NCBI RefSeq assembly: GCF_026712205.1
Contig: NZ_JAPPUW010000001.1
Coordinates: forward strand, 248,001-312,000
DNA length: 64,000 nt
Source of the DNA: Pelomonas aquatica
Lineage (GTDB): Bacteria; Pseudomonadota; Gammaproteobacteria; Burkholderiales; Burkholderiaceae_C
Direction of reading: 5' to 3'
This document shows, piece after piece, positions 1 through 64,000 of the stretch. A program made the position numbers and the translations under genes. The notes below the pieces were generated by a model. The model worked only from the letters and a program-made list of their open reading frames with translations. It made no database searches and was not told the origin of the DNA. Every line of letters begins with the position of its first letter. Within the stretch, counting starts at the first letter, position 1.

Positions 1-1425
1 GTGGCACTCCTCGACGGTCGGCGGCTTGCGGCGGTGGCTCTGCAACTTCTTGGCCTGTCGTTTCACCCGCTGATGGCCCTGCCCGTCATCTCGTTGAGCT
101 GGTGCTATCTCGTCGAGACCGACCGGCAGTGGTTGTGGCTGCTGGCGACCCTGCCCGCCGCCCTGGTTGCAGCTTTGGCCGGCATTCCGCCCTGGGATGG
201 CCTGCTCCGGACCTATGACCCGTATTGGTGGTCTCTGTTCGAGACCAGCGCCGACCATCTGCTGATTGGAAACTGGTCCCTTGATGAGCAGTTGACCGTA
301 CTGCTCGACGTCGCCATCCTGATTGCCGTGACCCGCCTGCGCCCCAAGGACGCCTGGACACGGTTGATCCTTGCGGTCGTCATCACGACCCTGGCGTTCA
401 TTGGTCTGACCATCCTGTGCGTCGACTTCGGGCGCTCGGTGATGTTGACGCAACTGCAGCTATGGCGGGCGCACTGGGTTGCGCACCTGCTGGCCATGAC
501 CCTGACACCATGGCTGCTCGCCAAGCTTTGGCAGCTGGATGGTCTTTGGCGCGCCAGCGCCTGTGCATTGGGGCTCGCACTCATGAACTCGCATTTCGGC
601 ATGGATCATGGCAAGGTGACCCTGCCGCTATGGGGACTCGCATCGCTGGCAGCGTGGCGCGTTCGCAAGCCCTCCCGGACCGTGGTATGGCTGGCCTGCC
701 CCTGCATCCTGCTTTGCACGCTCGGACTCATCGCCTATCAACTCGACGCCATGCTGCAGCAACAGGGCTGGCAGTTTCCGACGGCAGGATGGAACGACCG
801 GTTCATCGAGGTCGCGGCAATCCCGGTCGTTGCCTTCGCCGGCTTTGCCGCGCTGCTGCGCGTCTGCAGCAAGTCGCGCGTCGGCGTGTGGCTCGCGCTG
901 TCACTTAGCGCGTTGCTGCTGTTCACTGCGCTGACCCATTGGGACCAACGCTCCGACCTCGCGCGGACCATCGAATCGCCATCAGCACATGAACACCCCT
1001 TCATCGCCCATCTGCCAGCGAAGGCATCGGTCTACTGGCCAAACCAACTGGCGCCAGTGTGGGGCCTGCTCGGACACCCCAGCCACTTCTCTCAACAACA
1101 AGGCGCAGGCGTGCTGTTTAACCGCGATACTGCACTGATTTACGGTCCGCGCCGCGAGGCCTATCGTCTGATCGACGAGGATCGCAAAAGTTGCCGGACT
1201 GGCGCCCTGATGGCCCGCGACCACGTCGCGCTGGCCGGCTGCGATATGCCCTCCCAGGGCCGGCTGGAAACCTTGTGCCAGCAGGCGGATGCCCCTGATT
1301 TCATGGCGCTTCGCGGCCGGCTCAAGCCCGAACCACTGGCCACATGGCAGCCGCCGCAGAGGCGGGATTCGCCGCAGACCTTCGCCCTCTACGCCTGTTC
1401 TCAGCTGACCTCGAAAGAGCCCTGA
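1..1425 (+). CDS. Multi-pass membrane protein of the glycan cluster (5' end cut by window)
   Basis: The reading frame is open from the first base, so the true start is probably upstream and the GTG at position 1 need not be the start codon. The 474 visible residues hold roughly nine or ten hydrophobic segments up to about residue 310. A mostly soluble C-terminal part follows, with three or four cysteines in its last 80 residues. I recognise no catalytic motif. The stop lies two bases before the GTG of a GtrA-type gene, so it probably belongs to the same transcript as the glycan-assembly genes that follow. A role in polysaccharide or lipid-linked glycan handling is inferred from position only. 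Confidence 0.6.
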   Translation: MALLDGRRLAAVALQLLGLSFHPLMALPVISLSWCYLVETDRQWLWLLATLPAALVAALAGIPPWDGLLRTYDPYWWSLFETSADHLLIGNWSLDEQLTVLLDVAILIAVTRLRPKDAWTRLILAVVITTLAFIGLTILCVDFGRSVMLTQLQLWRAHWVAHLLAMTLTPWLLAKLWQLDGLWRASACALGLALMNSHFGMDHGKVTLPLWGLASLAAWRVRKPSRTVVWLACPCILLCTLGLIAYQLDAMLQQQGWQFPTAGWNDRFIEVAAIPVVAFAGFAALLRVCSKSRVGVWLALSLSALLLFTALTHWDQRSDLARTIESPSAHEHPFIAHLPAKASVYWPNQLAPVWGLLGHPSHFSQQQGAGVLFNRDTALIYGPRREAYRLIDEDRKSCRTGALMARDHVALAGCDMPSQGRLETLCQQADAPDFMALRGRLKPEPLATWQPPQRRDSPQTFALYACSQLTSKEP

Positions 1426-1427
1426 CC

Positions 1428-1838
1428 GTGCCCACCCTATCGCGCGAATTCCTGCGGTACTTCGCAGCCAGCGTCGCGGCGCTGGCGCTGGACACCGCCG
1501 TGTTCAACCTGAGCCTTCGGCTGGGCATCAACCTGGCGGTATCCGCGTGCCTGGGTTTCAGCCTCGGCCTGATGCTCATCTACACGATCAGCACGCGGCA
1601 TGTGTTCTCACAGCGTCGCATGGCGGACCGCCGCCATGAATTTGCGCTGTTCGCGCTGATCGGTGGAGCGGGGCTGCTGCTGACCGAGGCCCTGCTGTGG
1701 CTGCTGGTCCGGCAGATCGGAGTCGCGCCGCTGGCCGCCAAGCTCGGCAGCGCCTGTGGCGTCTTCCTCTTCAATTTCGCGTTGCGCAAGAGCCTGCTGT
1801 TCACCTCCTTGAACCCCACCCTCAGCCCATTGCGATGA
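1428..1838 (+). CDS. GtrA family membrane protein
   Basis: This 136-residue protein has four predicted membrane helices and the usual GtrA layout: an N-terminal REFLRYF stretch before helix 1 and a conserved basic end to helix 4 ([11 protein letters not shown]). GtrA proteins are thought to move undecaprenyl-phosphate-linked sugars across the inner membrane. The frame extends upstream, but the GTG at 1428 gives the normal family length and starts two bases after the preceding stop. The stop overlaps the ATG of the next gene (ATGA), which suggests translational coupling. A second GtrA gene lies at 8264. Confidence 0.8.
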
Positions 1839-3406
1839 GTCGTGCCTCCGCCCTGATCATCGGCGCCGGCCCGGCCGGCCTGACTGCTGGCCTCGAACTG
1901 CTGCGCGCCGGCTACCCCCAGGTCACGATCCTGGAAGGCAGCGACGCCATCGGCGGCATCTCCAGGACCGTCAACTACAAGGGCAACCGCATCGACATCG
2001 GCGGCCACCGCTTCTTCTCGAAGTCGGACTGGGTCATGAACTGGTGGCGCGATATACTGCCCGTCGCCAGGGCCGACGGCAGCAGCGCGAACGCTCGCCT
2101 GGCCTACCAAGGGCAGCAGCGGCTGCTCGGCGGCCATCTGGCCTCGGCCAGCGAGGCCGACGACGCCATCATGCTGATCCGCAGCCGCCAGTCGCGCATC
2201 TACTTCGGTGGCAACTTCTTCGACTACCCGCTCAAGCCCGGCATGGACCTGGTCCAGAAGATGGGGCCGCTGCGCTGCCTGCAGTTCGCCGGCAGCTACA
2301 TGGCATCCGCTGCGCGGCCCATCCAGCCCGAGCAGACGCTGGAAGACTTTTTCATCAACCGCTTCGGCCGCCAGCTCTACCTGCAGTTCTTCAAGGACTA
2401 CACCGAGAAGGTCTGGGGGGTACCCTGCCGCGACATCAACGCCGACTGGGGTGCGCAGCGCATCAAAAGCCTATCCATCGGCAGCGCCGCCAAGCAGGCA
2501 CTGAAGAAGATCGTCACCGGCAAGACCGACACCCAGCACACCTCGCTGATCGAGAGCTTTCTTTATCCCAAATACGGCCCCGGCCAAATGTGGGAGACGG
2601 CGGCCGCCGAGTTCGAAAGCCGCGGCGGCCGGCTGCTGCGCGGCTGGGCCGTCGACGAGATCCACCGCCAGGAGCGCCGAGTCGAGCGAGTCGTCGCACG
2701 CGATGTGAGTGGCCAGCGCCAGAGCTTCGATGCCAGCGCCGTCGTGTCGACCATGCCCATCCGCGAGCTCGCCCAGGCCCTGCGCCCCGCACCCGACGCA
2801 CCGACGCTGTCCATCGCCTCCGGCCTCGAATACCGTGACTTCATCACCGTCGGCCTGCTCTACCGCCGCATGAGCCCGAAGGTGGCCGGCAAGTCCCGCC
2901 ATGTGTCCGACAACTGGATCTACATCCAGGAGCCCGGCGTCAAGGTCGGCCGCGTGCAGGTCTTTAACAACTGGAGCCCCTACATGGTGGCCGACCCCGA
3001 CACGGTGTGGCTGGGTCTGGAATTCTTCGCCCGCGACGACGACGCGCTGTGGGCGATGAGCGAAGACGCGTTGAAGGCCCTGGCCGTGCGCGAGATGCAG
3101 CAGCTCGGCCTGGCCGACGAGGGCGAGCTGCTTGACGCCACCGTGCTGCGCCAGCCCAAGGCCTACCCCGGCTATTTCGGCGCTGCCTTCCAGCGCTTCG
3201 ACGCACTGCGCGCCTGGCTCGACGGGCTGGACAACCTCTACCTCTGCGGCCGCAACGGCATGCACCGCTACAACAACCAGGACCACTCCATGCTGTCGGC
3301 GCGACTGGCCGCGCAGGCCATCCTGAACGGCGGCGCGAGTCGCGACGCGATCTGGGCCGTCAACATCGACGACGACTACCACGAAGAAGCGCCAACGAAG
3401 AACTGA
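1835..3406 (+). CDS. NAD(P)/FAD-dependent oxidoreductase (amine oxidase / UDP-galactopyranose mutase-like fold)
   Basis: A 523-residue flavoprotein. The N-terminus holds a Rossmann FAD-binding motif ([12 protein letters not shown], about residues 8-19), the following Glu that binds ribose (LEGSDAIGG), and a typical C-terminal FAD contact region ([19 protein letters not shown]). The family includes protoporphyrinogen-oxidase-like and UDP-galactopyranose-mutase-like enzymes, and members are often found in polysaccharide clusters. The ATG at 1835 is chosen because it overlaps the GtrA stop and puts the FAD motif at the correct distance from the N-terminus. The longer upstream frame merely crosses GtrA. 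The substrate cannot be deduced from sequence. Confidence 0.82.
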
Positions 3407-3414
3407 GCTGGTGC

Positions 3415-5127
3415 ATGCCATCATCCGCGCCCATGTCGTCCCAGACCTCTCCCGCCGCCGCGCCCCTCGGGCTGGTTATCGCCGCCGCCCTCCCCCCCCT
3501 GCTCGCCTACAACCAGACCCCGGCCGTCACGCTCTACAACCAGCTGCTGGCCCTGGCCGGCTGGGGCCTCGTGCTTTGCCTCTGGGCGCGCGCGACGCCC
3601 GGCTGGCGTGCTGGCCTTAAGAGCCCGGCCGCCGTCGCCCTCGCGCTGCTGGCCGTTGCGCCGCTGACCTCGGTCGCCTGGCGCGCGCTGCCGCTGTCGC
3701 TCGGCCTGAACGCCGTGGCCGTCATCGGCGCCGGCCTGGCCGTGCTGCTGCTGGCCCAGGGCCTGGGCACCGACGCGCGCCACAAGGCCGCCGAAGCATT
3801 GTTCTGGGGCCTGCTCATCGCCGGCCTGTGCAGCGTCGCCATCAGCATCGTGCAGGTCTTCGCGCCCGACCTGGCCGACGGCGGCTGGGTCGCCCGCTAT
3901 GGCATCGCCGGCCGCGCCGCAGGCAATCTGCGCCAGCCCAACCACCTCGCCAGCCTGATGATGTGGGCCGCCGTCGCGGCCGTCTTCATCACCGAGAAAC
4001 GCGGCTGGCGCGCGGCCCTGCCGGTGCTGCTGCTGGCCTTCGTGTTCTCCGTGGTGCTGAGCGCCTCGCGCACCGGCTACGCCGGCATCCTGATGCTGGC
4101 GCTCTGGGGCGTGGTGGACCGGCGCCTGTCACGCAGTGCGCGGCTGTCCCTGCTGGCCACGCCGGCGATGCTCGGCGCCTGCTGGTGGCTGATGTCGCTG
4201 TGGTCGGCCGAGAGCGGCCATGCCTTCGGCGCGGCATCCCGGTTGGCCGAAGGCGCGGGCTCGCCATCGCGCCTGGCCATCCTGAGCAACGCCTGGGAGC
4301 TGACGCTGGCCAACCCCTGGCTCGGCGTCGGCTGGGGCGAGTTCAACTTCGCATGGAGCCTCACGCCCTTCCCGGCCCGCCCCATCGCCTTCTTCGACCA
4401 CACCCACAACCTCGTCTCGCAGCTCGCCGTCGAGCTCGGCCTGCCGTGGGCGGGCGCCGTCCTCGCGCTGCTGGGCTGGGCGCTGTGCAGGGCCTGGCGC
4501 GGTGCCGCGCAGGCCGGCGACGACGCGCCGCTGCGCCGTGCAGCCTTGATGATCGTGCTGACCATCGGCCTGCACAGCCTGCTCGAATACCCGCTCTGGT
4601 ACGCCTACTTCCTGCTGCCCGCCTGCTTCGCGCTCGGCCTGGCGCTGCCGGCTGGCGGCAACCCCAAGCCCGCCGGCAGCGCCCCCTGGCAAGTGCTCGG
4701 CGGCCTGCTGATGGCGGGCAGCCTGTTCGCCATGTGGGACTACCAGCGCATCGTCGTGATCTATGCGCCCAGCAGCGATGCCGTGCCGCTGACCCGGCGC
4801 ATCGCCGCGGGCCAAAGCTCAGCGCTGTTCGGCCACCAGGCCGACTACGCCGCCGCGACCAGCCTCGCCCCGGGTCCGGACGCGCTGGCCGCGGCCAGGC
4901 GCACCGCCTTCAGCCTGATCGACGCACGGCTGCTGATGCACTGGTCGCGCTCGCTGGAAGCCACCGGCGACGTCGAAGGGGCGCGCTACCTCGCAGACCG
5001 GCTGCGCGAGTTCCGCAACCCGACGGGCGACAACTGGTTCGCATCCTGTGCCGACGCGGCCTCGGCACCGGCCATGCCGCAGTGCCAGCCGGCCTCGGGC
5101 GTCACCGATTGGCGAAACCTGCGTTGA
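3415..5127 (+). CDS. PglL/Wzy-type O-oligosaccharide ligase
   Basis: A 570-residue inner-membrane protein with about twelve hydrophobic helices. It shows the features of protein O-oligosaccharyltransferases of the PglL/PilO type: GNLRQPNHLAS near residue 170, the large-loop motif FFDHTHN near residue 327 (the Wzy_C/WaaL ligase signature with its essential His), and HSLLEYPLW near residue 388. The soluble C-terminal part matches the Wzy_C_2 layout. Such enzymes transfer an undecaprenyl-linked glycan to pilin or other periplasmic proteins. A plain O-antigen ligase is the alternative. A second in-frame ATG at 3433 is an equally plausible start. The stop overlaps the TTG start of the next gene. 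Confidence 0.8.
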   Translation: MPSSAPMSSQTSPAAAPLGLVIAAALPPLLAYNQTPAVTLYNQLLALAGWGLVLCLWARATPGWRAGLKSPAAVALALLAVAPLTSVAWRALPLSLGLNAVAVIGAGLAVLLLAQGLGTDARHKAAEALFWGLLIAGLCSVAISIVQVFAPDLADGGWVARYGIAGRAAGNLRQPNHLASLMMWAAVAAVFITEKRGWRAALPVLLLAFVFSVVLSASRTGYAGILMLALWGVVDRRLSRSARLSLLATPAMLGACWWLMSLWSAESGHAFGAASRLAEGAGSPSRLAILSNAWELTLANPWLGVGWGEFNFAWSLTPFPARPIAFFDHTHNLVSQLAVELGLPWAGAVLALLGWALCRAWRGAAQAGDDAPLRRAALMIVLTIGLHSLLEYPLWYAYFLLPACFALGLALPAGGNPKPAGSAPWQVLGGLLMAGSLFAMWDYQRIVVIYAPSSDAVPLTRRIAAGQSSALFGHQADYAAATSLAPGPDALAAARRTAFSLIDARLLMHWSRSLEATGDVEGARYLADRLREFRNPTGDNWFASCADAASAPAMPQCQPASGVTDWRNLR

Positions 5128-6773
5128 AGCCGCCGCTGTTATCCGACCCGGCATTGCGTCGGCTGGCTCTTGCCACGTTGACGCTGGCCTGCGCCGCGCC
5201 GGTCATCACGCGGCTGTCGCGCATGGAGGGGCTATCGCTCGAAAACTATCCCATCTTCGAGCGCCTGTTCACGTTAAACGACCATGTGCAATCGCTAGCG
5301 ATGCTTGCCGCACTCGCGCTGACGCTGGTCTGGGCAGCACCGCGCAACGCGGCCGAATGGCTGGCAGCCTGGATGGGCGCGCACCCGCTGCGGGCGAGCA
5401 CCCTGGTTTTTGCCGCCCTTTTGCTGGGCGCCCGCTTCATCTACCGCGCCCATCCGCTGTCGATGGATGAATATGTGCCCTGGATGCAAGCTCACGCGTT
5501 CGCCAAGGGACAGGGCGTGCTGCACTACCCGCTGGCGCTGCTGGACGCCGTCGTGCCGCTGCAATTCCAGGGCGCCTTTGTCATCGTCGACCACGCCAGC
5601 GGCGCCGCAACCTCGGGCTACTGGCCCGGCCTCGCACTGCTGCTGACGCCGCTGGTCGCCCCCGATCTCGGCTGGTGCCTGAACCCCGCCTTCGGCGCGC
5701 TGACGCTGGGGCTGCTGCACCGCCTGGCCAGCGATGCCGCAGGGGATGAACGTGCCGGTGGCTGGGCCATGCTGGCCGCGCTGGCATCGCCGCAGTTCAC
5801 CGTCAGCGCGATGTCTTGGTATGCGATGCCGGGTGAGCTTGCGCTGAACCTACTCTATCTGTGGCTGCTGTTGAAACCGCGACCCGGAGCCGCGTTTGCC
5901 GCCGGGCTCGTCGGCGGGCTTTGCCTGGTCATGCACAACCCGGTGCCGCATGCACTGATGGCCGCACCCTGCCTGCTGTGGTTGGCCCTGGACCGCACGC
6001 GCTGGGCACGGCTGCTGGCTGTGCTGGCGGGCTATGTTCCGCTCGGCCTGGGCCTGGGCCTGGGCTGGTGGCTGCTCAAGGCCGGCTTCGGAGATGCTCC
6101 CATCGACCAGCCTGCGCCGGCTGCCGGCGTGCTCGATGTCCTTGGCCGCGTCCTCGTCTGGCCCGATGCTTCATTGCTGACCGCACGTTGGCAGGCCGCC
6201 TGGAAGACCTGGATCTGGGCCGCACCCGGCCTGCTGCTGCTGCCGCTGCTGTCGCGCCAGCGCCCGCCCGCCGAGCGCCTGCTGCTCGCCGCCCTGGTAC
6301 TGACCTTCGTCTTCTACCTGTTCGTGCGCTTCGACCAGGGCCATGGCTGGGGCTTCCGTTATGTCCACCCTGTCTGGGGTGCGCTGCCGGTGGTGGCCGG
6401 CCTGTGGCTGGCCGGTGCGCAAGGCGGCGCGCGACGGTGGGGCTCGGCCCTGCTGGCCGCCGGCCTGCTCGCCACGCCCGTCTTCCTGTGGCAGACGCAG
6501 GCCACCATCGACCACGCGCTGTCGTTCCGCCTCACCCCCGAGGGTCCGGGTGACTGGGTGGTCTTCGTATCGCAGACGACCGGCCGCTACCGCGGCGACC
6601 TGGTGCAGAACCCGGCCAGCCCCGCGCCCCGACTCAATCTCGTCAGCCGCGGCGAGCGTGCCGACCGTGCACTGATGGCGAATTTCTATCCCGGGGCGAT
6701 CGAAGTGATGCAAGACTCCCGCGGATCGGCTTGGCGGCTGCCTGCGGGCCGCCTTTCGGGGGCTACCCCTTGA
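5124..6773 (+). CDS. GT-C type membrane glycosyltransferase (ArnT/PMT-like)
   Basis: A 549-residue multi-pass membrane protein. The first large periplasmic loop, near residue 112, carries SMDEYVPWMQA, an acidic Asp-Glu motif at the place expected for GT-C enzymes that use polyprenyl-phosphate sugars (ArnT/PMT type). About ten further helices and a short soluble tail follow. I choose the TTG at 5124 because it overlaps the stop of the ligase gene (TTGA) and fits the hydrophobic start. The reading frame extends about 1.3 kb further upstream, but that part is only the shadow of the ligase. Donor and acceptor are unknown. Confidence 0.72.
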   Translation: MKPPLLSDPALRRLALATLTLACAAPVITRLSRMEGLSLENYPIFERLFTLNDHVQSLAMLAALALTLVWAAPRNAAEWLAAWMGAHPLRASTLVFAALLLGARFIYRAHPLSMDEYVPWMQAHAFAKGQGVLHYPLALLDAVVPLQFQGAFVIVDHASGAATSGYWPGLALLLTPLVAPDLGWCLNPAFGALTLGLLHRLASDAAGDERAGGWAMLAALASPQFTVSAMSWYAMPGELALNLLYLWLLLKPRPGAAFAAGLVGGLCLVMHNPVPHALMAAPCLLWLALDRTRWARLLAVLAGYVPLGLGLGLGWWLLKAGFGDAPIDQPAPAAGVLDVLGRVLVWPDASLLTARWQAAWKTWIWAAPGLLLLPLLSRQRPPAERLLLAALVLTFVFYLFVRFDQGHGWGFRYVHPVWGALPVVAGLWLAGAQGGARRWGSALLAAGLLATPVFLWQTQATIDHALSFRLTPEGPGDWVVFVSQTTGRYRGDLVQNPASPAPRLNLVSRGERADRALMANFYPGAIEVMQDSRGSAWRLPAGRLSGATP

Positions 6774-6788
6774 AGCGATGAGACTCCG

Positions 6789-7514
6789 ATGACGACCTCG
6801 ATCCGGCTCGATCCCCCATTCTGGCGCCACGACGCCTACACGCTGCGCAAGCTCGCCGCAGCGGTGGGTGCTGCCGCGCGCACCGCGCTCGAGTCCCCGT
6901 CTGTCGACGGCGTGCCGCCCTGCGTCGTCGACCTTGGCGCCGGCGATGCCCCTTTTCGCCCGCTGTTCGAGGCACGCGGTGCACGTTATGTGGCCTGCGA
7001 CATCGCCGTGCCCGCGGACGGGCCGACGGTGCGCATCGAACCCGGACGACCGCTGCCGCTGCCTGATGCGAGTGCGCAGCTGGTGGTGTCTTTCCAGGTG
7101 CTCGAACATGTCTGGGACCTCGACTGGTATCTCGGCGAGACCCGACGCCTGCTCGCACCCGGCGGGCGGCTGCTGCTCAGCACCCACGGCACTTGGCTCT
7201 ATCACCCGCATCCCACCGATTTCCGGCGCTGGACCCGCCCAGGCTTGCTGGCGGAACTCGAACAGCGCGGCCTGCGACCGATCTCGGTGCAAGCGCTCGT
7301 CGGCCCGCTGGCCTGGACGACCCAGTTCCGCGCCTTCGGTTGGCACCGCGTACTGGCTGCGGTACCCCTGGTCGGGCCGCTGCTGGCGGCGGCCTCGAAC
7401 AGCCTGCACCATCTGCGCATGATGCTCGAGGACGCGATCACGCCGCAGCCCTGGATCGAGGACAACGCAGCGATGTATCTCGTGCTGGCACAGCGTGCCG
7501 ACGACGCGACCTGA
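6789..7514 (+). CDS. Class I SAM-dependent methyltransferase
   Basis: A 241-residue protein with the class I Rossmann pattern: motif I VDLGAGDAPF near residue 55, an acidic residue ending strand 2 (CDI), and the Methyltransf_11 pattern SFQVLEHV around residue 100, followed by LAPGGRLLLSTHG. The C-terminal helices may bind substrate or membrane. It lies 15 bases after the GT-C gene and 20 bases before the TylF-like gene, inside the glycan cluster, so a sugar or lipid-carrier intermediate is the likely substrate. This last point is inferred from context. Confidence 0.82.
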   Translation: MTTSIRLDPPFWRHDAYTLRKLAAAVGAAARTALESPSVDGVPPCVVDLGAGDAPFRPLFEARGARYVACDIAVPADGPTVRIEPGRPLPLPDASAQLVVSFQVLEHVWDLDWYLGETRRLLAPGGRLLLSTHGTWLYHPHPTDFRRWTRPGLLAELEQRGLRPISVQALVGPLAWTTQFRAFGWHRVLAAVPLVGPLLAAASNSLHHLRMMLEDAITPQPWIEDNAAMYLVLAQRADDAT

Positions 7515-7533
7515 ACGCGGAGGCGACCACACG

Positions 7534-8253
7534 ATGAATGCCTCCGAAGCCCTCTCCCGCATCCGCGAGCCAGCGTTCCTGGCCTCGGGCGTGATGAACT
7601 CGCTGCTGCACGTCATCGACACCATCGCCCCGACAGACTACGGTCGCGCCTACCGCCAGGTGCGGCCGTACACGATGTCAAGCAACGCAAGGCTGCGCGC
7701 ACTGAACGCCGCGGTCGAACAGGTGGTGCAGCGGCAGGTACCGGGCGACATCGTCGAGTGCGGCACGGCGCGCGGCGGCAGCGCCGCTCTCATGGGCATG
7801 GCCCTGCAACGCGCCGGCGACCCACGCCGAATGTGGGTCTTCGACACCTTCGAGGGCATGCCCGAAGCGAACTCCAACGACCCCGACTACGAGCACGCCC
7901 GCCACTACACCGGTACCTGCCGCGGCGAGCTGGCCGAGGTCAGCTCGCTGTTCGGCCGGCTCGGCCTGCTCGATCGCACCCACTTCGTCCAAGGGCTGTT
8001 CCAGGACACGCTGCCACGCACGCCGACCGGCCCGATCTCAGTGCTGCACCTCGACGGCGACTGGTACGACAGCGTGATGGTCTGCCTTGAGCATTTGTAC
8101 GACCACGTCAGCCCGGGCGGCATGATCCAGATCGACGACTATGGTTACTGGGCCGGCGCACGCAAGGCGGTGGAAGACTTCTTCCGCCAGCGCGGCATCG
8201 CGCCATCGCTGCGCTACATCGATTACTCCGGGCGCCAGTTCAGCAAACCCTGA
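7534..8253 (+). CDS. TylF/MycF family O-methyltransferase
   Basis: A 239-residue protein. It has the family hallmarks IVECGTARGGSAALM (SAM binding), WVFDTFEGMPEAN, and the metal and substrate region LHLDGDWYDSV with IQIDDYGYWAGARKAV. Members methylate sugar hydroxyls in macrolide and polysaccharide pathways and need a divalent metal. The ATG at 7534 is chosen because GGAGG at 7519-7523 is spaced correctly. A start 13 codons upstream would overlap the preceding methyltransferase. With its neighbours it suggests a methylated sugar in the glycan. Confidence 0.85.
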   Translation: MNASEALSRIREPAFLASGVMNSLLHVIDTIAPTDYGRAYRQVRPYTMSSNARLRALNAAVEQVVQRQVPGDIVECGTARGGSAALMGMALQRAGDPRRMWVFDTFEGMPEANSNDPDYEHARHYTGTCRGELAEVSSLFGRLGLLDRTHFVQGLFQDTLPRTPTGPISVLHLDGDWYDSVMVCLEHLYDHVSPGGMIQIDDYGYWAGARKAVEDFFRQRGIAPSLRYIDYSGRQFSKP

Positions 8254-8263
8254 AGGCAAGACA

Positions 8264-8692
8264 GTGCAGCTTTCCACCCGAGACAAGCCGGCGTTCGCCA
8301 CGCGCATGAGTGCGCAGTTTCTGCGTTTCGGCCTTGTCGGCTTCCTCTGCTTCCTTGGCGGCCTCGCGTCGGTCTACCTGCTGACCGACCGCTTGCATCT
8401 GCACTATGTGCTGTCGATGGCGATCTCCCTCCTGCTGCTGAACCTGATCGGCTGGCTGCTCAACCGGCACTGGACCTTCGGGCTACGCGTGCGCCGGTCG
8501 TGGGCAGAGCTCGCGCGCTACCTGCTGGTCAGCGGCACCAGCTTCGCGCTTACGCTCGTGCTGCTCGCACTGCTGGTGTCCGGGTTGGGGCTGAACTATC
8601 TCGTGGCAAGCGCCATCGTCGCCCTGCTGATGACAGCGCTCAACTTCACCGCACACCGGCTGTGGAGCCTGCGCGTACCGGACCCGAAATGA
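8264..8692 (+). CDS. GtrA family membrane protein (second copy)
   Basis: A 142-residue protein with four membrane helices and GtrA features: QFLRFGLVGF at the start of helix 1, LLNRHWTF after helix 2, and LNFTAHRLWSL at the end. The GTG at 8264 is preceded by an AAGG-type ribosome site. An ATG at 8306 (MSAQFLRF) is an alternative start that would remove 14 residues. The stop overlaps the next ATG. It is distinct in sequence from the GtrA protein at 1428, so the cluster holds two candidate lipid-linked sugar translocases. Confidence 0.8.
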   Translation: MQLSTRDKPAFATRMSAQFLRFGLVGFLCFLGGLASVYLLTDRLHLHYVLSMAISLLLLNLIGWLLNRHWTFGLRVRRSWAELARYLLVSGTSFALTLVLLALLVSGLGLNYLVASAIVALLMTALNFTAHRLWSLRVPDPK

Positions 8693-9372
8693 GTGATGGC
8701 CGCCGGCCCACCACCATGTCCCCTAGAGCTGACGACGACATGCCTTTGCCGACTCCTCATCCCTCGCGCGCCGATGGTCTGATTGCCCGCCTCAGCACGA
8801 CGCCCTACCGGCGCAGCATCGTGGACGGCATCGTCGCCGCACTGGCCGACCGCGGCCCTCTGGAGCGGGCACTGGACTTCGGGGCCGGTGACGGTTTTTT
8901 CGCGGCCCATCTACCGCAGCTGACCGGGATCCAGCAGGTCACGCCCGTCGACGTCGTCGAACGCACGTCGAGCTGGGTGAAGCCGCTCCTGTACGACGGC
9001 CAGACCCTGCCCTTCACCGACCGCAGCTTCGACCTTGCCTACGCGGTCGATGTCCTGCATCACTGCCCCGACCCGATCGCCGCGCTGGCCGAGATGACGC
9101 GTTGCACGCGGCGCTTCCTGCTCGTCAAGGACCACAACCACACGGGGCCAGTGGGCAAGGCCGTGCTCGCTGTGCTGGATGAACTGGGCAATCGCAGATT
9201 CGGCATTCCATCGCCGCAGCACTATCAACAGCGCTGGGCCTGGGTCGACTGGATTGAGTCCCAGGGCTTCGTTCGCTGCCACTGGGTGCATCCCATGCCC
9301 TGCCACCGCGGCCCTCTGGCAATGACCAATCAGTTGCAGTTCCTCGGGCTCTGGGCCAGGGCCGATGTCTGA
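8689..9372 (+). CDS. SAM-dependent methyltransferase (Methyltransf_11 type)
   Basis: A 227-residue protein. Motif I is LDFGAGDGFF near residue 65, followed by the Methyltransf_11 signature FDLAYAVDVLHHCPDP near residue 110, and a conserved-looking RFLLVKDHNH strand. The ATG at 8689 overlaps the GtrA stop. The upstream extension of the frame lies within GtrA and is not protein-like. The 3' end overlaps the next glycosyltransferase by eight bases. It probably modifies a sugar or polyprenyl-linked intermediate. The substrate is unknown. Confidence 0.8.
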   Translation: MSDGRRPTTMSPRADDDMPLPTPHPSRADGLIARLSTTPYRRSIVDGIVAALADRGPLERALDFGAGDGFFAAHLPQLTGIQQVTPVDVVERTSSWVKPLLYDGQTLPFTDRSFDLAYAVDVLHHCPDPIAALAEMTRCTRRFLLVKDHNHTGPVGKAVLAVLDELGNRRFGIPSPQHYQQRWAWVDWIESQGFVRCHWVHPMPCHRGPLAMTNQLQFLGLWARADV

Positions 9373-10498
9373 ACATGAGTTGCGTGTGCTGCAGGTCAGC
9401 GCCTTCTTCCCCGCGCACGGCGGAGGCATCGAGATCGTGGCCGGCGCGTTGGCGGAGCGACTGCCTCGGGCCGGCATCACACTGCACTGGATGGCCGGCG
9501 GCCCGCGGGAGGAATGGCCAACCGCCTGGCCCGGCGCGACGCTGGACGCCGCACCGGCCTGGGATCCGCTGGAGCGGCACCTCGGGCTGCCCTGCCCGAT
9601 CTGGAGTCCCGCCAGCCTCGTGCGGCTGTGGCGCCACATCGGTGCCAGCGATGTCGTGCAGGCGCATGACTTCCTCTACCTGCCCACGCTGGCCGCGATG
9701 CTGTTCGCCGCGATGCGTGGCCGGCCCGTCGTGCTGACCCAGCACATCGGAGCGATTCCCTATCGCTCGCGCTGGGCGCGCCGCCTGCTGGCGGGCCTGA
9801 ACCGCAGTCTCGGCGCCCTGGTACTGGGCCGGGTCGCACAGGTCGTCTTCGTCGGCCAGCCGGTGCAGCGCTACTTCGAACGCTTCGTGCGCTTTCGTCG
9901 CCCGCCCCGCCTCGTGCCCAACGGCGTGGACCACACGCTCTTCCACCCACTCGACACCTCGCCCGCAGGCAATTTGCACCTGCTCTTCGTCGGCCGTTTC
10001 GTCGAGAAGAAAGGCTTGGCCCTGCTGCGCGGCTGCCTGGACCTGTCCGGCGCCGTGTGGACCTTCGTGGGCAACGGTCCGCTCGAACCTCCCACCGGCC
10101 CGCAGGTGAGGCTGGCCGGCCGCCTCAGCCCCGCCCAGGTGGCCGACGAGTTCCGCGCTGCCGATCTGCTCGTCCTGCCCAGCACCGGCGAAGGCTTCCC
10201 CCTCGTCGTGCAGGAGGCCCTGGCCTGCGGCACGCCGGTGCTCGTCAGCACGGAGGTCTTCGAAGCCTTCCCCAGCGTCGATGAGTGCTGCGTCTTCCAC
10301 GTCGAGCTGCGCGGCGCAGCGGCGGAGCAGGCGCTGCGCGAACGCCTGCGCCAACTGCTCGCCGAACCCGGCCGGCTGCGCGAGGCGCGCGCCGCCGCGG
10401 CCGCCTTGGCCCGCCAATGGGACTGGGGTGCCACGACCCAGCACTACGCCGACCTCTATCGCGGCCTGGCCGCGCCGAACACCCTGCCCTCGCCATGA
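9365..10498 (+). CDS. Glycosyltransferase family 4
   Basis: A 377-residue cytosolic GT-B enzyme. The N-terminal glycine-rich acceptor loop reads FFPAHGGGIEIVAGALAERL. The C-terminal donor domain shows LFVGRFVEKKGL near residue 212 and the GT4 pattern PSTGEGFPLVVQEALACGTPVL near residue 278, in which the Glu pair contacts the nucleotide sugar. It likely adds a hexose to the growing lipid-linked oligosaccharide. It overlaps the preceding methyltransferase by eight bases and the following GT2 by four. Confidence 0.88.
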   Translation: MSEHELRVLQVSAFFPAHGGGIEIVAGALAERLPRAGITLHWMAGGPREEWPTAWPGATLDAAPAWDPLERHLGLPCPIWSPASLVRLWRHIGASDVVQAHDFLYLPTLAAMLFAAMRGRPVVLTQHIGAIPYRSRWARRLLAGLNRSLGALVLGRVAQVVFVGQPVQRYFERFVRFRRPPRLVPNGVDHTLFHPLDTSPAGNLHLLFVGRFVEKKGLALLRGCLDLSGAVWTFVGNGPLEPPTGPQVRLAGRLSPAQVADEFRAADLLVLPSTGEGFPLVVQEALACGTPVLVSTEVFEAFPSVDECCVFHVELRGAAAEQALRERLRQLLAEPGRLREARAAAAALARQWDWGATTQHYADLYRGLAAPNTLPSP

Positions 10499-11667
10499 GC
10501 TCGCCGCTTGAACTGACCATCCTGATGCCCTGCCTGAACGAGGCCCTCACCGTCGGACGGTGCGTACGCCAGGCCCGGTCCTTCCTGGCCGCGCGCGGCA
10601 TCGCCGGTGAGGTGATCGTCGCCGACAACGGCTCCAGCGACGGCAGCCGGGAACTGGCGGCTGCCGAAGGTGCCTGCGTGGTCGCCGTCGAGGAGCGTGG
10701 CTATGGTGCGGCGCTGCGCGCTGGCATCGAAGCTGCTGAGGGTCGCTTCGTCATCATGGGCGACTCGGACTGCAGCTACGACTTCTCCCGCCTGGACGGC
10801 TTCGTCTCTGCATTGCGCGGTGGCCAGCAGCTCGTCATGGGCAACCGTTTTGCGGGCGGCATCGCGCCCGGCGCCATGCCCAAACTGCACCGCTATCTCG
10901 GCAACCCCGTGCTGAGCTTCATCGGCCGCCTCTTCTTCAAAAGCCCGGTGCGCGACTTTCATTGCGGCCTGCGTGGCTTCGAGCGCGTCGCGATGCTGCG
11001 CCTGGGCCTGCAATCGCTGGGCATGGAGTTCGCCAGCGAGATGGTCGTCAAGGCCACGCTGCACGGCCTGCGCATCGCCGAGGTGCCGACGACGCTGTCG
11101 CCTGACGGCCGGGATCACCCGCCCCACTTGCGCAGCTGGCGCGATGGCTGGCGCCATCTGCGCTTCCTGCTGCTGCACGCGCCGGCCTGGCTTTTCATGT
11201 ACCCGGGCCTGGCCCTGCTCCTGCTGGGGGCTGCGGCCAGCGTCGCACTGGGCCTCGGCCCGCTGCCGCTTGGCTTCGCGACGCTGGACGTACACAGCAT
11301 GCTGTACGCGGCGGCCGCGGCCTGCCTGGGTCTGCAGATGCTGATGTTTGCCGGTGTCTGCTCCCTGCATGCGGTACGCATCGGCGTGCTGCCGCAGCTG
11401 CCTACCGGCCTGGGCTGGGTACACAGGGTGCAGCTGGAGCTGGCGCTGCTGACGGCGCTGGCGCTGTTCGTCGTCGGTATGGGTTTCGCCGGCGCCAGCG
11501 TATGGCTGTGGTGGCATCAATCGCGCTTCGGTGCCGCCAACCCGGCACAGCTGATGCGCGTCGTCATCCCGGGCGCCAGCTTCATGCTCGCCGCAGGTCA
11601 GATTGCGATGAGCGCCTTCATGTTCGAGTTCATCCGCATGGCACCGCAGCGCCAGGTTCAGAGCTGA
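10495..11667 (+). CDS. Glycosyltransferase family 2 (dolichol-phosphate-mannose-synthase-like) with C-terminal membrane helices
   Basis: A 390-residue protein. The GT-A domain occupies about residues 1-230: MPCLNEA at the start, [10 protein letters not shown] (donor binding), the metal motif [10 protein letters not shown], and FHCGLRGF near the catalytic site. Four hydrophobic segments follow from about residue 235, as in undecaprenyl-phosphate glycosyltransferases. It probably charges undecaprenyl phosphate with a sugar used by the GT-C enzyme at 5124. The ATG at 10495 overlaps the GT4 stop. The last ten bases overlap the convergent moaC gene, marking the end of the glycan cluster. Confidence 0.85.
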
Positions 11668-12143
11668 GCGCGCCACTCCCCCGACTTGCCACCCTGCTTC
11701 TCCAGCACCCGCACGCGGTCGATGACCATGCCGCGGTCGGTGGCCTTGCACATGTCGTAGATGGTCAGCAGGCCGACCTGCACGGCGCACAGCGCCTCCA
11801 TCTCCACGCCGGTGCGGCCCAGGGTCTCGACCTGGGCGCGGCACAGCACGCGGCTGCCGGCCTCGTCGAGCTCGAACTCGACGGCCACGCGCGTGATCGG
11901 CAGCGGGTGGCACAGCGGCACGAGGTCGGCGCAGCGCTTGGCGCCCTGGATGGCCGCGATGCGCGCGACGCCCAGCACGTCGCCCTTCCTGGCCGTGCCG
12001 CTGGCGATCAGCGCGAAGGTTGCGGGCTGCATGCGGATCTCGCCGGCCGCGACGGCGATGCGATGGGTCTCGGCCTTGGCCGACACGTCCACCATATGGG
12101 CCTGGCCCTGGGCGTCGAAATGGGTCAACGGGGAGGTGGACAT
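11658..12143 (-). CDS. moaC: Cyclic pyranopterin monophosphate synthase MoaC
   Basis: This 161-residue enzyme converts 3',8-cyclo-7,8-dihydroguanosine triphosphate to cyclic pyranopterin monophosphate in molybdenum cofactor synthesis. Family landmarks are [16 protein letters not shown] at the N-terminus, LIPLCHPL-type [18 protein letters not shown], and the C-terminal active-site segment MCKATDRGM. The start is placed at the internal ATG (MSTSPLTHF), which matches the family N-terminus. An ATG four codons upstream is possible. It is a stand-alone moaC: no other moa gene is nearby. It is divergent from the M48 protease gene with 75 bases between. Confidence 0.95.
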
Positions 12144-12218
12144 GCCAGGAAACATTCAGGAAACCGAGTTGCAGGCATCATAGACAGCCGGTTCTGCGCC
12201 GGTCGGAGCCCCTGTTCG

Positions 12219-13820
12219 ATGAAGAAGTTTGCCGCCTCCCGCCCCCTGCTGACCCTGCTCGCGGCCGCCACGCTGGCCCTGCCCGGCGCGCCGCTGAATG
12301 CCCAGGTCAACCTGCCGGCGCTGGGCGACTCGGTGTCGCAGGACCTCGACGTCGGCTCCGAGCGCCGCCTGGGCGACCAGGTCATGCGCCAGATCCGCAT
12401 CGACCCCGACTATGTGCAGGACGCGCTGCTGCAGGAGTATCTGGAGGGCATCTGGAACCCGCTGGTCGCGGCGGCGCGCAAGCTGGGCCACATCGGCGAC
12501 GAGACGCAGGCGCGCTTCGCCTGGGAGCCCTTCCTGGTGCGCGACAAGAGCGTCAACGCCTTCGCGCTGCCGGGTGGTTTCGTCGGCACCCATCTCGGCC
12601 TGATCCAGATGACGGTGTCGCGCGACGAGCTGGCTTCGGTGCTGGCCCACGAGCTCTCGCACATCACGCAGCGCCACATCGCGCGCCGCATTGCCGGCGA
12701 CTCGCGCAACAGCATGGTCGCCATCGCCGGCCTGCTGCTGGGCATCCTGGCCGCGTCGCGCGGCAACATCGAGGCGGCCAATGCGGGCATCGTCGGCGGC
12801 CAGGCCGCAGCGACGCAGCTGTCGCTGAACTTCTCGCGCGACATGGAGCGCGAGGCCGACCGCGTCGGCTTCAACGTGCTCGTCGAGGCCGGCTTCGCGG
12901 GCAGCGGCATGGTCAGCATGTTCGAGCGCATGGAGCAGGCCTACCACCTGATGGACAACGGCTCCTACCCCTATCTGCGCTCCCACCCGCTGACGAGCGA
13001 GCGCATCGGCGACGCGCGCACGCGGCTGGCGCTGGAGCCTTTCTCGCGCCCGCGGGGCCTGGCCGAGCATGCGCTGATGGCGGCGCGCTCGCGGGTGCTG
13101 ATGGACCCGCGCGTCGAAGCCTGGCGCGTGCTCGAGAACTACGACGCCGGCGCGCGCAAGGACGCCAGCAACGGCTACGAGCAGCTCGGCGCGCGCTATG
13201 CCGCGTCGCTCGCGGCCATCAAGCTGCGCGACTTCGAGCGCGCCGAGGCCTCGCTGCGCAGCGCCGAGCTGAGCCTGCAACTGATCGCCCCCAGCCCCGC
13301 CGAGGCGGCCGCCGCCGCGCGCACGCTGACCTATCTGCGCGCCGAACTCGCCGAGGCGCGCGGCCGGCCGGCCGACGGCATCGTGGCGCTGGACGCGCTC
13401 AAGGGCGAGAAGTCGCGGCCGATGCTGATGCAGCGCGTCGGCCTGGCCCTGGCCTCCGGGCCGATGCCGGCGGCTGGCCCCGCATTGCGCGAGGCCGCGG
13501 ATGCGCTGCAGACCCACGTCAGCCTGGAGCCCAACGACGCGCTGGCCTGGCACGAGCTCGCGCTGATCTGGGAGAAGCTGGGCCAGCCGCTGCGCGCGGT
13601 GCGCGCCCAGGCCGAGACCCACGCCGCGGCGGGCGACCTGAACGGCGCCATCGACCGGCTGCGCTCCGGCCTGCGCCAGTCGCGCGGCCCCGACGCCGAC
13701 CAGGTCGAGGCCTCGGTCATCGACGCGCGCCTGCGCACGCTGGTCTACCAGCGCCAGGGCATCCTGGCCGAGATGTACAAGGGCCGCTACATCCCGCCGG
13801 ACGTCGAGCTGCCGGATTGA
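12219..13820 (+). CDS. M48 family metalloprotease, BepA/YfgC-like
   Basis: A 533-residue periplasmic protein with a signal peptide (cleavage near residue 28, LNAQVN). The zinc site is HELSH at residues 144-148, with the third ligand in EREADRVG downstream. The C-terminal half is a TPR-like helical region rich in Ala and Leu. BepA-type proteins help assemble or degrade outer-membrane proteins such as LptD. The length and domain order agree with BepA. The ATG at 12219 is the first that gives a signal peptide. The longer upstream frame is antisense to moaC. Confidence 0.88.
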   Translation: MKKFAASRPLLTLLAAATLALPGAPLNAQVNLPALGDSVSQDLDVGSERRLGDQVMRQIRIDPDYVQDALLQEYLEGIWNPLVAAARKLGHIGDETQARFAWEPFLVRDKSVNAFALPGGFVGTHLGLIQMTVSRDELASVLAHELSHITQRHIARRIAGDSRNSMVAIAGLLLGILAASRGNIEAANAGIVGGQAAATQLSLNFSRDMEREADRVGFNVLVEAGFAGSGMVSMFERMEQAYHLMDNGSYPYLRSHPLTSERIGDARTRLALEPFSRPRGLAEHALMAARSRVLMDPRVEAWRVLENYDAGARKDASNGYEQLGARYAASLAAIKLRDFERAEASLRSAELSLQLIAPSPAEAAAAARTLTYLRAELAEARGRPADGIVALDALKGEKSRPMLMQRVGLALASGPMPAAGPALREAADALQTHVSLEPNDALAWHELALIWEKLGQPLRAVRAQAETHAAAGDLNGAIDRLRSGLRQSRGPDADQVEASVIDARLRTLVYQRQGILAEMYKGRYIPPDVELPD

Positions 13821-13821
13821 G

Positions 13822-13860
13822 CCCACCCCCTACGGCCTGACGGCCGCCGCTTGAGGGACG
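13822..13860. repeat. Partial copy of a hairpin-rich intergenic repeat
   Basis: Directly after the protease stop, CCACCCCCTACG is followed by a GGCC-based inverted repeat and a C/T-rich end. Read on the minus strand this has the same layout as the end of the element at 38624-38690 (hairpin, then CGTAGGGGGTGG). The similarity is seen by eye over about 35 bases and is imperfect in the middle. Confidence 0.4.
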
Positions 13861-13912
13861 ACGGGCTATGCGCCCGCCTCGCTACCCAACCCCATGCCGC
13901 AGGGCGAGGTTC

Positions 13913-14269
13913 TCAGTCCTGTGGAAAGAGCCGCTCGATGATGACGTCGATGACCATGCCGCACAGGCTGTAGATCAGCGAGCCGACCAGCGCGGCCCAG
14001 AAGCCCTTGACCACGAGGCCCTCCAGCAGGGAGGCGGCGGCCCAGAACGTCAGCGCGTTGATGACGAACAGGAAGAGCCCCAGGCTCAGCACCGTCACCG
14101 GCAGCGTCAGCAGCACGAGGACGGGCCGCAGCAGCGTGTTCAGCAGGCCCAGCACGAAGGCCGCGAGCAGTGCCGAGCTGAAGCTGGTCACCTCGACGCC
14201 GGAGTAGAGGTGGGCCACCAGCAGCAACGCACCGGCCAGCAGCAGCCAACGGACGAGGATCTTGATCAT
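13913..14269 (-). CDS. Phage holin family 4-like small membrane protein
   Basis: A 118-residue protein made of four hydrophobic helices joined by short loops, with the characteristic [11 protein letters not shown] motif between helices 2 and 3 and a final amphipathic IIERLFPQD tail. This matches the widespread chromosomal protein family annotated as phage holin family 4 (YvlD-like). The name is historical, since members are ordinary inner-membrane proteins of unknown role and no phage genes are nearby. The start is MIKILVRW at 14269. An ATG four codons earlier is possible. Confidence 0.85.
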
Positions 14270-14320
14270 GGCCGCGAGCATATCGGGCCGCCGCCCGCCG
14301 CTCAACCGGGGCCAAGCTAT

Positions 14321-14566
14321 GTGGAGACGGCCGCCGGCGCCAGGCAGCGTGCGCTGGCGGCGGGCATCGTCGTGCACCTGCGCATCGTCGTCGACGCACG
14401 CGGCCAGCCGCGTGCGATCACGCTGGCGCGGTCCTCGGGCTTCGCCCGCCTGGATGAGCAGGCGCTGCTGGACATGCGCAGCGCCCGCTTCGTGCCGCAG
14501 ACCGAGAACGGCCAGCCCGTCGAGTGGGAAGTCATCGCGCCGATGTCCTACGAAGTCGACCGCTGA
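14321..14566 (+). CDS. TonB C-terminal domain protein, N-terminally truncated
   Basis: The 81 residues from the GTG at 14321 match only the C-terminal domain of TonB: a strand with [16 protein letters not shown], then the signature [12 protein letters not shown] and ARFVPQ. A working TonB also needs an N-terminal membrane anchor and a proline-rich linker. Neither is encoded: the frame upstream is open but runs antisense to the holin-like gene and has no hydrophobic segment. It could be a remnant of a tonB gene or a small stand-alone domain protein. The start codon is uncertain. It lies just upstream of the eroded receptor gene. Confidence 0.55.
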
Positions 14567-14663
14567 CCGCGCTTTTCCAACCCCATCAGCCATGCCGTGG
14601 GCGGCCCGCCCTGCCGTCGTGGGTAAAGCCATGCCCCTTCACGATCCCTCGGAGAGATTCCCC

Positions 14664-15974
14664 ATGTCCCGCAAGAAGAACCAGCCGGCCGCCGCGGAGG
14701 ACGGCGGCAAGCAGAGCCTGCAGGCCAACACCACGACGCTCGGCAAGGGCAGGCAGGAGATCCGCGACATCCCGCAATCGCTCACCGTCGTGACCGAGAA
14801 GCTGATCGACGACGCCAAGCTCGACACGCTGAAGCAGGCGCTGCACTACACGGCCGGCATCACCTTCGCCGCCACAGAGAACGGCACGGCCAGCGACCAT
14901 CTGCGCGGCCGCGCCTTCTACGGCACGGGTTCGTGGACGCACCGCTGCGCCGACGGCGGCGAGCTGCTGGGCGGCCTGCGCTGGGACCGCGTCAGGTCCG
15001 ACATGACGAGCGTGGGCCACGCCAACAGCGGCACCGACGTCTCCAACGCCCGCACGGCCAGCCGCCTGTCCTACCCGTCGCTGTGGAGCGGGCGCACCGG
15101 CCTGCTGTTCCAGCCGACGGCCAGCCAGTCCTATCACTTCTCCTGGGGCACGTCCTTCAACACCTCGGCCGACACCTACCAGTACACGACGCAGCAGATC
15201 GCCGACGTGCCGGCCGAGAAGAGCCGCAACATCGAACTGGGCGCCAAGCTGGACTGGCTGGACGGCAGGCTGTCGACGCGCGCGGCGCTGTTCCGCACCG
15301 AGAAATACAACGAGCGCACGACGGACTCAGACTTCGCCGGCACCTACCCCGTGCTGAGCGGCAGGCGCCATTCGCAGGGCCTGGCGTTCGACATCGTCGG
15401 CCGCGTCACGCCCGAGCTGGAGGTCTACGTCTCCTACGCCTATTTGCACCAGGCCGTCATCGACAAGGTCGGCAGCGCCGTCACGCCACCGAACAGCAGC
15501 GGCTACAAGACGCTGGTCGGCGCGCCCGTGGGCCTGTTGCCCAGGCACTCCGGCGCGGCCAACGGCTTCGGCAACCACGTCGACAGCGCCGTGCGCCATC
15601 TGCGCGACGGCGGCGGGCGGGTGCGCACCGACGTGTCCTGCACCCTCTTCCTCAGCGAGCCGGACGAGTACGACGGTGGCGAGCTGACGATGGAGGACAC
15701 CTTCGGCCGGCAGCGCATCAAGCTGCCGGCGGGCGACCTGATCGTCTACCCGGGTCACAGCGTGCACCGCGTCGAGCCCGTCACGCGCGGCCAGCGCCTG
15801 GCCAGCTATTTCTGGGTGCAGAGCCTGGTGCGCAGCGCCGAGCAGCGCCGCCTGCTGTTCGACATGGACAGCCATTTGATGAGCCTGCGCAGCCGGCTGG
15901 GCGAAGCCGACCCGGCCGTCATCGGCCTGACCGGCACCTACCACAACCTGCTGCGCATGTGGCTGGACTGCTGA
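14664..15974 (+). CDS. Chimeric TonB-dependent siderophore receptor / PiuC-type Fe(II) hydroxylase (likely decayed)
   Basis: A continuous 436-residue frame that looks like two genes joined. Residues 1-80 resemble the start of a catecholate receptor ([20 protein letters not shown]) but without a signal peptide. The rest of the plug is missing. Residues 95-300 resemble mid-barrel strands ([21 protein letters not shown]). From about residue 300 the sequence becomes the C-terminal part of a PKHD-type 2-oxoglutarate/Fe(II) oxygenase ([53 protein letters not shown]), with His and Asp metal ligands in GNHVD and a later His in HSVHRV. Its first 80-90 residues are absent. The start ATG has a GGAGA site seven bases upstream. 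Export seems impossible without a signal. An assembly error is the alternative. Confidence 0.65.
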
Positions 15975-16006
15975 TTCACCCCCACCCGTTTTCCAAGGAG
16001 CCAACC

Positions 16007-16287
16007 ATGCAACGCGTCATCGCCCCCTCGCCCTCACGCTCGCGGCCGGCGCCGCCTTCGCCCACGGCAACGTCTCCTGCCCCGCCGTCCCCAAGGCGGA
16101 GATGAGGCCGCAAATGGAGCTGCAGAAGAAGCTCGAAGCCGAAGGCTGGAAGGTGCGCCAGGTCAAGCACTACAACGGCTGCTACGAGGTCTACGGCTTC
16201 GACGCCGAGGGCCACAAGACCGAGGCCTTCTTCCATCCCAAGGCCTTCGAGCGCGTCCACGCCGAAGGCCAGGCCGACGAAAAGTAA
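16007..16287 (+). pseudogene. Periplasmic PepSY-domain protein with a one-base frameshift in the signal peptide
   Basis: The ATG at 16007 has a good ribosome site (AAGGAG) and begins a signal-peptide-like start, MQRVIA. The frame breaks in a run of five C at 16023-16027. Adding one C would give MQRVIAPLALTLAAGAAFAHG, a textbook signal peptide that continues into the PepSY-like domain (LEAEGWKVRQVKHYNGCYEVYGFD). As read, only an internal ATG at 16102 yields the domain (61 residues), without export. The normal partner order in iron loci is receptor, PiuC, PepSY, cytochrome b561, and this order is kept here. It could be a real mutation, a phase-variable tract or a sequencing error. Confidence 0.65.
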
Positions 16288-16830
16288 GTGCGCCGCGTCT
16301 GGGATCCGCTCGTCCGCCTGCTGCACTGGACGCTGGCGGGCGCCGTGGCCACCTGCTGGGTCAGCGGACACTGGCCGCCGGGCGACTTCGACGCCGTGCA
16401 CCAGACCGCCGGCCATGTGGCCGGCGCCGCCGTCGCGCTGCGGCTGGCCTGGGGCTACGCCGGCGGCCGCTACGCGCGATTCGCGCAGTTCGTGCGCGGC
16501 CCGCGCGCCGTGCTGGCCCATGCCCGCGCGCTGCGCGCCGGCCACGAGCCGCGCCACATCGGCCATAACCCGCTGGGCGCATGGATGGTGCTGGCGCTGC
16601 TGGGCTGCAGCGCCGCACTGGCCCTCAGCGGCTGGCTCTACACGACCGAATGGCTGTGGGGCTGCGCGTGGCTGTCGGCCCTGCACGCCGCGCTCGCGTG
16701 GTGGGTCGCTGCCCTCGTCGCTGGGCACCTCGGCGGCGTCGCGGTGACGAGCTGGCGGCATCGCGAGAACCTCGCGGCCGCGATGTGCAGCGGCCGCAAA
16801 CGCGCGCCCGGCACCGACGACATCGACTGA
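16288..16830 (+). CDS. Cytochrome b561 family protein
   Basis: A 180-residue inner-membrane protein with four helices and an N-terminal WDPLVRLLHWTLAG, typical of bacterial di-heme cytochrome b561 subunits. Candidate heme-ligand histidines sit in RLLHW, in HQTAGH, in SALHAAL and in the last helix (AGHLGG). It starts with GTG immediately after the PepSY stop. In related loci this pair is linked to ferric reduction or hydroxylase electron supply. It appears intact, unlike its upstream partners. Confidence 0.85.
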   Translation: MRRVWDPLVRLLHWTLAGAVATCWVSGHWPPGDFDAVHQTAGHVAGAAVALRLAWGYAGGRYARFAQFVRGPRAVLAHARALRAGHEPRHIGHNPLGAWMVLALLGCSAALALSGWLYTTEWLWGCAWLSALHAALAWWVAALVAGHLGGVAVTSWRHRENLAAAMCSGRKRAPGTDDID

Positions 16831-16845
16831 GAAGTGCGTCGCCAA

Positions 16846-16868
16846 CGGCCTCGTATGACGCGAGGCCG
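16846..16868. other. 8-bp inverted repeat after cytochrome b561
   Basis: CGGCCTCG and CGAGGCCG pair perfectly around a seven-base loop just after the cytochrome stop. No T-run follows, so it is a weak terminator candidate at best. The rest of the gap to 17040 shows nothing I can name. Confidence 0.3.
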
Positions 16869-17040
16869 CGACAACCTCGATGTTTCCTGGGCAGATAGGC
16901 GTTTCCTCCTGGGAGAAAGCCTTCTATTCCTCCATGGAGAGCAGTACCATCGCCGGCGCAGGGTGCTAGAGAGTATTGAAGGCTTACGCGGCCTTCACCC
17001 GGGCCCGGCACATCAACAACCTTTGATGGAGTGAATCGAC

Positions 17041-17472
17041 ATGGCAACTGCGAAGAAGGCCGCGCCCGCGAAGAAGGCAGCGCCGGCCAAGAAGGCGGCT
17101 CCGGCCAAGAAAGCCGCCGCCACCCCCGTGAAGGCCGCCGCGAAGAAGGCGGCGCCGGCCAAGAAGGCCGCGCCCGCGAAGAAGGCAGCCCCGGCCAAGA
17201 AGGCCGCGGCCCCCGCCAAGAAGCGCACGCCCAACGCAGCCTTCATGAAAGCCCTGACCCCCAGCGCGGCCCTGGCCGCCATCGTCGGCGCGACCCCGCT
17301 GCCGCGCACCGACGTGACCAAGAAGGTCTGGGAATACATCAAGAAGAACAAGCTGCAGGACGAGCTGCAGAAGCGCGTCATCAACGCCGACGCCAAGCTG
17401 AAGGAGATCTTCGGCAAGGCCAAGGCCGACATGTTCGAGATGACCAAGCTGATCAACAGCCACCTGAAGTGA
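17041..17472 (+). CDS. SWIB/MDM2-domain protein with histone-H1-like N-terminal tail
   Basis: A 143-residue protein in two parts. Residues 1-63 are tandem KKAAPA-type repeats (Lys/Ala/Pro), like the C-terminal tail of eukaryotic histone H1, and should bind DNA non-specifically. Residues 64-143 form a SWIB domain (DVTKKVWEYIKKNKLQ, KLKEIFGKAKADMFEMTKLI). Such fusions are known in Burkholderiales and chlamydiae and are taken to be nucleoid-associated. GGAG at 17027-17030 precedes the ATG. A clear intrinsic terminator follows, so it is a single-gene unit. Confidence 0.9.
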   Translation: MATAKKAAPAKKAAPAKKAAPAKKAAATPVKAAAKKAAPAKKAAPAKKAAPAKKAAAPAKKRTPNAAFMKALTPSAALAAIVGATPLPRTDVTKKVWEYIKKNKLQDELQKRVINADAKLKEIFGKAKADMFEMTKLINSHLK

Positions 17473-17505
17473 AGCGGCGCCGCGCCCGCCGCGGCCTCGT
17501 GCACG

Positions 17506-17531
17506 AAAGCCCGCCGAGAGCGGGTTTTTTT
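17506..17531 (+). terminator. Intrinsic terminator of the SWIB gene
   Basis: The hairpin CCCGC/GCGGG, extended by a G-T pair and three A-T pairs, with loop CGAGA, is followed by a run of seven T. It lies 33 bases after the SWIB stop and 24 bases before the 3' end of the convergent regulator gene. Confidence 0.8.
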
Positions 17532-17554
17532 CTGGCCGCGCCCGCTCCGCTTGC

Positions 17555-17947
17555 TCAGTCGAGCAAGCGTTGCAGGCCGCTTTGCAGCTGCGGCACGTCG
17601 ATGGGCTTGAGCCAGTAGTCGTCGAAGCCCGCCTCGCGCGCCGCGCGCACCAGCGCGCCGGGGTCGTCGGCCGACAGTGCAATCCAGCGCACGCCCTGCA
17701 GCGCGGCCGACAGCCCGGCGTCCGCGCTGACGCGCCGGCGCAGCTCCAGCCCCGTCATGTCGGGCAGGTTCATGTCGACGAGCACGACGGCCGGCCGGCG
17801 CTCGGCGAGCGCGGCCAGCGCCTCGGCGCCCGTCTCGGCCAGCCGCAGTTCCCAGCCCGGCAGCAGCCGGAACACCTCCTCCATCAGGATCAGGTGGATG
17901 CGGTCGTCTTCGACGTAGAGCACCAGCGGCAGGGCGCGGTCGGGCAT
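17555..17947 (-). CDS. CheY-like response regulator (receiver domain only)
   Basis: A 130-residue single-domain receiver. The acidic pair is in YVEDD (residues 11-15), the phospho-acceptor is Asp58 in LVDMNLPDM, the switch residue is in IALSADD, and the conserved Lys is in WLKPID. There is no output domain and no kinase beside it, so its partner must be encoded elsewhere. The gene stands alone, convergent with the SWIB gene. Confidence 0.88.
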   Translation of the reverse strand: MPDRALPLVLYVEDDRIHLILMEEVFRLLPGWELRLAETGAEALAALAERRPAVVLVDMNLPDMTGLELRRRVSADAGLSAALQGVRWIALSADDPGALVRAAREAGFDDYWLKPIDVPQLQSGLQRLLD

Positions 17948-18127
17948 GGCAGGGTTGGGGGACAGCTACAGCGGTCGGCACGATAGCAGCAATGCCCGGC
18001 CCGGCCGACTGCAGGCGGCGAGGTCTCACTTTCGCCGGCATGCGTGATTTTTCTCACCGCTGGGATCCCCCCTCTTTGAGGGTTTCCAACGCGGACAAAC
18101 CCTGGGCATCCCTAATACTTGGGGCAT

Positions 18128-18154
18128 GCGCCCTGATTCGGGCGCGACCTTTTT
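18128..18154 (+). promoter_or_regulatory. Terminator-like hairpin in the leader of the PEP-CTERM gene
   Basis: GCGCCC and GGGCGC form a perfect six-base stem with a six-base loop, followed by GACCTTTTTCC. This ends about a dozen bases before the ATG at 18166. It looks like an intrinsic terminator placed inside the leader, so it could act as an attenuator or protect the leader from upstream transcription. Confidence 0.35.
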
Positions 18155-18165
18155 CCGGGCCTCCG

Positions 18166-18978
18166 ATGTCCCTGATCGCCAGCCTCGCCCTCGCCGTGTC
18201 CGCCGGCTCCACGCTGCCTCAGTGCAGCTGGGACCGGCCGGGCGCCAATCCCTTCATGGGCGATGTGGTCGCGGCCGTCGATCACTACGCCGACATCCCC
18301 GCCGCGGTCCGCGAGAAGCTCAAGGCGCGCATGAAGGCGCGCAGCTACGACGACATCGCCGTCATCGAGCGCGACGCGATCAAGGGCAAGGACGACTACG
18401 CGCCCGAGATCCGCGACATGCACTTCGGCCCCGGCGCCGTCTGCCGCACCGTGACGCGCACGAAGTGGACGCCCAAGACGCAGGAGCGCGGCCTGGTCTA
18501 TTGCGAGGACGGCCAGTGCATCCTCGTGCCGACCGTCTGCCGCAACGTCAGCCGCGTCAACCGCCTGCAGAAGCCCGCGGCCATCGCGCCGGCCCATGCC
18601 GACAACGTCGCGTCGTCGGCCCGCACCGGCGAGGACGCGCCGCTGGAGTTCGAGGCCCCGGGCGCCGGCCCGATGGCCGCCGGCGCGCCCGGCAGCTTCG
18701 CTCAGCAGTCCGGCGTGCCGACGCTGGCGGGCGGCCCGTCGCCCGCCGCGGGCGGCGGCCTGCTCGGCGGCTCGGCACCCGGACCGGTGGCCGCCCAGGG
18801 CAGCGGCCCGGGCCTGATCGGCCTGGGCATGCCCGCCCTGCCGCCCGGCACCGTGCGCGTGGCCGACTCCAACTCCGGCCTGCCCGGCACCACGCCGGCC
18901 GTGCCCGAGCCGGGCAGCTGGGCCATGATTGCCGCCGGCCTGCTGGTCATCGCCTACCGCGTCGGCCGGCGTCGCTGA
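18166..18978 (+). CDS. MHFG family PEP-CTERM protein
   Basis: A 270-residue exported protein. A weak signal peptide covers about residues 1-16. The middle carries the [12 protein letters not shown] motif and several cysteines ([22 protein letters not shown]). Residues 150-240 are low-complexity Gly/Ala/Pro. The C-terminus is a PEP-CTERM sorting signal: VPEPGSWAM, a hydrophobic helix, and a final arginine cluster. Such proteins are cleaved by an exosortase and anchored or exported with exopolysaccharide. No exosortase gene is in this window. The ATG at 18166 is chosen because it puts the hydrophobic segment at the N-terminus. Confidence 0.82.
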
Positions 18979-21867
<2,889 letters not shown>

Positions 21868-21944
21868 GGGGAGTTTTCACAAGGCAACCGGCCATGATAG
21901 GCCGCCACAATCCGGCGCGTCCAAGCACCGACAGGGAGGTCCCG

Positions 21945-23960
21945 ATGAGGATCAGGTTGCGCGCGGCCTTTGCCGCGCTGAGCACGGCACTGGGTTTTGC
22001 GCTCTGCGCCGCGCCGGCGTCCGCCGAGCCGCCGCCGATCGCGGCCTTCTTCAAGCGCCCGCAGGTGCGCGAGCCCAGGCTCAGCCCGAGCGGGCGCTAC
22101 CTGGCCATCCAGGCCGCCGGCAAGGGCGACCGGATGTGGCTGGCCGTCATCGACCTGCAGACGCTGGACCAGCCCCGCTTCGTTGCCGGCTTCAACGATG
22201 CCGACATCGCCAGCCATCAATGGGTCAACGAGGATCGGCTGGTGTTCCAGGTGTCGGACTCGCCCGACGGCAGCACGCGCGTGATGGCCGAAGGCCTGTG
22301 GGCGGTGGACCGGGACGGCAGCAGCTTCCGCCAGCTCATCAACAGCGACAAGGCCTTCATCACCAACAACAGCAGCACCATCGCCGACCGCCGGCTGGAG
22401 ATGAACTGGACGCTGCACGGCGTGCCGCCCGATGGCGGCGTCGACGTGATCGTGCTGCGCCGCCGCTGGTCGACGGACCGCGAGTCCGCCGGCACGCAGC
22501 TCGCGCGGCTGGACACGCGCACCGGCCTGACGAAGAACCTCAGCCAGGGCATCCCCGACTACACGTCGCGCTGGCTGCTGGACTGGCGCGGCGAACCCCA
22601 GGTGATCGAAGCCGAGCACGCCGGCCGCAGCCAGTTCTACCGACGTGACGCGCAGGGCCGCTGGCAGCCCTGGTTCGACGACGACGCCTACAAGCGCCAG
22701 CACGCGACGCCGGATTGGATGGGGCCGGACGGCCTGATGCTCGGCGTGAGCGGCTATCGCGGCTACTCCGCGCTGTTCCGCCTCGATGCCGAGACCGGTG
22801 CAAGCGAGGCCCAACCCCTGGTCGACCTCAAGGGCTACGACTACCGGGGCCGGCCGATGTTCGACCCCGACGCCCGGCGCCTGCTCGGCATCCGCTTCGA
22901 GACCGACGCCCCCGGCACGGCCTGGCTGGACCCGGCGATGAAGGCGATGCAGGCCGACATCGACGCCAAGCTGCCGGGCTCGATCAACCTGATCGAATGC
23001 CGGCGCTGCCTGAAGGCGATGCACCTCGTCGTCACGGCCCTGTCCGACCAGCGTCCGCCCGAGTACTACCTCTACAAGCCGGCCGACAAGGCGCTGCAGA
23101 AGCTGGCCTCGGCGCCGGCCGAACTGCGGCCCGCCGCGATGGGCCAGCGCGACTACCACCGCATCAAGGCCCGCGACGGCCTGGAGCTGCCCGTGCTCGT
23201 CACGCAACCGGCCGGCGGCGTCAAGGGCAGGACGCCCACCGTCGTCCTCGTGCACGGCGGCCCCTATCTGCGCGGCACGCGCTGGGCCTGGGAGCGGAAC
23301 GCCCAGTTCCTCGCCAGCCGCGGCTACCTCGTGCTGGAACCCGAGTTCCGCGGCAGCACCGGCTATGGCTGGCAGCTCTTCCGTGCCGGCTGGAAGCAGT
23401 GGGGCCTGGCCATGCAGGACGACCTTGCCGACACGCTGGCCTGGGCCGTCAAGCAGGGCTGGGCCGACCCGCAGCACGCCTGCATCATGGGCGCGAGCTA
23501 TGGCGGCTATGCGGCCATGATGGGCGCCGTCACCCAGGGCGAGCTGTTCAAGTGCGCCGTCAACTGGGTCGGCGTGACCGACATCGGCCTGATGTCCAGC
23601 ATCCACTGGAGCGATTTCTCCGAGGAATGGAAGCAGCACGGCATGAAGCGCCTCGTGGCCAACCCGGACACCGACGCAGAGCAGATGCGCCGGACCTCCC
23701 CGCTGGCGCGCGCCAAAGAAATTCGCATGCCGCTGCTGATGGCCTACGGCGGTTCCGACATGCGCGTGCCCCTCAAGCATGGCAGCGACATGAAGGCCGC
23801 GCTGCGCCCCGAGCAGGACCTGGAATGGGTCGTCTACCCGGAGGAGGGCCACGGCTGGTTCAACCTGAAGACCAATGAGGACTTCTGGGGCCGCGTCGAA
23901 CGCTTCCTGGCGCGCAACATCGGCGGCAGCGGCGCCGCGAAGCCCGCACCGGGCAACTGA
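21945..23960 (+). CDS. Secreted S9 family peptidase (prolyl oligopeptidase-like)
   Basis: A 671-residue protein with a signal peptide ending near residue 27 (ASAEPP). The N-terminal two thirds form the beta-propeller-like region. The C-terminal alpha/beta hydrolase domain carries Ser518 in [11 protein letters not shown], Asp605 in YGGSDMRVP and His636 in EEGHGWF. Family members cleave short peptides, so a periplasmic role in peptide degradation is likely. The ATG at 21945 follows GGGAGG and gives the signal peptide. An upstream ATG would add 17 residues without sense. Confidence 0.9.
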
Positions 23961-24097
23961 CGCTTCATCGCGGCGCCATGCAGCTCGCGGCCCGCGCCCG
24001 GCGATTCATCGCAGCGCGCTGGCGGCGCGCCGGCCGCTTGCAGAAACTGCTTCCATCGATACAGCAATCCCGCTGTGCAGACCCCAAAGGAAGCCTC

Positions 24098-24331
24098 ATG
24101 AAAGCCACCGTCCTGATCCAAGCCGCCGCCGTCGCCGCCTTCGCGTTCACCGCCTGCGCCGCCAGCGCCGCCCCGCAGCAAATCCAGAAGCTGCCCCGCG
24201 TCGTCGTCACCGGCAAGGCTGCCCAGCAGGTCGCCCAGCTGCCGCGCGTCGTCGTCACCGGCTACGCCGTCCGCGACGTCGCCCAGGTCCAGCAACTGCC
24301 CCGCGTGACCATCACCGCCCGCCGCGCCTGA
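24098..24331 (+). CDS. Small secreted protein with three LPRVVVTG-type repeats
   Basis: A 77-residue protein with a clear signal peptide (about residues 1-25, ending ASAAPQ). The mature part is almost only three repeats: LPRVVVTGKA (32-41), LPRVVVTGYA (48-57) and LPRVTITARR (67-76), joined by Gln-rich linkers. I know of no assigned function. The repeat resembles the TonB box of outer-membrane receptors (consensus around VVTA/VVTG), but there is no barrel. An AAAGGA ribosome site precedes the ATG. A related protein lies at 32580. Confidence 0.75.
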   Translation: MKATVLIQAAAVAAFAFTACAASAAPQQIQKLPRVVVTGKAAQQVAQLPRVVVTGYAVRDVAQVQQLPRVTITARRA

Positions 24332-24483
24332 GCCCCTGGCATGACGATGCCCGTCACGAAAAACCACCGAGCCGAGTCGCCGGCGCAGCAGGCCGCCGGC
24401 CGGGGCTGCGCCGCCGAGTCGGCTGGGTGCAAGCGATTGACACAGGTCTGAAAGACAATCCGGGCTTCTGACTGGAGCCCGCC

Positions 24484-25734
24484 TTGAAAGAAGAGCTGCG
24501 CAAACGCCGGTCCTGGCTGGATGGCTTCATGGCCTATCCGGCCCCGGCCGGCCTGAGCGAAACCGCGCTGCGCGACAACATCATCCTGCTCGATCAGGCC
24601 CTCTACACGCTGTGGAGCCTGGGCGACAACCTGATCTACGCGTGGACGCCCGAGGCCAGCGGCCTGCGCGTGCTGGTCGCGCCGCACCAGACGCTGACCG
24701 AGTACACGCTGGGCGACGGCCGGCTGCCGCAGGCCGAGATCACGCGCCGCACGCGGCTGCTGGACAAGCTGCTGTCCAACCAGGAGCACCTGGCCGCCGA
24801 CGCCTTCGACGCGGTGGCCCTGGCCCTGGGCGTCGAGCCCCGTCTCGTCGAGCTGCCCTTCGCGCCCGAGCGCGGCCTGGGCCTGCCGCTGATCGCCGCC
24901 ATCGCGGCGCGCTACGGCATCCGCCTCGTCGAGGACCGCGCCGTCATCCTGTTCGACGCGGTCGGCTTCTCGCTGCTGACGCCGCTGCAGCAGGTCGTGC
25001 AGCTCAACAGCCTGTCCTGCTCGGTCAACGCGGCCTATGCCAAGCTGCTGGCCCGCGAGATCAACATCAACTTCGCGCGCACGACGACGGGCGACGGCTT
25101 CTACATCTGGAACCGCATGCGCGGCGTGGCGGCCAATGTCGAGCTCTACCAGCTGATGCAGTTCATCCTGGCCGACAACGCGCTGGCCCGCGAGCGCGCC
25201 ACGCGCCCGGAGTCGGTGCCGCGGCTGCGCGCCTGCTTCCACGTCGGCTCGCACTACGAGTTCTACCAGTCCGAGGGCCTGAACCCGACCTCGTTCAGCT
25301 ATTTGGTCGGCCAGGTCACGATCGAGCTGGCGCGCATGATCGAGCACGCCCAGCCGGGCCAGATCCTGGTCGGCAAGTTCAACACGCTGATGCACGACGA
25401 GGCCAGCGGCGAGGACGTGCGCATCGACAGCCTGGACTTCGTCGAGCGCACGCGCGCGCCGCTGCGCAGCCTCAACGGCCTCAAGCTCGCCGGCTCCGAG
25501 GTCGACGAGATCGCCTGCTACCTGACCGGCCGGCGCGACCTCTTCGGCCTGTGGGGCATCAGCGAATACGAGATCGCCGACAAGCACGGCCTGATCCACC
25601 GCGTCTACAACGCCAAGATCAACATCCACCGCCGCAACGGCGAGCCCATCTACCTCGGCCTGCGCGAGGAAGACCTGCCCGGGGACGCGCCGCGCAGCGT
25701 GGCGGACACGGACTTCGTGCCGATGCGGGCCTGA
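24484..25734 (+). CDS. Nucleotidyl-cyclase-like domain protein of unknown function
   Basis: A 416-residue soluble protein starting with TTG after a TGGAG site. Residues 150-300 show a degenerate class III cyclase pattern: ILFDAVGFSLLTPLQQ with Asp158 and, 46 residues on, TTTGDGFYIWN with Asp204. These correspond to the two metal-binding aspartates. The rest (N-terminal 150 residues, C-terminal 100) matches nothing I recognise. I do not see the Asn/Arg transition-state pair of active cyclases, so it may bind rather than make cyclic nucleotide. It lies 85 bases upstream of a second cyclase-domain gene. Confidence 0.6.
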   Translation: MKEELRKRRSWLDGFMAYPAPAGLSETALRDNIILLDQALYTLWSLGDNLIYAWTPEASGLRVLVAPHQTLTEYTLGDGRLPQAEITRRTRLLDKLLSNQEHLAADAFDAVALALGVEPRLVELPFAPERGLGLPLIAAIAARYGIRLVEDRAVILFDAVGFSLLTPLQQVVQLNSLSCSVNAAYAKLLAREININFARTTTGDGFYIWNRMRGVAANVELYQLMQFILADNALARERATRPESVPRLRACFHVGSHYEFYQSEGLNPTSFSYLVGQVTIELARMIEHAQPGQILVGKFNTLMHDEASGEDVRIDSLDFVERTRAPLRSLNGLKLAGSEVDEIACYLTGRRDLFGLWGISEYEIADKHGLIHRVYNAKINIHRRNGEPIYLGLREEDLPGDAPRSVADTDFVPMRA

Positions 25735-25819
25735 GGGCTCCCACCCCTAGAGCCGGCCCTCCAAAAGGACCAGTTCTTGCCGCCGCGCCGGAGGCGCAGC
25801 GGCTAGGATTCCCGGCGCT

Positions 25820-28800
25820 GTGACCGAGTCCCCTGCCTCCCATGCCGCCAGCGCGCCCGCCCTCGGCCAGCGCCGGCTGCTGACCCTGCTCTTCGTCGAC
25901 CTGAGCGGCTCCACCGCCATGGCCGAGTGGATGGAGGCCGAGCATTACGCGGCCATGCTGGCCGGGCTGCGCACGTTGTACGAACGCATCGTGCCCCACC
26001 ACGGCGGCGTCATCGCGCGCATCCAGGGCGACGGCATGCTGGCCCTGTTCGGCCACCCCGAGGTGCGCGAGGACGACGGCCGCCGCGCCACCGAGGCAGC
26101 GCTGGAGCTGCACGCCGCCGTGCGCGAGCTGCTGCCGCCAGGCCCCCGCCCGGCCGACTTCCCCGGCCTGGCCCTGCACAGCGGCATCCATGCCGGCATC
26201 GTCCTCGTCAACGAGGGCGACCAGATGCGCGGGCGCTTCGAGCTGCTCGGCAACGCCCCCAATATCGCCGCCCGGCTGTCCGAGGCCGCCAAGCGCGACG
26301 AGATCATCGCCAGCGAGGAGAGCCTGGGCCTGCAGAGCCAGTTCTTCGAGACCGGGCCGCGCTTCTCGCTGCAGCTGCGCGGCCGCGCGACGCCGCTGGC
26401 CGCCTACCGCGTGCACGGCCGCGCCGCCATCGGCCGGCGCTTCGAGGCCAGCATGCGCCGCGGCCTGGCGCCCTTTGTCGGCCGCGGCGCCGAGCTGGCC
26501 GCGCTGGAGGCCGCCCTGGCCCGCACGCTGGCCGGCCACACGCTGTGGCTGGGCATACGCGCCGGTGCCGGCGTCGGCAAGACGCGGCTCATCGAGAAGT
26601 TCCTGCGCCACGCCGAAGACCAGGCTGACCGGCCCTGCCGCATCCACCGCGGCTACTGCGAGAGCTATCTCAGCGCCGAGCCGCTGCAGCCCTTTCTGCA
26701 GATGCTGCGCGCGCTCGACGGCCTCGAGGACGCGCCGCCCGAGCTCTTCGCGGCCCAGCACAGCGCCCCCGGCCAGCGCGCCGACGCGCTGCTCGCGCTG
26801 CTGCTCGCGCTGGCGCGCCGCACGCCCCAGTTGGTCTGCATCGACGACCTGCAATGGGCCGACGACGCCTCGCTGCGCCTGCTGCACCGGCTGCGCGCCG
26901 CCGCCCAGGCCCAGGGCCTGGCGCTGCTGCTGCTCAGCGCCAGCCGCCCGACGGGCGAGCCGCTGCCGGGTGCCCACGACGACCCGGCCCAGCTCATCGA
27001 GCTGCCGCCGCTCAGCGAGACCGAGGCCGCGCGCGCCGTGCAGCAGCTGCTGCCGCAGATCGACCCCTTCATCGCCGCCGAGGTGCAGCGCCACGCCGGC
27101 GGCAACCCCCTCTTCATCGAGGAGCTCTGCCACGCGGCGGCCGACGCCGGCGAGGGCCTGGCCGAGGGCCAGAGCGGCTCGGCCTGGCTGGCCGCGCTGG
27201 TCGAGTCGCGCGTCGACCGCCTCGCGCCCGAGCAGGCCCGGCTCGTGCGCATCGCGGCCGTCATCGGCAACGTCATCCCGGTCTGGCTGCTGGAGATCCT
27301 GACCGGCTATGGCGAGCAGCATCCCGCCGTGCGCGCCCTCGCGGCCCAGGACTTCATCTTTCCCGACCAGCGCCCCGGCCATCTGCGCTTCAAGCACGGC
27401 ATCACGCGCGACGTCGTCTACGAAGCCACCGGCCTGCACGAGCGCCAGGCCCTGCACCGCCACATCAGCGTCGCGCTGGCCGCGCGCGGCGGCCGCGAGA
27501 GCCAGCTGCACGAGCAGCTCGCCTACCACGACGCCGCCGCCAACGACTGGCCCGCCGCCGCCCGCCATGCCGAGGCCGCCGGCGACCAGGCCCTGGCCGC
27601 CTCGGCGCTGGACCGCGCCAAGAAGCAGTTCCGCGCCGCGCTGGCCGCGCTGGAGTTCATGCAGCGCGCCGGCGAAGGCGAAGACCAGGCCCGCCAACGC
27701 CGCCGCCGCTGGGTCGGCATCGCCCAGCGCCTGGGCATGGCCTGCGTCTTCGACGCCTCGCAGGACGACCTGCGCGTGCTCAGGCACGCCGCCGAACTGG
27801 CCCGCGCCGACGGCGACGCCAACCTCGTCGCCCGCACCGAATACTGGCTGGCCTATGTCGGCTACGCGCTGGGCGAGACCCGCGACAGCCTGCGCCATGC
27901 GCGCGCCGCCGTGCAGACCGCCCAGGGCTGCGGCGACACCGCGCTGCTGGCCCAGCTGCCCGGCACCGTCGGCCAGTTGCAGGCCGCCGCGGCCGACTAC
28001 GCCAGCGCGCTGCCGATGCTGGACCTGGCCATCGGCCGCCAGCGCGAGCGCGCCAGCAAGAGCGCCGTGAACCAGATCGGCCTGTCCTTCTCGCTGTGCT
28101 GCCGCGCCTACGTGCTGGGCGACCAGGGCCATTTCCAGCGCGCCCACGAGGTCTTCGCCGAGGCGCTGGCGCCCTTCGACGGCAGCAGCCACGCCGTCGA
28201 AGCCAGCATCCAGGGCTGGCGCGCCGCCGTGCTGCTGTGGCAGGGGCGCTGGGCCGAAGCCCGCGAGGCCGCGGCCGTGGCCCACCGCGTGGGCGCCCAG
28301 GTGCGCAGCATGTTCACCTGCGCGATGGGCCATGCGGCCGGTGCCTACGGCGCCTGGATGCAGGAGCACGACCCGGCCGCGCGCCAGCACATCCTCGACG
28401 CCACCGCCTGGCTCGCGCCGCGCGGCGGCGGCCTGTACAGCAGCTTCCAGCATGGCTGGCTGGCCGACATCCTGTCCGACCAGGGCGACGCCGGCGCCGC
28501 GCGCCAGCATGTCGCGCTGGCCCTGAAGCGCGGCCGCCAGCACGACTGGGTCGGCGGCGCGATGGCCTACCGCGCGGCGGCCCGGCTGGCCGCCCGCATG
28601 GGCGACACGGCGCGCGCGCAGCGCTACCTGGCCCTGGCCCGCAGCGCCGGCGAGCGGCGCAACTCCGCCCACGAGGCCGCCGTCACGGCCCTGCTGGAGG
28701 CCGAGCTGAAGCTGGACGACGGCTGGCGCGCGGCGCGCGACCGGGCCAACGCCGAGTTCGAGCGCATGGGCATGAGCGGCTTCGTGGAACGGGCGCTGCT

Positions 28801-28822
28801 GGCGGCGACCCGGCCCGAATAA
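25820..28822 (+). CDS. Adenylate/guanylate cyclase domain - AAA ATPase - TPR signalling protein
   Basis: A 1000-residue protein starting with GTG. Residues 20-200 are a class III cyclase domain with Asp27 (LFVDLSGSTAM), Asp71 (IQGDGMLALFG) and the GNAPNIAARLSEAA motif that carries the transition-state Asn and Arg. Residues 220-560 are an AAA/STAND-type ATPase: FVGRGAELAALE, Walker A AGAGVGKTRLI, Walker B LVCIDDLQWADD. The remainder is Ala-rich helical TPR-like repeats. Such proteins are thought to couple a sensed signal to cAMP or cGMP synthesis. No membrane segment is seen. The stop lies ten bases from the end of the convergent peroxidase-P450 gene. Confidence 0.85.
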   Translation: MTESPASHAASAPALGQRRLLTLLFVDLSGSTAMAEWMEAEHYAAMLAGLRTLYERIVPHHGGVIARIQGDGMLALFGHPEVREDDGRRATEAALELHAAVRELLPPGPRPADFPGLALHSGIHAGIVLVNEGDQMRGRFELLGNAPNIAARLSEAAKRDEIIASEESLGLQSQFFETGPRFSLQLRGRATPLAAYRVHGRAAIGRRFEASMRRGLAPFVGRGAELAALEAALARTLAGHTLWLGIRAGAGVGKTRLIEKFLRHAEDQADRPCRIHRGYCESYLSAEPLQPFLQMLRALDGLEDAPPELFAAQHSAPGQRADALLALLLALARRTPQLVCIDDLQWADDASLRLLHRLRAAAQAQGLALLLLSASRPTGEPLPGAHDDPAQLIELPPLSETEAARAVQQLLPQIDPFIAAEVQRHAGGNPLFIEELCHAAADAGEGLAEGQSGSAWLAALVESRVDRLAPEQARLVRIAAVIGNVIPVWLLEILTGYGEQHPAVRALAAQDFIFPDQRPGHLRFKHGITRDVVYEATGLHERQALHRHISVALAARGGRESQLHEQLAYHDAAANDWPAAARHAEAAGDQALAASALDRAKKQFRAALAALEFMQRAGEGEDQARQRRRRWVGIAQRLGMACVFDASQDDLRVLRHAAELARADGDANLVARTEYWLAYVGYALGETRDSLRHARAAVQTAQGCGDTALLAQLPGTVGQLQAAAADYASALPMLDLAIGRQRERASKSAVNQIGLSFSLCCRAYVLGDQGHFQRAHEVFAEALAPFDGSSHAVEASIQGWRAAVLLWQGRWAEAREAAAVAHRVGAQVRSMFTCAMGHAAGAYGAWMQEHDPAARQHILDATAWLAPRGGGLYSSFQHGWLADILSDQGDAGAARQHVALALKRGRQHDWVGGAMAYRAAARLAARMGDTARAQRYLALARSAGERRNSAHEAAVTALLEAELKLDDGWRAARDRANAEFERMGMSGFVERALLAATRPE

Positions 28823-28831
28823 GAGCGCCTT

Positions 28832-31800
28832 CTAGACGCTCAGCGCCACCACGGTCGGCGCCCCGGTGAAGCGCAGCACCCCGGCATCCAGCACCGCCGC
28901 GATGACGCCCAGCATGACGCCCATGCCCATGCCATAGCCCGGGCAGGCATGCGGCGGCGGGCCGGCCGGGTCGGCGCGGTCGCCGCCGAAGGCGATGTGA
29001 TGGCGCAGCGGGTCCTGCTGGGTGGCCGAGCCGAGGGCCACGACCAGGGTGTCGCCGGCCTTCACGTCGACGCCGCCCAGCCGGTGGTCGGCGCGCGACC
29101 GGCGCCAGACCTGGAAGGGCGTGGGCTTGTAGTTCAGCGTCGCGACCAGCGCGGGCCGCAGCCGCGCGACGGCGGCCGTGTAGCGCTCGGGCAGGCTGGC
29201 CGTGGCCGGCACCTCGTGCCATTGCGGCTGCAAGTCCCAGAGCTTGCGCGTCTGCACCCAGATGGCCAGCGTGGCCAGCAGATTGGCATGCGTCGTCGGC
29301 GGGAAGCCGAGCATAATGCCGGCCAGCATGCGCGTGGGCAGGTCGGCCGGTGCGCCGGGCACGGCGCCGGCCGCGGCCAGGATGGCCTGGGACAGCTTGG
29401 GCAACTGCTCGAAGGGCGTGGCGGCCAGCCAGCGGTCCACGGCCTCGGTGAAGGCGCTGCCCGCCTGGCGGCCGGCGGCACAGACGGCCGGCGTCGGATG
29501 CGGGCCGAAGACGTAGCGCGACACGCGGAACAGCGCCGCCGGGCAGCGCGGCGCCTCCGCCTCGCCGGGCGGGTGGAACTCGGTGCCCCAGACGTAACGC
29601 CCGTCGGGCGGGCCGAACCAGATCTGGCAGAGCTTGGCCAGCACGCCTTCGCTGAGGCGCTCCAGGTCCAGCGGCGTGTCGGTGGGCAGGTCGGCGGGCT
29701 TCTGGCCGGGCGGGAAGGCGGCCAGCAGGGCCTGGGCCTCCTGGCGCAGGCCGGCGATGCCGGCGCTGGCGACCTGGTAGGCGAGCATGAAGGAGTCGGC
29801 CTCGCTGACGCCTTCGAGGATCTTGTTGACGGCCGGCGCCTGCTCGCGGTGGCCGCTGTCGTCGTCCAGGCCCAGGTAGCCGACGCCGACCGAATCGGCC
29901 ATGCGTTCGCCGTAGCCGGCCACCGAGTAGCGGTCGGGCGCATTCCTCAGCACCTCCTGCACGCGGTCGGCGGCGCCGACGAGCACGCCATAGGCCGTCG
30001 CGACGACGCCGCCCGGCTGCTGACGCACCCAGGCCCAGGCGGCGTCGCGGCGGTTCGGGTCTTCCAGCCAGCCCTGCCAGGCGGCGAAGTCGTCCCGCGC
30101 CGGCATGGCGGCCGGCAGCGCCGCGGCAGGCAGCTGCGGCAGCGGCAGCTCGACGAGACCGGGCAGGGCCTTGAGCGCGCGGATGGAGGGCACGAAGAAA
30201 TAGGCGCCCCACTGCAGCGTGACGAAGGGCTCGGGGCCGAGGTCGATCTCGTAGGCGCGCTTGTCGTGCTCGAAGGGGTAGAGGCGCGGGCCCGCGCCCG
30301 GGTCGACGACGCCGAGCAGCGGGTCGCTCTGCGCCGAGTAGCCGCCGCTGGCATTGCCGCCGGCCACCCAGCGCTGGATGACCTCGAACTGCTCGGCCAG
30401 GTGGGCGTTGTAGGCCATGAAGATCAGGCCGCGGTCGGCGTCGTCCGCGGGGTGGTCGCGGTCCGGCGGCGGGCCGTAGCTCATGCCGCGGCGCAGGATG
30501 CGCGGCATGCGGGCCTTGGCGAAGGCCTGGTCGGCGCCCAGGTCGCGCGGGTTGGTGCGCCGGATGTGGGCATGGAAGGGGCAGAGCGCGCCCTTGGCAT
30601 CGGCCTCGTAGTTGAAGTCGTTGCCTTCGTTCAGCGCGTGGTCGTCGGCCAGCGGCTCGCCCGTGCGCCAGCGGCCCATCAGCTTGGCCAGCAGCAGCTC
30701 CTTGGGCAGGCCGGTGCGCCGCGCCTCGGCGGCCATGCGGGCGTCCAGCCGGCCGACGTACTGGCGCAGCTTGCGCACGGCCAGGAAGCTGCCGCGGTCC
30801 AGCAGCGCGTCGGGCTGCTCGGGCACCGCGTAGCCCTTGTCGCGCGCGGTCGCATAACCCTGCAGCACCTCGCCGTCGCGCACGCGGTCGTCCCAGCGCT
30901 GGCCGGTGGGCTGCGGCGCCTTCCAGTCCGGCACCGGCTGGCTGATGCCGTCCTTGAAGCCGAAGCTCTCCTGCTCCAGCGCACTGCCGCGCAGCGGCTC
31001 GACGGCCATCAGCGCCAGGCCCGTGCCCTGGGTCAGCGCCTGGGCGACGGCATCGATGCGGTCGCGGTCCGCCTGGGTGATGACCTCGCCGGGCTCGGGG
31101 CTCGCAAAACGGAGCTGCACGAGCAGATGGGCGCCGGCCGGGTCGAAGCGGTCGCGGCCGTTGACGTGGGGCGCCAGCGCCCAATGGGCCGGGTGGTTGT
31201 GGCGCACGTCGCCGAGCAGGCCGGCGCGCGCGGCCATGCCCTCCTTGAAGGCCTGCGGGAAGCGCTCCAGCCGCGCCGGCGGCAGGCCCAGCGCGCCCAG
31301 GCCGGCCAGCGTCAGCGCGACCTGGGTCCAGACGCCCTGCAGCGGCCCGGCCTGGGGCGGCTGCTGGCCCTCGGCCGTGACCGGCGCCGTCGACAGCCAG
31401 GCCAGCGCGGGGCCGGGCTGGGCCACGCGCATCAGCAGCAGCGCGCCGCGGTTGGCGGGCAGCCTGGTCAGCAGGCCGGCCTGCAGGTCGGCGTCGGCCA
31501 GCGGCAGCTCGCGCGCCTGCACGGCGGGCGGCGTCAGCGTGCTCTCGAACCACTGCAGCATCGCGAAGTGGCGGCGGCGCAGCTGCTCGCCGGGCGTGCT
31601 GCCGGTGCCGACGGGGAAGTGCTCGCGCGTGCCCAGCCGCGTCAGCTCGAACAGCACGTCCTGGGTCGCGCGCAGCAGCACGCGGCCGTCCCAGGCCTGG
31701 TCATTGAAATAGCGCTGCAAGGTGTAGAGACCCGCCAGCGGCACGAGGCCGCGCGCGGCCATCGCGAAGCGCTCGGCCGGGTCGGTGGGCAGCGGCGCGA

Positions 31801-32371
31801 CCTCGCCGGCGGCCGGCGCACGCAGCCGATCGGCGCCCAGCTCGCTGGCATGGCCGCGCTGGGCGGCCTCCAGCCGCGACAGGTATTCGGCGTCGCTGAC
31901 GCTGCGGCCGGATTCGATGAAGAGGAAGTCGGCCGACACCTCGTGCGCCCGCACCCAGCGCGCATAGGCCTCGAAGCTGCAGTTGCAGGACAGCTCGTAG
32001 CCCTCGGCGTGGCAGAGGATGAGGTCCAGCGTGGAGCCGAGCTGGTCCCAGATGACCCGCATATAGGGCTCCCAGCCGCCGTCGAAGTTGACGTTCAGCA
32101 GCAGCCGGTCGGGGACGCCGTCCCGGCCGTCGACGACGGCCCAGCGGAAGGAGTGCACGATGCGCCAGCGCGCGACGATGTCGCTGTAGCGCGAGGCCGG
32201 CGCGCTGGATTCGCGCGAGCCCAGGCGCAGGCCGTTGAGCGTGCGCAGCACCTTGCGCAGGCGGTCGACATGGGTCGCCACCTCGAGCGCGTCGACGAAT
32301 CCGGGCTTGATGTCGGCCAGCAGCACCAGATCGGTGATGCCGCCGAGTTGAACGTCGTTGCCGCGTGCCAT
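28832..32371 (-). CDS. DyP-type heme peroxidase - cytochrome P450 fusion protein
   Basis: A 1179-residue single frame with three parts. Residues 1-260 form an N-terminal region with VHSFRWAVV and LLNVNFDGGWEPYM, probably ferredoxin-like and not assigned. Residues about 265-735 are a dye-decolorizing peroxidase: GFKDG at 471-475 (catalytic Asp474), AHIRRTNPRD with likely proximal His602, and RRGMSYG with the distal Arg at 627-628. Residues about 760-1179 are a P450: an I-helix-like segment LGFPPTTHANLL near 1021 and the heme-thiolate loop HACPGYGMG with Cys1143. The K-helix position reads AVAR instead of ExxR. There is no signal peptide or membrane helix. A GGGAGG site supports the ATG at 32371. 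A peroxygenase or hydroperoxide-converting role is inferred. Confidence 0.85.
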   Translation of the reverse strand: MARGNDVQLGGITDLVLLADIKPGFVDALEVATHVDRLRKVLRTLNGLRLGSRESSAPASRYSDIVARWRIVHSFRWAVVDGRDGVPDRLLLNVNFDGGWEPYMRVIWDQLGSTLDLILCHAEGYELSCNCSFEAYARWVRAHEVSADFLFIESGRSVSDAEYLSRLEAAQRGHASELGADRLRAPAAGEVAPLPTDPAERFAMAARGLVPLAGLYTLQRYFNDQAWDGRVLLRATQDVLFELTRLGTREHFPVGTGSTPGEQLRRRHFAMLQWFESTLTPPAVQARELPLADADLQAGLLTRLPANRGALLLMRVAQPGPALAWLSTAPVTAEGQQPPQAGPLQGVWTQVALTLAGLGALGLPPARLERFPQAFKEGMAARAGLLGDVRHNHPAHWALAPHVNGRDRFDPAGAHLLVQLRFASPEPGEVITQADRDRIDAVAQALTQGTGLALMAVEPLRGSALEQESFGFKDGISQPVPDWKAPQPTGQRWDDRVRDGEVLQGYATARDKGYAVPEQPDALLDRGSFLAVRKLRQYVGRLDARMAAEARRTGLPKELLLAKLMGRWRTGEPLADDHALNEGNDFNYEADAKGALCPFHAHIRRTNPRDLGADQAFAKARMPRILRRGMSYGPPPDRDHPADDADRGLIFMAYNAHLAEQFEVIQRWVAGGNASGGYSAQSDPLLGVVDPGAGPRLYPFEHDKRAYEIDLGPEPFVTLQWGAYFFVPSIRALKALPGLVELPLPQLPAAALPAAMPARDDFAAWQGWLEDPNRRDAAWAWVRQQPGGVVATAYGVLVGAADRVQEVLRNAPDRYSVAGYGERMADSVGVGYLGLDDDSGHREQAPAVNKILEGVSEADSFMLAYQVASAGIAGLRQEAQALLAAFPPGQKPADLPTDTPLDLERLSEGVLAKLCQIWFGPPDGRYVWGTEFHPPGEAEAPRCPAALFRVSRYVFGPHPTPAVCAAGRQAGSAFTEAVDRWLAATPFEQLPKLSQAILAAAGAVPGAPADLPTRMLAGIMLGFPPTTHANLLATLAIWVQTRKLWDLQPQWHEVPATASLPERYTAAVARLRPALVATLNYKPTPFQVWRRSRADHRLGGVDVKAGDTLVVALGSATQQDPLRHHIAFGGDRADPAGPPPHACPGYGMGMGVMLGVIAAVLDAGVLRFTGAPTVVALSV

Positions 32372-32481
32372 GGCTTCCCTCCCAGGATGAAGCGCCAAGT
32401 ATCCCGGCGCGGCATGACGGCCCGACCGCGGTGAACCCATAAGTTTGTTGATGCCGCGCGGTTCGCATCGGTCCGCGCCAG

Positions 32482-32514
32482 CCGCAACTCATCCGCCAAA
32501 AACCGCAACCTATC
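32482..32514. promoter_or_regulatory. Direct repeat, possible operator between peroxidase-P450 and small-protein genes
   Basis: CCGCAACTCATC (32482-32493) and CCGCAACCTATC (32503-32514) match in ten of twelve positions and are spaced 21 bases start to start, two turns of the helix. They lie in the 208-base divergent region. This spacing is typical for a dimeric regulator, but no regulator is known and the match may be chance. Confidence 0.3.
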
Positions 32515-32579
32515 GCAAACCCTGAGTTCCAAGTGACCCGGGCGAACACACTGCCAGCCATCAACACGGGAGAACAGCC

Positions 32580-32857
32580 ATGAACCGCATCAGCACCACC
32601 GCCTACCGCGCGCCCCTGCAGGCCTTCAGCGCCGCCCTCCTCGTCGCGCTGGTCGCGCTGACCGGCGCCACCTGGCTGACGCTGACCGCGCCGGCCGAAG
32701 CGCCCGCCGTGGTCCACCTCGACCGCGTCGTCATCAGCGGCGTGCGCACGCCCGAGCCCAGCGTGGCCCAGCTGCCGCGCGTCGTCATCGAAGGCCGCCG
32801 CAACACGGCGGGCGAGACCACCCAGGTCGCCAGCGCCTGCGTGGCGCCGGCCGTCTG

Positions 32858-32861
<4 letters not shown>
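32580..32861 (+). CDS. Small membrane-anchored or secreted protein with LPRVV repeats
   Basis: A 93-residue protein. Residues 12-37 form one hydrophobic segment that could be a signal peptide or an anchor. The rest holds two repeats, [11 protein letters not shown] (46-56) and [11 protein letters not shown] (64-74), clearly akin to those in the 77-residue protein at 24098. The C-terminus has two cysteines and little else. A GGAGA site lies before the ATG. The last bases overlap the end of the convergent recQ gene. Function unknown. Confidence 0.7.
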
Positions 32862-34732
<1,871 letters not shown>

Positions 34733-34802
34733 GGCGAAGGCCGGGATTGTCGCCAACAACTCGCCGCCCCCTCGGGCGGCCACCACCACCAGGGAGATCG
34801 TC

Positions 34803-36113
34803 ATGCTGCGTCACCGTTTCGCCGGCCTGTGGCTGGCCGCCTGCACCGCCTGCGCCGGCGCCCAGACCGCGGCGCTGAACAGCGCCGTCGCCGGCCAGGC
34901 CGACCATGCCTACCCGGCGCTCGAAGCCCTCTACCAGGACATCCACAGCCACCCCGAGATCGCCTTCGAGGAGACCCGCACGGCCGCCAGGCTGGCCGCC
35001 GAGATGCGCGCGCTGGGCTTCACGGTGACCGAACACGTCGGCAAGACCGGGCTGGTCGCGATCTACGAGAACGGCGCCGGCCCCACTGTCATGGTGCGCA
35101 CCGAACTGGACGCGCTGCCGATGGAGGAGAAGACCGGCCTGCCCTACGCGAGCCGCGCCAAGACGATCTCCAACGGCCGCGAGAGCTTCGTCGCCCACAG
35201 CTGCGGCCACGATGTGCACATGGCCGCCTGGGTGGGCGCGGCACGCACGCTGGTCGCGCTGAAGGACCGCTGGCAGGGCCGGCTGATGTTCATCGCCCAG
35301 CCGGCCGAGGAGATCGTCGCCGGCGCCCAGGCCATGGTCGCGGACGGCCTGTTCACGCGCTTCCCCAGGCCCGAGGTCGCCATCGCCATCCACAGCGGCG
35401 GCGGCGCCTACGGCACCGTGCAGTTCCGCGCCGGGCCGGCCATGTCGGCCGCCGACGGCTTCGAGATCGTCTTCAAGGGGCGCGGCGGCCACGGCTCGGC
35501 GCCGCACGCCACCATCGACCCCGTCGCGATGGCGGCGCGCTTCGTCACCGACGTGCAGACCGTCATCAGCCGCGAGAAGGACCCGCGCGAGTTCGGCGTC
35601 ATCACGGTCGGCGCCTTCCAGGCCGGCACGGTGGGCAACATCATCCCGGACCAGGCCGTGCTGCGCGGCACCATCCGCTCCTACCTGCCCGAGGTGCGCG
35701 AGGGCCTGCTCGCCGGCCTGCGCCGCACGGCCCATCACGTGGCCGCGGCGTCCGGCGCGCCCGAGCCCGAGATCACCATCGTGCCCGGCACCGGCGCGGT
35801 CATGAACGACGAGGGCGTCATCCGCCGCGTCGAGGCGGCCGTCAAGAGCAGCCTGGGCGCCGACAAGGTGCTGCTGGCCAAGCCCAGCACCGCCAGCGAA
35901 GACTTCTCGGTCTACGCGCTGCAGGGCGTGCCCTCGCTGTTCATGCACTTCGGCGTCTACCCGCCGGAACGCGTCGAAGCCGCGTCCAAGCCGGGCGCCG
36001 CGCCGCTGCCCTTCAACCATTCGCCGCAGTTCGCGCCCGTGGCCGAGCCCAGCATCAAGACCGGCATCAAGATCACCAGCGCCAGCGTGCTGGCCCTGCT
36101 GGGCAAGCCCTGA
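34803..36113 (+). CDS. Secreted M20-type amidohydrolase
   Basis: A 436-residue protein with a signal peptide (ACAGAQTA, near residue 20). The M20 metal-binding motifs are [21 protein letters not shown] and [11 protein letters not shown], with a dimerisation domain between and a late active-site His in the SEDFSVYA region. Relatives deacylate N-acyl amino acids or hippurate-like amides. The exact substrate is not predictable. GGGAGA precedes the ATG at 34803. It is divergent from recQ with 70 bases between. Confidence 0.9.
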
Positions 36114-36157
36114 CGCCCATCTAGACGACCCGCCTCTCCAACCCCGGACCCGCCGCC

Positions 36158-36643
36158 ATGCCCACCGCCGACGAACTGCGCCACGCGCTGATCCGCAACT
36201 TCCGCGACGCGCCGCGCGAGCGCTTCGTGCGCGAGCCCCGCTACGACACCGAGACCGCGTCGATGACGCGCGGCACCGCGGCGAGCAAATTGGGCGCCAG
36301 CTTCGACATCGTCGCGCCCGGCCAGCTGAGCTGCCCCTACCACTTCCACCATGCGCAGGAGGAGATGTTCGTCATCCTGCAGGGCGAGGGCACGCTGCGG
36401 GTGGCGGGCGAGCGCCTGCCCATCCGGGCCGGCGACGTCATCACCATCCCCGCCGGGCCGGACTACCCGCACCACATCATCAACACCTCGGGCGCGCCGC
36501 TGCACTACCTCAGCATCAGCACGATGGAGAAGCCCGAGGTCTGCGAGTACCCGGACTCGGGCAAGGTCGGCGCCTTCGCGCCGGGGCTGCGCCTGCTGCA
36601 GAAACGCGAGGCCGGGCTGGACTACTGGGACGGCGAGCCCTGA
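36158..36643 (+). CDS. Cupin domain protein
   Basis: A 161-residue protein. The cupin core spans about residues 45-125, with the metal motif CPYHFHHAQEEMFVILQGEGTL (ligands His, His, Glu) and the second motif DYPHHIINTS. It is a single-cupin enzyme or sensor of unknown substrate. It lies 44 bases after the amidohydrolase gene on the same strand, so it may be co-transcribed. The ribosome site is weak. Confidence 0.82.
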   Translation: MPTADELRHALIRNFRDAPRERFVREPRYDTETASMTRGTAASKLGASFDIVAPGQLSCPYHFHHAQEEMFVILQGEGTLRVAGERLPIRAGDVITIPAGPDYPHHIINTSGAPLHYLSISTMEKPEVCEYPDSGKVGAFAPGLRLLQKREAGLDYWDGEP

Positions 36644-36684
36644 GGCTCGCGCCGATCATGCCCGCCGCCATGCAGGGCGGCGGT

Positions 36685-36775
36685 CCTTCGCCAGGCGTCG
36701 GACAGACTGAGCTCGGACACATTCAGTCCTGAGGACTGAATGTGCCTGGCGAAGGCCAGAGCCGCTGGCTCTGGC
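36685..36775. repeat. Nested inverted-repeat element
   Basis: Outer arms CCTTCGCCAGG (36685-36695) and CCTGGCGAAGG (36745-36755) pair over 11 bases. Inside lies a perfect 12-base hairpin, CACATTCAGTCC / GGACTGAATGTG, with loop TGA (36718-36744). Directly after comes a third perfect hairpin, GCCAGAGCC / GGCTCTGGC, with loop GCT (36755-36775). It sits between the convergent cupin and slyX genes and may end transcription from both sides, though no long T-run is present. Confidence 0.7.
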
Positions 36776-36801
36776 ACGCAGGGCCTGTCCTCGGTCCGGG
36801 C

Positions 36802-37029
36802 TCAGTAATGCGGCGGCAGCTCGTCGCGCAGATTGCGCGGCGCGCCCGGCTCGTCTGCCGCGGCGCCGCGGTTGCGCAGCTCGACGAGCTCGCGCACCAG
36901 CCGGTCGATCTGCGCCTGCTGGCGCACGACGACCTGGTTGAGCTGCTCGACCGTGTCCTCGGTGAAGCTCGCCTTGATCTCCAGGTCGGTGATGCGCTGT
37001 TCCAGCGCCTGCGGGGTCGGGGTGTCCAT
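36802..37029 (-). CDS. slyX: SlyX family protein
   Basis: A 75-residue, strongly coiled-coil protein (LEQRITDLEIKASF, VEQLNQVVVRQQAQIDRL) with the invariant SlyX ending, PPHY. Its biochemical role is unknown. It is the last gene of a minus-strand run with the GIN-domain protein, 12 bases downstream of it. Confidence 0.92.
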   Translation of the reverse strand: MDTPTPQALEQRITDLEIKASFTEDTVEQLNQVVVRQQAQIDRLVRELVELRNRGAAADEPGAPRNLRDELPPHY

Positions 37030-37041
37030 GCCCGTATTGGA

Positions 37042-37809
37042 TCAGCGCCGCTCGCCCTTGGCGCTGATCGACCCCATGCCCGACACCGAGCGCTGCACGC
37101 TGGGGTTGCCGAAGTAGTCGACCGAGCCGATGCCGGAGATGTGGGCGGAGAGGTCGTCCGTGACCCACAGCACGACGTTGCCGATGCCGCTGACGCTGAC
37201 GCGCGCGCGCTGGGCCTGCAGCCTGTCGGCGACGACCTTGCCCTTGCCGGAGATCTGCAGCGTCAGCTCGTCGACGCGGCCGCCGAGCTGGCCGTCGCCG
37301 GCGCCGGAGATCGCGAAGTTCAGCTGGCGGGCCTGCAGCTGGTCCAGCCGCGCCTGGCCCGCGCCGCTGATGCTGAGCTTGAGCTGGTCGGTGCGCAGCG
37401 GGCCGGGCGCGTGCACGTCGCTGGCGCCGGAGATGGCCAGCTGGCGCAGCTGGCGCATCTCGACCTGCACGAAGACCTTGCCCGCATGCCAGAACTTCCA
37501 GCCGCCGCCGGGGCGGATGACGAGCTGGCGGTCGGCGAGCTCGACCTCCACGCCCCGCTGCACGTCGGCGTCGCCGGCGACGAAGGCCTGGTCGCGCTCG
37601 CCCTGCACGAGGACGACGCGGGCCGCGCCGGCCAGCTCCAGGCGGTCGAAGTCGCCGGGCGCGTAGATCCGGCCCGGCACTGCGGGCGGGGCCAGCGGCG
37701 CCGGTGGCGCGAGCGGGGCGGGCGGCGCGATGACGGGCGGCGACGGCGGGACCTGGGCGCCGGCCAGGCCTGCGGCCAGGGCCAGCAGGGGCAGCAGAGC
37801 GGTTTTCAC
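37042..37809 (-). CDS. Exported GIN-domain (DUF2807, putative auto-transporter adhesin head) protein
   Basis: A 255-residue protein with a signal peptide (LAAGLAGAQ). A proline-rich stretch with APLAPP repeats follows to about residue 45. The rest is a beta-helical GIN domain with recurrent ISGAG/ISGIG strands (LAISGASDV, LSISGAGQA, FAISGAGDG, VSVSGIGNV). The GTG start at 37809 overlaps the stop of the LytTR gene (GTGA), so the two are translationally coupled. The protein is probably periplasmic or cell-surface. Its role is unknown. Confidence 0.85.
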   Translation of the reverse strand: MKTALLPLLALAAGLAGAQVPPSPPVIAPPAPLAPPAPLAPPAVPGRIYAPGDFDRLELAGAARVVLVQGERDQAFVAGDADVQRGVEVELADRQLVIRPGGGWKFWHAGKVFVQVEMRQLRQLAISGASDVHAPGPLRTDQLKLSISGAGQARLDQLQARQLNFAISGAGDGQLGGRVDELTLQISGKGKVVADRLQAQRARVSVSGIGNVVLWVTDDLSAHISGIGSVDYFGNPSVQRSVSGMGSISAKGERR

Positions 37810-38549
37810 AGCGACTGCTCCCGCAGCATCTTGGACACCTCGCGGTTGGCCGTGATGCGCGTGCCGTCGCGCAGCTGCACGACGAGCTGGGAGTTCTCGT
37901 CCGGCGTCATGCTCTCCACGAAGTCCAGGTTGACGATGCAGCCGCGCTGCACGCGCAGGAAGCGCGCCGGGTCCAGCCGCGTCTCGAAATCGGCGATGGG
38001 CAGGCGCACCAGGAAGCTGCGGCCCTTGCTGGCGATGGCGGTGTATTTGTTGTCGGAGCGCAGGCACTCGATGGCGTCCACCTGCAGCGGGAATATCTTG
38101 CCCTGGTCGCGCACCAGCAGGCGGGTCAGCGGCGCGTCGGCCGGCGCGCCCAGGGCCTGCGCCACGTCGGCCACGCTGGGCGCGGCCTCGCGCAGCGCGT
38201 GGGCGACGGCTTCGTCGAAGCGCTCGCGCGAGAAGGGCTTGAGCAGATAGTCCACGGCATGCAGCTCGAAGGCCGTCAGCGCGTGCCGGTCGTAGGCCGT
38301 CGTGAAGATGATGCGCGGTTGGTGGGCATCGCGCTGCAGCGCCTGCACGACCTGCAGACCGGTCAGGCCCGGCATCTGGATGTCGGTCAGCACGAGGGCC
38401 GGCTTCAAGGCGCGGATCTGGGCCAGGGCTTCCTCGCCGTCTTCGCAGACGGCCACGAGCTGCAGGCCCGGCGTGGCCCTGACCCAGTCGGCCAGCGACT
38501 CGGCGGCCAGGGGTTCGTCTTCGGCGATCAGGACAGTGGTCATGCTCAT
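37806..38549 (-). CDS. LytTR family response regulator
   Basis: A 247-residue regulator. The receiver domain is at residues 4-120, with the acidic pair in AEDEP, phospho-acceptor Asp56 in LTDIQMPG, and Lys in LLKPF. The LytTR DNA-binding domain covers about residues 143-245 (LLVRDQGKIFPLQVDAIECL, FLRVQRGCIVNL). It should be phosphorylated by the adjacent kinase. The ATG at 38549 follows a GGAG site; a second ATG two codons on is possible. The gene is coupled to the GIN-domain gene, which suggests that protein belongs to its regulon or sensory circuit. Confidence 0.92.
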   Translation of the reverse strand: MSMTTVLIAEDEPLAAESLADWVRATPGLQLVAVCEDGEEALAQIRALKPALVLTDIQMPGLTGLQVVQALQRDAHQPRIIFTTAYDRHALTAFELHAVDYLLKPFSRERFDEAVAHALREAAPSVADVAQALGAPADAPLTRLLVRDQGKIFPLQVDAIECLRSDNKYTAIASKGRSFLVRLPIADFETRLDPARFLRVQRGCIVNLDFVESMTPDENSQLVVQLRDGTRITANREVSKMLREQSL

Positions 38550-38623
38550 GCGAGGGCACTCCGGGATTTCTTGGTGATGTCGGCGCCGGCGCCGGCCGAG
38601 GTTTCCCAGCGACTGCCGTGGAA

Positions 38624-38690
38624 CCGGCTTTGCCGGGCCACTGGCAGTGCCCCCTTGAGGGGGCGCGCGAAGCGCGTAGGGGGTGGTCTC
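38624..38690. repeat. Hairpin array between kinase and regulator genes
   Basis: Four small inverted repeats follow each other: CCGGC/GCCGG with loop TTT, CACT/AGTG with loop GGC, GCCCCC/GGGGGC with loop TTGA, and CGCGC/GCGCG with loop GAA. CGTAGGGGGTGG then follows. The last motif and layout recur, inverted, at 13822-13860. It lies inside the two-component operon, so it may lower read-through or protect mRNA ends. Confidence 0.6.
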
Positions 38691-39774
38691 ATACCTGTGG
38701 AATAAACAAGTCGACGCGGAAGCCGGCGCCGGGAGCGGTGTGGATGCGCAAACGGGCCTGGCCGTCGTAGTCCAGCGCGAAACGCTTGCGCAAGGCCGCC
38801 AGGCCCACGCCGCGGCGCTGGCCGGGCCTGGGTTCCAGCGCCTCGGGCTCGCAGCCGGGGCCGTCGTCGGCCACGGCCAGATCCAGGCCGTGGTTGAGGG
38901 CATTGCGGCGCGCGGTGATGGTCACGCAGCCGCCGCCCTTGCGCGGCGCCACGGCATGCAGGATGGAGTTCTCGACCAGCGGCTGCAGCGTCAGCGGCGG
39001 CAGCTCGTCGGCCAGCACGCGTTCCTCCAGCTGCCAGTCCACGCGCAGCCGCGTGCCCAGGCGCAGGGCCTCGAGGGCTAGGTAGTCGCGCAGGAAGTCG
39101 ATCTCGTCGGACAGCAAAACGCGGTCCTCGGCGCCGCGCTTGGTGTCCAGCACATAGCGCAGCATGGACGCGAACTTCAGCAGCGCCGCCTCGGCGCCGG
39201 CCGGGTCCTTGCGGGTCAGCGCGATCAGCGTGTTCAGCGTGTTGAACAGGAAATGCGGGTTGAGCTTGCCGCTGATGGCCGACAGCTCGGCCTTGGCCAG
39301 CGCGCTCTCGGCCTGGGCGGCGGCGATGGCGGCCGAGCGCGCGGCGCGCGCCTGCAGCACGGCCGTGAAGGCCGTCGCGATGGTGGCGTAGACCACCAGC
39401 CCCCAGACCGAGCGCCACAGCAGGCCGGCCAGCAGCACGGCGCCGGCATGGTCGGCACCGAACAGCGTCGCGTTGACGGCGAACTCGCCGGCCTGCCACA
39501 GCACCGAGAAGGCCAGGGCCGCCAGCGCGTGGGCCAGGGCCGTCGCGGCCGGGCCGGCATCGCCGGCATGCAGGCGGCCCGCCAGCGGCCAGACGGCCAC
39601 GCCCAGCAGCATCGGCGCCCACAGCATCGTCGTGGCCTGGTAGACGGCGAGCCAGAAGGGGTCCAGGCCGCGGTCGAACTCGCTGCCGGCCAGCACGAAC
39701 AGACACCAGGCCAGCGCGCAGGCGCCGGCATAGGACAGCCAGAGGCGACGGTTGCGGGGGCGGGGGGGAGTCAT
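38689..39774 (-). CDS. LytS-type sensor histidine kinase
   Basis: A 361-residue membrane kinase with four hydrophobic segments (about residues 11-30, 40-64, 78-100, 112-138) and no large periplasmic loop. The His_kinase domain has the phospho-acceptor His174 in KLNPHFLFNTLN, and a C-terminal ATPase with LQPLVENSILHA (N box) and ADDGPG (G1 box). It pairs with the LytTR regulator downstream, 139 bases away across a hairpin array. Confidence 0.92.
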   Translation of the reverse strand: MTPPRPRNRRLWLSYAGACALAWCLFVLAGSEFDRGLDPFWLAVYQATTMLWAPMLLGVAVWPLAGRLHAGDAGPAATALAHALAALAFSVLWQAGEFAVNATLFGADHAGAVLLAGLLWRSVWGLVVYATIATAFTAVLQARAARSAAIAAAQAESALAKAELSAISGKLNPHFLFNTLNTLIALTRKDPAGAEAALLKFASMLRYVLDTKRGAEDRVLLSDEIDFLRDYLALEALRLGTRLRVDWQLEERVLADELPPLTLQPLVENSILHAVAPRKGGGCVTITARRNALNHGLDLAVADDGPGCEPEALEPRPGQRRGVGLAALRKRFALDYDGQARLRIHTAPGAGFRVDLFIPQV

Positions 39775-39933
39775 GGCTTCATCTTAGGGAGGCCGGCCGG
39801 CCGGCGCCCGCGCGGCGCGACCAAGTGCGGGCCGCGGGGTGCGGGATGCGGCTCGCGGGCTACTGCTGACGGCCCCGCGCCGGGGTGCCCGGCATAATTC
39901 GACCCCTTCCCCATCGAAATCCGGACGAGCGTC

Positions 39934-40455
39934 ATGGCCAGCGTCAACAAAGTCATCCTCATCGGCAACGTCGGCAAAGACCCCGAGGTTCGCTACAACC
40001 CCAGCGGCGGCGCCTGGGTCACCCTCAGCCTGGCCACGACCCGCAACTGGAAGAACCGCGAGACCGGCGAACGCCAGGAAGAGACCGAATGGCACCGCGT
40101 CGTCTTCAACGACCGCCTGGCCGAGATCGTCGGCGAGTACGTCCGCAAGGGCCGCCCGCTGTACGTCGAAGGCCGCCTGAAGACGCGCAAGTGGCAGGAC
40201 AAGGAAGGCCGCGACACCTACACCACCGAAATCATCGCCCAGGAGATGCAGCTGCTGGGCGGTCGTGAAGGCATGGGCGGCGGCGACGAAGGCGGTGGTG
40301 GCTACTCGCGCAGCGGCGACGACATGGGCGGCGGCCGTCCGGCGGCGGCCCGCCCGGCCGCCCCGCGCCCGGCGCCCCAGCGCGCGCCCGCGCCGGCGCC
40401 GGCGCCCAAGGCGTCGACCGGCTTCGACGACATGGACGACGACATCCCGTTCTGA
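39934..40455 (+). CDS. ssb: Single-stranded DNA-binding protein
   Basis: A 173-residue SSB. The OB fold covers residues 1-110 ([42 protein letters not shown]). A Gly/Pro/Ala-rich linker follows, then the acidic tip DDDIPF that recruits repair and replication proteins. It is the normal chromosomal type. A strong terminator follows. Confidence 0.97.
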
Positions 40456-40479
40456 AGCTGAGCTTCCGTCGAATGAACA

Positions 40480-40509
40480 AGGCCCGTGGCACTGCGTCAC
40501 GGGCTTTTT
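40480..40509 (+). terminator. Intrinsic terminator of ssb
   Basis: GCCCGTG (40482-40488) pairs with CACGGGC (40498-40504) across a nine-base loop, followed by five T. It lies 26 bases after the ssb stop. The remaining bases to 40722 show no gene. Confidence 0.85.
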
Positions 40510-40722
40510 GTTGGTCGGCACCCATTTGTCGTGGCCTGCGGACGGCCATTCCGGTCGTCTTTCTGGATTCGCGAAAAATGGCTCAACGGCGTTGGTGTCG
40601 GCCTCCGCTGGCTGAGCAGTGGTCCGTTGCCGGCCATGTGCGGGCGCTCGTTGGTCGAACTCGCCGCAGCTCGAAGGCCCATCGGCATGGATTAACGTTC
40701 GCGCCGAGTCTACTATCGCGGT

Positions 40723-42087
40723 ATGTACAGGCGGGCGATTCCGCTGTGTGCGCTGGTTCTGTGGCTTGCGTCTCTCACCGGCGCCCAGACGCCTCCCGCT
40801 GCCGCCACCTCGGGCGGCGGGAATGGCGTGGTGTTGTTGAGCGTCGACGGCGCGATCAGCCCGGCCAGCGCCGACTACGCTGAACGCGGGCTGCAACGGG
40901 CGGCCCGGCATGGCGCGGGCTTGGTCGTGTTGCAGCTCGACACGCCAGGCGGCCTCGAAACGTCCATGCGCGCGATCGTCAAGGCGATCCTGGCATCGAC
41001 AGTGCCGGTGGCCACATTCGTCAGCCCGTCGGGCGCGCGGGCCGCCAGCGCCGGCACCTTCATCCTCTACGCGAGCCATGTCGCCGCGATGGCGCCGGCG
41101 ACCACGCTTGGCGCGGCGACGCCGGTCGCGATAGGCATGGCCCCCGAGCCGGCCTCGAGCGCTGCGCCTGCAGCCTCGCCGACTGCGCCACGCACAGCGT
41201 TGGAGGCCAAGCGCGTCAGCGATGCCGCAGCCTACATCCGCTCGCTTGCGCTGCTGCGCCACCGCAACGCCGAATGGGCCGAGCGCGCCGTGCGCGACGC
41301 AGTGAGCCTGTCGTCGTCCGAGGCCTTGTCGCAGCATGTCGTGGAAGTCGTGGCCAGCGACCTGCCGGACCTGCTGCACCAGCTCCACGGTCGCTCGGTG
41401 CAACTGGCCGATGGCCACACCGCGAAGTTGGCCACCGCGGGTGCCCAGGTCGAACATTGGGTACCGGACTGGCGTGACCGCCTGCTGGCCATGGTCGGCG
41501 ACCCCAGCATCGCGGTGCTGTTGCTGATGGTCGGCTTCTACGGCCTGCTGTTCGAGCTCTCCAACCCCGGCCTCATCGTGCCTGGCGTGGCGGGCGGCGT
41601 CTGCCTGCTGCTGGGCCTGTATGGGATGCAAACGCTGCCACTGAGCGGCATCGGCGTCGCCCTGGTCCTGCTCGGCCTGGCCTTCTTCTCTGCCGAGGCT
41701 TTCGTGCCCAGCCACGGCGCGCTGGGGGTCGGCGGGGTCGTGGCGTTCACCCTCGGCGCCCTGATGCTGGTCGACAGCGACGTGCCCGGCTACGGTGTAT
41801 CGCGCCCGCTGATCGCAGGGCTGGCGCTGCTGTCGCTGGCCGCCGTGGGGCTGATGGTCACGTTCGTCGCGCGCCTGCGCAGGCGCCCACCGGTCAGCGG
41901 CGCGGCGGCGATGGTGGGCCTGGTCGGCGAGGTCGTCGAAGCCGACGGGCAGGACGCCTGGGCCCTGCTGCAGGGCGAGCGCTGGCGGGTGCGCACCGAG
42001 CGCGCGCTGCGGCCGGGCGAACGCGTGCGCGTGCTGCTTGTCGACGGCCTCACACTCCGCGTCGCCGTCGAGGAGCCTTCACCATGA
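40723..42087 (+). CDS. NfeD-like membrane serine protease
   Basis: A 454-residue protein with a signal peptide. The N-terminal ClpP-like domain (about residues 35-230) includes [15 protein letters not shown] and the nucleophile region [15 protein letters not shown]. Four or five membrane helices cover about residues 260-390. The last 65 residues form the soluble OB-like NfeD domain ([19 protein letters not shown]). NfeD proteases cleave the C-terminal region of their stomatin partners and help membrane quality control. The stop overlaps the start of the slipin gene. Confidence 0.9.
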
Positions 42088-42863
42088 TCGGAGTCCTCAT
42101 GCTAGCTTTGCTGCTGATCCTGTTGCTGCTCCTGCTGGCGGCGTCGGTGCGTGTGCTGCGTGAGTACGAGCGCGGCGTCGTCTTCATGCTCGGCCGCTTC
42201 CAGGCGGTCAAGGGGCCAGGCCTCGTGCTGCTGATTCCGGCGCTGCAGCAGATGGTGCGCGTGAGCCTGCGGCTGATCGTCATGGACATACCCAAGCAGG
42301 ACGTCATCACGCACGACAACGTCTCGGTCAAGGTCAATGCGGTGCTGTACTTCAAGGTCGTCGACCCGGAGCGCGCCGTGATCCGGGTCGAGAATTTCCT
42401 GATCGCCACCAGCCAGCTTGCGCAGACCACCTTGCGCGCGGTGCTCGGCAAGCACGATCTCGACGCCCTGCTGTCCGAGCGCGACCGCCTCAACCTCGAC
42501 GTGCAGAAGATCCTCGACGCCCAGACCGACTCCTGGGGTATCAAGGTCACCAACGTCGAGATCAAGGACGTCGACATCGACCTGACCATGGTGCGCGCCA
42601 TCGCGCGCCAGGCCGAGGCCGAGCGCGAGCGACGCGCCAAGGTGATTCACGCCGAAGGCGAGCTGCAGGCCTCCACCAAGCTCAGTGAAGCCGCCGAAAT
42701 CCTGGGGCGCCACCCGCAGGCGCTGCAGCTGCGCTACCTCGAGACGCTCACGGTCATCGCCGCCGACAAGAACTCGACCATCGTGTTCCCGCTGCCGCTG
42801 GACATCGTGGGGCCGTTGTTGGAGGCGGCGAAGGGGCGGACTGCGGCGCCGCCCGCTGGCTGA
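42084..42863 (+). CDS. Slipin (SPFH/stomatin family protein)
   Basis: A 259-residue protein with an N-terminal hydrophobic anchor (residues 5-22), then the SPFH domain ([48 protein letters not shown]). An Ala/Glu-rich coiled coil ([20 protein letters not shown]) follows. It forms membrane-bound oligomers and is the usual partner and substrate of NfeD. The ATG overlaps the NfeD stop. Confidence 0.93.
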
Positions 42864-42924
42864 TGGGCAAGCACCGCAACCGGGTGAGCGAAGGCGAAAT
42901 GAGGGAAGCCCCCCCGCGCCGGCC

Positions 42925-43725
42925 CTAGCCGCCAAGCAGGCGCATCAGCGCGGGGCGCGGCGCGTCCGCGAGCGCGGCGCGTTCGTCGGCCTCGTCCTTC
43001 AGCGCGATGCCGCTCAGCTGGCGCGTTCGCGCCGCGCGCAGCAGCGCATGCAGCTTGGCCGCCGCGGCGAGCGGGGACAGGCCTTCGGGCCGCACGTTGG
43101 AGATGCAGTTGCGCTCCGCGTCGACCAGGCCGACGCGCGGCGCCCAGCTGAAGTAGAGCCCCAGGCTGTCCGGCGCCGACAGCCCCGGGCGCTCGCCGAT
43201 CAGCACGACGACGCAGCGCGCCCGCAGCAGCGCGCCGGCCTCGTCGCCCAGGGCCACGCGGGCCTGGGTCGCGACGACGGGCGGCGCCCAGGTCCAGCCG
43301 CCTTCGGCCAGCAGCCGCTCGCGCAGCGCGGCAAACAGCGGCAGGGCCTGGCGCTGCAGGGCGAGGGCCGAGAGGCCGTCGGCCAGCACGAAGGCGAGAT
43401 CGGCCGGCGGCAGCCGCAGCGCCGCCAGCTGCGCGGCGCTGGCCGCGTCCAGCCGGCGGCCGAGGTCGGGGCGCTGCAGATAGGTCGCACGGTCCGGCGC
43501 GCGGCTGTGCACCCGCAGCGGCGCCTCGCCCAGCGCGTGCAGGCCGGCCAGCAGTGCGCCCACGTCCAGCGGCGCCTGCACCGCGTCCCGCGCCTCGGCA
43601 TGGGCCTGCTGGAAGGCGAGGTGGGCGGCGGTCGGCAGGCTGGCGCCGGCACGGCCCAGCGCGATGCGGGCGGCCGTGTAGCGGCGCAGGCCGGCCCAGG
43701 GCTGGTCGACGACGGGCGGCTTCAT
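42925..43725 (-). CDS. eutC: Ethanolamine ammonia-lyase small subunit
   Basis: A 266-residue subunit of the adenosylcobalamin-dependent lyase that turns ethanolamine into acetaldehyde and ammonia. It has the family features RYTAARIALGRAG, DRATYLQRPDLGRRL, FVLADGLSALAL, VVVLIGERPGLS and NCISNVRPEGL. The ATG overlaps the eutB stop, so the two subunits are coupled. There are no microcompartment genes. Confidence 0.95.
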   Translation of the reverse strand: MKPPVVDQPWAGLRRYTAARIALGRAGASLPTAAHLAFQQAHAEARDAVQAPLDVGALLAGLHALGEAPLRVHSRAPDRATYLQRPDLGRRLDAASAAQLAALRLPPADLAFVLADGLSALALQRQALPLFAALRERLLAEGGWTWAPPVVATQARVALGDEAGALLRARCVVVLIGERPGLSAPDSLGLYFSWAPRVGLVDAERNCISNVRPEGLSPLAAAAKLHALLRAARTRQLSGIALKDEADERAALADAPRPALMRLLGG

Positions 43726-45086
43726 GACGCGGCCAGCAGCGCGGCAAAACGCTCGGGCAGGGCCTCGGCCAGCGCCAGCCGGCCATCGAAGATGCCGGTG
43801 CGCTGCAGCCAGGCCTCGAACTCCGGCGCCGGCCTCAAGCCCAGCAGGCGGCGCATCGCCAATGCGTCGTGGAAGCTGGTGCTCTGGTAGCCGAGCATGA
43901 TGTCGTCCGAGCCCGGCACGCCCATGATGTAGTTGCAGCCGGCCGCGCACAGCAGCGTGAGCAGGCCGTCGAGGTCGTCGACGTCGGCCTCGGCATGGTT
44001 GGTGAAGCAGACGTCCACGCCCATCGGCAGGCCCAGCAATTTGCCGCAGCAGTGGTCTTCCAGGCCGGCGCGCAGGATCTGCTTGCCGTCGAACAGGTAT
44101 TCCGGCCCGATGAAGCCGACGACGCTGTTGACCAGCAGGGGCTCGAAGCGCCGCGCGACCGCATAGGCCCGGCATTCCAGCGTCTGCTGGTCGCAGCCGT
44201 GGTGGGCACCGCCGGACAGCGCGCTGCCCTGGCCGGTCTCGAAATACATGACCTGCCGGCCGCCGCGGCCGAGCGCCAGCGCCGCCTGCCGGGCTTCTTC
44301 CAGCAGGCCGAGCGTGATGCCGAAGCCGGCGTTGGCCGCCTCGGTGCCGGCGATGGACTGGAAGACCAGGTCCACCGGCGCGCCGCGCTCGATGGCGGCC
44401 AGCGTCGTCGTCACATGCGTCAGCACGCAGCTCTGCGTCGGGATCTCGTGGCGGGCGATGACGGCGTCCAGCATCTGCACGAGGCGCATGACCTGGGGCA
44501 GGTTGTCGGTCGCGGGGTTGATGCCGATGACCGCGTCGCCCGCGCCCATCAGCAGGCCGTCGAGCAGGCTGGCCGCGATGCCGGCCTCGTCGTCGGTCGG
44601 GTGGTTGGGCTGCAGCCGCGTGGCCAGCCGCCCGCGCAGGCCCAGCGTGCTGCGGAAACGCGTGACGACCTCGCAGCGGCGCGCGATCAGCATCAGGTCC
44701 TGCACGCGGCAGAGCTTGCTGACGGCGGCGGCCATCTCGGGCGTCAGGCCGGCGGCGATGTCAGTCGGCTCCACCGCCTCGGCCAGCAGCGCGTCGCGCA
44801 GGCCGCCCACGGTCAGGTGCGAGATCGGCGCGAAGGCCGCGGCGTCATGCGTGTCGACGATGAGGCGGGTCACCGCGTCGCTCTCGTAGGGCACGACGGC
44901 CTCGTTCAGCAAGGCCTTCAGCGGCAGGTCGGCCAGGGCCAGCTGCGCCGCGACGCGCTCACGCGCATGGGCCGCGGCCACGCCGGCCAGTTCGTCGCCC
45001 GAGCGCCGCGGGCTGGCCTTGGCGAGCAGCGTGCGCAGGTCGGCGAAATGGAAGCGTTCGCCGCCGAAGGTGTGGGCGTGGGCCAT
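43722..45086 (-). CDS. eutB: Ethanolamine ammonia-lyase large subunit
   Basis: A 454-residue catalytic subunit of normal length. Recognisable segments are RLQPNHPTDDEAGI, GDAVIGINPATD, YFETGQGSALS, HHGCDQQTLECRAYA and MGVDVCFTNHAEAD, which line the TIM-barrel active site and the cobalamin contact. It lies 48 bases downstream of a LysR gene and is coupled to eutC. No eutA reactivase, eat permease or aldehyde dehydrogenase is adjacent, so those steps must be encoded elsewhere. Confidence 0.96.
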   Translation of the reverse strand: MAHAHTFGGERFHFADLRTLLAKASPRRSGDELAGVAAAHARERVAAQLALADLPLKALLNEAVVPYESDAVTRLIVDTHDAAAFAPISHLTVGGLRDALLAEAVEPTDIAAGLTPEMAAAVSKLCRVQDLMLIARRCEVVTRFRSTLGLRGRLATRLQPNHPTDDEAGIAASLLDGLLMGAGDAVIGINPATDNLPQVMRLVQMLDAVIARHEIPTQSCVLTHVTTTLAAIERGAPVDLVFQSIAGTEAANAGFGITLGLLEEARQAALALGRGGRQVMYFETGQGSALSGGAHHGCDQQTLECRAYAVARRFEPLLVNSVVGFIGPEYLFDGKQILRAGLEDHCCGKLLGLPMGVDVCFTNHAEADVDDLDGLLTLLCAAGCNYIMGVPGSDDIMLGYQSTSFHDALAMRRLLGLRPAPEFEAWLQRTGIFDGRLALAEALPERFAALLAAS

Positions 45087-45134
45087 CGCCGCAGTGTGCG
45101 CCGCGGCCGCGGCGGCTGCATGACAAAACGGTGA

Positions 45135-46016
45135 TCAGACCCAGGTCTGCGCCACCGCATCCCGCACCGCCGCCACGGCCGGCACGGCGAGCGCCGCCGG
45201 ACTGCTGATCCAGCAGAACCAGGTCGGCGCCGACCAGCCCGGCCAGATGCGGCCCTGGCCCGCCTCCTCCATCAGCGCGGCCTGGTCGCGCCGCATCATG
45301 CCGGCGCCCATGCCGGCGGCCACCATGCTGCGCACCGAGACCTCGGTGTCGGCCGTCAGGCCCACCTCCAGCGGCGTGCCGGCCTGGGCGAACAGGCGCT
45401 CCTGGTGGGCGCGCAGGCCGCAGTCGGGCGGCGTGGTCACCCAGGGCAGGGCGGCGAGGCCGCCCAGGTCGGGCGGCAGGCCGTGGTTCAGCAGCAGGCG
45501 CTGCGGCACGACGGGCACGATCTCGGCGACCTGCAGGCGGCGCAGCTCCAGGCCCTCGATCTCCGCGTGCTCGTGCAGCACGCAGGCGCAGTCCAGCTCG
45601 CCGCGGCGCACGGCGGCGATCGCGCGCAGCGACACCAACTGCTGCAGCTGCAGCTGCACGCCCGGGTGGTGCTCGGCCAGGTGCACGAAGACCTCGCCCA
45701 GGCGCAGGGCCACCGCGTCGCTGACCGTGGCCATGCGCACCTGGCCGCGCGCCTCGCCGCGGATCTGCGCGGCCGCCGCCTGCATGCCCTGGGCCGCGGC
45801 GAGCGTGCGCCGGGCCTCGGCCAGCAGGCGCTCGCCGGCGGCCGTCAGCGCCATGCCGCGCGCGCTGCGCTCGAACAGCTTCACGCCGAACTCGTCCTCC
45901 AGGGCCTTGAGCTGGGCGCTGACGGCCGGCGGGCTCGTGAACACGCGCTCGGCGGCGCGGGTCAGATTGCCCTCGGTCGCCACGGCAACAAAGGTCTTGA
46001 GCTGGTAGATCTCCAT
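45135..46016 (-). CDS. LysR family regulator, probably of eutBC
   Basis: A 293-residue regulator with a winged helix at residues 1-60 (LKTFVAVATEGNLTRAAERVFTSPPAVSAQLKALE) and a periplasmic-binding-like effector domain from about residue 90. The start at 46016 gives MEIYQLKTF. An ATG three codons earlier is possible. It is upstream of eutB on the same strand and divergent from an EamA exporter gene, so it may control either or both. That it responds to ethanolamine is inferred. Confidence 0.88.
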   Translation of the reverse strand: MEIYQLKTFVAVATEGNLTRAAERVFTSPPAVSAQLKALEDEFGVKLFERSARGMALTAAGERLLAEARRTLAAAQGMQAAAAQIRGEARGQVRMATVSDAVALRLGEVFVHLAEHHPGVQLQLQQLVSLRAIAAVRRGELDCACVLHEHAEIEGLELRRLQVAEIVPVVPQRLLLNHGLPPDLGGLAALPWVTTPPDCGLRAHQERLFAQAGTPLEVGLTADTEVSVRSMVAAGMGAGMMRRDQAALMEEAGQGRIWPGWSAPTWFCWISSPAALAVPAVAAVRDAVAQTWV

Positions 46017-46148
46017 GGCCGGCATTCTGCGCAGCGCCCGCGCCGGGCGGGTGCGGATTTTCCGAACGGGGCGGTCGGCCGAAACGAATGGACCCGTGCG
46101 AACGCTGCAACCACAGTGAGGGCATCGACATCCGCCAGGAGCCCTTCC

Positions 46149-47090
46149 ATGACCGCCAACACCAAACCCGGCGCCATAACAGCGCTGCTGTTCGCCACCA
46201 CCGCCTGGGGCAGCCTCTTCCTGATTGGCAAACCCGTCGTCGCCCGGCTCGACCCGGCCTGGTTCACGCTGCTGCGCTACACGCTGGCCACGGCCCTGCT
46301 CGTCTTGCTGGTGCAGCTGGCCGGCGACCGGCCCTGGGCCAAGCTGCGCCGCCACGCGCTGCGCCACAGCCTGGTCGGCCTGGCGGGCTACGGCCTGTTC
46401 AGCATCCTCGTCTTCCAGGGGCTGAAACTGTCGCTGCCCTCGCACGGCTCGGTCATCATGGCCACCATGCCCTTCACGACGCTGGCGCTGCGCTGGGCGC
46501 TCGACGGCCGGCGCCCGCCGCTGCGCGCCGTGGCCGGCGCCGCCCTGGCCCTGGCCGGCGTGGCCACCGTGGCCCACCTGATCGGGCATGCCGGTGAGGT
46601 CAACGGCCGCGTGCTGCTGGGCGACGCCATCACGCTGGCCGGCACGCTGGGCTGGGTGCTCTACACCCGCAACGCCGCCAGGCTGCCCGACCACAGCCCG
46701 CTGGAGTACACCGCGCTGACGGCCGTCGCCGCCCTGCCCTGGCTGGCGCTGGGCACCGTGGCGGCCACGCTGCTGGGCCTGATCGACGCGCCCTCGCCTG
46801 CGCTGCTGCTGGGCCTGGCGCCGAAGCTGGCCTATATCGCCCTCGTGCCCACCGTGGCCGCGGCCCTGGCCTTCAATGCCGGCGTGCGCAAGCTCGGCGC
46901 GCCGATGGGAACGCTGTTCCTGAACATGGTGCCGGTGTCGGTCATCGCCGTGCGCGCCGTGCTGGGCGAGGCGCCGCATGCCAGCGAGATCGCCGGCGCC
47001 GCCCTCGTCGGCCTGGGCCTGGCACTGACCGTGTGGACGCCCGCGCCGGCCCGCCTGCCGCAGGCCCGCACCGCGCCCTGCGCCAACTGA
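46149..47090 (+). CDS. EamA/DMT family transporter
   Basis: A 313-residue inner-membrane protein with ten predicted helices and two EamA repeats (LFATTAWGSLFLIGKPV, and later AITLAGTLGWVLYTRNAA). The family exports amino acids, nucleosides or metabolites. AGGAG lies just before the ATG at 46149. It is divergent from the LysR gene, which often regulates such a neighbour. The substrate is unknown. Confidence 0.88.
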   Translation: MTANTKPGAITALLFATTAWGSLFLIGKPVVARLDPAWFTLLRYTLATALLVLLVQLAGDRPWAKLRRHALRHSLVGLAGYGLFSILVFQGLKLSLPSHGSVIMATMPFTTLALRWALDGRRPPLRAVAGAALALAGVATVAHLIGHAGEVNGRVLLGDAITLAGTLGWVLYTRNAARLPDHSPLEYTALTAVAALPWLALGTVAATLLGLIDAPSPALLLGLAPKLAYIALVPTVAAALAFNAGVRKLGAPMGTLFLNMVPVSVIAVRAVLGEAPHASEIAGAALVGLGLALTVWTPAPARLPQARTAPCAN

Positions 47091-47146
47091 ACGGATCGGC
47101 CGCCCTCAACGGGCTGTCACGCCGCGGGCCTAGGCTGCGCGGCTCG

Positions 47147-48010
47147 ATGTTGTCGCCCGTTGCCGATCTCCCGCCCTGGGCCTGGGGCCTTCTCGCCTGG
47201 ATTGCCCTGCTGGCCGCCCTCACCGGCCTGCAGGGCAGGCTGCTGTTCGGCCGCACCTGGCGCATCCGCCGCACCGACCCCGGCCCCGCCGCCGCGAGGC
47301 GCCGCAGCCGCGCCGTCTGGCTGGAGCGGCCCGGCGGCGTGCTGCTGCAGGGCTGGCTGACCGTGCCCGTCGACGCCGCGCCGCGCCGCCTGCTGCTGTG
47401 GTTCGGCGGGCGCAACGAGCATGTTGCCTGGACGCCCGACCTCGCCGGCTGGCTGCCCGACGACTGCGCGCTGCTGGCCTTCAACTACCGCGGCCTCGGC
47501 GGCAGCGGCGGCTGGCCCTCCGAGGCCGCCTGCGTGGCCGACGCCGAGGCCATGGCCGACTGGGGCCTGGAGCACCTCGACCTGCCGCACGACGCCCTGC
47601 ACCTGGCCGGCCGCAGCCTGGGCAGCGGCGTGGCCATGCAGCTGGCCGCGCGCCTGGCCGCCGCGGGCGAGGCGCCCGCCAGCGTGGCCCTCATCACGCC
47701 CTTCAAGAGCCTGCGCGCCGTGCTGGAGCGCAGCCCGGTGCTGGCGCCGCTGACGCCGCTGCTGCGCTCGCCGCTGGACTCCATCACCGCCGCGCGGGCG
47801 CTGAACTGCGCGGTGCTGGTGCTGCTGGCCGAGCACGACCGCCAGGTGCCGCATGCGCATTCGCATGCGCTTGTGCGCGCGCTGCGGGCGGGCGGCTGCA
47901 CGGTGACCGTGCAGCGCCTGGCTGGGACAAATCACCGGAGCCTGGCGCGGACGCCGGAGGCGATGCAGCGACTGGGGGGCTGGTTGCTGGAGGAGTCGGC
48001 GGCGCGCTGA
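47147..48010 (+). CDS. Membrane-anchored alpha/beta hydrolase
   Basis: A 287-residue protein with one N-terminal helix (residues 10-28) and an alpha/beta hydrolase domain: LLLWFGGRNEH, FNYRGLGGSGGWPS, nucleophile Ser in GRSLGSGVAM, Asp in LAEHDRQVP and His in GTNHRSL. This resembles the BEM46/YfhR family, whose substrates are unknown. It lies 56 bases after the transporter gene and may be read with it. Confidence 0.82.
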   Translation: MLSPVADLPPWAWGLLAWIALLAALTGLQGRLLFGRTWRIRRTDPGPAAARRRSRAVWLERPGGVLLQGWLTVPVDAAPRRLLLWFGGRNEHVAWTPDLAGWLPDDCALLAFNYRGLGGSGGWPSEAACVADAEAMADWGLEHLDLPHDALHLAGRSLGSGVAMQLAARLAAAGEAPASVALITPFKSLRAVLERSPVLAPLTPLLRSPLDSITAARALNCAVLVLLAEHDRQVPHAHSHALVRALRAGGCTVTVQRLAGTNHRSLARTPEAMQRLGGWLLEESAAR

Positions 48011-48035
48011 AGAAAGCGTTGCGCGGCCCTGGTAT

Positions 48036-48299
48036 ATGCGACTGAACACGGGCCTGGCGAAGAAGCCGCCGGAGTGCCTGGAGTACATCCTCGTACACGA
48101 GCCGGCCCATCTGCTGGAGCGGACGCACAACGCGCGCTTCGTCGGGCTAATGGATCTGTACCTGCCGCACTGGCAGCACCTGCGCCGTCAACTCAGGCAG
48201 CTGCCGGTTCGACACGAGGACTGGGCGTACCGAATCAGAGGGATTCCAGCTCGCCGAGCATGCGCTGAAGCGGCCCGGCCACGATGCCCCAGACGATGA
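48036..48299 (+). pseudogene. Fragment of a YgjP-type metal-dependent hydrolase
   Basis: Only the C-terminal 65 residues of the YgjP/DUF45 family remain: RLNTGLAKKPPECLEYILVHE with the HExxH motif kept as HEPAH, then HNARFVGLMD and LPVRHEDWAY, the normal family ending. The first two thirds of the protein are missing upstream, where the hydrolase gene ends. The family stop is lost too: the frame runs about 20 codons further, antisense into hepT. It is probably a remnant left by a rearrangement. Confidence 0.7.
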
Positions 48300-48564
48300 C
48301 ATCGTCGATCTCCGCATAGCCGTGGGCCAGCTGATTTCGCAGGGCTACGGCTTGATTCAGATCGGCAATGCGCGAGGCCAGGCTTGAATCGAGCTGCCTC
48401 AAGCGACCCAGCGCTTCGCCGAGGATCAGGAATTGGCGCTCGACGGCGGCGCGCAGCAGTTCGTCGCCCAGGTAGTCGTGCAGCGTCTTGCCGGCCGTGA
48501 ACCGCAACGCCCGTGCCGCGGCCTCCTTGGCATCCCAGATGTACTTGCGCAACTCAGGCGCCAT
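48235..48564 (-). CDS. hepT: HepT-type HEPN RNase toxin
   Basis: A 109-residue, all-helical HEPN protein with the catalytic Rx4HxY motif RNQLAHGY near residue 77 and ILGEALGRL in the preceding helix. HepT toxins cut RNA and are silenced when the partner MntA adenylates the Tyr of this motif. The gene overlaps mntA by eleven bases. Its stop falls at the break point of the ygjP fragment. Confidence 0.9.
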   Translation of the reverse strand: MAPELRKYIWDAKEAAARALRFTAGKTLHDYLGDELLRAAVERQFLILGEALGRLRQLDSSLASRIADLNQAVALRNQLAHGYAEIDDVIVWGIVAGPLQRMLGELESL

Positions 48565-48868
48565 AGACCGGCTGGCGCTCGGCGCTGACCCGTTGCTTGA
48601 AGTACGGGTTGCGGATGGCCCGCTCCACGACCAGATCCACCGGCCGTGCGAACAGCTGCTCCAGGCCCTGCTTCAACGCAAAGAAGGCCTCGGCGTAGCG
48701 CACGGGGGGAAGTTCCTCGAACACGACGAGGAAATCGAGATCGCTGGACTTGTCATTGAAGTCATCGCGAACGGCCGAACCGAAGAGGTCCAGCCGCCGC
48801 GCGTGCGCCTGCCGGCACAAGGCTGCGATGGCATCGCGCCGTTCGGTCACAAGGGCTGGAACTTGCAT
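48554..48868 (-). CDS. mntA: MntA-type nucleotidyltransferase antitoxin
   Basis: A 104-residue minimal nucleotidyltransferase. The signature LFGSAVRDDFNDKSSDLDFLVVF has the GS motif and the paired metal-binding Asp residues. It should adenylate HepT. The ATG at 48868 (MQVPALV) is chosen: an upstream ATG would overlap gyrB and adds no conserved residues. It begins 31 bases after the gyrB stop, so it may be read from the gyrB transcript. Confidence 0.88.
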   Translation of the reverse strand: MQVPALVTERRDAIAALCRQAHARRLDLFGSAVRDDFNDKSSDLDFLVVFEELPPVRYAEAFFALKQGLEQLFARPVDLVVERAIRNPYFKQRVSAERQPVYGA

Positions 48869-48899
48869 GAGCGGATTCAAGCCGTTGCGAGCGCCGACG

Positions 48900-51519
<2,620 letters not shown>

Positions 51520-51530
<11 letters not shown>

Positions 51531-52632
51531 TAGGCATGACCACGTACTTGAAGCCGGTCGTGTCGGGGATGGTCAGCAGCGCGCTGGAGGCGCTGTCGTT
51601 GAGGTCGATGCAGACCATGTCCTGGTTCATATTGCCCAGGGCGTCCATCAGATAGGTCACGTTGAAGCCGGTCTCGATCTTGTCGCCGCCGTAGTCGATC
51701 TCGATCTCTTCCTTGGCCTCTTCCTGCTCGGCGTTGCTGGACGCGATGGACAGCAGGCCCGGCTCGAAGGTCAGGCGCACGGCCTTGAACTTCTCGCTCG
51801 TCAGGATGGCGGCGCGCTGCAGGCTGGACAGCAGCGGCGCGCGGCCGAGCGTCAGGCGGAACTTGTGGTTCTTGGGGATGACGCGGTTGTAGTCGGGGAA
51901 CTTGCCCTCGACCAGCTTGGTCACGAACTCCATGCCGCTGAAGCTGAACTTGGCCTGGTTGCCGGCGAAGCGCATCTCGATGGCCTCGTCGTCCTTGCCG
52001 TCCTTCAAGAGGCGCTGCAGCTCCAGCACGGTCTTGCGCGGCAGGATGACTTCCTGCTTGGGGATGTCGGTGTCCAGCTCGGCCTGGGCCAGAGCCAGGC
52101 GGTGGCCGTCGGTGGCGACCAGCGTCAGGTTCCTGCCCTCGGCGACGAACAGGATGCCGTTGAGGTAGTAGCGGATGTCGTGCACCGCCATCGCGAAGTG
52201 GACCTGGTTGATCAGGCCCTTCAGCGCCTTCTGCGGCACGCTGAACGCGGGGCCGAAGTCGGCGGCTTCCTGCACCAGCGGGAAGTCGTCGGCCGGCAGG
52301 GTCTGCAGCGTGAAGCGGCTCTTGCCGCCCTGCAGGGTCATCTTGTTCTGGTTGCTCGTCAGGCTGACGGTCTGGTCGGCCGGCATGGAGCGCAGGATGT
52401 CGATGAGCTTACGCGCGCCGACCGTGGTCTGCAGGTTGCCGGCGTCGCCGTCGAACTGGACCGTCGTGCGCACCTGGATCTCGAGGTCGCTGGTCGTGAG
52501 CTCCACCTGGTTGCCGGTCTTGCGGATCAGCACATTGGCCAGGATCGGCAGCGTGTGGCGCCGCTCGACGATGCCGGACACCGCCTGCAGCGCGCCGAGC
52601 ACCTGATCCTGGGGAGCTTTCAAAACGATCAT
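51520..52632 (-). CDS. dnaN: DNA polymerase III beta subunit (sliding clamp)
   Basis: A 370-residue clamp, normal in length, with the three-domain beta-clamp layout (MIVLKAPQDQVLGALQAVSGIVERRHTLPIL at the start, broken here by domain 2 DFPLVQEAADF, and the C-terminal MPMRI that forms the partner-binding pocket edge). It tethers polymerase III to DNA. It lies 148 bases downstream of dnaA in the classic order. Confidence 0.97.
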
Positions 52633-52780
52633 GGGGGCCTCTTGGAGGAGAGATTTCGGTGGGGCTCACGCCCTAAACCGCGCGCGCGCGTGAAGCTGCG
52701 ATTGTCGCCCGGAAAGGGTGCGCTGCCAGGCAGCAGGGCTGTTCTGAAGGCTACGGGTCAACCCGTAGCGGCGACGATCG

Positions 52781-54280
52781 TCACCCTTTCAGCGTCTGCT
52801 CAAGGACGTGCAGCTGCTGATTCAGCTCGGTGTTCTTCTGGCGCTCGCCGCCGATCTTGCGCACCGCGTGCAGCACGGTCGTGTGGTCGCGGCCGCCGAA
52901 CAGCTCGCCGATCTCGGGCAGGCTCTTCTGCGTCAGTTCCTTGGCCAGGTACATCGCGATCTGGCGCGGCCGGGCGATGCTGGCCGGGCGCTTCTTGGAG
53001 TACATGTCGGCGACCTTGATCTTGTAGAAGTCGGCCACCGTCTTCTGGATGTTCTCCACGCCGATCTGGCGGTTCTGGATGGACAGCAGATCCTTCAGCG
53101 CCTCGCGGGCCAGTGTGATGCTGATCTCCTTGTGCGAGAACTTGGCATAGGCCAGCACCTTGCGCAGCGCGCCCTCCAGCTCGCGCACGTTGGCGCGCAC
53201 GTTCTTGGCGACGAAGAAGGCCACGTCCTCGGGCATCGGCGTGCCCTCGGCGTCGGCCTTCTTGATCAGGATGGCGACGCGCATCTCCAGCTCGGGCGGC
53301 TCGATGGCGACGGTCAGGCCGGCGTCGAAGCGCGAGGTCAGGCGCTCGTCGATGTCCACCAGCCCCTTGGGGTAGGTGTCCGACGTCATGATGATGTGGG
53401 CCTTCTTGGCCAGCAGCGCCTCGAAGGCGTTGAAGAACTCTTCCTGCGTGCGGTCCTTGCCGGCGAAGAACTGCACGTCGTCGATCAGCAGCAGGTCCAG
53501 CGAGTGGTACTTGGCCTTCAGCTCGTCGAAGGTCTTGCGCTGGTAGTTCTTGACGACGTCGGAGATGAACTGCTCGGCGTGCAGATAGAGCACGCGGGCG
53601 TCCGGCCTGTCCTTCAGCAGCGCATTGCCGACCGCGTGGATCAAATGGGTCTTGCCCAGGCCGACGCCGCCGTAGATGAACAGCGGGTTGTAGGTCACGC
53701 CCGGCGCGCCGGCCACGTGCAGGGCTGCCGTGCGGGCCATCTGGTTGGCGCGGCCGGGCACCAGGGTGTCGAAGGTGAGCTGCGGGTTGATGCGGTGCCG
53801 GCTGGCGGCCGGCGCCTGCGAAGGCAGCACGACCGCCGCCGCGGCCGGCTGGACGACCGGGCGCAGCGCGGCGCTCGGCTCGGCCGGCAGCACCGACAGC
53901 TGCTGAGGCGCCGGTGCGGCCGGCACGGCGATGGGCGCCGCCGACGGCTCGCGCGCGGCCAGGGCCAGCTCCAGCCGCGTCGGGCGGCCGGCCAGCTCGG
54001 TCAGGATGGCCTCGATGCGGGCCGCGTACTGGCGGCGGATCCAGTCGCGCTTGAAGTGGTTGGGCACCTTCAGCGTCGCGACGAGGGCGCTCTCGGGCGC
54101 GCCCTCGCCGGCCAGCGTGGCCGGCGGCAGCGGGCGGATCCAGGTGTTGAACTGCTGCTCGGGCAGCTCGGTGGCCAGGCGCTCGCAGCCGCGACGCCAG
54201 AGGTCCGATGCCCAGTCCGCCGATTCCATGCCAGTTGCCAAGGGCCGCACCCTGTCCACCCCGTGTTCTTCTTCGCTCAT
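52781..54280 (-). CDS. dnaA: Chromosomal replication initiator DnaA
   Basis: A 499-residue initiator. Domain I is at residues 20-110 ([13 protein letters not shown]), then comes an Ala/Pro-rich linker. The AAA+ domain has Walker [10 protein letters not shown], Walker [11 protein letters not shown] and ASRFDAGL-type sensor residues. Domain IV carries the DNA-binding signature ([29 protein letters not shown]). The first 17 residues before MESADWAS are not conserved, so a start at that ATG is possible. Confidence 0.97.
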
Positions 54281-54543
54281 TGTGGAAAACTTGTTCTCGA
54301 GCGGCCGGATTGTACGGAATCGGCGCGCCCGAAATGCGGGTTATCCACAGAATTTGGACGGGGGTCAATCCCTGGCAAACCCGGCTTGAGGCCGGCGACT
54401 TATTGACCGCGGCAGCGGCATCTGCTGTAATCACGGGTTTTCGCGCATTGCGACTGGCGTCAAGCCAGGATCGCCTGCGCTTTTTCGCCGGGCGCCAACC
54501 GCTGTGCCGGGCCTGCACAAACCCTCAAGAGAGGTTGTTCACC
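54281..54543. other. Candidate replication origin region between dnaA and rpmH
   Basis: The 263-base divergent region holds a perfect DnaA box TTATCCACA at 54341-54349 and a near box on the other strand, TGTGGAAAA, at 54281-54289. More box-like sites lie in rnpA. Gene order (dnaN-dnaA / rpmH-rnpA) is the usual origin context. Only one perfect box and no clear AT-rich unwinding zone are seen, so oriC itself could extend into neighbouring genes. Confidence 0.45.
54403..54431 (+). promoter_or_regulatory. Sigma-70 promoter of the rpmH operon
   Basis: TTGACC (54403-54408) and TGTAAT (54426-54431) each match consensus in five of six positions and are spaced exactly 17 bases. Transcription should begin near 54438, about 105 bases before the rpmH ATG. 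Confidence 0.7.
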
Positions 54544-54678
54544 ATGAAGCGTACCTACCAAGCCTCCAAGACCCGCCGCGCCCGCACCCACGGTTTCCTC
54601 GTGCGCATGAAGACGCGTGGCGGCCGTGCCGTCATCGCCGCCCGCCGCGCCAAGGGCCGCAAGCGCCTGGCCGTCTAA
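54544..54678 (+). CDS. rpmH: 50S ribosomal protein L34
   Basis: A 44-residue, highly basic ribosomal protein with the invariant start [18 protein letters not shown] and end AKGRKRLAV. An AGAGAGG ribosome site lies upstream. It heads the rpmH-rnpA-yidD-yidC operon. Confidence 0.98.
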
Positions 54679-54723
54679 GCCGCGCGACGGCGCCCGAGTG
54701 CGTCGTCAGCCTCCGGGCACCCG

Positions 54724-55218
54724 ATGATCGGCAAGCTGCAACGCCCGGTGGACTTCGAGCGCGTGCTCGGCCGCCAGAGCCGGGCGCGCAGCGCGCATTT
54801 CGCGTTGCATCATCTCTCGGCCAATCCGGCGCCCAGCGCCTGGCATGCCGCCAAGTTGCGCACAGCCCCGGCCGAGTTATCAACAGGCGACGCACAGCCT
54901 GCCCACAGCGTTGTGGAACATGACCCGCCTCGCGTGCCTTCGGTTGAAGTCGAAGGCTGCTGGGTGGGCATCGTCGTGCCCAAGCGGCATGCGAAGCGCT
55001 CGGTGACGCGCCAGCTCTTGAAGCGCCAGATTCGCGCCGCATTTGCCGAGCGCCCCGGCATGCCGCCGGGTTTGTGGGTCGTCCGCTTGCGTTCACCATT
55101 CGATCGCCAGAAATTCCCCAGCGCCGCCTCCGACGCCCTGCGCGCCGCGGCCCGCGCCGAACTGGCGCAGCTGCTGGACCGCGCGCTGAAGCCGTCCAAG
55201 CCCGGGGCACCGCAATGA
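54724..55218 (+). CDS. rnpA: Ribonuclease P protein component
   Basis: The protein subunit of RNase P, which trims tRNA 5' ends. The conserved RNR-type motif is VVPKRHAKRSVTRQLLKRQIR, and the N-terminal FERVLGR fits. At 164 residues it is longer than the usual 115-130: residues about 32-75 form an extra low-complexity linker. The DNA of this linker holds DnaA-box-like sites. The 3' end overlaps yidD by four bases. Confidence 0.95.
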   Translation: MIGKLQRPVDFERVLGRQSRARSAHFALHHLSANPAPSAWHAAKLRTAPAELSTGDAQPAHSVVEHDPPRVPSVEVEGCWVGIVVPKRHAKRSVTRQLLKRQIRAAFAERPGMPPGLWVVRLRSPFDRQKFPSAASDALRAAARAELAQLLDRALKPSKPGAPQ

Positions 55219-55529
55219 CGCCGAACTGGCCCGCCCGCGCGCTGATGGCCCTGGTGCGCGGCTACCGGCTGCTGCTCAGCCCCTGGCTGGGCAACGCCTG
55301 CCGCTTCGAGCCGACCTGCTCGCGCTACTCCTTGCAGGCGCTGCAACAACACGGCGCGCTGGCCGGCAGCTACCTGACCGTGCACCGCATCCTGCGCTGC
55401 AACCCGTGGTGCGACGGCGGGCACGACGCCGTGCCCGACAATCCGCCGCGGCTGTTTTCACGCCTGCTCTCCCCCTCCATGGCGCGCGCTGGCGCGTCGC
55501 CTTCCTCGTCCGAGTCTTCCCATGACTGA
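55215..55529 (+). CDS. yidD: Membrane protein insertion efficiency factor YidD
   Basis: A 104-residue protein with the family core YRLLLSPWLGNACRFEPTCSRY and ILRCNPWCDGGHDAVP, including the conserved cysteines and an amphipathic N-terminal helix. It assists YidC. The ATG at 55215 overlaps the rnpA stop, and the 3' end overlaps yidC by eight bases. The last 20 residues are Ser-rich and not conserved. Confidence 0.95.
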   Translation: MTPNWPARALMALVRGYRLLLSPWLGNACRFEPTCSRYSLQALQQHGALAGSYLTVHRILRCNPWCDGGHDAVPDNPPRLFSRLLSPSMARAGASPSSSESSHD

Positions 55530-57243
55530 TATTCGCCGCACCGTGCTGTGGGTGGTGTTCACGATGTCCCTCGTCCTGCTCTGGGACGGTTGGCAAAAGC
55601 ACAACGGGCATCCCTCGATGTTCAGCCCCGCGCCCAAGGCCGTGTCCTCGTCGGCGCCGGCCGCGCCTGCCTCCGGCGGCGGCGTGCCGGCGGCCACCGC
55701 GACCGCGGCCGGCCAGGCGCCCGCGGTGGCGGCCAATCCGGCAGCGGCCGCGTCCGAGAAGATCACCATCCACACCGACGTGCTCAACGTCACCGTCGAC
55801 ACGCTGGGCGGCGACATCGTGCGCGCCGAGCTGCCGCACTACCTGACCTCGCCCGACCCGACGGTGACCGACCAGCTGCTGCAGATGGTGCATCTGCAGA
55901 AGAAGCCGGAGTTCATGCCCCAGCCCGTCGTGCTGTTCAACGAGGCCCAGCACTACCGCGCCCAGACCGGCCTGGTCGGCGGCCCGGCAGCCCTGCCCAC
56001 GCACAACACGCCGATGACGGCCGTGGCCGGCGAGCGCGAGCTCAAGGCCGGCCAGGAAGAGATCAAGCTGCGCCTGGAGTCGGCCGAGGTCGGCGGCGTC
56101 AAGCTGGTCAAGACCTTCACGTTCAAGCGCGGCGCCTACACGGTGGGCGTCACGCACGAGGTCGTCAACGTCGGCAGCGCACCGGTCACGCCCCAGGTCT
56201 ATCTGCAGCTGGTGCGCGACGGCAGCCACGTCACCGGCGGCGCCGCCTTCACGCCCAGCTTCACCGGCCCGGCGGTCTACAACGACAAGACCAAGTTCCA
56301 GACCCTGAAGTTCGAGGACATCGACAAGGGCAAGGTCGACATCGACAAGCAGGCCAACGACGGCTGGGTCGCGATGATCCAGCACTACTTCGCCAGCGCC
56401 TGGCTGGTCAACGAGGCCGGCAGCCGCGAGTTCTTCGTGCGCAAGCTGCCCGGCCAGGCCGGCGTGGTGGGCGACACCTATGCCAGCGGCATGGTGTTCA
56501 CGCTGCCCACGCTGGCGCCCGGCGCCAGCACCACCCAGCAGGCCACGCTCTTCGCCGGCCCGCAGGAGGAGAACAAGCTCGCCGCACTGGCCCCCGGCCT
56601 GGAGCGCGTGAAGGACTACGGCAAGCTGACCATCCTGGCCGAGCCGCTGTTCTGGCTGCTGGACAAGATCCACGGCGTGCTGGGCAACTGGGGCTGGACC
56701 ATCGTCGCCCTGGTCGTGCTGCTGAAGATCGCGTTGTACTGGCTCAACGCCAGCGCCTACAAGTCCATGGCCAAGATGAAGGCCGTCGCGCCGCGCATCA
56801 ACGAGATGAAGGAGCGCCTGAAGGACAAGCCGCAGGAAATGCAGCAGGAGATGATGAAGATCTACCGCGAGGAGAAGGTCAACCCCATCGGCGGCTGCCT
56901 GCCCATCTTCCTGCAGATGCCCATCTTCATGGCGCTGTACTGGGTGCTGCTGTCCACCGTCGAGATGCGCCAGGCGCCCTGGGCGCTGTGGATCACCGAC
57001 CTGTCGGTGCGCGACCCCTACTTCATCCTGCCGCTGCTGATGATGGCGTCCAGCCTGTTCCAGGTCTGGCTCAACCCTCCGGCCCAGGACCCGATGCAGC
57101 AGAAGATGATGTGGATCATGCCGGTGGCCTTCGGCATCATGTTCTTCGTGTTCCCGTCCGGCCTGGTGCTGTACTGGCTGACGAACAACATCCTGTCCAT
57201 CGCCCAGCAGTGGCTCATCAACAAAAGGCTGGGCGTGAACTGA
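55522..57243 (+). CDS. yidC: Membrane protein insertase YidC
   Basis: A 573-residue insertase: an N-terminal helix (residues 5-22), an Ala/Pro-rich linker, a large periplasmic beta domain to about residue 360, and five C-terminal helices with the conserved Arg groove. KSMAKMKAVAPRINEMKERLKDKPQEM marks the cytoplasmic coiled hairpin, cited here as KSMAKMKAV and the following segment. The last residues NKRLGVN are not strongly basic. A terminator follows. Confidence 0.97.
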   Translation: MTDIRRTVLWVVFTMSLVLLWDGWQKHNGHPSMFSPAPKAVSSSAPAAPASGGGVPAATATAAGQAPAVAANPAAAASEKITIHTDVLNVTVDTLGGDIVRAELPHYLTSPDPTVTDQLLQMVHLQKKPEFMPQPVVLFNEAQHYRAQTGLVGGPAALPTHNTPMTAVAGERELKAGQEEIKLRLESAEVGGVKLVKTFTFKRGAYTVGVTHEVVNVGSAPVTPQVYLQLVRDGSHVTGGAAFTPSFTGPAVYNDKTKFQTLKFEDIDKGKVDIDKQANDGWVAMIQHYFASAWLVNEAGSREFFVRKLPGQAGVVGDTYASGMVFTLPTLAPGASTTQQATLFAGPQEENKLAALAPGLERVKDYGKLTILAEPLFWLLDKIHGVLGNWGWTIVALVVLLKIALYWLNASAYKSMAKMKAVAPRINEMKERLKDKPQEMQQEMMKIYREEKVNPIGGCLPIFLQMPIFMALYWVLLSTVEMRQAPWALWITDLSVRDPYFILPLLMMASSLFQVWLNPPAQDPMQQKMMWIMPVAFGIMFFVFPSGLVLYWLTNNILSIAQQWLINKRLGVN

Positions 57244-57260
57244 TTCACACCCCCCGAACG

Positions 57261-57285
57261 AGCCCCCGCACGCGGGGGCTTTTTT
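57261..57285 (+). terminator. Intrinsic terminator of the rpmH-yidC operon
   Basis: AGCCCCCG pairs with CGGGGGCT across loop CACG, followed by a T-run. It lies 18 bases after the yidC stop. Confidence 0.88.
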
Positions 57286-57414
57286 GCGCCCGCGGTTTGC
57301 CGTTCAATGGCGCCGCGGGGCAGAGAACACCGGCCCGGACGGGGCTCACGAGAGCGCCCGGACCGGGCCTCCCCCGCGCCACCCCTCTCGCGAAGGGCGG
57401 CGCTTCGGCCAGGT

Positions 57415-58170
57415 TCAGCGCGACGCGCTCGCCAGCAGCCGGCCCTTCCTGTCCAGCAGCTCCAGCTTCACGACCTGCGACCTCACGAGCTTGGCGTTCA
57501 GGTCGGCGTCCTGCGCAAAGGCATAGACGCGCAGCTTCAGCGCGTCGTATTTGTTGACCTTGTCCTCGATCTCGCGGGCGAGGTTCTCGTCGGCCACCGG
57601 CAGGTTGCGCAGCTTCTCGGCGCCGCCGAAGCTGATCTGGTAGCTGCTGTTGTCGTTGTAGTAGAAGCGCGAATCTCCCTTCCAGAACGGCTCCTTGACC
57701 GGGAACTGCTTGCGCTCGAAGTCGTAGTGCTCGATCAGGTTGCCCTCGGCCTCCCAGATCAGATAGCGATGCTCGCCGGCGGCGGCGATCTCGGCCTTCA
57801 CGCGCGGCTCCAGCACCTTCAGGATGTCCTGGCGCTTGAAGCCGTCCTGCGTGGCGCGGTAGTCCTGCGACAGCCTCTCGGCCACCTGGCCCATGTCCGC
57901 CGGCAGGCCGGACACCGCGTAGTACAGATACATCAGCTGGTTGCCCGAGTCGATGAGCTTGTAGGCCGCGGCCGGCGCGGCCGGGTCGGCCTGCGGCAGC
58001 GTGGCGACGCGCTGTGCCTCGGCGGCCTTCTTCAGCGCTTCGGGGTCGCGGGCCTCGGCCAGGCTGGGCGCGGCAGGGCTGGCGGCGGCTTCGTCCTTCT
58101 TGCCGCAGGCGGCCAGCAGGGTCAGCGCCAGCGTGGAGGCGAGCGCGAGCGCGGAAATGCGGAATGTCAT
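57415..58170 (-). CDS. Predicted lipoprotein, function unknown
   Basis: A 251-residue protein with a lipoprotein signal: lipobox LLAAC at about residues 18-22, with Gly-Lys-Lys-Asp after the Cys, which in the Lol rule points to the outer membrane unless Asp is at +2. The rest is soluble, mixed alpha/beta and charged, with SSYQISFGGAEKLRNLP and DKVNKYDALKLRVYAF. I recognise no family with certainty. A GGAG site precedes the ATG. It is 29 bases downstream of the membrane protein gene at 58200 and may share its transcript. Confidence 0.7.
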   Translation of the reverse strand: MTFRISALALASTLALTLLAACGKKDEAAASPAAPSLAEARDPEALKKAAEAQRVATLPQADPAAPAAAYKLIDSGNQLMYLYYAVSGLPADMGQVAERLSQDYRATQDGFKRQDILKVLEPRVKAEIAAAGEHRYLIWEAEGNLIEHYDFERKQFPVKEPFWKGDSRFYYNDNSSYQISFGGAEKLRNLPVADENLAREIEDKVNKYDALKLRVYAFAQDADLNAKLVRSQVVKLELLDRKGRLLASASR

Positions 58171-58199
58171 CGTGAATCTCCGGAGATGTGAATGAGGCG

Positions 58200-59003
58200 T
58201 CAGCGGCGCAGGCGCACCAGCGCAGAGAAGCCCAGCACGAGGGCGGCGGCGACTGACAAATAAAGGCCCAGGCCGAGGCTGATGCTCTTCAGCATCGCGT
58301 CCAGCATCTGGCCGCCGATGTCCTGCATGGCACGGCCCATCGGGTTGCCCAGGCCGCCCATCTGCTTCTGCATCTCGCCGGCCGCGCTCTGAATGCCCCA
58401 GTACAGGCGCGCGGCCTGCAGCAGCATGAACAGCAGCGGCGCGGCCAGGCCGAAGCTGGCGCGGCGGTCGCGCCAGACCAGCGGCAGCAGCGGCGCCAGC
58501 GCGCAGGCCAGCGCCACCACGTTCCAGAAGCCGAAGCCGCCCTGGCCATACTGCATGGCCTCCAGCGCATTGCCGGCCGACAGCAGCTTGACCATGTCCC
58601 AGAAGCTGAAACTCACCGTCTGCGTGCCGATGATGCGCACCGAGATCCAGGCGAACGCGAACCAGCCCAGCCACAGCGCCCCCAGCGCGACGAGCGGCGC
58701 CTTGCCGAACTCGGCCAGCGCGCGGCCCAGCAGCTGCTGCCCGTGGGCCGCCACCTGGCCGGCCGCCTGCGAGGCCATTTCCTTGGCGAGCTGGGCGTCG
58801 TCCACCAGCGCCACGCCGGCCAGTTCGTCGCCGTTCAACTGCACGTCGACGCGCGCGCCCACCGTGGGCGGGCGCTCGGAGCGCCAGTGCTGTTCCAGCG
58901 TGAAGCTGAACTGCCGCCCAGCCACGCTGATGAGGCCGGGGCCGGCCTGGGTGTCACGAAGAATGCTGCCGCGCAGTGCGGCGCTCGGGGACGCAAGGGT
59001 CAT
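58200..59003 (-). CDS. Four-helix membrane protein, function unknown
   Basis: A 267-residue protein. Residues 1-70 look like a small beta-rich domain (ISVAGRQFSFTLEQHW, GARVDVQLNGDELAGV). Membrane helices follow near residues 105-120, 160-180, 188-205 and 240-260. A Gly/Met-rich stretch (MGGLGNPMGRAM) sits before the last helix. The ATG at 59003 is chosen for its perfect AGGAGG site. No known family is recognised. Confidence 0.7.
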   Translation of the reverse strand: MTLASPSAALRGSILRDTQAGPGLISVAGRQFSFTLEQHWRSERPPTVGARVDVQLNGDELAGVALVDDAQLAKEMASQAAGQVAAHGQQLLGRALAEFGKAPLVALGALWLGWFAFAWISVRIIGTQTVSFSFWDMVKLLSAGNALEAMQYGQGGFGFWNVVALACALAPLLPLVWRDRRASFGLAAPLLFMLLQAARLYWGIQSAAGEMQKQMGGLGNPMGRAMQDIGGQMLDAMLKSISLGLGLYLSVAAALVLGFSALVRLRR

Positions 59004-59106
59004 GAAGCCTCCTGAAGTCGGCACCGCGCCGGCAAAGGCGGCGGTGGAGCCCGGCGGGCTCAGCCCTTGTTACGAGATGCGCGGCCGGAAAGCGCCATGG
59101 GATCAA

Positions 59107-60027
59107 TCAGGGGCTGACCCACATCTGCACGATGCCCTTCTCGCGCCCCGACAGGGTCGTGCCGCCCGGCGGCGTGGCCTGCACGACGATCACGTAGCGC
59201 GGCGCCGCGCCGGTGCGAGGCAGGCTGTAGGCATGCATGGCGTAGTTGCCGGTGCCTGAGGTGCTGGGCACGGTGTCACCCGTGGCCGCGTTGAGGGTCA
59301 TGTCGATCCCCGTACCGCCAGCGGCCAGTGCGGCGCCGACGTTGGCGGCCGAGACCGAGAACGCCGCGGCTCCGACGGGTGCCACCGTCAGCGAGCCGTC
59401 GGCGTTCACGACCACGTTGTTGTTGGCCTGCGGCATCGCGCCGGCAATGTCACCCGTCGGATTCGAGCCGGTAAAACTGCAATCCTCGCCCACGTACAGG
59501 CGCGTGCCGGCGGGGATGTCGGTCAGCCGCGCCAGAGGCGTGGCGGTGTTGGCCACCAGGGTCGCCATGCTCTTCGGGTAGGCAGGCACGGTGGCGCCTG
59601 TTGCATCCCAGCTCACGGCCGAACATTGCTGGATCAGCTGTCCATCGGCACCCGGCGCCAGCCAACTCAAGTCGGTGGCTTTGAGAATCGGCGCGCTCAA
59701 CGAGACGCTGCCGGTGCCGAGGGTGATGTCGAGTTCGCCGCCCGCGAGGGCGTTACGGAAGCCAAACGAACTGAAGACCACCGCTCCTTTGGTGGCCGAC
59801 ACCACGGTCACGGGTCCGCTGCCCGGCACGGTCGAGGTGCCGTACAGCGCGTAGATGTCGTAGCGGCTGTAGGGGAAAATGGTGCCGGTCCCGCCAGCGC
59901 TACCGCTGCCGCTGCCGCTGCTGCTGCCGGTGCCGCTGCTACCACTGGTCGAATCGCCCCCGCCGCCACAAGCGCTCAGCACGGCTGCCATCAGCAGGGC
60001 CGCGCCCAGGGTGGAAATCATCTTCAT
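59107..60027 (-). CDS. Predicted lipoprotein with Gly/Ser-rich linker, function unknown
   Basis: A 306-residue protein with lipobox VLSAC near residue 20, then a Gly/Ser-rich flexible linker to about residue 48 (GGGGDSTSGSSGTGS). A soluble beta-rich domain with two further cysteines (QQCSAVSW, EDCSFTG) makes up the rest. The AGGAGA site supports MKMIS at 60027. It lies 100 bases downstream of the Ser/Thr kinase gene, so it may be an outer-membrane member of that regulatory unit. No family is recognised. Confidence 0.7.
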   Translation of the reverse strand: MKMISTLGAALLMAAVLSACGGGGDSTSGSSGTGSSSGSGSGSAGGTGTIFPYSRYDIYALYGTSTVPGSGPVTVVSATKGAVVFSSFGFRNALAGGELDITLGTGSVSLSAPILKATDLSWLAPGADGQLIQQCSAVSWDATGATVPAYPKSMATLVANTATPLARLTDIPAGTRLYVGEDCSFTGSNPTGDIAGAMPQANNNVVVNADGSLTVAPVGAAAFSVSAANVGAALAAGGTGIDMTLNAATGDTVPSTSGTGNYAMHAYSLPRTGAAPRYVIVVQATPPGGTTLSGREKGIVQMWVSP

Positions 60028-60127
60028 TGCCAGTTCTCCTTGATTGCGCAATGCGCCCCGTGCGGTCGTGCCGGGGCCTCCATGCGCATTGACGAGAACG
60101 GGCGCCGAAAAGCGCCACAGGCGCCGG

Positions 60128-62818
60128 TCAACGGTGCTGCTGAGCCTCCTGAGCCTGGCGCAACAGGGCAAGGTGCTCGGCGTAATAGCGCTCACCGCCC
60201 GCCGCTTCCAGGGCCTGACGCAGCTGCCCCAGCTGCTCGCGTTCGCCGGCGTCCAGGCCGGCATGGCGGGCCAGCTGCCACCACGCACGCGCCTGAGCCG
60301 GCAGTTGGGCCGTCGTGGCGACAGCCAGGGTCTTGCGCCAGAGCCGCAGCGCTTCGGCCGCATCGCCGCGTGCCTGCGCCAGCTCGCCGCGGCGCAGGTT
60401 CAGCGCCATCGTCCAGACCGGCGCCTGCGCAAAGTAGCGATCGATGGACTCGGTGCCGGCAAGCCAATGCGCCGCGTCGTCGGGGTCGTTCATGGCCAGT
60501 GCGGCGGCGCTGCAGGCCTGGGCGACCAGGGCGCCGAAGTAGGGGCTCGTGGCCTGGGCCTTGCCGTCACGGTAGGGCTCGCAGCCCTTCTTCACCGTGG
60601 CGCTGTCGCCGCCGCGCAGAGCCAGGCCCAGCGCGCCGACGGCAACCTGGCCGCGGATGGCGCCGAAGCTCGCGTTGGCCGGCAATGCCGTGATGCGCTG
60701 AGCGTCCGCCAGGACGCGCCTTGCCTCCTCGCGCTGCGCACCGGCAAAGAGGACGGAAGCCAGGCCGATCTCCGCGCGCGCCAAGCCGATGGCGTCGGGC
60801 CCCTGGACCTTGCGGGTGGTGTCCACGGCGTGGCGCAATAGCGCCTCCGCCTCGCCCGGGCGCTGCAGCATGTCGGAAAAGATGGCAGCGATGCTTTCGG
60901 CAAGCGCCGCCTGCCACGACTCGATGCCGAACTGCTTGCGGTTGGCTTCGATGCCCTTGAATCCCGCTTTCCGGGCGGCGTCCAGGTCGCCGAGATAAAC
61001 CCGCTGCAAGCCCAACAGCAGGTAGGTCTGCCCCAGCGTGTTGATGAACGGCAGCGACTCCTGGAGGTCGACGGCGCGCTGCAGGTGTGCGGCGTCCTCG
61101 GCCGAGGGTGGATGCAATCGGAACCCGAAACCGCCGATCTTCTCGTGCACAACCGCGAGCGTGGCCGGATCTCGTACGCCCAGCGCCTCGTAGAGCGCCA
61201 GCGCCTTGCGGCCGTTGTCGTAGCCGAGCTGGAACTGGCCGGTGGACTCCAGCGGGCCGAGCTGCGCCCGCAGCGCATCGGCATAGACAAGGCTGTGCTC
61301 GCCGCCCGTTCGCAGCGCGTCGTCGACGCGGGCTTGAGCGAGGGTCGTGCTCAGGTCGATCAGGCCCAACTGCTCGGTCAGTGGCGTCAGGTCCTGCAGC
61401 AGGCCGAAGCGCACGTCGGGCTCGCCCTTGAGCTCCGTCAGGATGCGACGAGCGCCCAGTTCCACGACCTCCCTCAATGTCATGTCGGGCTTGGTGACAT
61501 TGGCGAACTTGTCCAGGCTCGGGTTGAACAAACCCTTGACGAAGTCGTACATCGCCCCTGAGCGGCGAGCCTCCTGGCGGGCCTCGCGCGCCGCCTGCAA
61601 CGCCCAGCCGGTCGTGCCAAGCAGCGCGACGACGGCCAGCGTCGACATGCCGACCGCCCAGCGGTGGCGCGCCGTGAAACGACTCACGCGATAGCGCCAC
61701 GATGGCGGCCGCGCCTGAACCGCCTCACCGGCGAGGTACCGCTGCAGATCGGCGGCCAGCGCATCCATGGTCGCGTAGCGGCGCCCGGGCTCCTTGGCCA
61801 ACGCCTTCAGCACGATGGCATCCAGATCGCCGCGCAGCGACTTGCGCGCGGCAAGCTCGGCCGCGGCGCCGGACGGCGCCGGCGGCTGCATCTCGAGCAC
61901 GGCGCGCTCCAGCGCGTGGCGGGAGCCAGGCACCGCCGCGGCGTAAGGGCTCACGCCGACAAGCAACCGGTAGGCCAGCACGCCCAGCGCGTAAACGTCG
62001 CTGGCGATGCCCAGCTCCTCGCCGCGCACCTGCTCGGGTGACGCGTATTCGGGCGTCATGGGTCGCTGGCCGACCTGGGTCAGGGCTGCTTCGCCATCCT
62101 CGGGTGCCAGGCCGCGCGCGATGCCGAAGTCCAGCAGCCGCACCTGGCCGTCGTCCTGCACCATCACGTTGGCGGGCTTGATGTCGCGGTGCAGCACCAG
62201 GCGGCTGTGCGCGTACTGCAGCGCATCGGCCACCTGCAGCAGCAGGCCCAGGCGCTCGCGCACGCTGCTCTGGCGGGCTTCGCACCAGCCGAGGATGTCG
62301 CGGCCCTGCACGCATTCCATCGCCAGCCAGGGCAGGCCCTGGCCGTCCACGCCGGCGTCGTACAGCCGCGCGATGCCGGCGTGGTACAGCCGCGCGAGCA
62401 GGTCGCGCTCACGCTTGAGCCGCTCCAGCCAGCCGGGCGCCGGGCTGTGCGGCAGCTTCAGCGCCACTTCGCGCTGGAAGTCGCCGCTGTGCGGCCGGGC
62501 CCGCCAGACGCAGGCCATGCCGCCGCGGCCCAATTCCTCGATCAGCGCCCAGGGACCGATGTGCTGGCCGGCCTGCCACTGCGGCGAGGCGGCGCCCGCG
62601 CCCTCGGTGCCGCCGGCCAGGCTGGCGGCATGGCTCAGGAAGCCGGCGCCCGCCGCGGCGGCCTCGGCCTGCAGCAGGCGGTCCAGCGTGGCGCGCCAGC
62701 GCTGCTGCTCGGGAGGCAGGGTGTCGAGGAAGTGCTGTCGTCCGGACGGCGGCAGCGACAGCAGGGCATCGAACAAGGGCTCGACAGCCGGCCAGTCGGC
62801 GGGAGAAAGGGCATGCAT
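60128..62818 (-). CDS. Membrane-anchored serine/threonine protein kinase with TPR-like sensor
   Basis: An 896-residue Hanks-type kinase. Residues 85-350 form the kinase domain: ELGRGGMACVWRA (P-loop), VALKLP (Lys), HRDIKPANVMV (catalytic loop) and LLDFGIARG (DFG). One membrane helix lies at about residues 387-408. The C-terminal 480 residues are helical TPR-like repeats, presumably periplasmic. The gene is 44 bases downstream of an ECF sigma factor on the same strand, a pairing often seen for this sigma family. Confidence 0.93.
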   Translation of the reverse strand: MHALSPADWPAVEPLFDALLSLPPSGRQHFLDTLPPEQQRWRATLDRLLQAEAAAAGAGFLSHAASLAGGTEGAGAASPQWQAGQHIGPWALIEELGRGGMACVWRARPHSGDFQREVALKLPHSPAPGWLERLKRERDLLARLYHAGIARLYDAGVDGQGLPWLAMECVQGRDILGWCEARQSSVRERLGLLLQVADALQYAHSRLVLHRDIKPANVMVQDDGQVRLLDFGIARGLAPEDGEAALTQVGQRPMTPEYASPEQVRGEELGIASDVYALGVLAYRLLVGVSPYAAAVPGSRHALERAVLEMQPPAPSGAAAELAARKSLRGDLDAIVLKALAKEPGRRYATMDALAADLQRYLAGEAVQARPPSWRYRVSRFTARHRWAVGMSTLAVVALLGTTGWALQAAREARQEARRSGAMYDFVKGLFNPSLDKFANVTKPDMTLREVVELGARRILTELKGEPDVRFGLLQDLTPLTEQLGLIDLSTTLAQARVDDALRTGGEHSLVYADALRAQLGPLESTGQFQLGYDNGRKALALYEALGVRDPATLAVVHEKIGGFGFRLHPPSAEDAAHLQRAVDLQESLPFINTLGQTYLLLGLQRVYLGDLDAARKAGFKGIEANRKQFGIESWQAALAESIAAIFSDMLQRPGEAEALLRHAVDTTRKVQGPDAIGLARAEIGLASVLFAGAQREEARRVLADAQRITALPANASFGAIRGQVAVGALGLALRGGDSATVKKGCEPYRDGKAQATSPYFGALVAQACSAAALAMNDPDDAAHWLAGTESIDRYFAQAPVWTMALNLRRGELAQARGDAAEALRLWRKTLAVATTAQLPAQARAWWQLARHAGLDAGEREQLGQLRQALEAAGGERYYAEHLALLRQAQEAQQHR

Positions 62819-62862
62819 CGCGGAAGAGCGCTTGGGCAGCGCCGCAGACAAGGGTGAAGAGA

Positions 62863-63417
62863 TCAGTCGTTCAGCGCATCCCACAGCAGCGCGCGGGCCT
62901 TCTGCCAGTCGCGCTGCACGGTGCGGCGGGACTGGCCCAGGGCCTCGGCGCATTCCGCCTCTTCCAGGCCGACGAAGAAGCGCAGCTCCACCAGGCGGGC
63001 CAGCCGCGGGTCCTGGCGTTCCAGGTCGGCCAGGGCGTCGTGCACCTGCAGGTATTCGTCGTCGCGGTGGGCCAGCGTGGGCAGCTCGTCCAGCGGCACA
63101 TGGGTGGCGCCGCCGCCGCGCTGCCGGGCCTGGCGGGCGCGGGCGTAGTCCACGACGATGGAGCGCATCACGGTGGCGGCATAGGCCATGAAATGGCCGG
63201 GCTCCAGGCCCTGCCAGCCGCTGCTGCGGGCCAGCTTGAGCCAGCCTTCGTGCACCAGGGCGGTGGTGTCCAGCAGCGTGAGCGGGCCGCTGCGGCGCAG
63301 CCGCTGGCGGGCCAGCTGGCGCAGCTCGCGGTAGAGCTCGTCGCGCAGCGTCGGGTCCAGAGGAAGCAGCGCAGCGGCGGCCGAAGGCTCGGGCGGGGCG
63401 GAAGCGTTGGGGTTCAC
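62863..63417 (-). CDS. ECF-like sigma-70 factor (TIGR02999-type)
   Basis: A 184-residue sigma factor from a GTG at 63417. Region 2 reads [18 protein letters not shown] and [13 protein letters not shown], with [19 protein letters not shown]. Region 4 has [37 protein letters not shown] as the helix-turn-helix, given here by its segment [14 protein letters not shown]. There is no anti-sigma factor nearby; the kinase next door is the likely control. An ATG at 63468 is an alternative, but it would overlap the divergent mnmE start. Confidence 0.87.
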
Positions 63418-63466
63418 GGGCAGGGAACGGGCTCCGGGGCGGCGGCACAGGTTCGACAATGCCGCC

Positions 63467-64000
63467 ATGCTGTCTCGCCATGCCGACCCCATCGCCGCAA
63501 TCGCCACCGCTCCCGGGCGTGGGGCGGTCGGCATCGTGCGCGTGTCTTCACCGCAAGACCTGACACCGCTCATCTTAGCCGTCTGCGGGCGCGCGCTGCG
63601 GGCCCGCGAGGCGACCTATCTGCCGCTGCGCGACGCGGCCGGCACCGCCATCGACCAGGGCCTGGCCCTGCACTTCCCGGCGCCGCATTCCTACACCGGC
63701 GAGCATGTGCTGGAACTGCAGGCCCACGGCGGCGCCGTCGTGCTGCAGCTGCTGCTGGCGCGCGTCATCGAAGCAGGCGCCAAGGTCAGGCTGGCCGAGC
63801 CGGGCGAGTTCACGCAGCGCGCCTTCCTGAACGGCAAGCTCGACCTCGCCCAGGCCGAGGCCGTGGCCGACCTGATCGACGCGAGCACCGAGGCCGCGGC
63901 CCGCAGCGCCAGCCGCGCGCTGGGCGGGGCGCTGTCGAACGAGGTCGGCCTGCTGCGCGACCAGCTGATCCAGCTGCGCATGCTGGTCGAGGCGACGCTG
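63467..64000 (+). CDS. mnmE: tRNA modification GTPase MnmE (3' end cut by window)
   Basis: The first 178 residues of MnmE, which with MnmG modifies U34 of certain tRNAs. The N-terminal formyl-THF-binding domain is clear: [29 protein letters not shown] and [28 protein letters not shown]. The GTPase domain lies beyond the window. The ATG at 63467 gives the normal family start. It is divergent from the sigma gene, and the two share an unusually short start region. Confidence 0.95.

Follow-up and report, generated by a model that had tools for sequence, protein, structure and literature searches.

The window analyzed here, a 64,000-nucleotide stretch of Pelomonas aquatica DNA (RefSeq assembly GCF_026712205.1, contig NZ_JAPPUW010000001.1, positions 248,001 to 312,000), contains on its minus strand a single open frame at 28832-32371 that encodes 1179 residues and a stop, and converges on a plus strand gene at 25820-28822 whose 1000 amino acid product combines a class III cyclase domain, an AAA_16 ATPase, and TPR. 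Although the minus strand frame allows an earlier ATG at 32440, the ATG at 32371 is preceded five bases upstream by GGGAGGG (32377-32383), a likely ribosome-binding site; no signal peptide is apparent by eye. A further plus strand gene next to the cyclase gene (24484-25734) encodes a 416 amino acid protein of unknown family which has no Pfam hit, lies in the same cluster in 19 loci including the window, and is linked by neighborhood only; we suspected by eye that it might be a second cyclase, but this is not supported by profile-profile alignment with the cyclase gene (hhalign probability 0.2).

One frame joining an N-terminal domain, a DyP peroxidase, and a P450-fold domain

A sequence-only reading had proposed that the 1179-residue frame fuses a DyP-type peroxidase with an intact active site to a cytochrome P450 with a heme-thiolate loop, and this observation is confirmed. 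GFKDG (residues 471-475), His602 within AHIRRTNPR, Arg627-628, and HACPG with Cys1143 are all found in the translation. The fusion is not an assembly artefact, since we found 68 loci in other genomes and 62 full-length one-frame members counting the window's own; distant members include near-duplicates across collections (for example loci L049, L050, and L145; L032 and L146; L022 and L130, judged by equal length or name of the contigs), so that counts of loci are not counts of independent events. The first part, which the sequence-only reading missed, comprises the N-terminal ~280 residues, which are a separate gene elsewhere; the N-terminal domain proper (residues about 8-185, 31817-32350, minus strand) contains DGGWEPYMR, invariant in 62 of 62 members, and is encoded by a separate ~200 amino acid gene upstream of DyP in several other bacteria.

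The DyP domain (residues about 345-737, 30161-31339, minus strand) is recognized by NCBIfam TIGR01413 (2.2e-29, 102.8 bits against a cut-off of 100.5) and by Pfam Dyp_perox_C (1.5e-5, 25.2 against a cut-off of 20), and its closest PDB sequence is the Deinococcus radiodurans DyP 8re3 (E 5.8e-45). In a Foldseek search with the full-length model, ranks 1-27 are DyPs, with TM-scores up to 0.79 of the target, although this model is only moderately confident (pLDDT 82) and the heme region at residues 576-619 is poorly modelled (below 50). GFKDG (30947-30961, minus strand) contains the distal Asp474, and the proximal heme ligand His602 (30566-30568, minus strand) and the distal Arg627 (30491-30493, minus strand) are aligned to His324 and Arg348 of D. 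radiodurans DyP, pocket residues named in PMC10820274; Asp474, Gly475, His602, and Arg627 are each conserved in 62 of 62 members.

The C-terminal domain (residues about 760-1179, 28835-30094, minus strand) proved harder to recognize. The sequence-only reading had offered the absence of a P450 profile match in this region as grounds for refutation, and at Pfam sensitivity this condition is formally fulfilled: Pfam PF00067 finds neither the window protein nor the C-terminal part of any of 46 family members, and NCBIfam gives only TxtE at E 0.098. Stronger evidence overturns this result: i) a profile of 46 relatives yields 25 PDB sequence hits, 24 of which are P450s, though the best E is only 0.0015; ii) AlphaFold2 predicts residues 741-1179 with pLDDT 93.8 and pTM 0.93; iii) all 50 listed Foldseek hits to this model are P450s, with 1621 matches at E<=0.001 and TM-scores of about 0.5-0.65; and iv) hhalign against eight canonical P450 sequences aligns 360 columns with a probability of 98.8. 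A chance P450-like motif was set aside on this fold and profile evidence, and we refer to a divergent P450-fold domain rather than to a Pfam-recognized P450.

The P450-fold domain is unorthodox. The Cys-ligand loop FGGDRADPAGPPPHACPG (residues 1128-1145, 28937-28990, minus strand) has extra residues between FG and HxC relative to the P450 signature FGxGx(H/R)xCxG, but F1128, G1129, H1141, Cys1143, and G1145 are each conserved in 62 of 62 members. In contrast, the K-helix ExxR is replaced by ATLN in the window protein (residues 1077-1080, 29132-29143, minus strand) and is absent in 61 of 62 members, with EQMR retained only in L029; and in the I-helix segment GIMLGFPPTTHAN (residues 1018-1030, 29282-29320, minus strand; register from hhalign) the acid is replaced by Pro1025 in 61 of 62 members while the alcohol is kept as Thr or Ser1026 in 62 of 62. 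Loss of ExxR could mean a weakened P450 domain. A conventional monooxygenase driven by redox partners, with DyP as an unrelated passenger, is consistent with the fold and the retained I-helix alcohol, but we consider it the least likely reading given the loss of the I-helix acid and ExxR, and the occurrence of the pair as adjacent separate genes or re-fused differently in other genomes (see below).

A conserved gene neighborhood

The gene belongs to a conserved cassette. A cyclase-AAA-TPR gene lies downstream in 60 of 66 loci with at least 1 kb of downstream sequence (58 convergent, 2 on the same strand), against one full copy in the window's genome; convergent orientation means that most pairs are not one operon. 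The window cyclase matches Pfam Guanylate_cyc (1.4e-11) and AAA_16 (1.7e-17), and the two metal-binding Asps and the Walker A Lys are kept in 45 of 45 aligned partners. A CRP-type regulator lies beyond the cyclase in 7 loci. A patatin-type phospholipase gene is directly upstream on the same strand in 10 loci, 8 of them within 300 bp, and in the Bradyrhizobium loci L036 and L040 the patatin, DyP-P450, and cyclase all run in one direction. Sister-cassette patatins are recognized by Pfam (7.4e-11, 8.4e-13, and 2.5e-11), and the GxSxG Ser and DG(A/G) Asp positions (G87, S89, G91, D460, G461) are invariant in 13 aligned cassette patatins. However, the window's own branch lacks an adjacent patatin, the close patatin subfamily is absent from its genome at E<=1e-20, and patatin is not supported as an exclusive marker of the cassette because 8 of 16 related patatins found in 548 genomes have no DyP in the stretch retrieved. 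A PDB sequence search with the patatin of L055 found nothing at E<=0.1.

Seven other genomes (L121-L127) have the set rearranged on one strand, with cyclase-AAA-TPR and DyP in 7 of 7, patatin in 6 of 7, and a recognizable P450 in 5 of 7 (L123 and L127 gave no P450 Pfam hit). These P450s carry Asn at the I-helix Thr position in 5 of 5 aligned, the position of the Asn named for prostacyclin synthase (PGIS), plant allene oxide synthase (AOS), and LDS (PMC13049297); three sister-cassette DyPs deviate from GXXDG (RDN, RDN, and TDS). The pair is re-fused differently in L121-L126. The window's genome also contains a second, paralogous DyP-P450 fusion gene, followed by a winged-helix-AAA-TPR regulator, and a split version of this paralogue in L119 consists of a DyP gene, a P450 gene (Pfam 2.4e-14), and a winged-helix-AAA-TPR gene. 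The sequence-only reading missed this second gene, the conserved cyclase partner, and the absence of ExxR and the I-helix acid.

Because the partner is a signal-transduction ATPase in both of these unrelated cassettes, and ExxR is lost in 61 of 62 members, one or both heme domains could have become a redox or ligand sensor reporting to the cyclase-AAA-TPR or winged-helix-AAA-TPR partner; we regard this as unlikely, since the DyP catalytic residues and P450 Cys pocket are invariant in 62 of 62 and the phospholipase neighbors suggest substrate supply. A somewhat better, but still doubtful, alternative is peroxide handling, in which DyP, P450, and in other cassettes a catalase-related protein would all consume H2O2, forming an oxidative-stress or peroxygenase module acting on a non-lipid small molecule, with the cyclase as stress regulator. 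Consistent with this, the DyP residues for H2O2 use are intact, and a catalase-related gene lies beside DyP in L128 and L129 (Pfam 0.0028 and 0.0012, both below cut-off), L100 and L102 (3e-4 and 1.2e-8), and L095 (by annotation), although the L094 and L095 proteins gave no Pfam hit and a PDB sequence search with the catalase-family protein of L102 found nothing at E<=0.1; peroxide handling does not, however, explain patatin in the 10 fusion loci and 6 of the 7 rearranged sets, or the I-helix Asn.

Cyclases, STAND-type ATPases, and patatins are also parts used in conflict or anti-phage systems. PADLOC matches the window cyclase domain to Pycsar cyclases (PycC models, best 4.7e-15) and the winged-helix STAND weakly to mads_8, and one copy of the gene lies on a plasmid next to a Tn3 transposase; but PADLOC gives no match for the DyP-P450 or the patatin, class III cyclases are widespread, and in the near branch the gene keeps ordinary neighbors, with a RecQ-type gene in the same cluster in 20 loci. 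We consider a defence role very unlikely. Spread by viruses or plasmids was also set aside: six peptide patterns found no match in a collection of viral contigs, and although 82 plasmid records match, none does so over 80% of the query, the best (L093, Sphingopyxis) being a truncated member.

A possible route from membrane lipid to cyclic nucleotide

We tentatively favor, at less than even confidence, a cytoplasmic two-heme enzyme driven by peroxide or hydroperoxide. In this view, the DyP half would be a working histidine-ligated peroxidase; the P450 half would be a thiolate-heme domain that does not use the usual O2/NAD(P)H cycle but breaks an O-O bond, either of a hydroperoxide handed on by the DyP half or of H2O2; the substrate would most likely be a fatty acid cut from membrane lipid by the patatin-type phospholipase found in sister cassettes, and the product an oxidized lipid; and the cyclase-AAA-TPR protein would sense the product or the state of the enzyme and make a cyclic nucleotide. 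The fusion, the folds, the conserved catalytic residues, the loss of ExxR and of the I-helix acid, and the repeated gene set are established by our analysis, whereas heme loading, the chemistry (including H2O2-dependent dye oxidation and any oxygenation of fatty acids or isomerization of their hydroperoxides), the lipid substrate, patatin activity, and sensing are all inferred. DyPs, moreover, are not known as fatty-acid dioxygenases.

A more far-reaching possibility, which we consider unlikely but not excluded, is a bacterial lipid-mediator circuit built from parts unrelated to those of animals and fungi, in which a phospholipase frees a fatty acid, a DyP-P450 two-heme enzyme turns it into an oxidized lipid, and a cyclase-STAND receptor converts this into a cyclic-nucleotide signal read by a CRP-type regulator. 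Such a circuit would be a functional counterpart of phospholipase A2, cyclooxygenase/prostacyclin synthase, and adenylate cyclase, in which either a P450 or a catalase-related protein could serve as the second heme enzyme. Literature searches, in which most subscription papers were not represented, listed no report of a bacterial DyP-P450 fusion or of this gene set. DyPs have few known natural substrates, and the linked phospholipase and cyclase give the first concrete pathway to test for this group; if the signaling reading holds, bacteria have their own route from membrane lipid through an oxidized lipid to a cyclic nucleotide.

Comparison with known heme enzymes and fusions

The partner gene resembles class III cyclase-AAA-TPR proteins in having cyclase, AAA_16, and TPR (NCBIfam TOMM kinase/cyclase 4.7e-44, but far below its cut-off), and no link of such proteins to DyP or P450 was met in the literature searched. 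The D. radiodurans DyP (8re2, 8re3), the closest solved structure, is flanked by an upstream gene related to the window's N-terminal domain and a downstream catalase-family gene, but it is stand-alone, has a GXXDM motif, is reported inactive at physiological pH (PMC10820274), and has a catalase-family protein in place of P450. The Pseudomonas aeruginosa oleate diol synthase pair (10S-DOX and 7,10-DS) consists of bacterial heme peroxidase relatives acting on fatty acids in two steps (PMC4496055), but these are two proteins of the di-heme cytochrome c peroxidase family, without a P450.

Heme peroxidase-P450 fusions are already known from oomycetes and fungi, with a different peroxidase, and a bacterial DyP-P450 would show that nature joined a peroxidase to a P450 more than once. 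Oomycete CYP5619 fusions have the reverse domain order, retain EXXR, and have a peroxidase of a different superfamily. The sequence-only reading had suggested that the bacterial arrangement could be an independent solution to the chemistry of the fungal Ppo/linoleate diol synthase enzymes, in which a P450 rearranges the hydroperoxide; this interpretation is only partly supported, in that a rare single gene does join the two folds with both proximal ligands kept, and the parallel gains from the phospholipase neighbors, the split version of the pair, the HxCxG Cys pocket, and the I-helix Asn in the P450s of sister cassettes (PMC13049297), while the shared chemistry remains an inference. The fungal fusions (CYP6001-6005 series) similarly join an N-terminal heme peroxidase-type enzyme to a C-terminal P450 with an HxCxG Cys pocket, the P450 partner being reported as self-sufficient (PMC13049297, PMC5919972); they differ in that the bacterial peroxidase half is a DyP (ferredoxin-like barrel) rather than a dioxygenase of the peroxidase-cyclooxygenase superfamily, so that the resemblance is one of possible function only, and in that the bacterial P450 has lost ExxR, the protein has an extra N-terminal domain, and the gene has a cyclase neighbor.

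A single frame joining a DyP peroxidase to a predicted P450 fold

One frame of 1179 residues runs from 32371 to 28832 on the minus strand, with a strong ribosome-binding sequence before its ATG, and three parts can be told apart: an N-terminal domain (residues about 8-185), a DyP peroxidase (about 345-737), and a C-terminal domain (about 760-1179). The DyP assignment is plain. The P450 assignment is not, since Pfam misses it both for the window protein and for all 46 family members scanned; however, i) a profile of the family's C-terminal part finds P450s in the PDB in 24 of 25 hits, the best at E 0.0015; ii) AlphaFold2 models this part at pLDDT 93.8, and all 50 listed Foldseek hits are P450s; iii) profile-profile alignment to eight canonical P450 sequences covers 360 columns at probability 98.8; and iv) although the full-length model is weaker (pLDDT 82, with the DyP heme region below 50), its Foldseek list holds DyPs at ranks 1-27 and P450s from rank 28. 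The observation made in the sequence-only reading, that a single gene fuses a DyP-type peroxidase to a cytochrome P450, is thus confirmed, and our confidence in the fusion and in the predicted P450 fold is very high.

A peptide-pattern scan of 84,980 genomes returned 68 loci (denoted here by L numbers) in Roseateles/Pelomonas, Variovorax, Rubrivivax, Pseudorhodoferax, Xenophilus, Bradyrhizobium, and others. Of 69 ORFs, counting the window's own gene, 62 are full length in one frame, and 7 were dropped as cut by contig ends or otherwise incomplete. In those 62, Asp474, Gly475, His602, Arg627, Phe651, Phe1128, Gly1129, His1141, Cys1143, and Gly1145 never vary; of the five pocket residues named for the Deinococcus radiodurans DyP (PMC10820274), His, Asp, Arg, and Phe are invariant, while Leu649 varies (Leu in 38 of 62). 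The family is sporadic, with strong matches in 3 of 300 Burkholderiales genomes and 2 of 398 genomes drawn from the phylum (the window's own included), and in 8 of 150 genomes of the same family. A Sphingopyxis plasmid copy (L093, 9962-12391) lacks its N-terminal part and lies next to a Tn3 transposase gene, yet keeps the cyclase and CRP neighbors described below.

The P450 part is odd in several respects. The K-helix ExxR is absent in 61 of 62 (ATLN in the window) but present as EQMR in L029, which supports the register; at the I-helix the acid position is Pro in 61 of 62 and the alcohol position Thr or Ser in 62 of 62; and the Cys loop has extra residues between FG and HxC. These are losses of parts used for O2 activation and heme-pocket stability in ordinary P450s, while the thiolate ligand is kept. 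Such a pattern fits a P450 that cleaves an existing O-O bond, as hydroperoxide isomerases and peroxygenases do, but would also fit a weakened domain.

Conserved neighbors of the fusion gene

We examined 66 loci with at least 1 kb of downstream sequence (the window, L001-L068 where long enough, L093, L077, L078, and the paralogous locus L074). In 60 of these a cyclase-AAA-TPR gene lies downstream: 58 are convergent, 45 of them within 300 bp, and 2 are on the same strand; the exceptions are L003, L005, L008, L056, L061, and the paralog L074. The window's genome holds one full copy, and both metal Asps and the Walker A Lys are kept in 45 of 45. The NCBIfam TOMM kinase/cyclase model matches the AAA-TPR part of the window gene (25820-28822) at 4.7e-44, far below its cut-off. 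A 416-aa protein without a Pfam hit, encoded beside the cyclase gene at 24484-25734, belongs to the same cluster in 19 loci including the window. Beyond the cyclase gene lies a CRP-type regulator in 7 loci (L033, L045, L049, L050, L051, L055, and L093; an overlapping hit in L032 is not counted). In L030, L059, and L066 a gene of one cluster is found upstream of the fusion, and the L030 copy is a thiolase by Pfam.

A patatin-type phospholipase gene lies upstream on the same strand in 10 loci, 8 within 300 bp, all in the branch more distant from the window, and a further locus, L107, adds one. In Bradyrhizobium L036 and L040 the order is patatin, DyP-P450, cyclase, all in one direction. Ser89 and Asp460 of the dyad are invariant in 13 cassette patatins. 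The window's own branch, however, has no patatin beside the gene, and its genome has none of this close subfamily at E<=1e-20, although it has 8 patatins of other kinds; moreover, sister patatins in loci L147-L154 (GGTSAG instead of GG.SSG) have no DyP in the stretch fetched and no shared neighbor that we could see.

The same parts in other arrangements

A search of 150 genomes of the family with the paralog, followed by reading of the stretches, gave three further arrangements. First, the window's genome has a second DyP-P450 gene (P0002; about 42370-45792 of contig C3 of that genome, G000, and 9370-12795 of L074) in which NCBIfam sees both DyP (5.9e-15) and P450 (9.5e-16), each below curated cut-offs; its P450 part is closer to ordinary P450s (ESRR, HFSLGAGPHHCIG), and seven bases on lies a winged-helix-AAA-TPR regulator gene. 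In L119 (8365-14025) the same set is split into a DyP gene, a P450 gene (Pfam 2.4e-14), and a winged-helix-AAA-TPR gene in a row. Second, seven loci (L121-L127) have, on one strand, cyclase-AAA-TPR, a P450 joined to the N-terminal domain, DyP and, in 6 of 7, patatin. A P450 is recognizable in 5 of 7 (L121, L122, L124, and L125 by profile, L126 by alignment), but Pfam passes its cut-off in only two, L122 and L125; in the 5 aligned, Asn stands at the I-helix Thr position, and ExxR is kept in 4. Three of the seven DyPs (L123, L124, and L126) deviate from GXXDG. Third, L128 and L129 have DyP convergent to a catalase-related gene (L128 8438-9472, L129 8698-9681) and cyclase-AAA-TPR, the catalase-related gene lying between the two, where other cassettes have a P450; the catalase match is below Pfam's cut-off.

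In other phyla the nearest DyPs follow an N-terminal-domain gene, and are followed by a catalase-family gene in Deinococcus, Rhodococcus, and Acinetobacter; of the ten other plasmid neighborhoods read, these three show it directly downstream, one (Terrarubrum) has a catalase two genes upstream, and six show none annotated. The crystallized D. radiodurans DyP (L100, 3944-7279) lies between a gene related to the window's N-terminal domain and a catalase-family gene, although no operon or catalase is mentioned in the passages of PMC10820274 that we consulted. In L136 and L137, DyP is preceded by a double N-terminal-domain protein and an oxidoreductase that looks like a GMC enzyme by eye.

Possible function and relation to known fusions

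Fungal dioxygenase-P450 fusions are described as self-sufficient, with HxC kept in the Cys pocket, and an Asn near the heme is named in LDS, plant AOS, and PGIS, with Thr in some fungal AOS (PMC13049297). The window P450 has HxCxG and Thr at that place; the sister P450s have Asn. Together with the phospholipase, this points to an oxidized fatty acid that would be made in two heme steps. That a P450 and a catalase-related protein alternate beside DyP recalls that allene oxide synthases exist as P450s and as catalase relatives (PMC5617202), but H2O2 is a substrate common to DyP and catalases, and the rival reading of the gene set as one for peroxide handling remains open. DyP as maker of the hydroperoxide is the weakest step, as no DyP is known to us to do so. 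The cyclase-AAA-TPR partner suggests a signaling output.

The parallel drawn in the sequence-only reading with fungal enzymes that join a heme peroxidase-like dioxygenase to a hydroperoxide-rearranging P450 is partly supported. We wish to stress that the fusion, the invariant residues, and the recurring gene set are what the analysis shows, whereas heme binding, catalysis, lipid substrate, and signaling are all inferred from sequence, predicted structure, and gene order. We have high confidence that the gene set is a functional cassette, and consider an O-O-cleaving P450 likely; a lipid substrate is about as likely as not, and signaling to the cyclase somewhat less likely than not.

Our literature searches listed no bacterial DyP-P450 fusion and no such gene set. 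If it proves to be a lipid-to-cyclic-nucleotide circuit, which is only a possibility on present evidence, the system would be new in kind; as an enzyme, it follows the known idea of a peroxidase-P450 fusion, but is built on an unrelated peroxidase.
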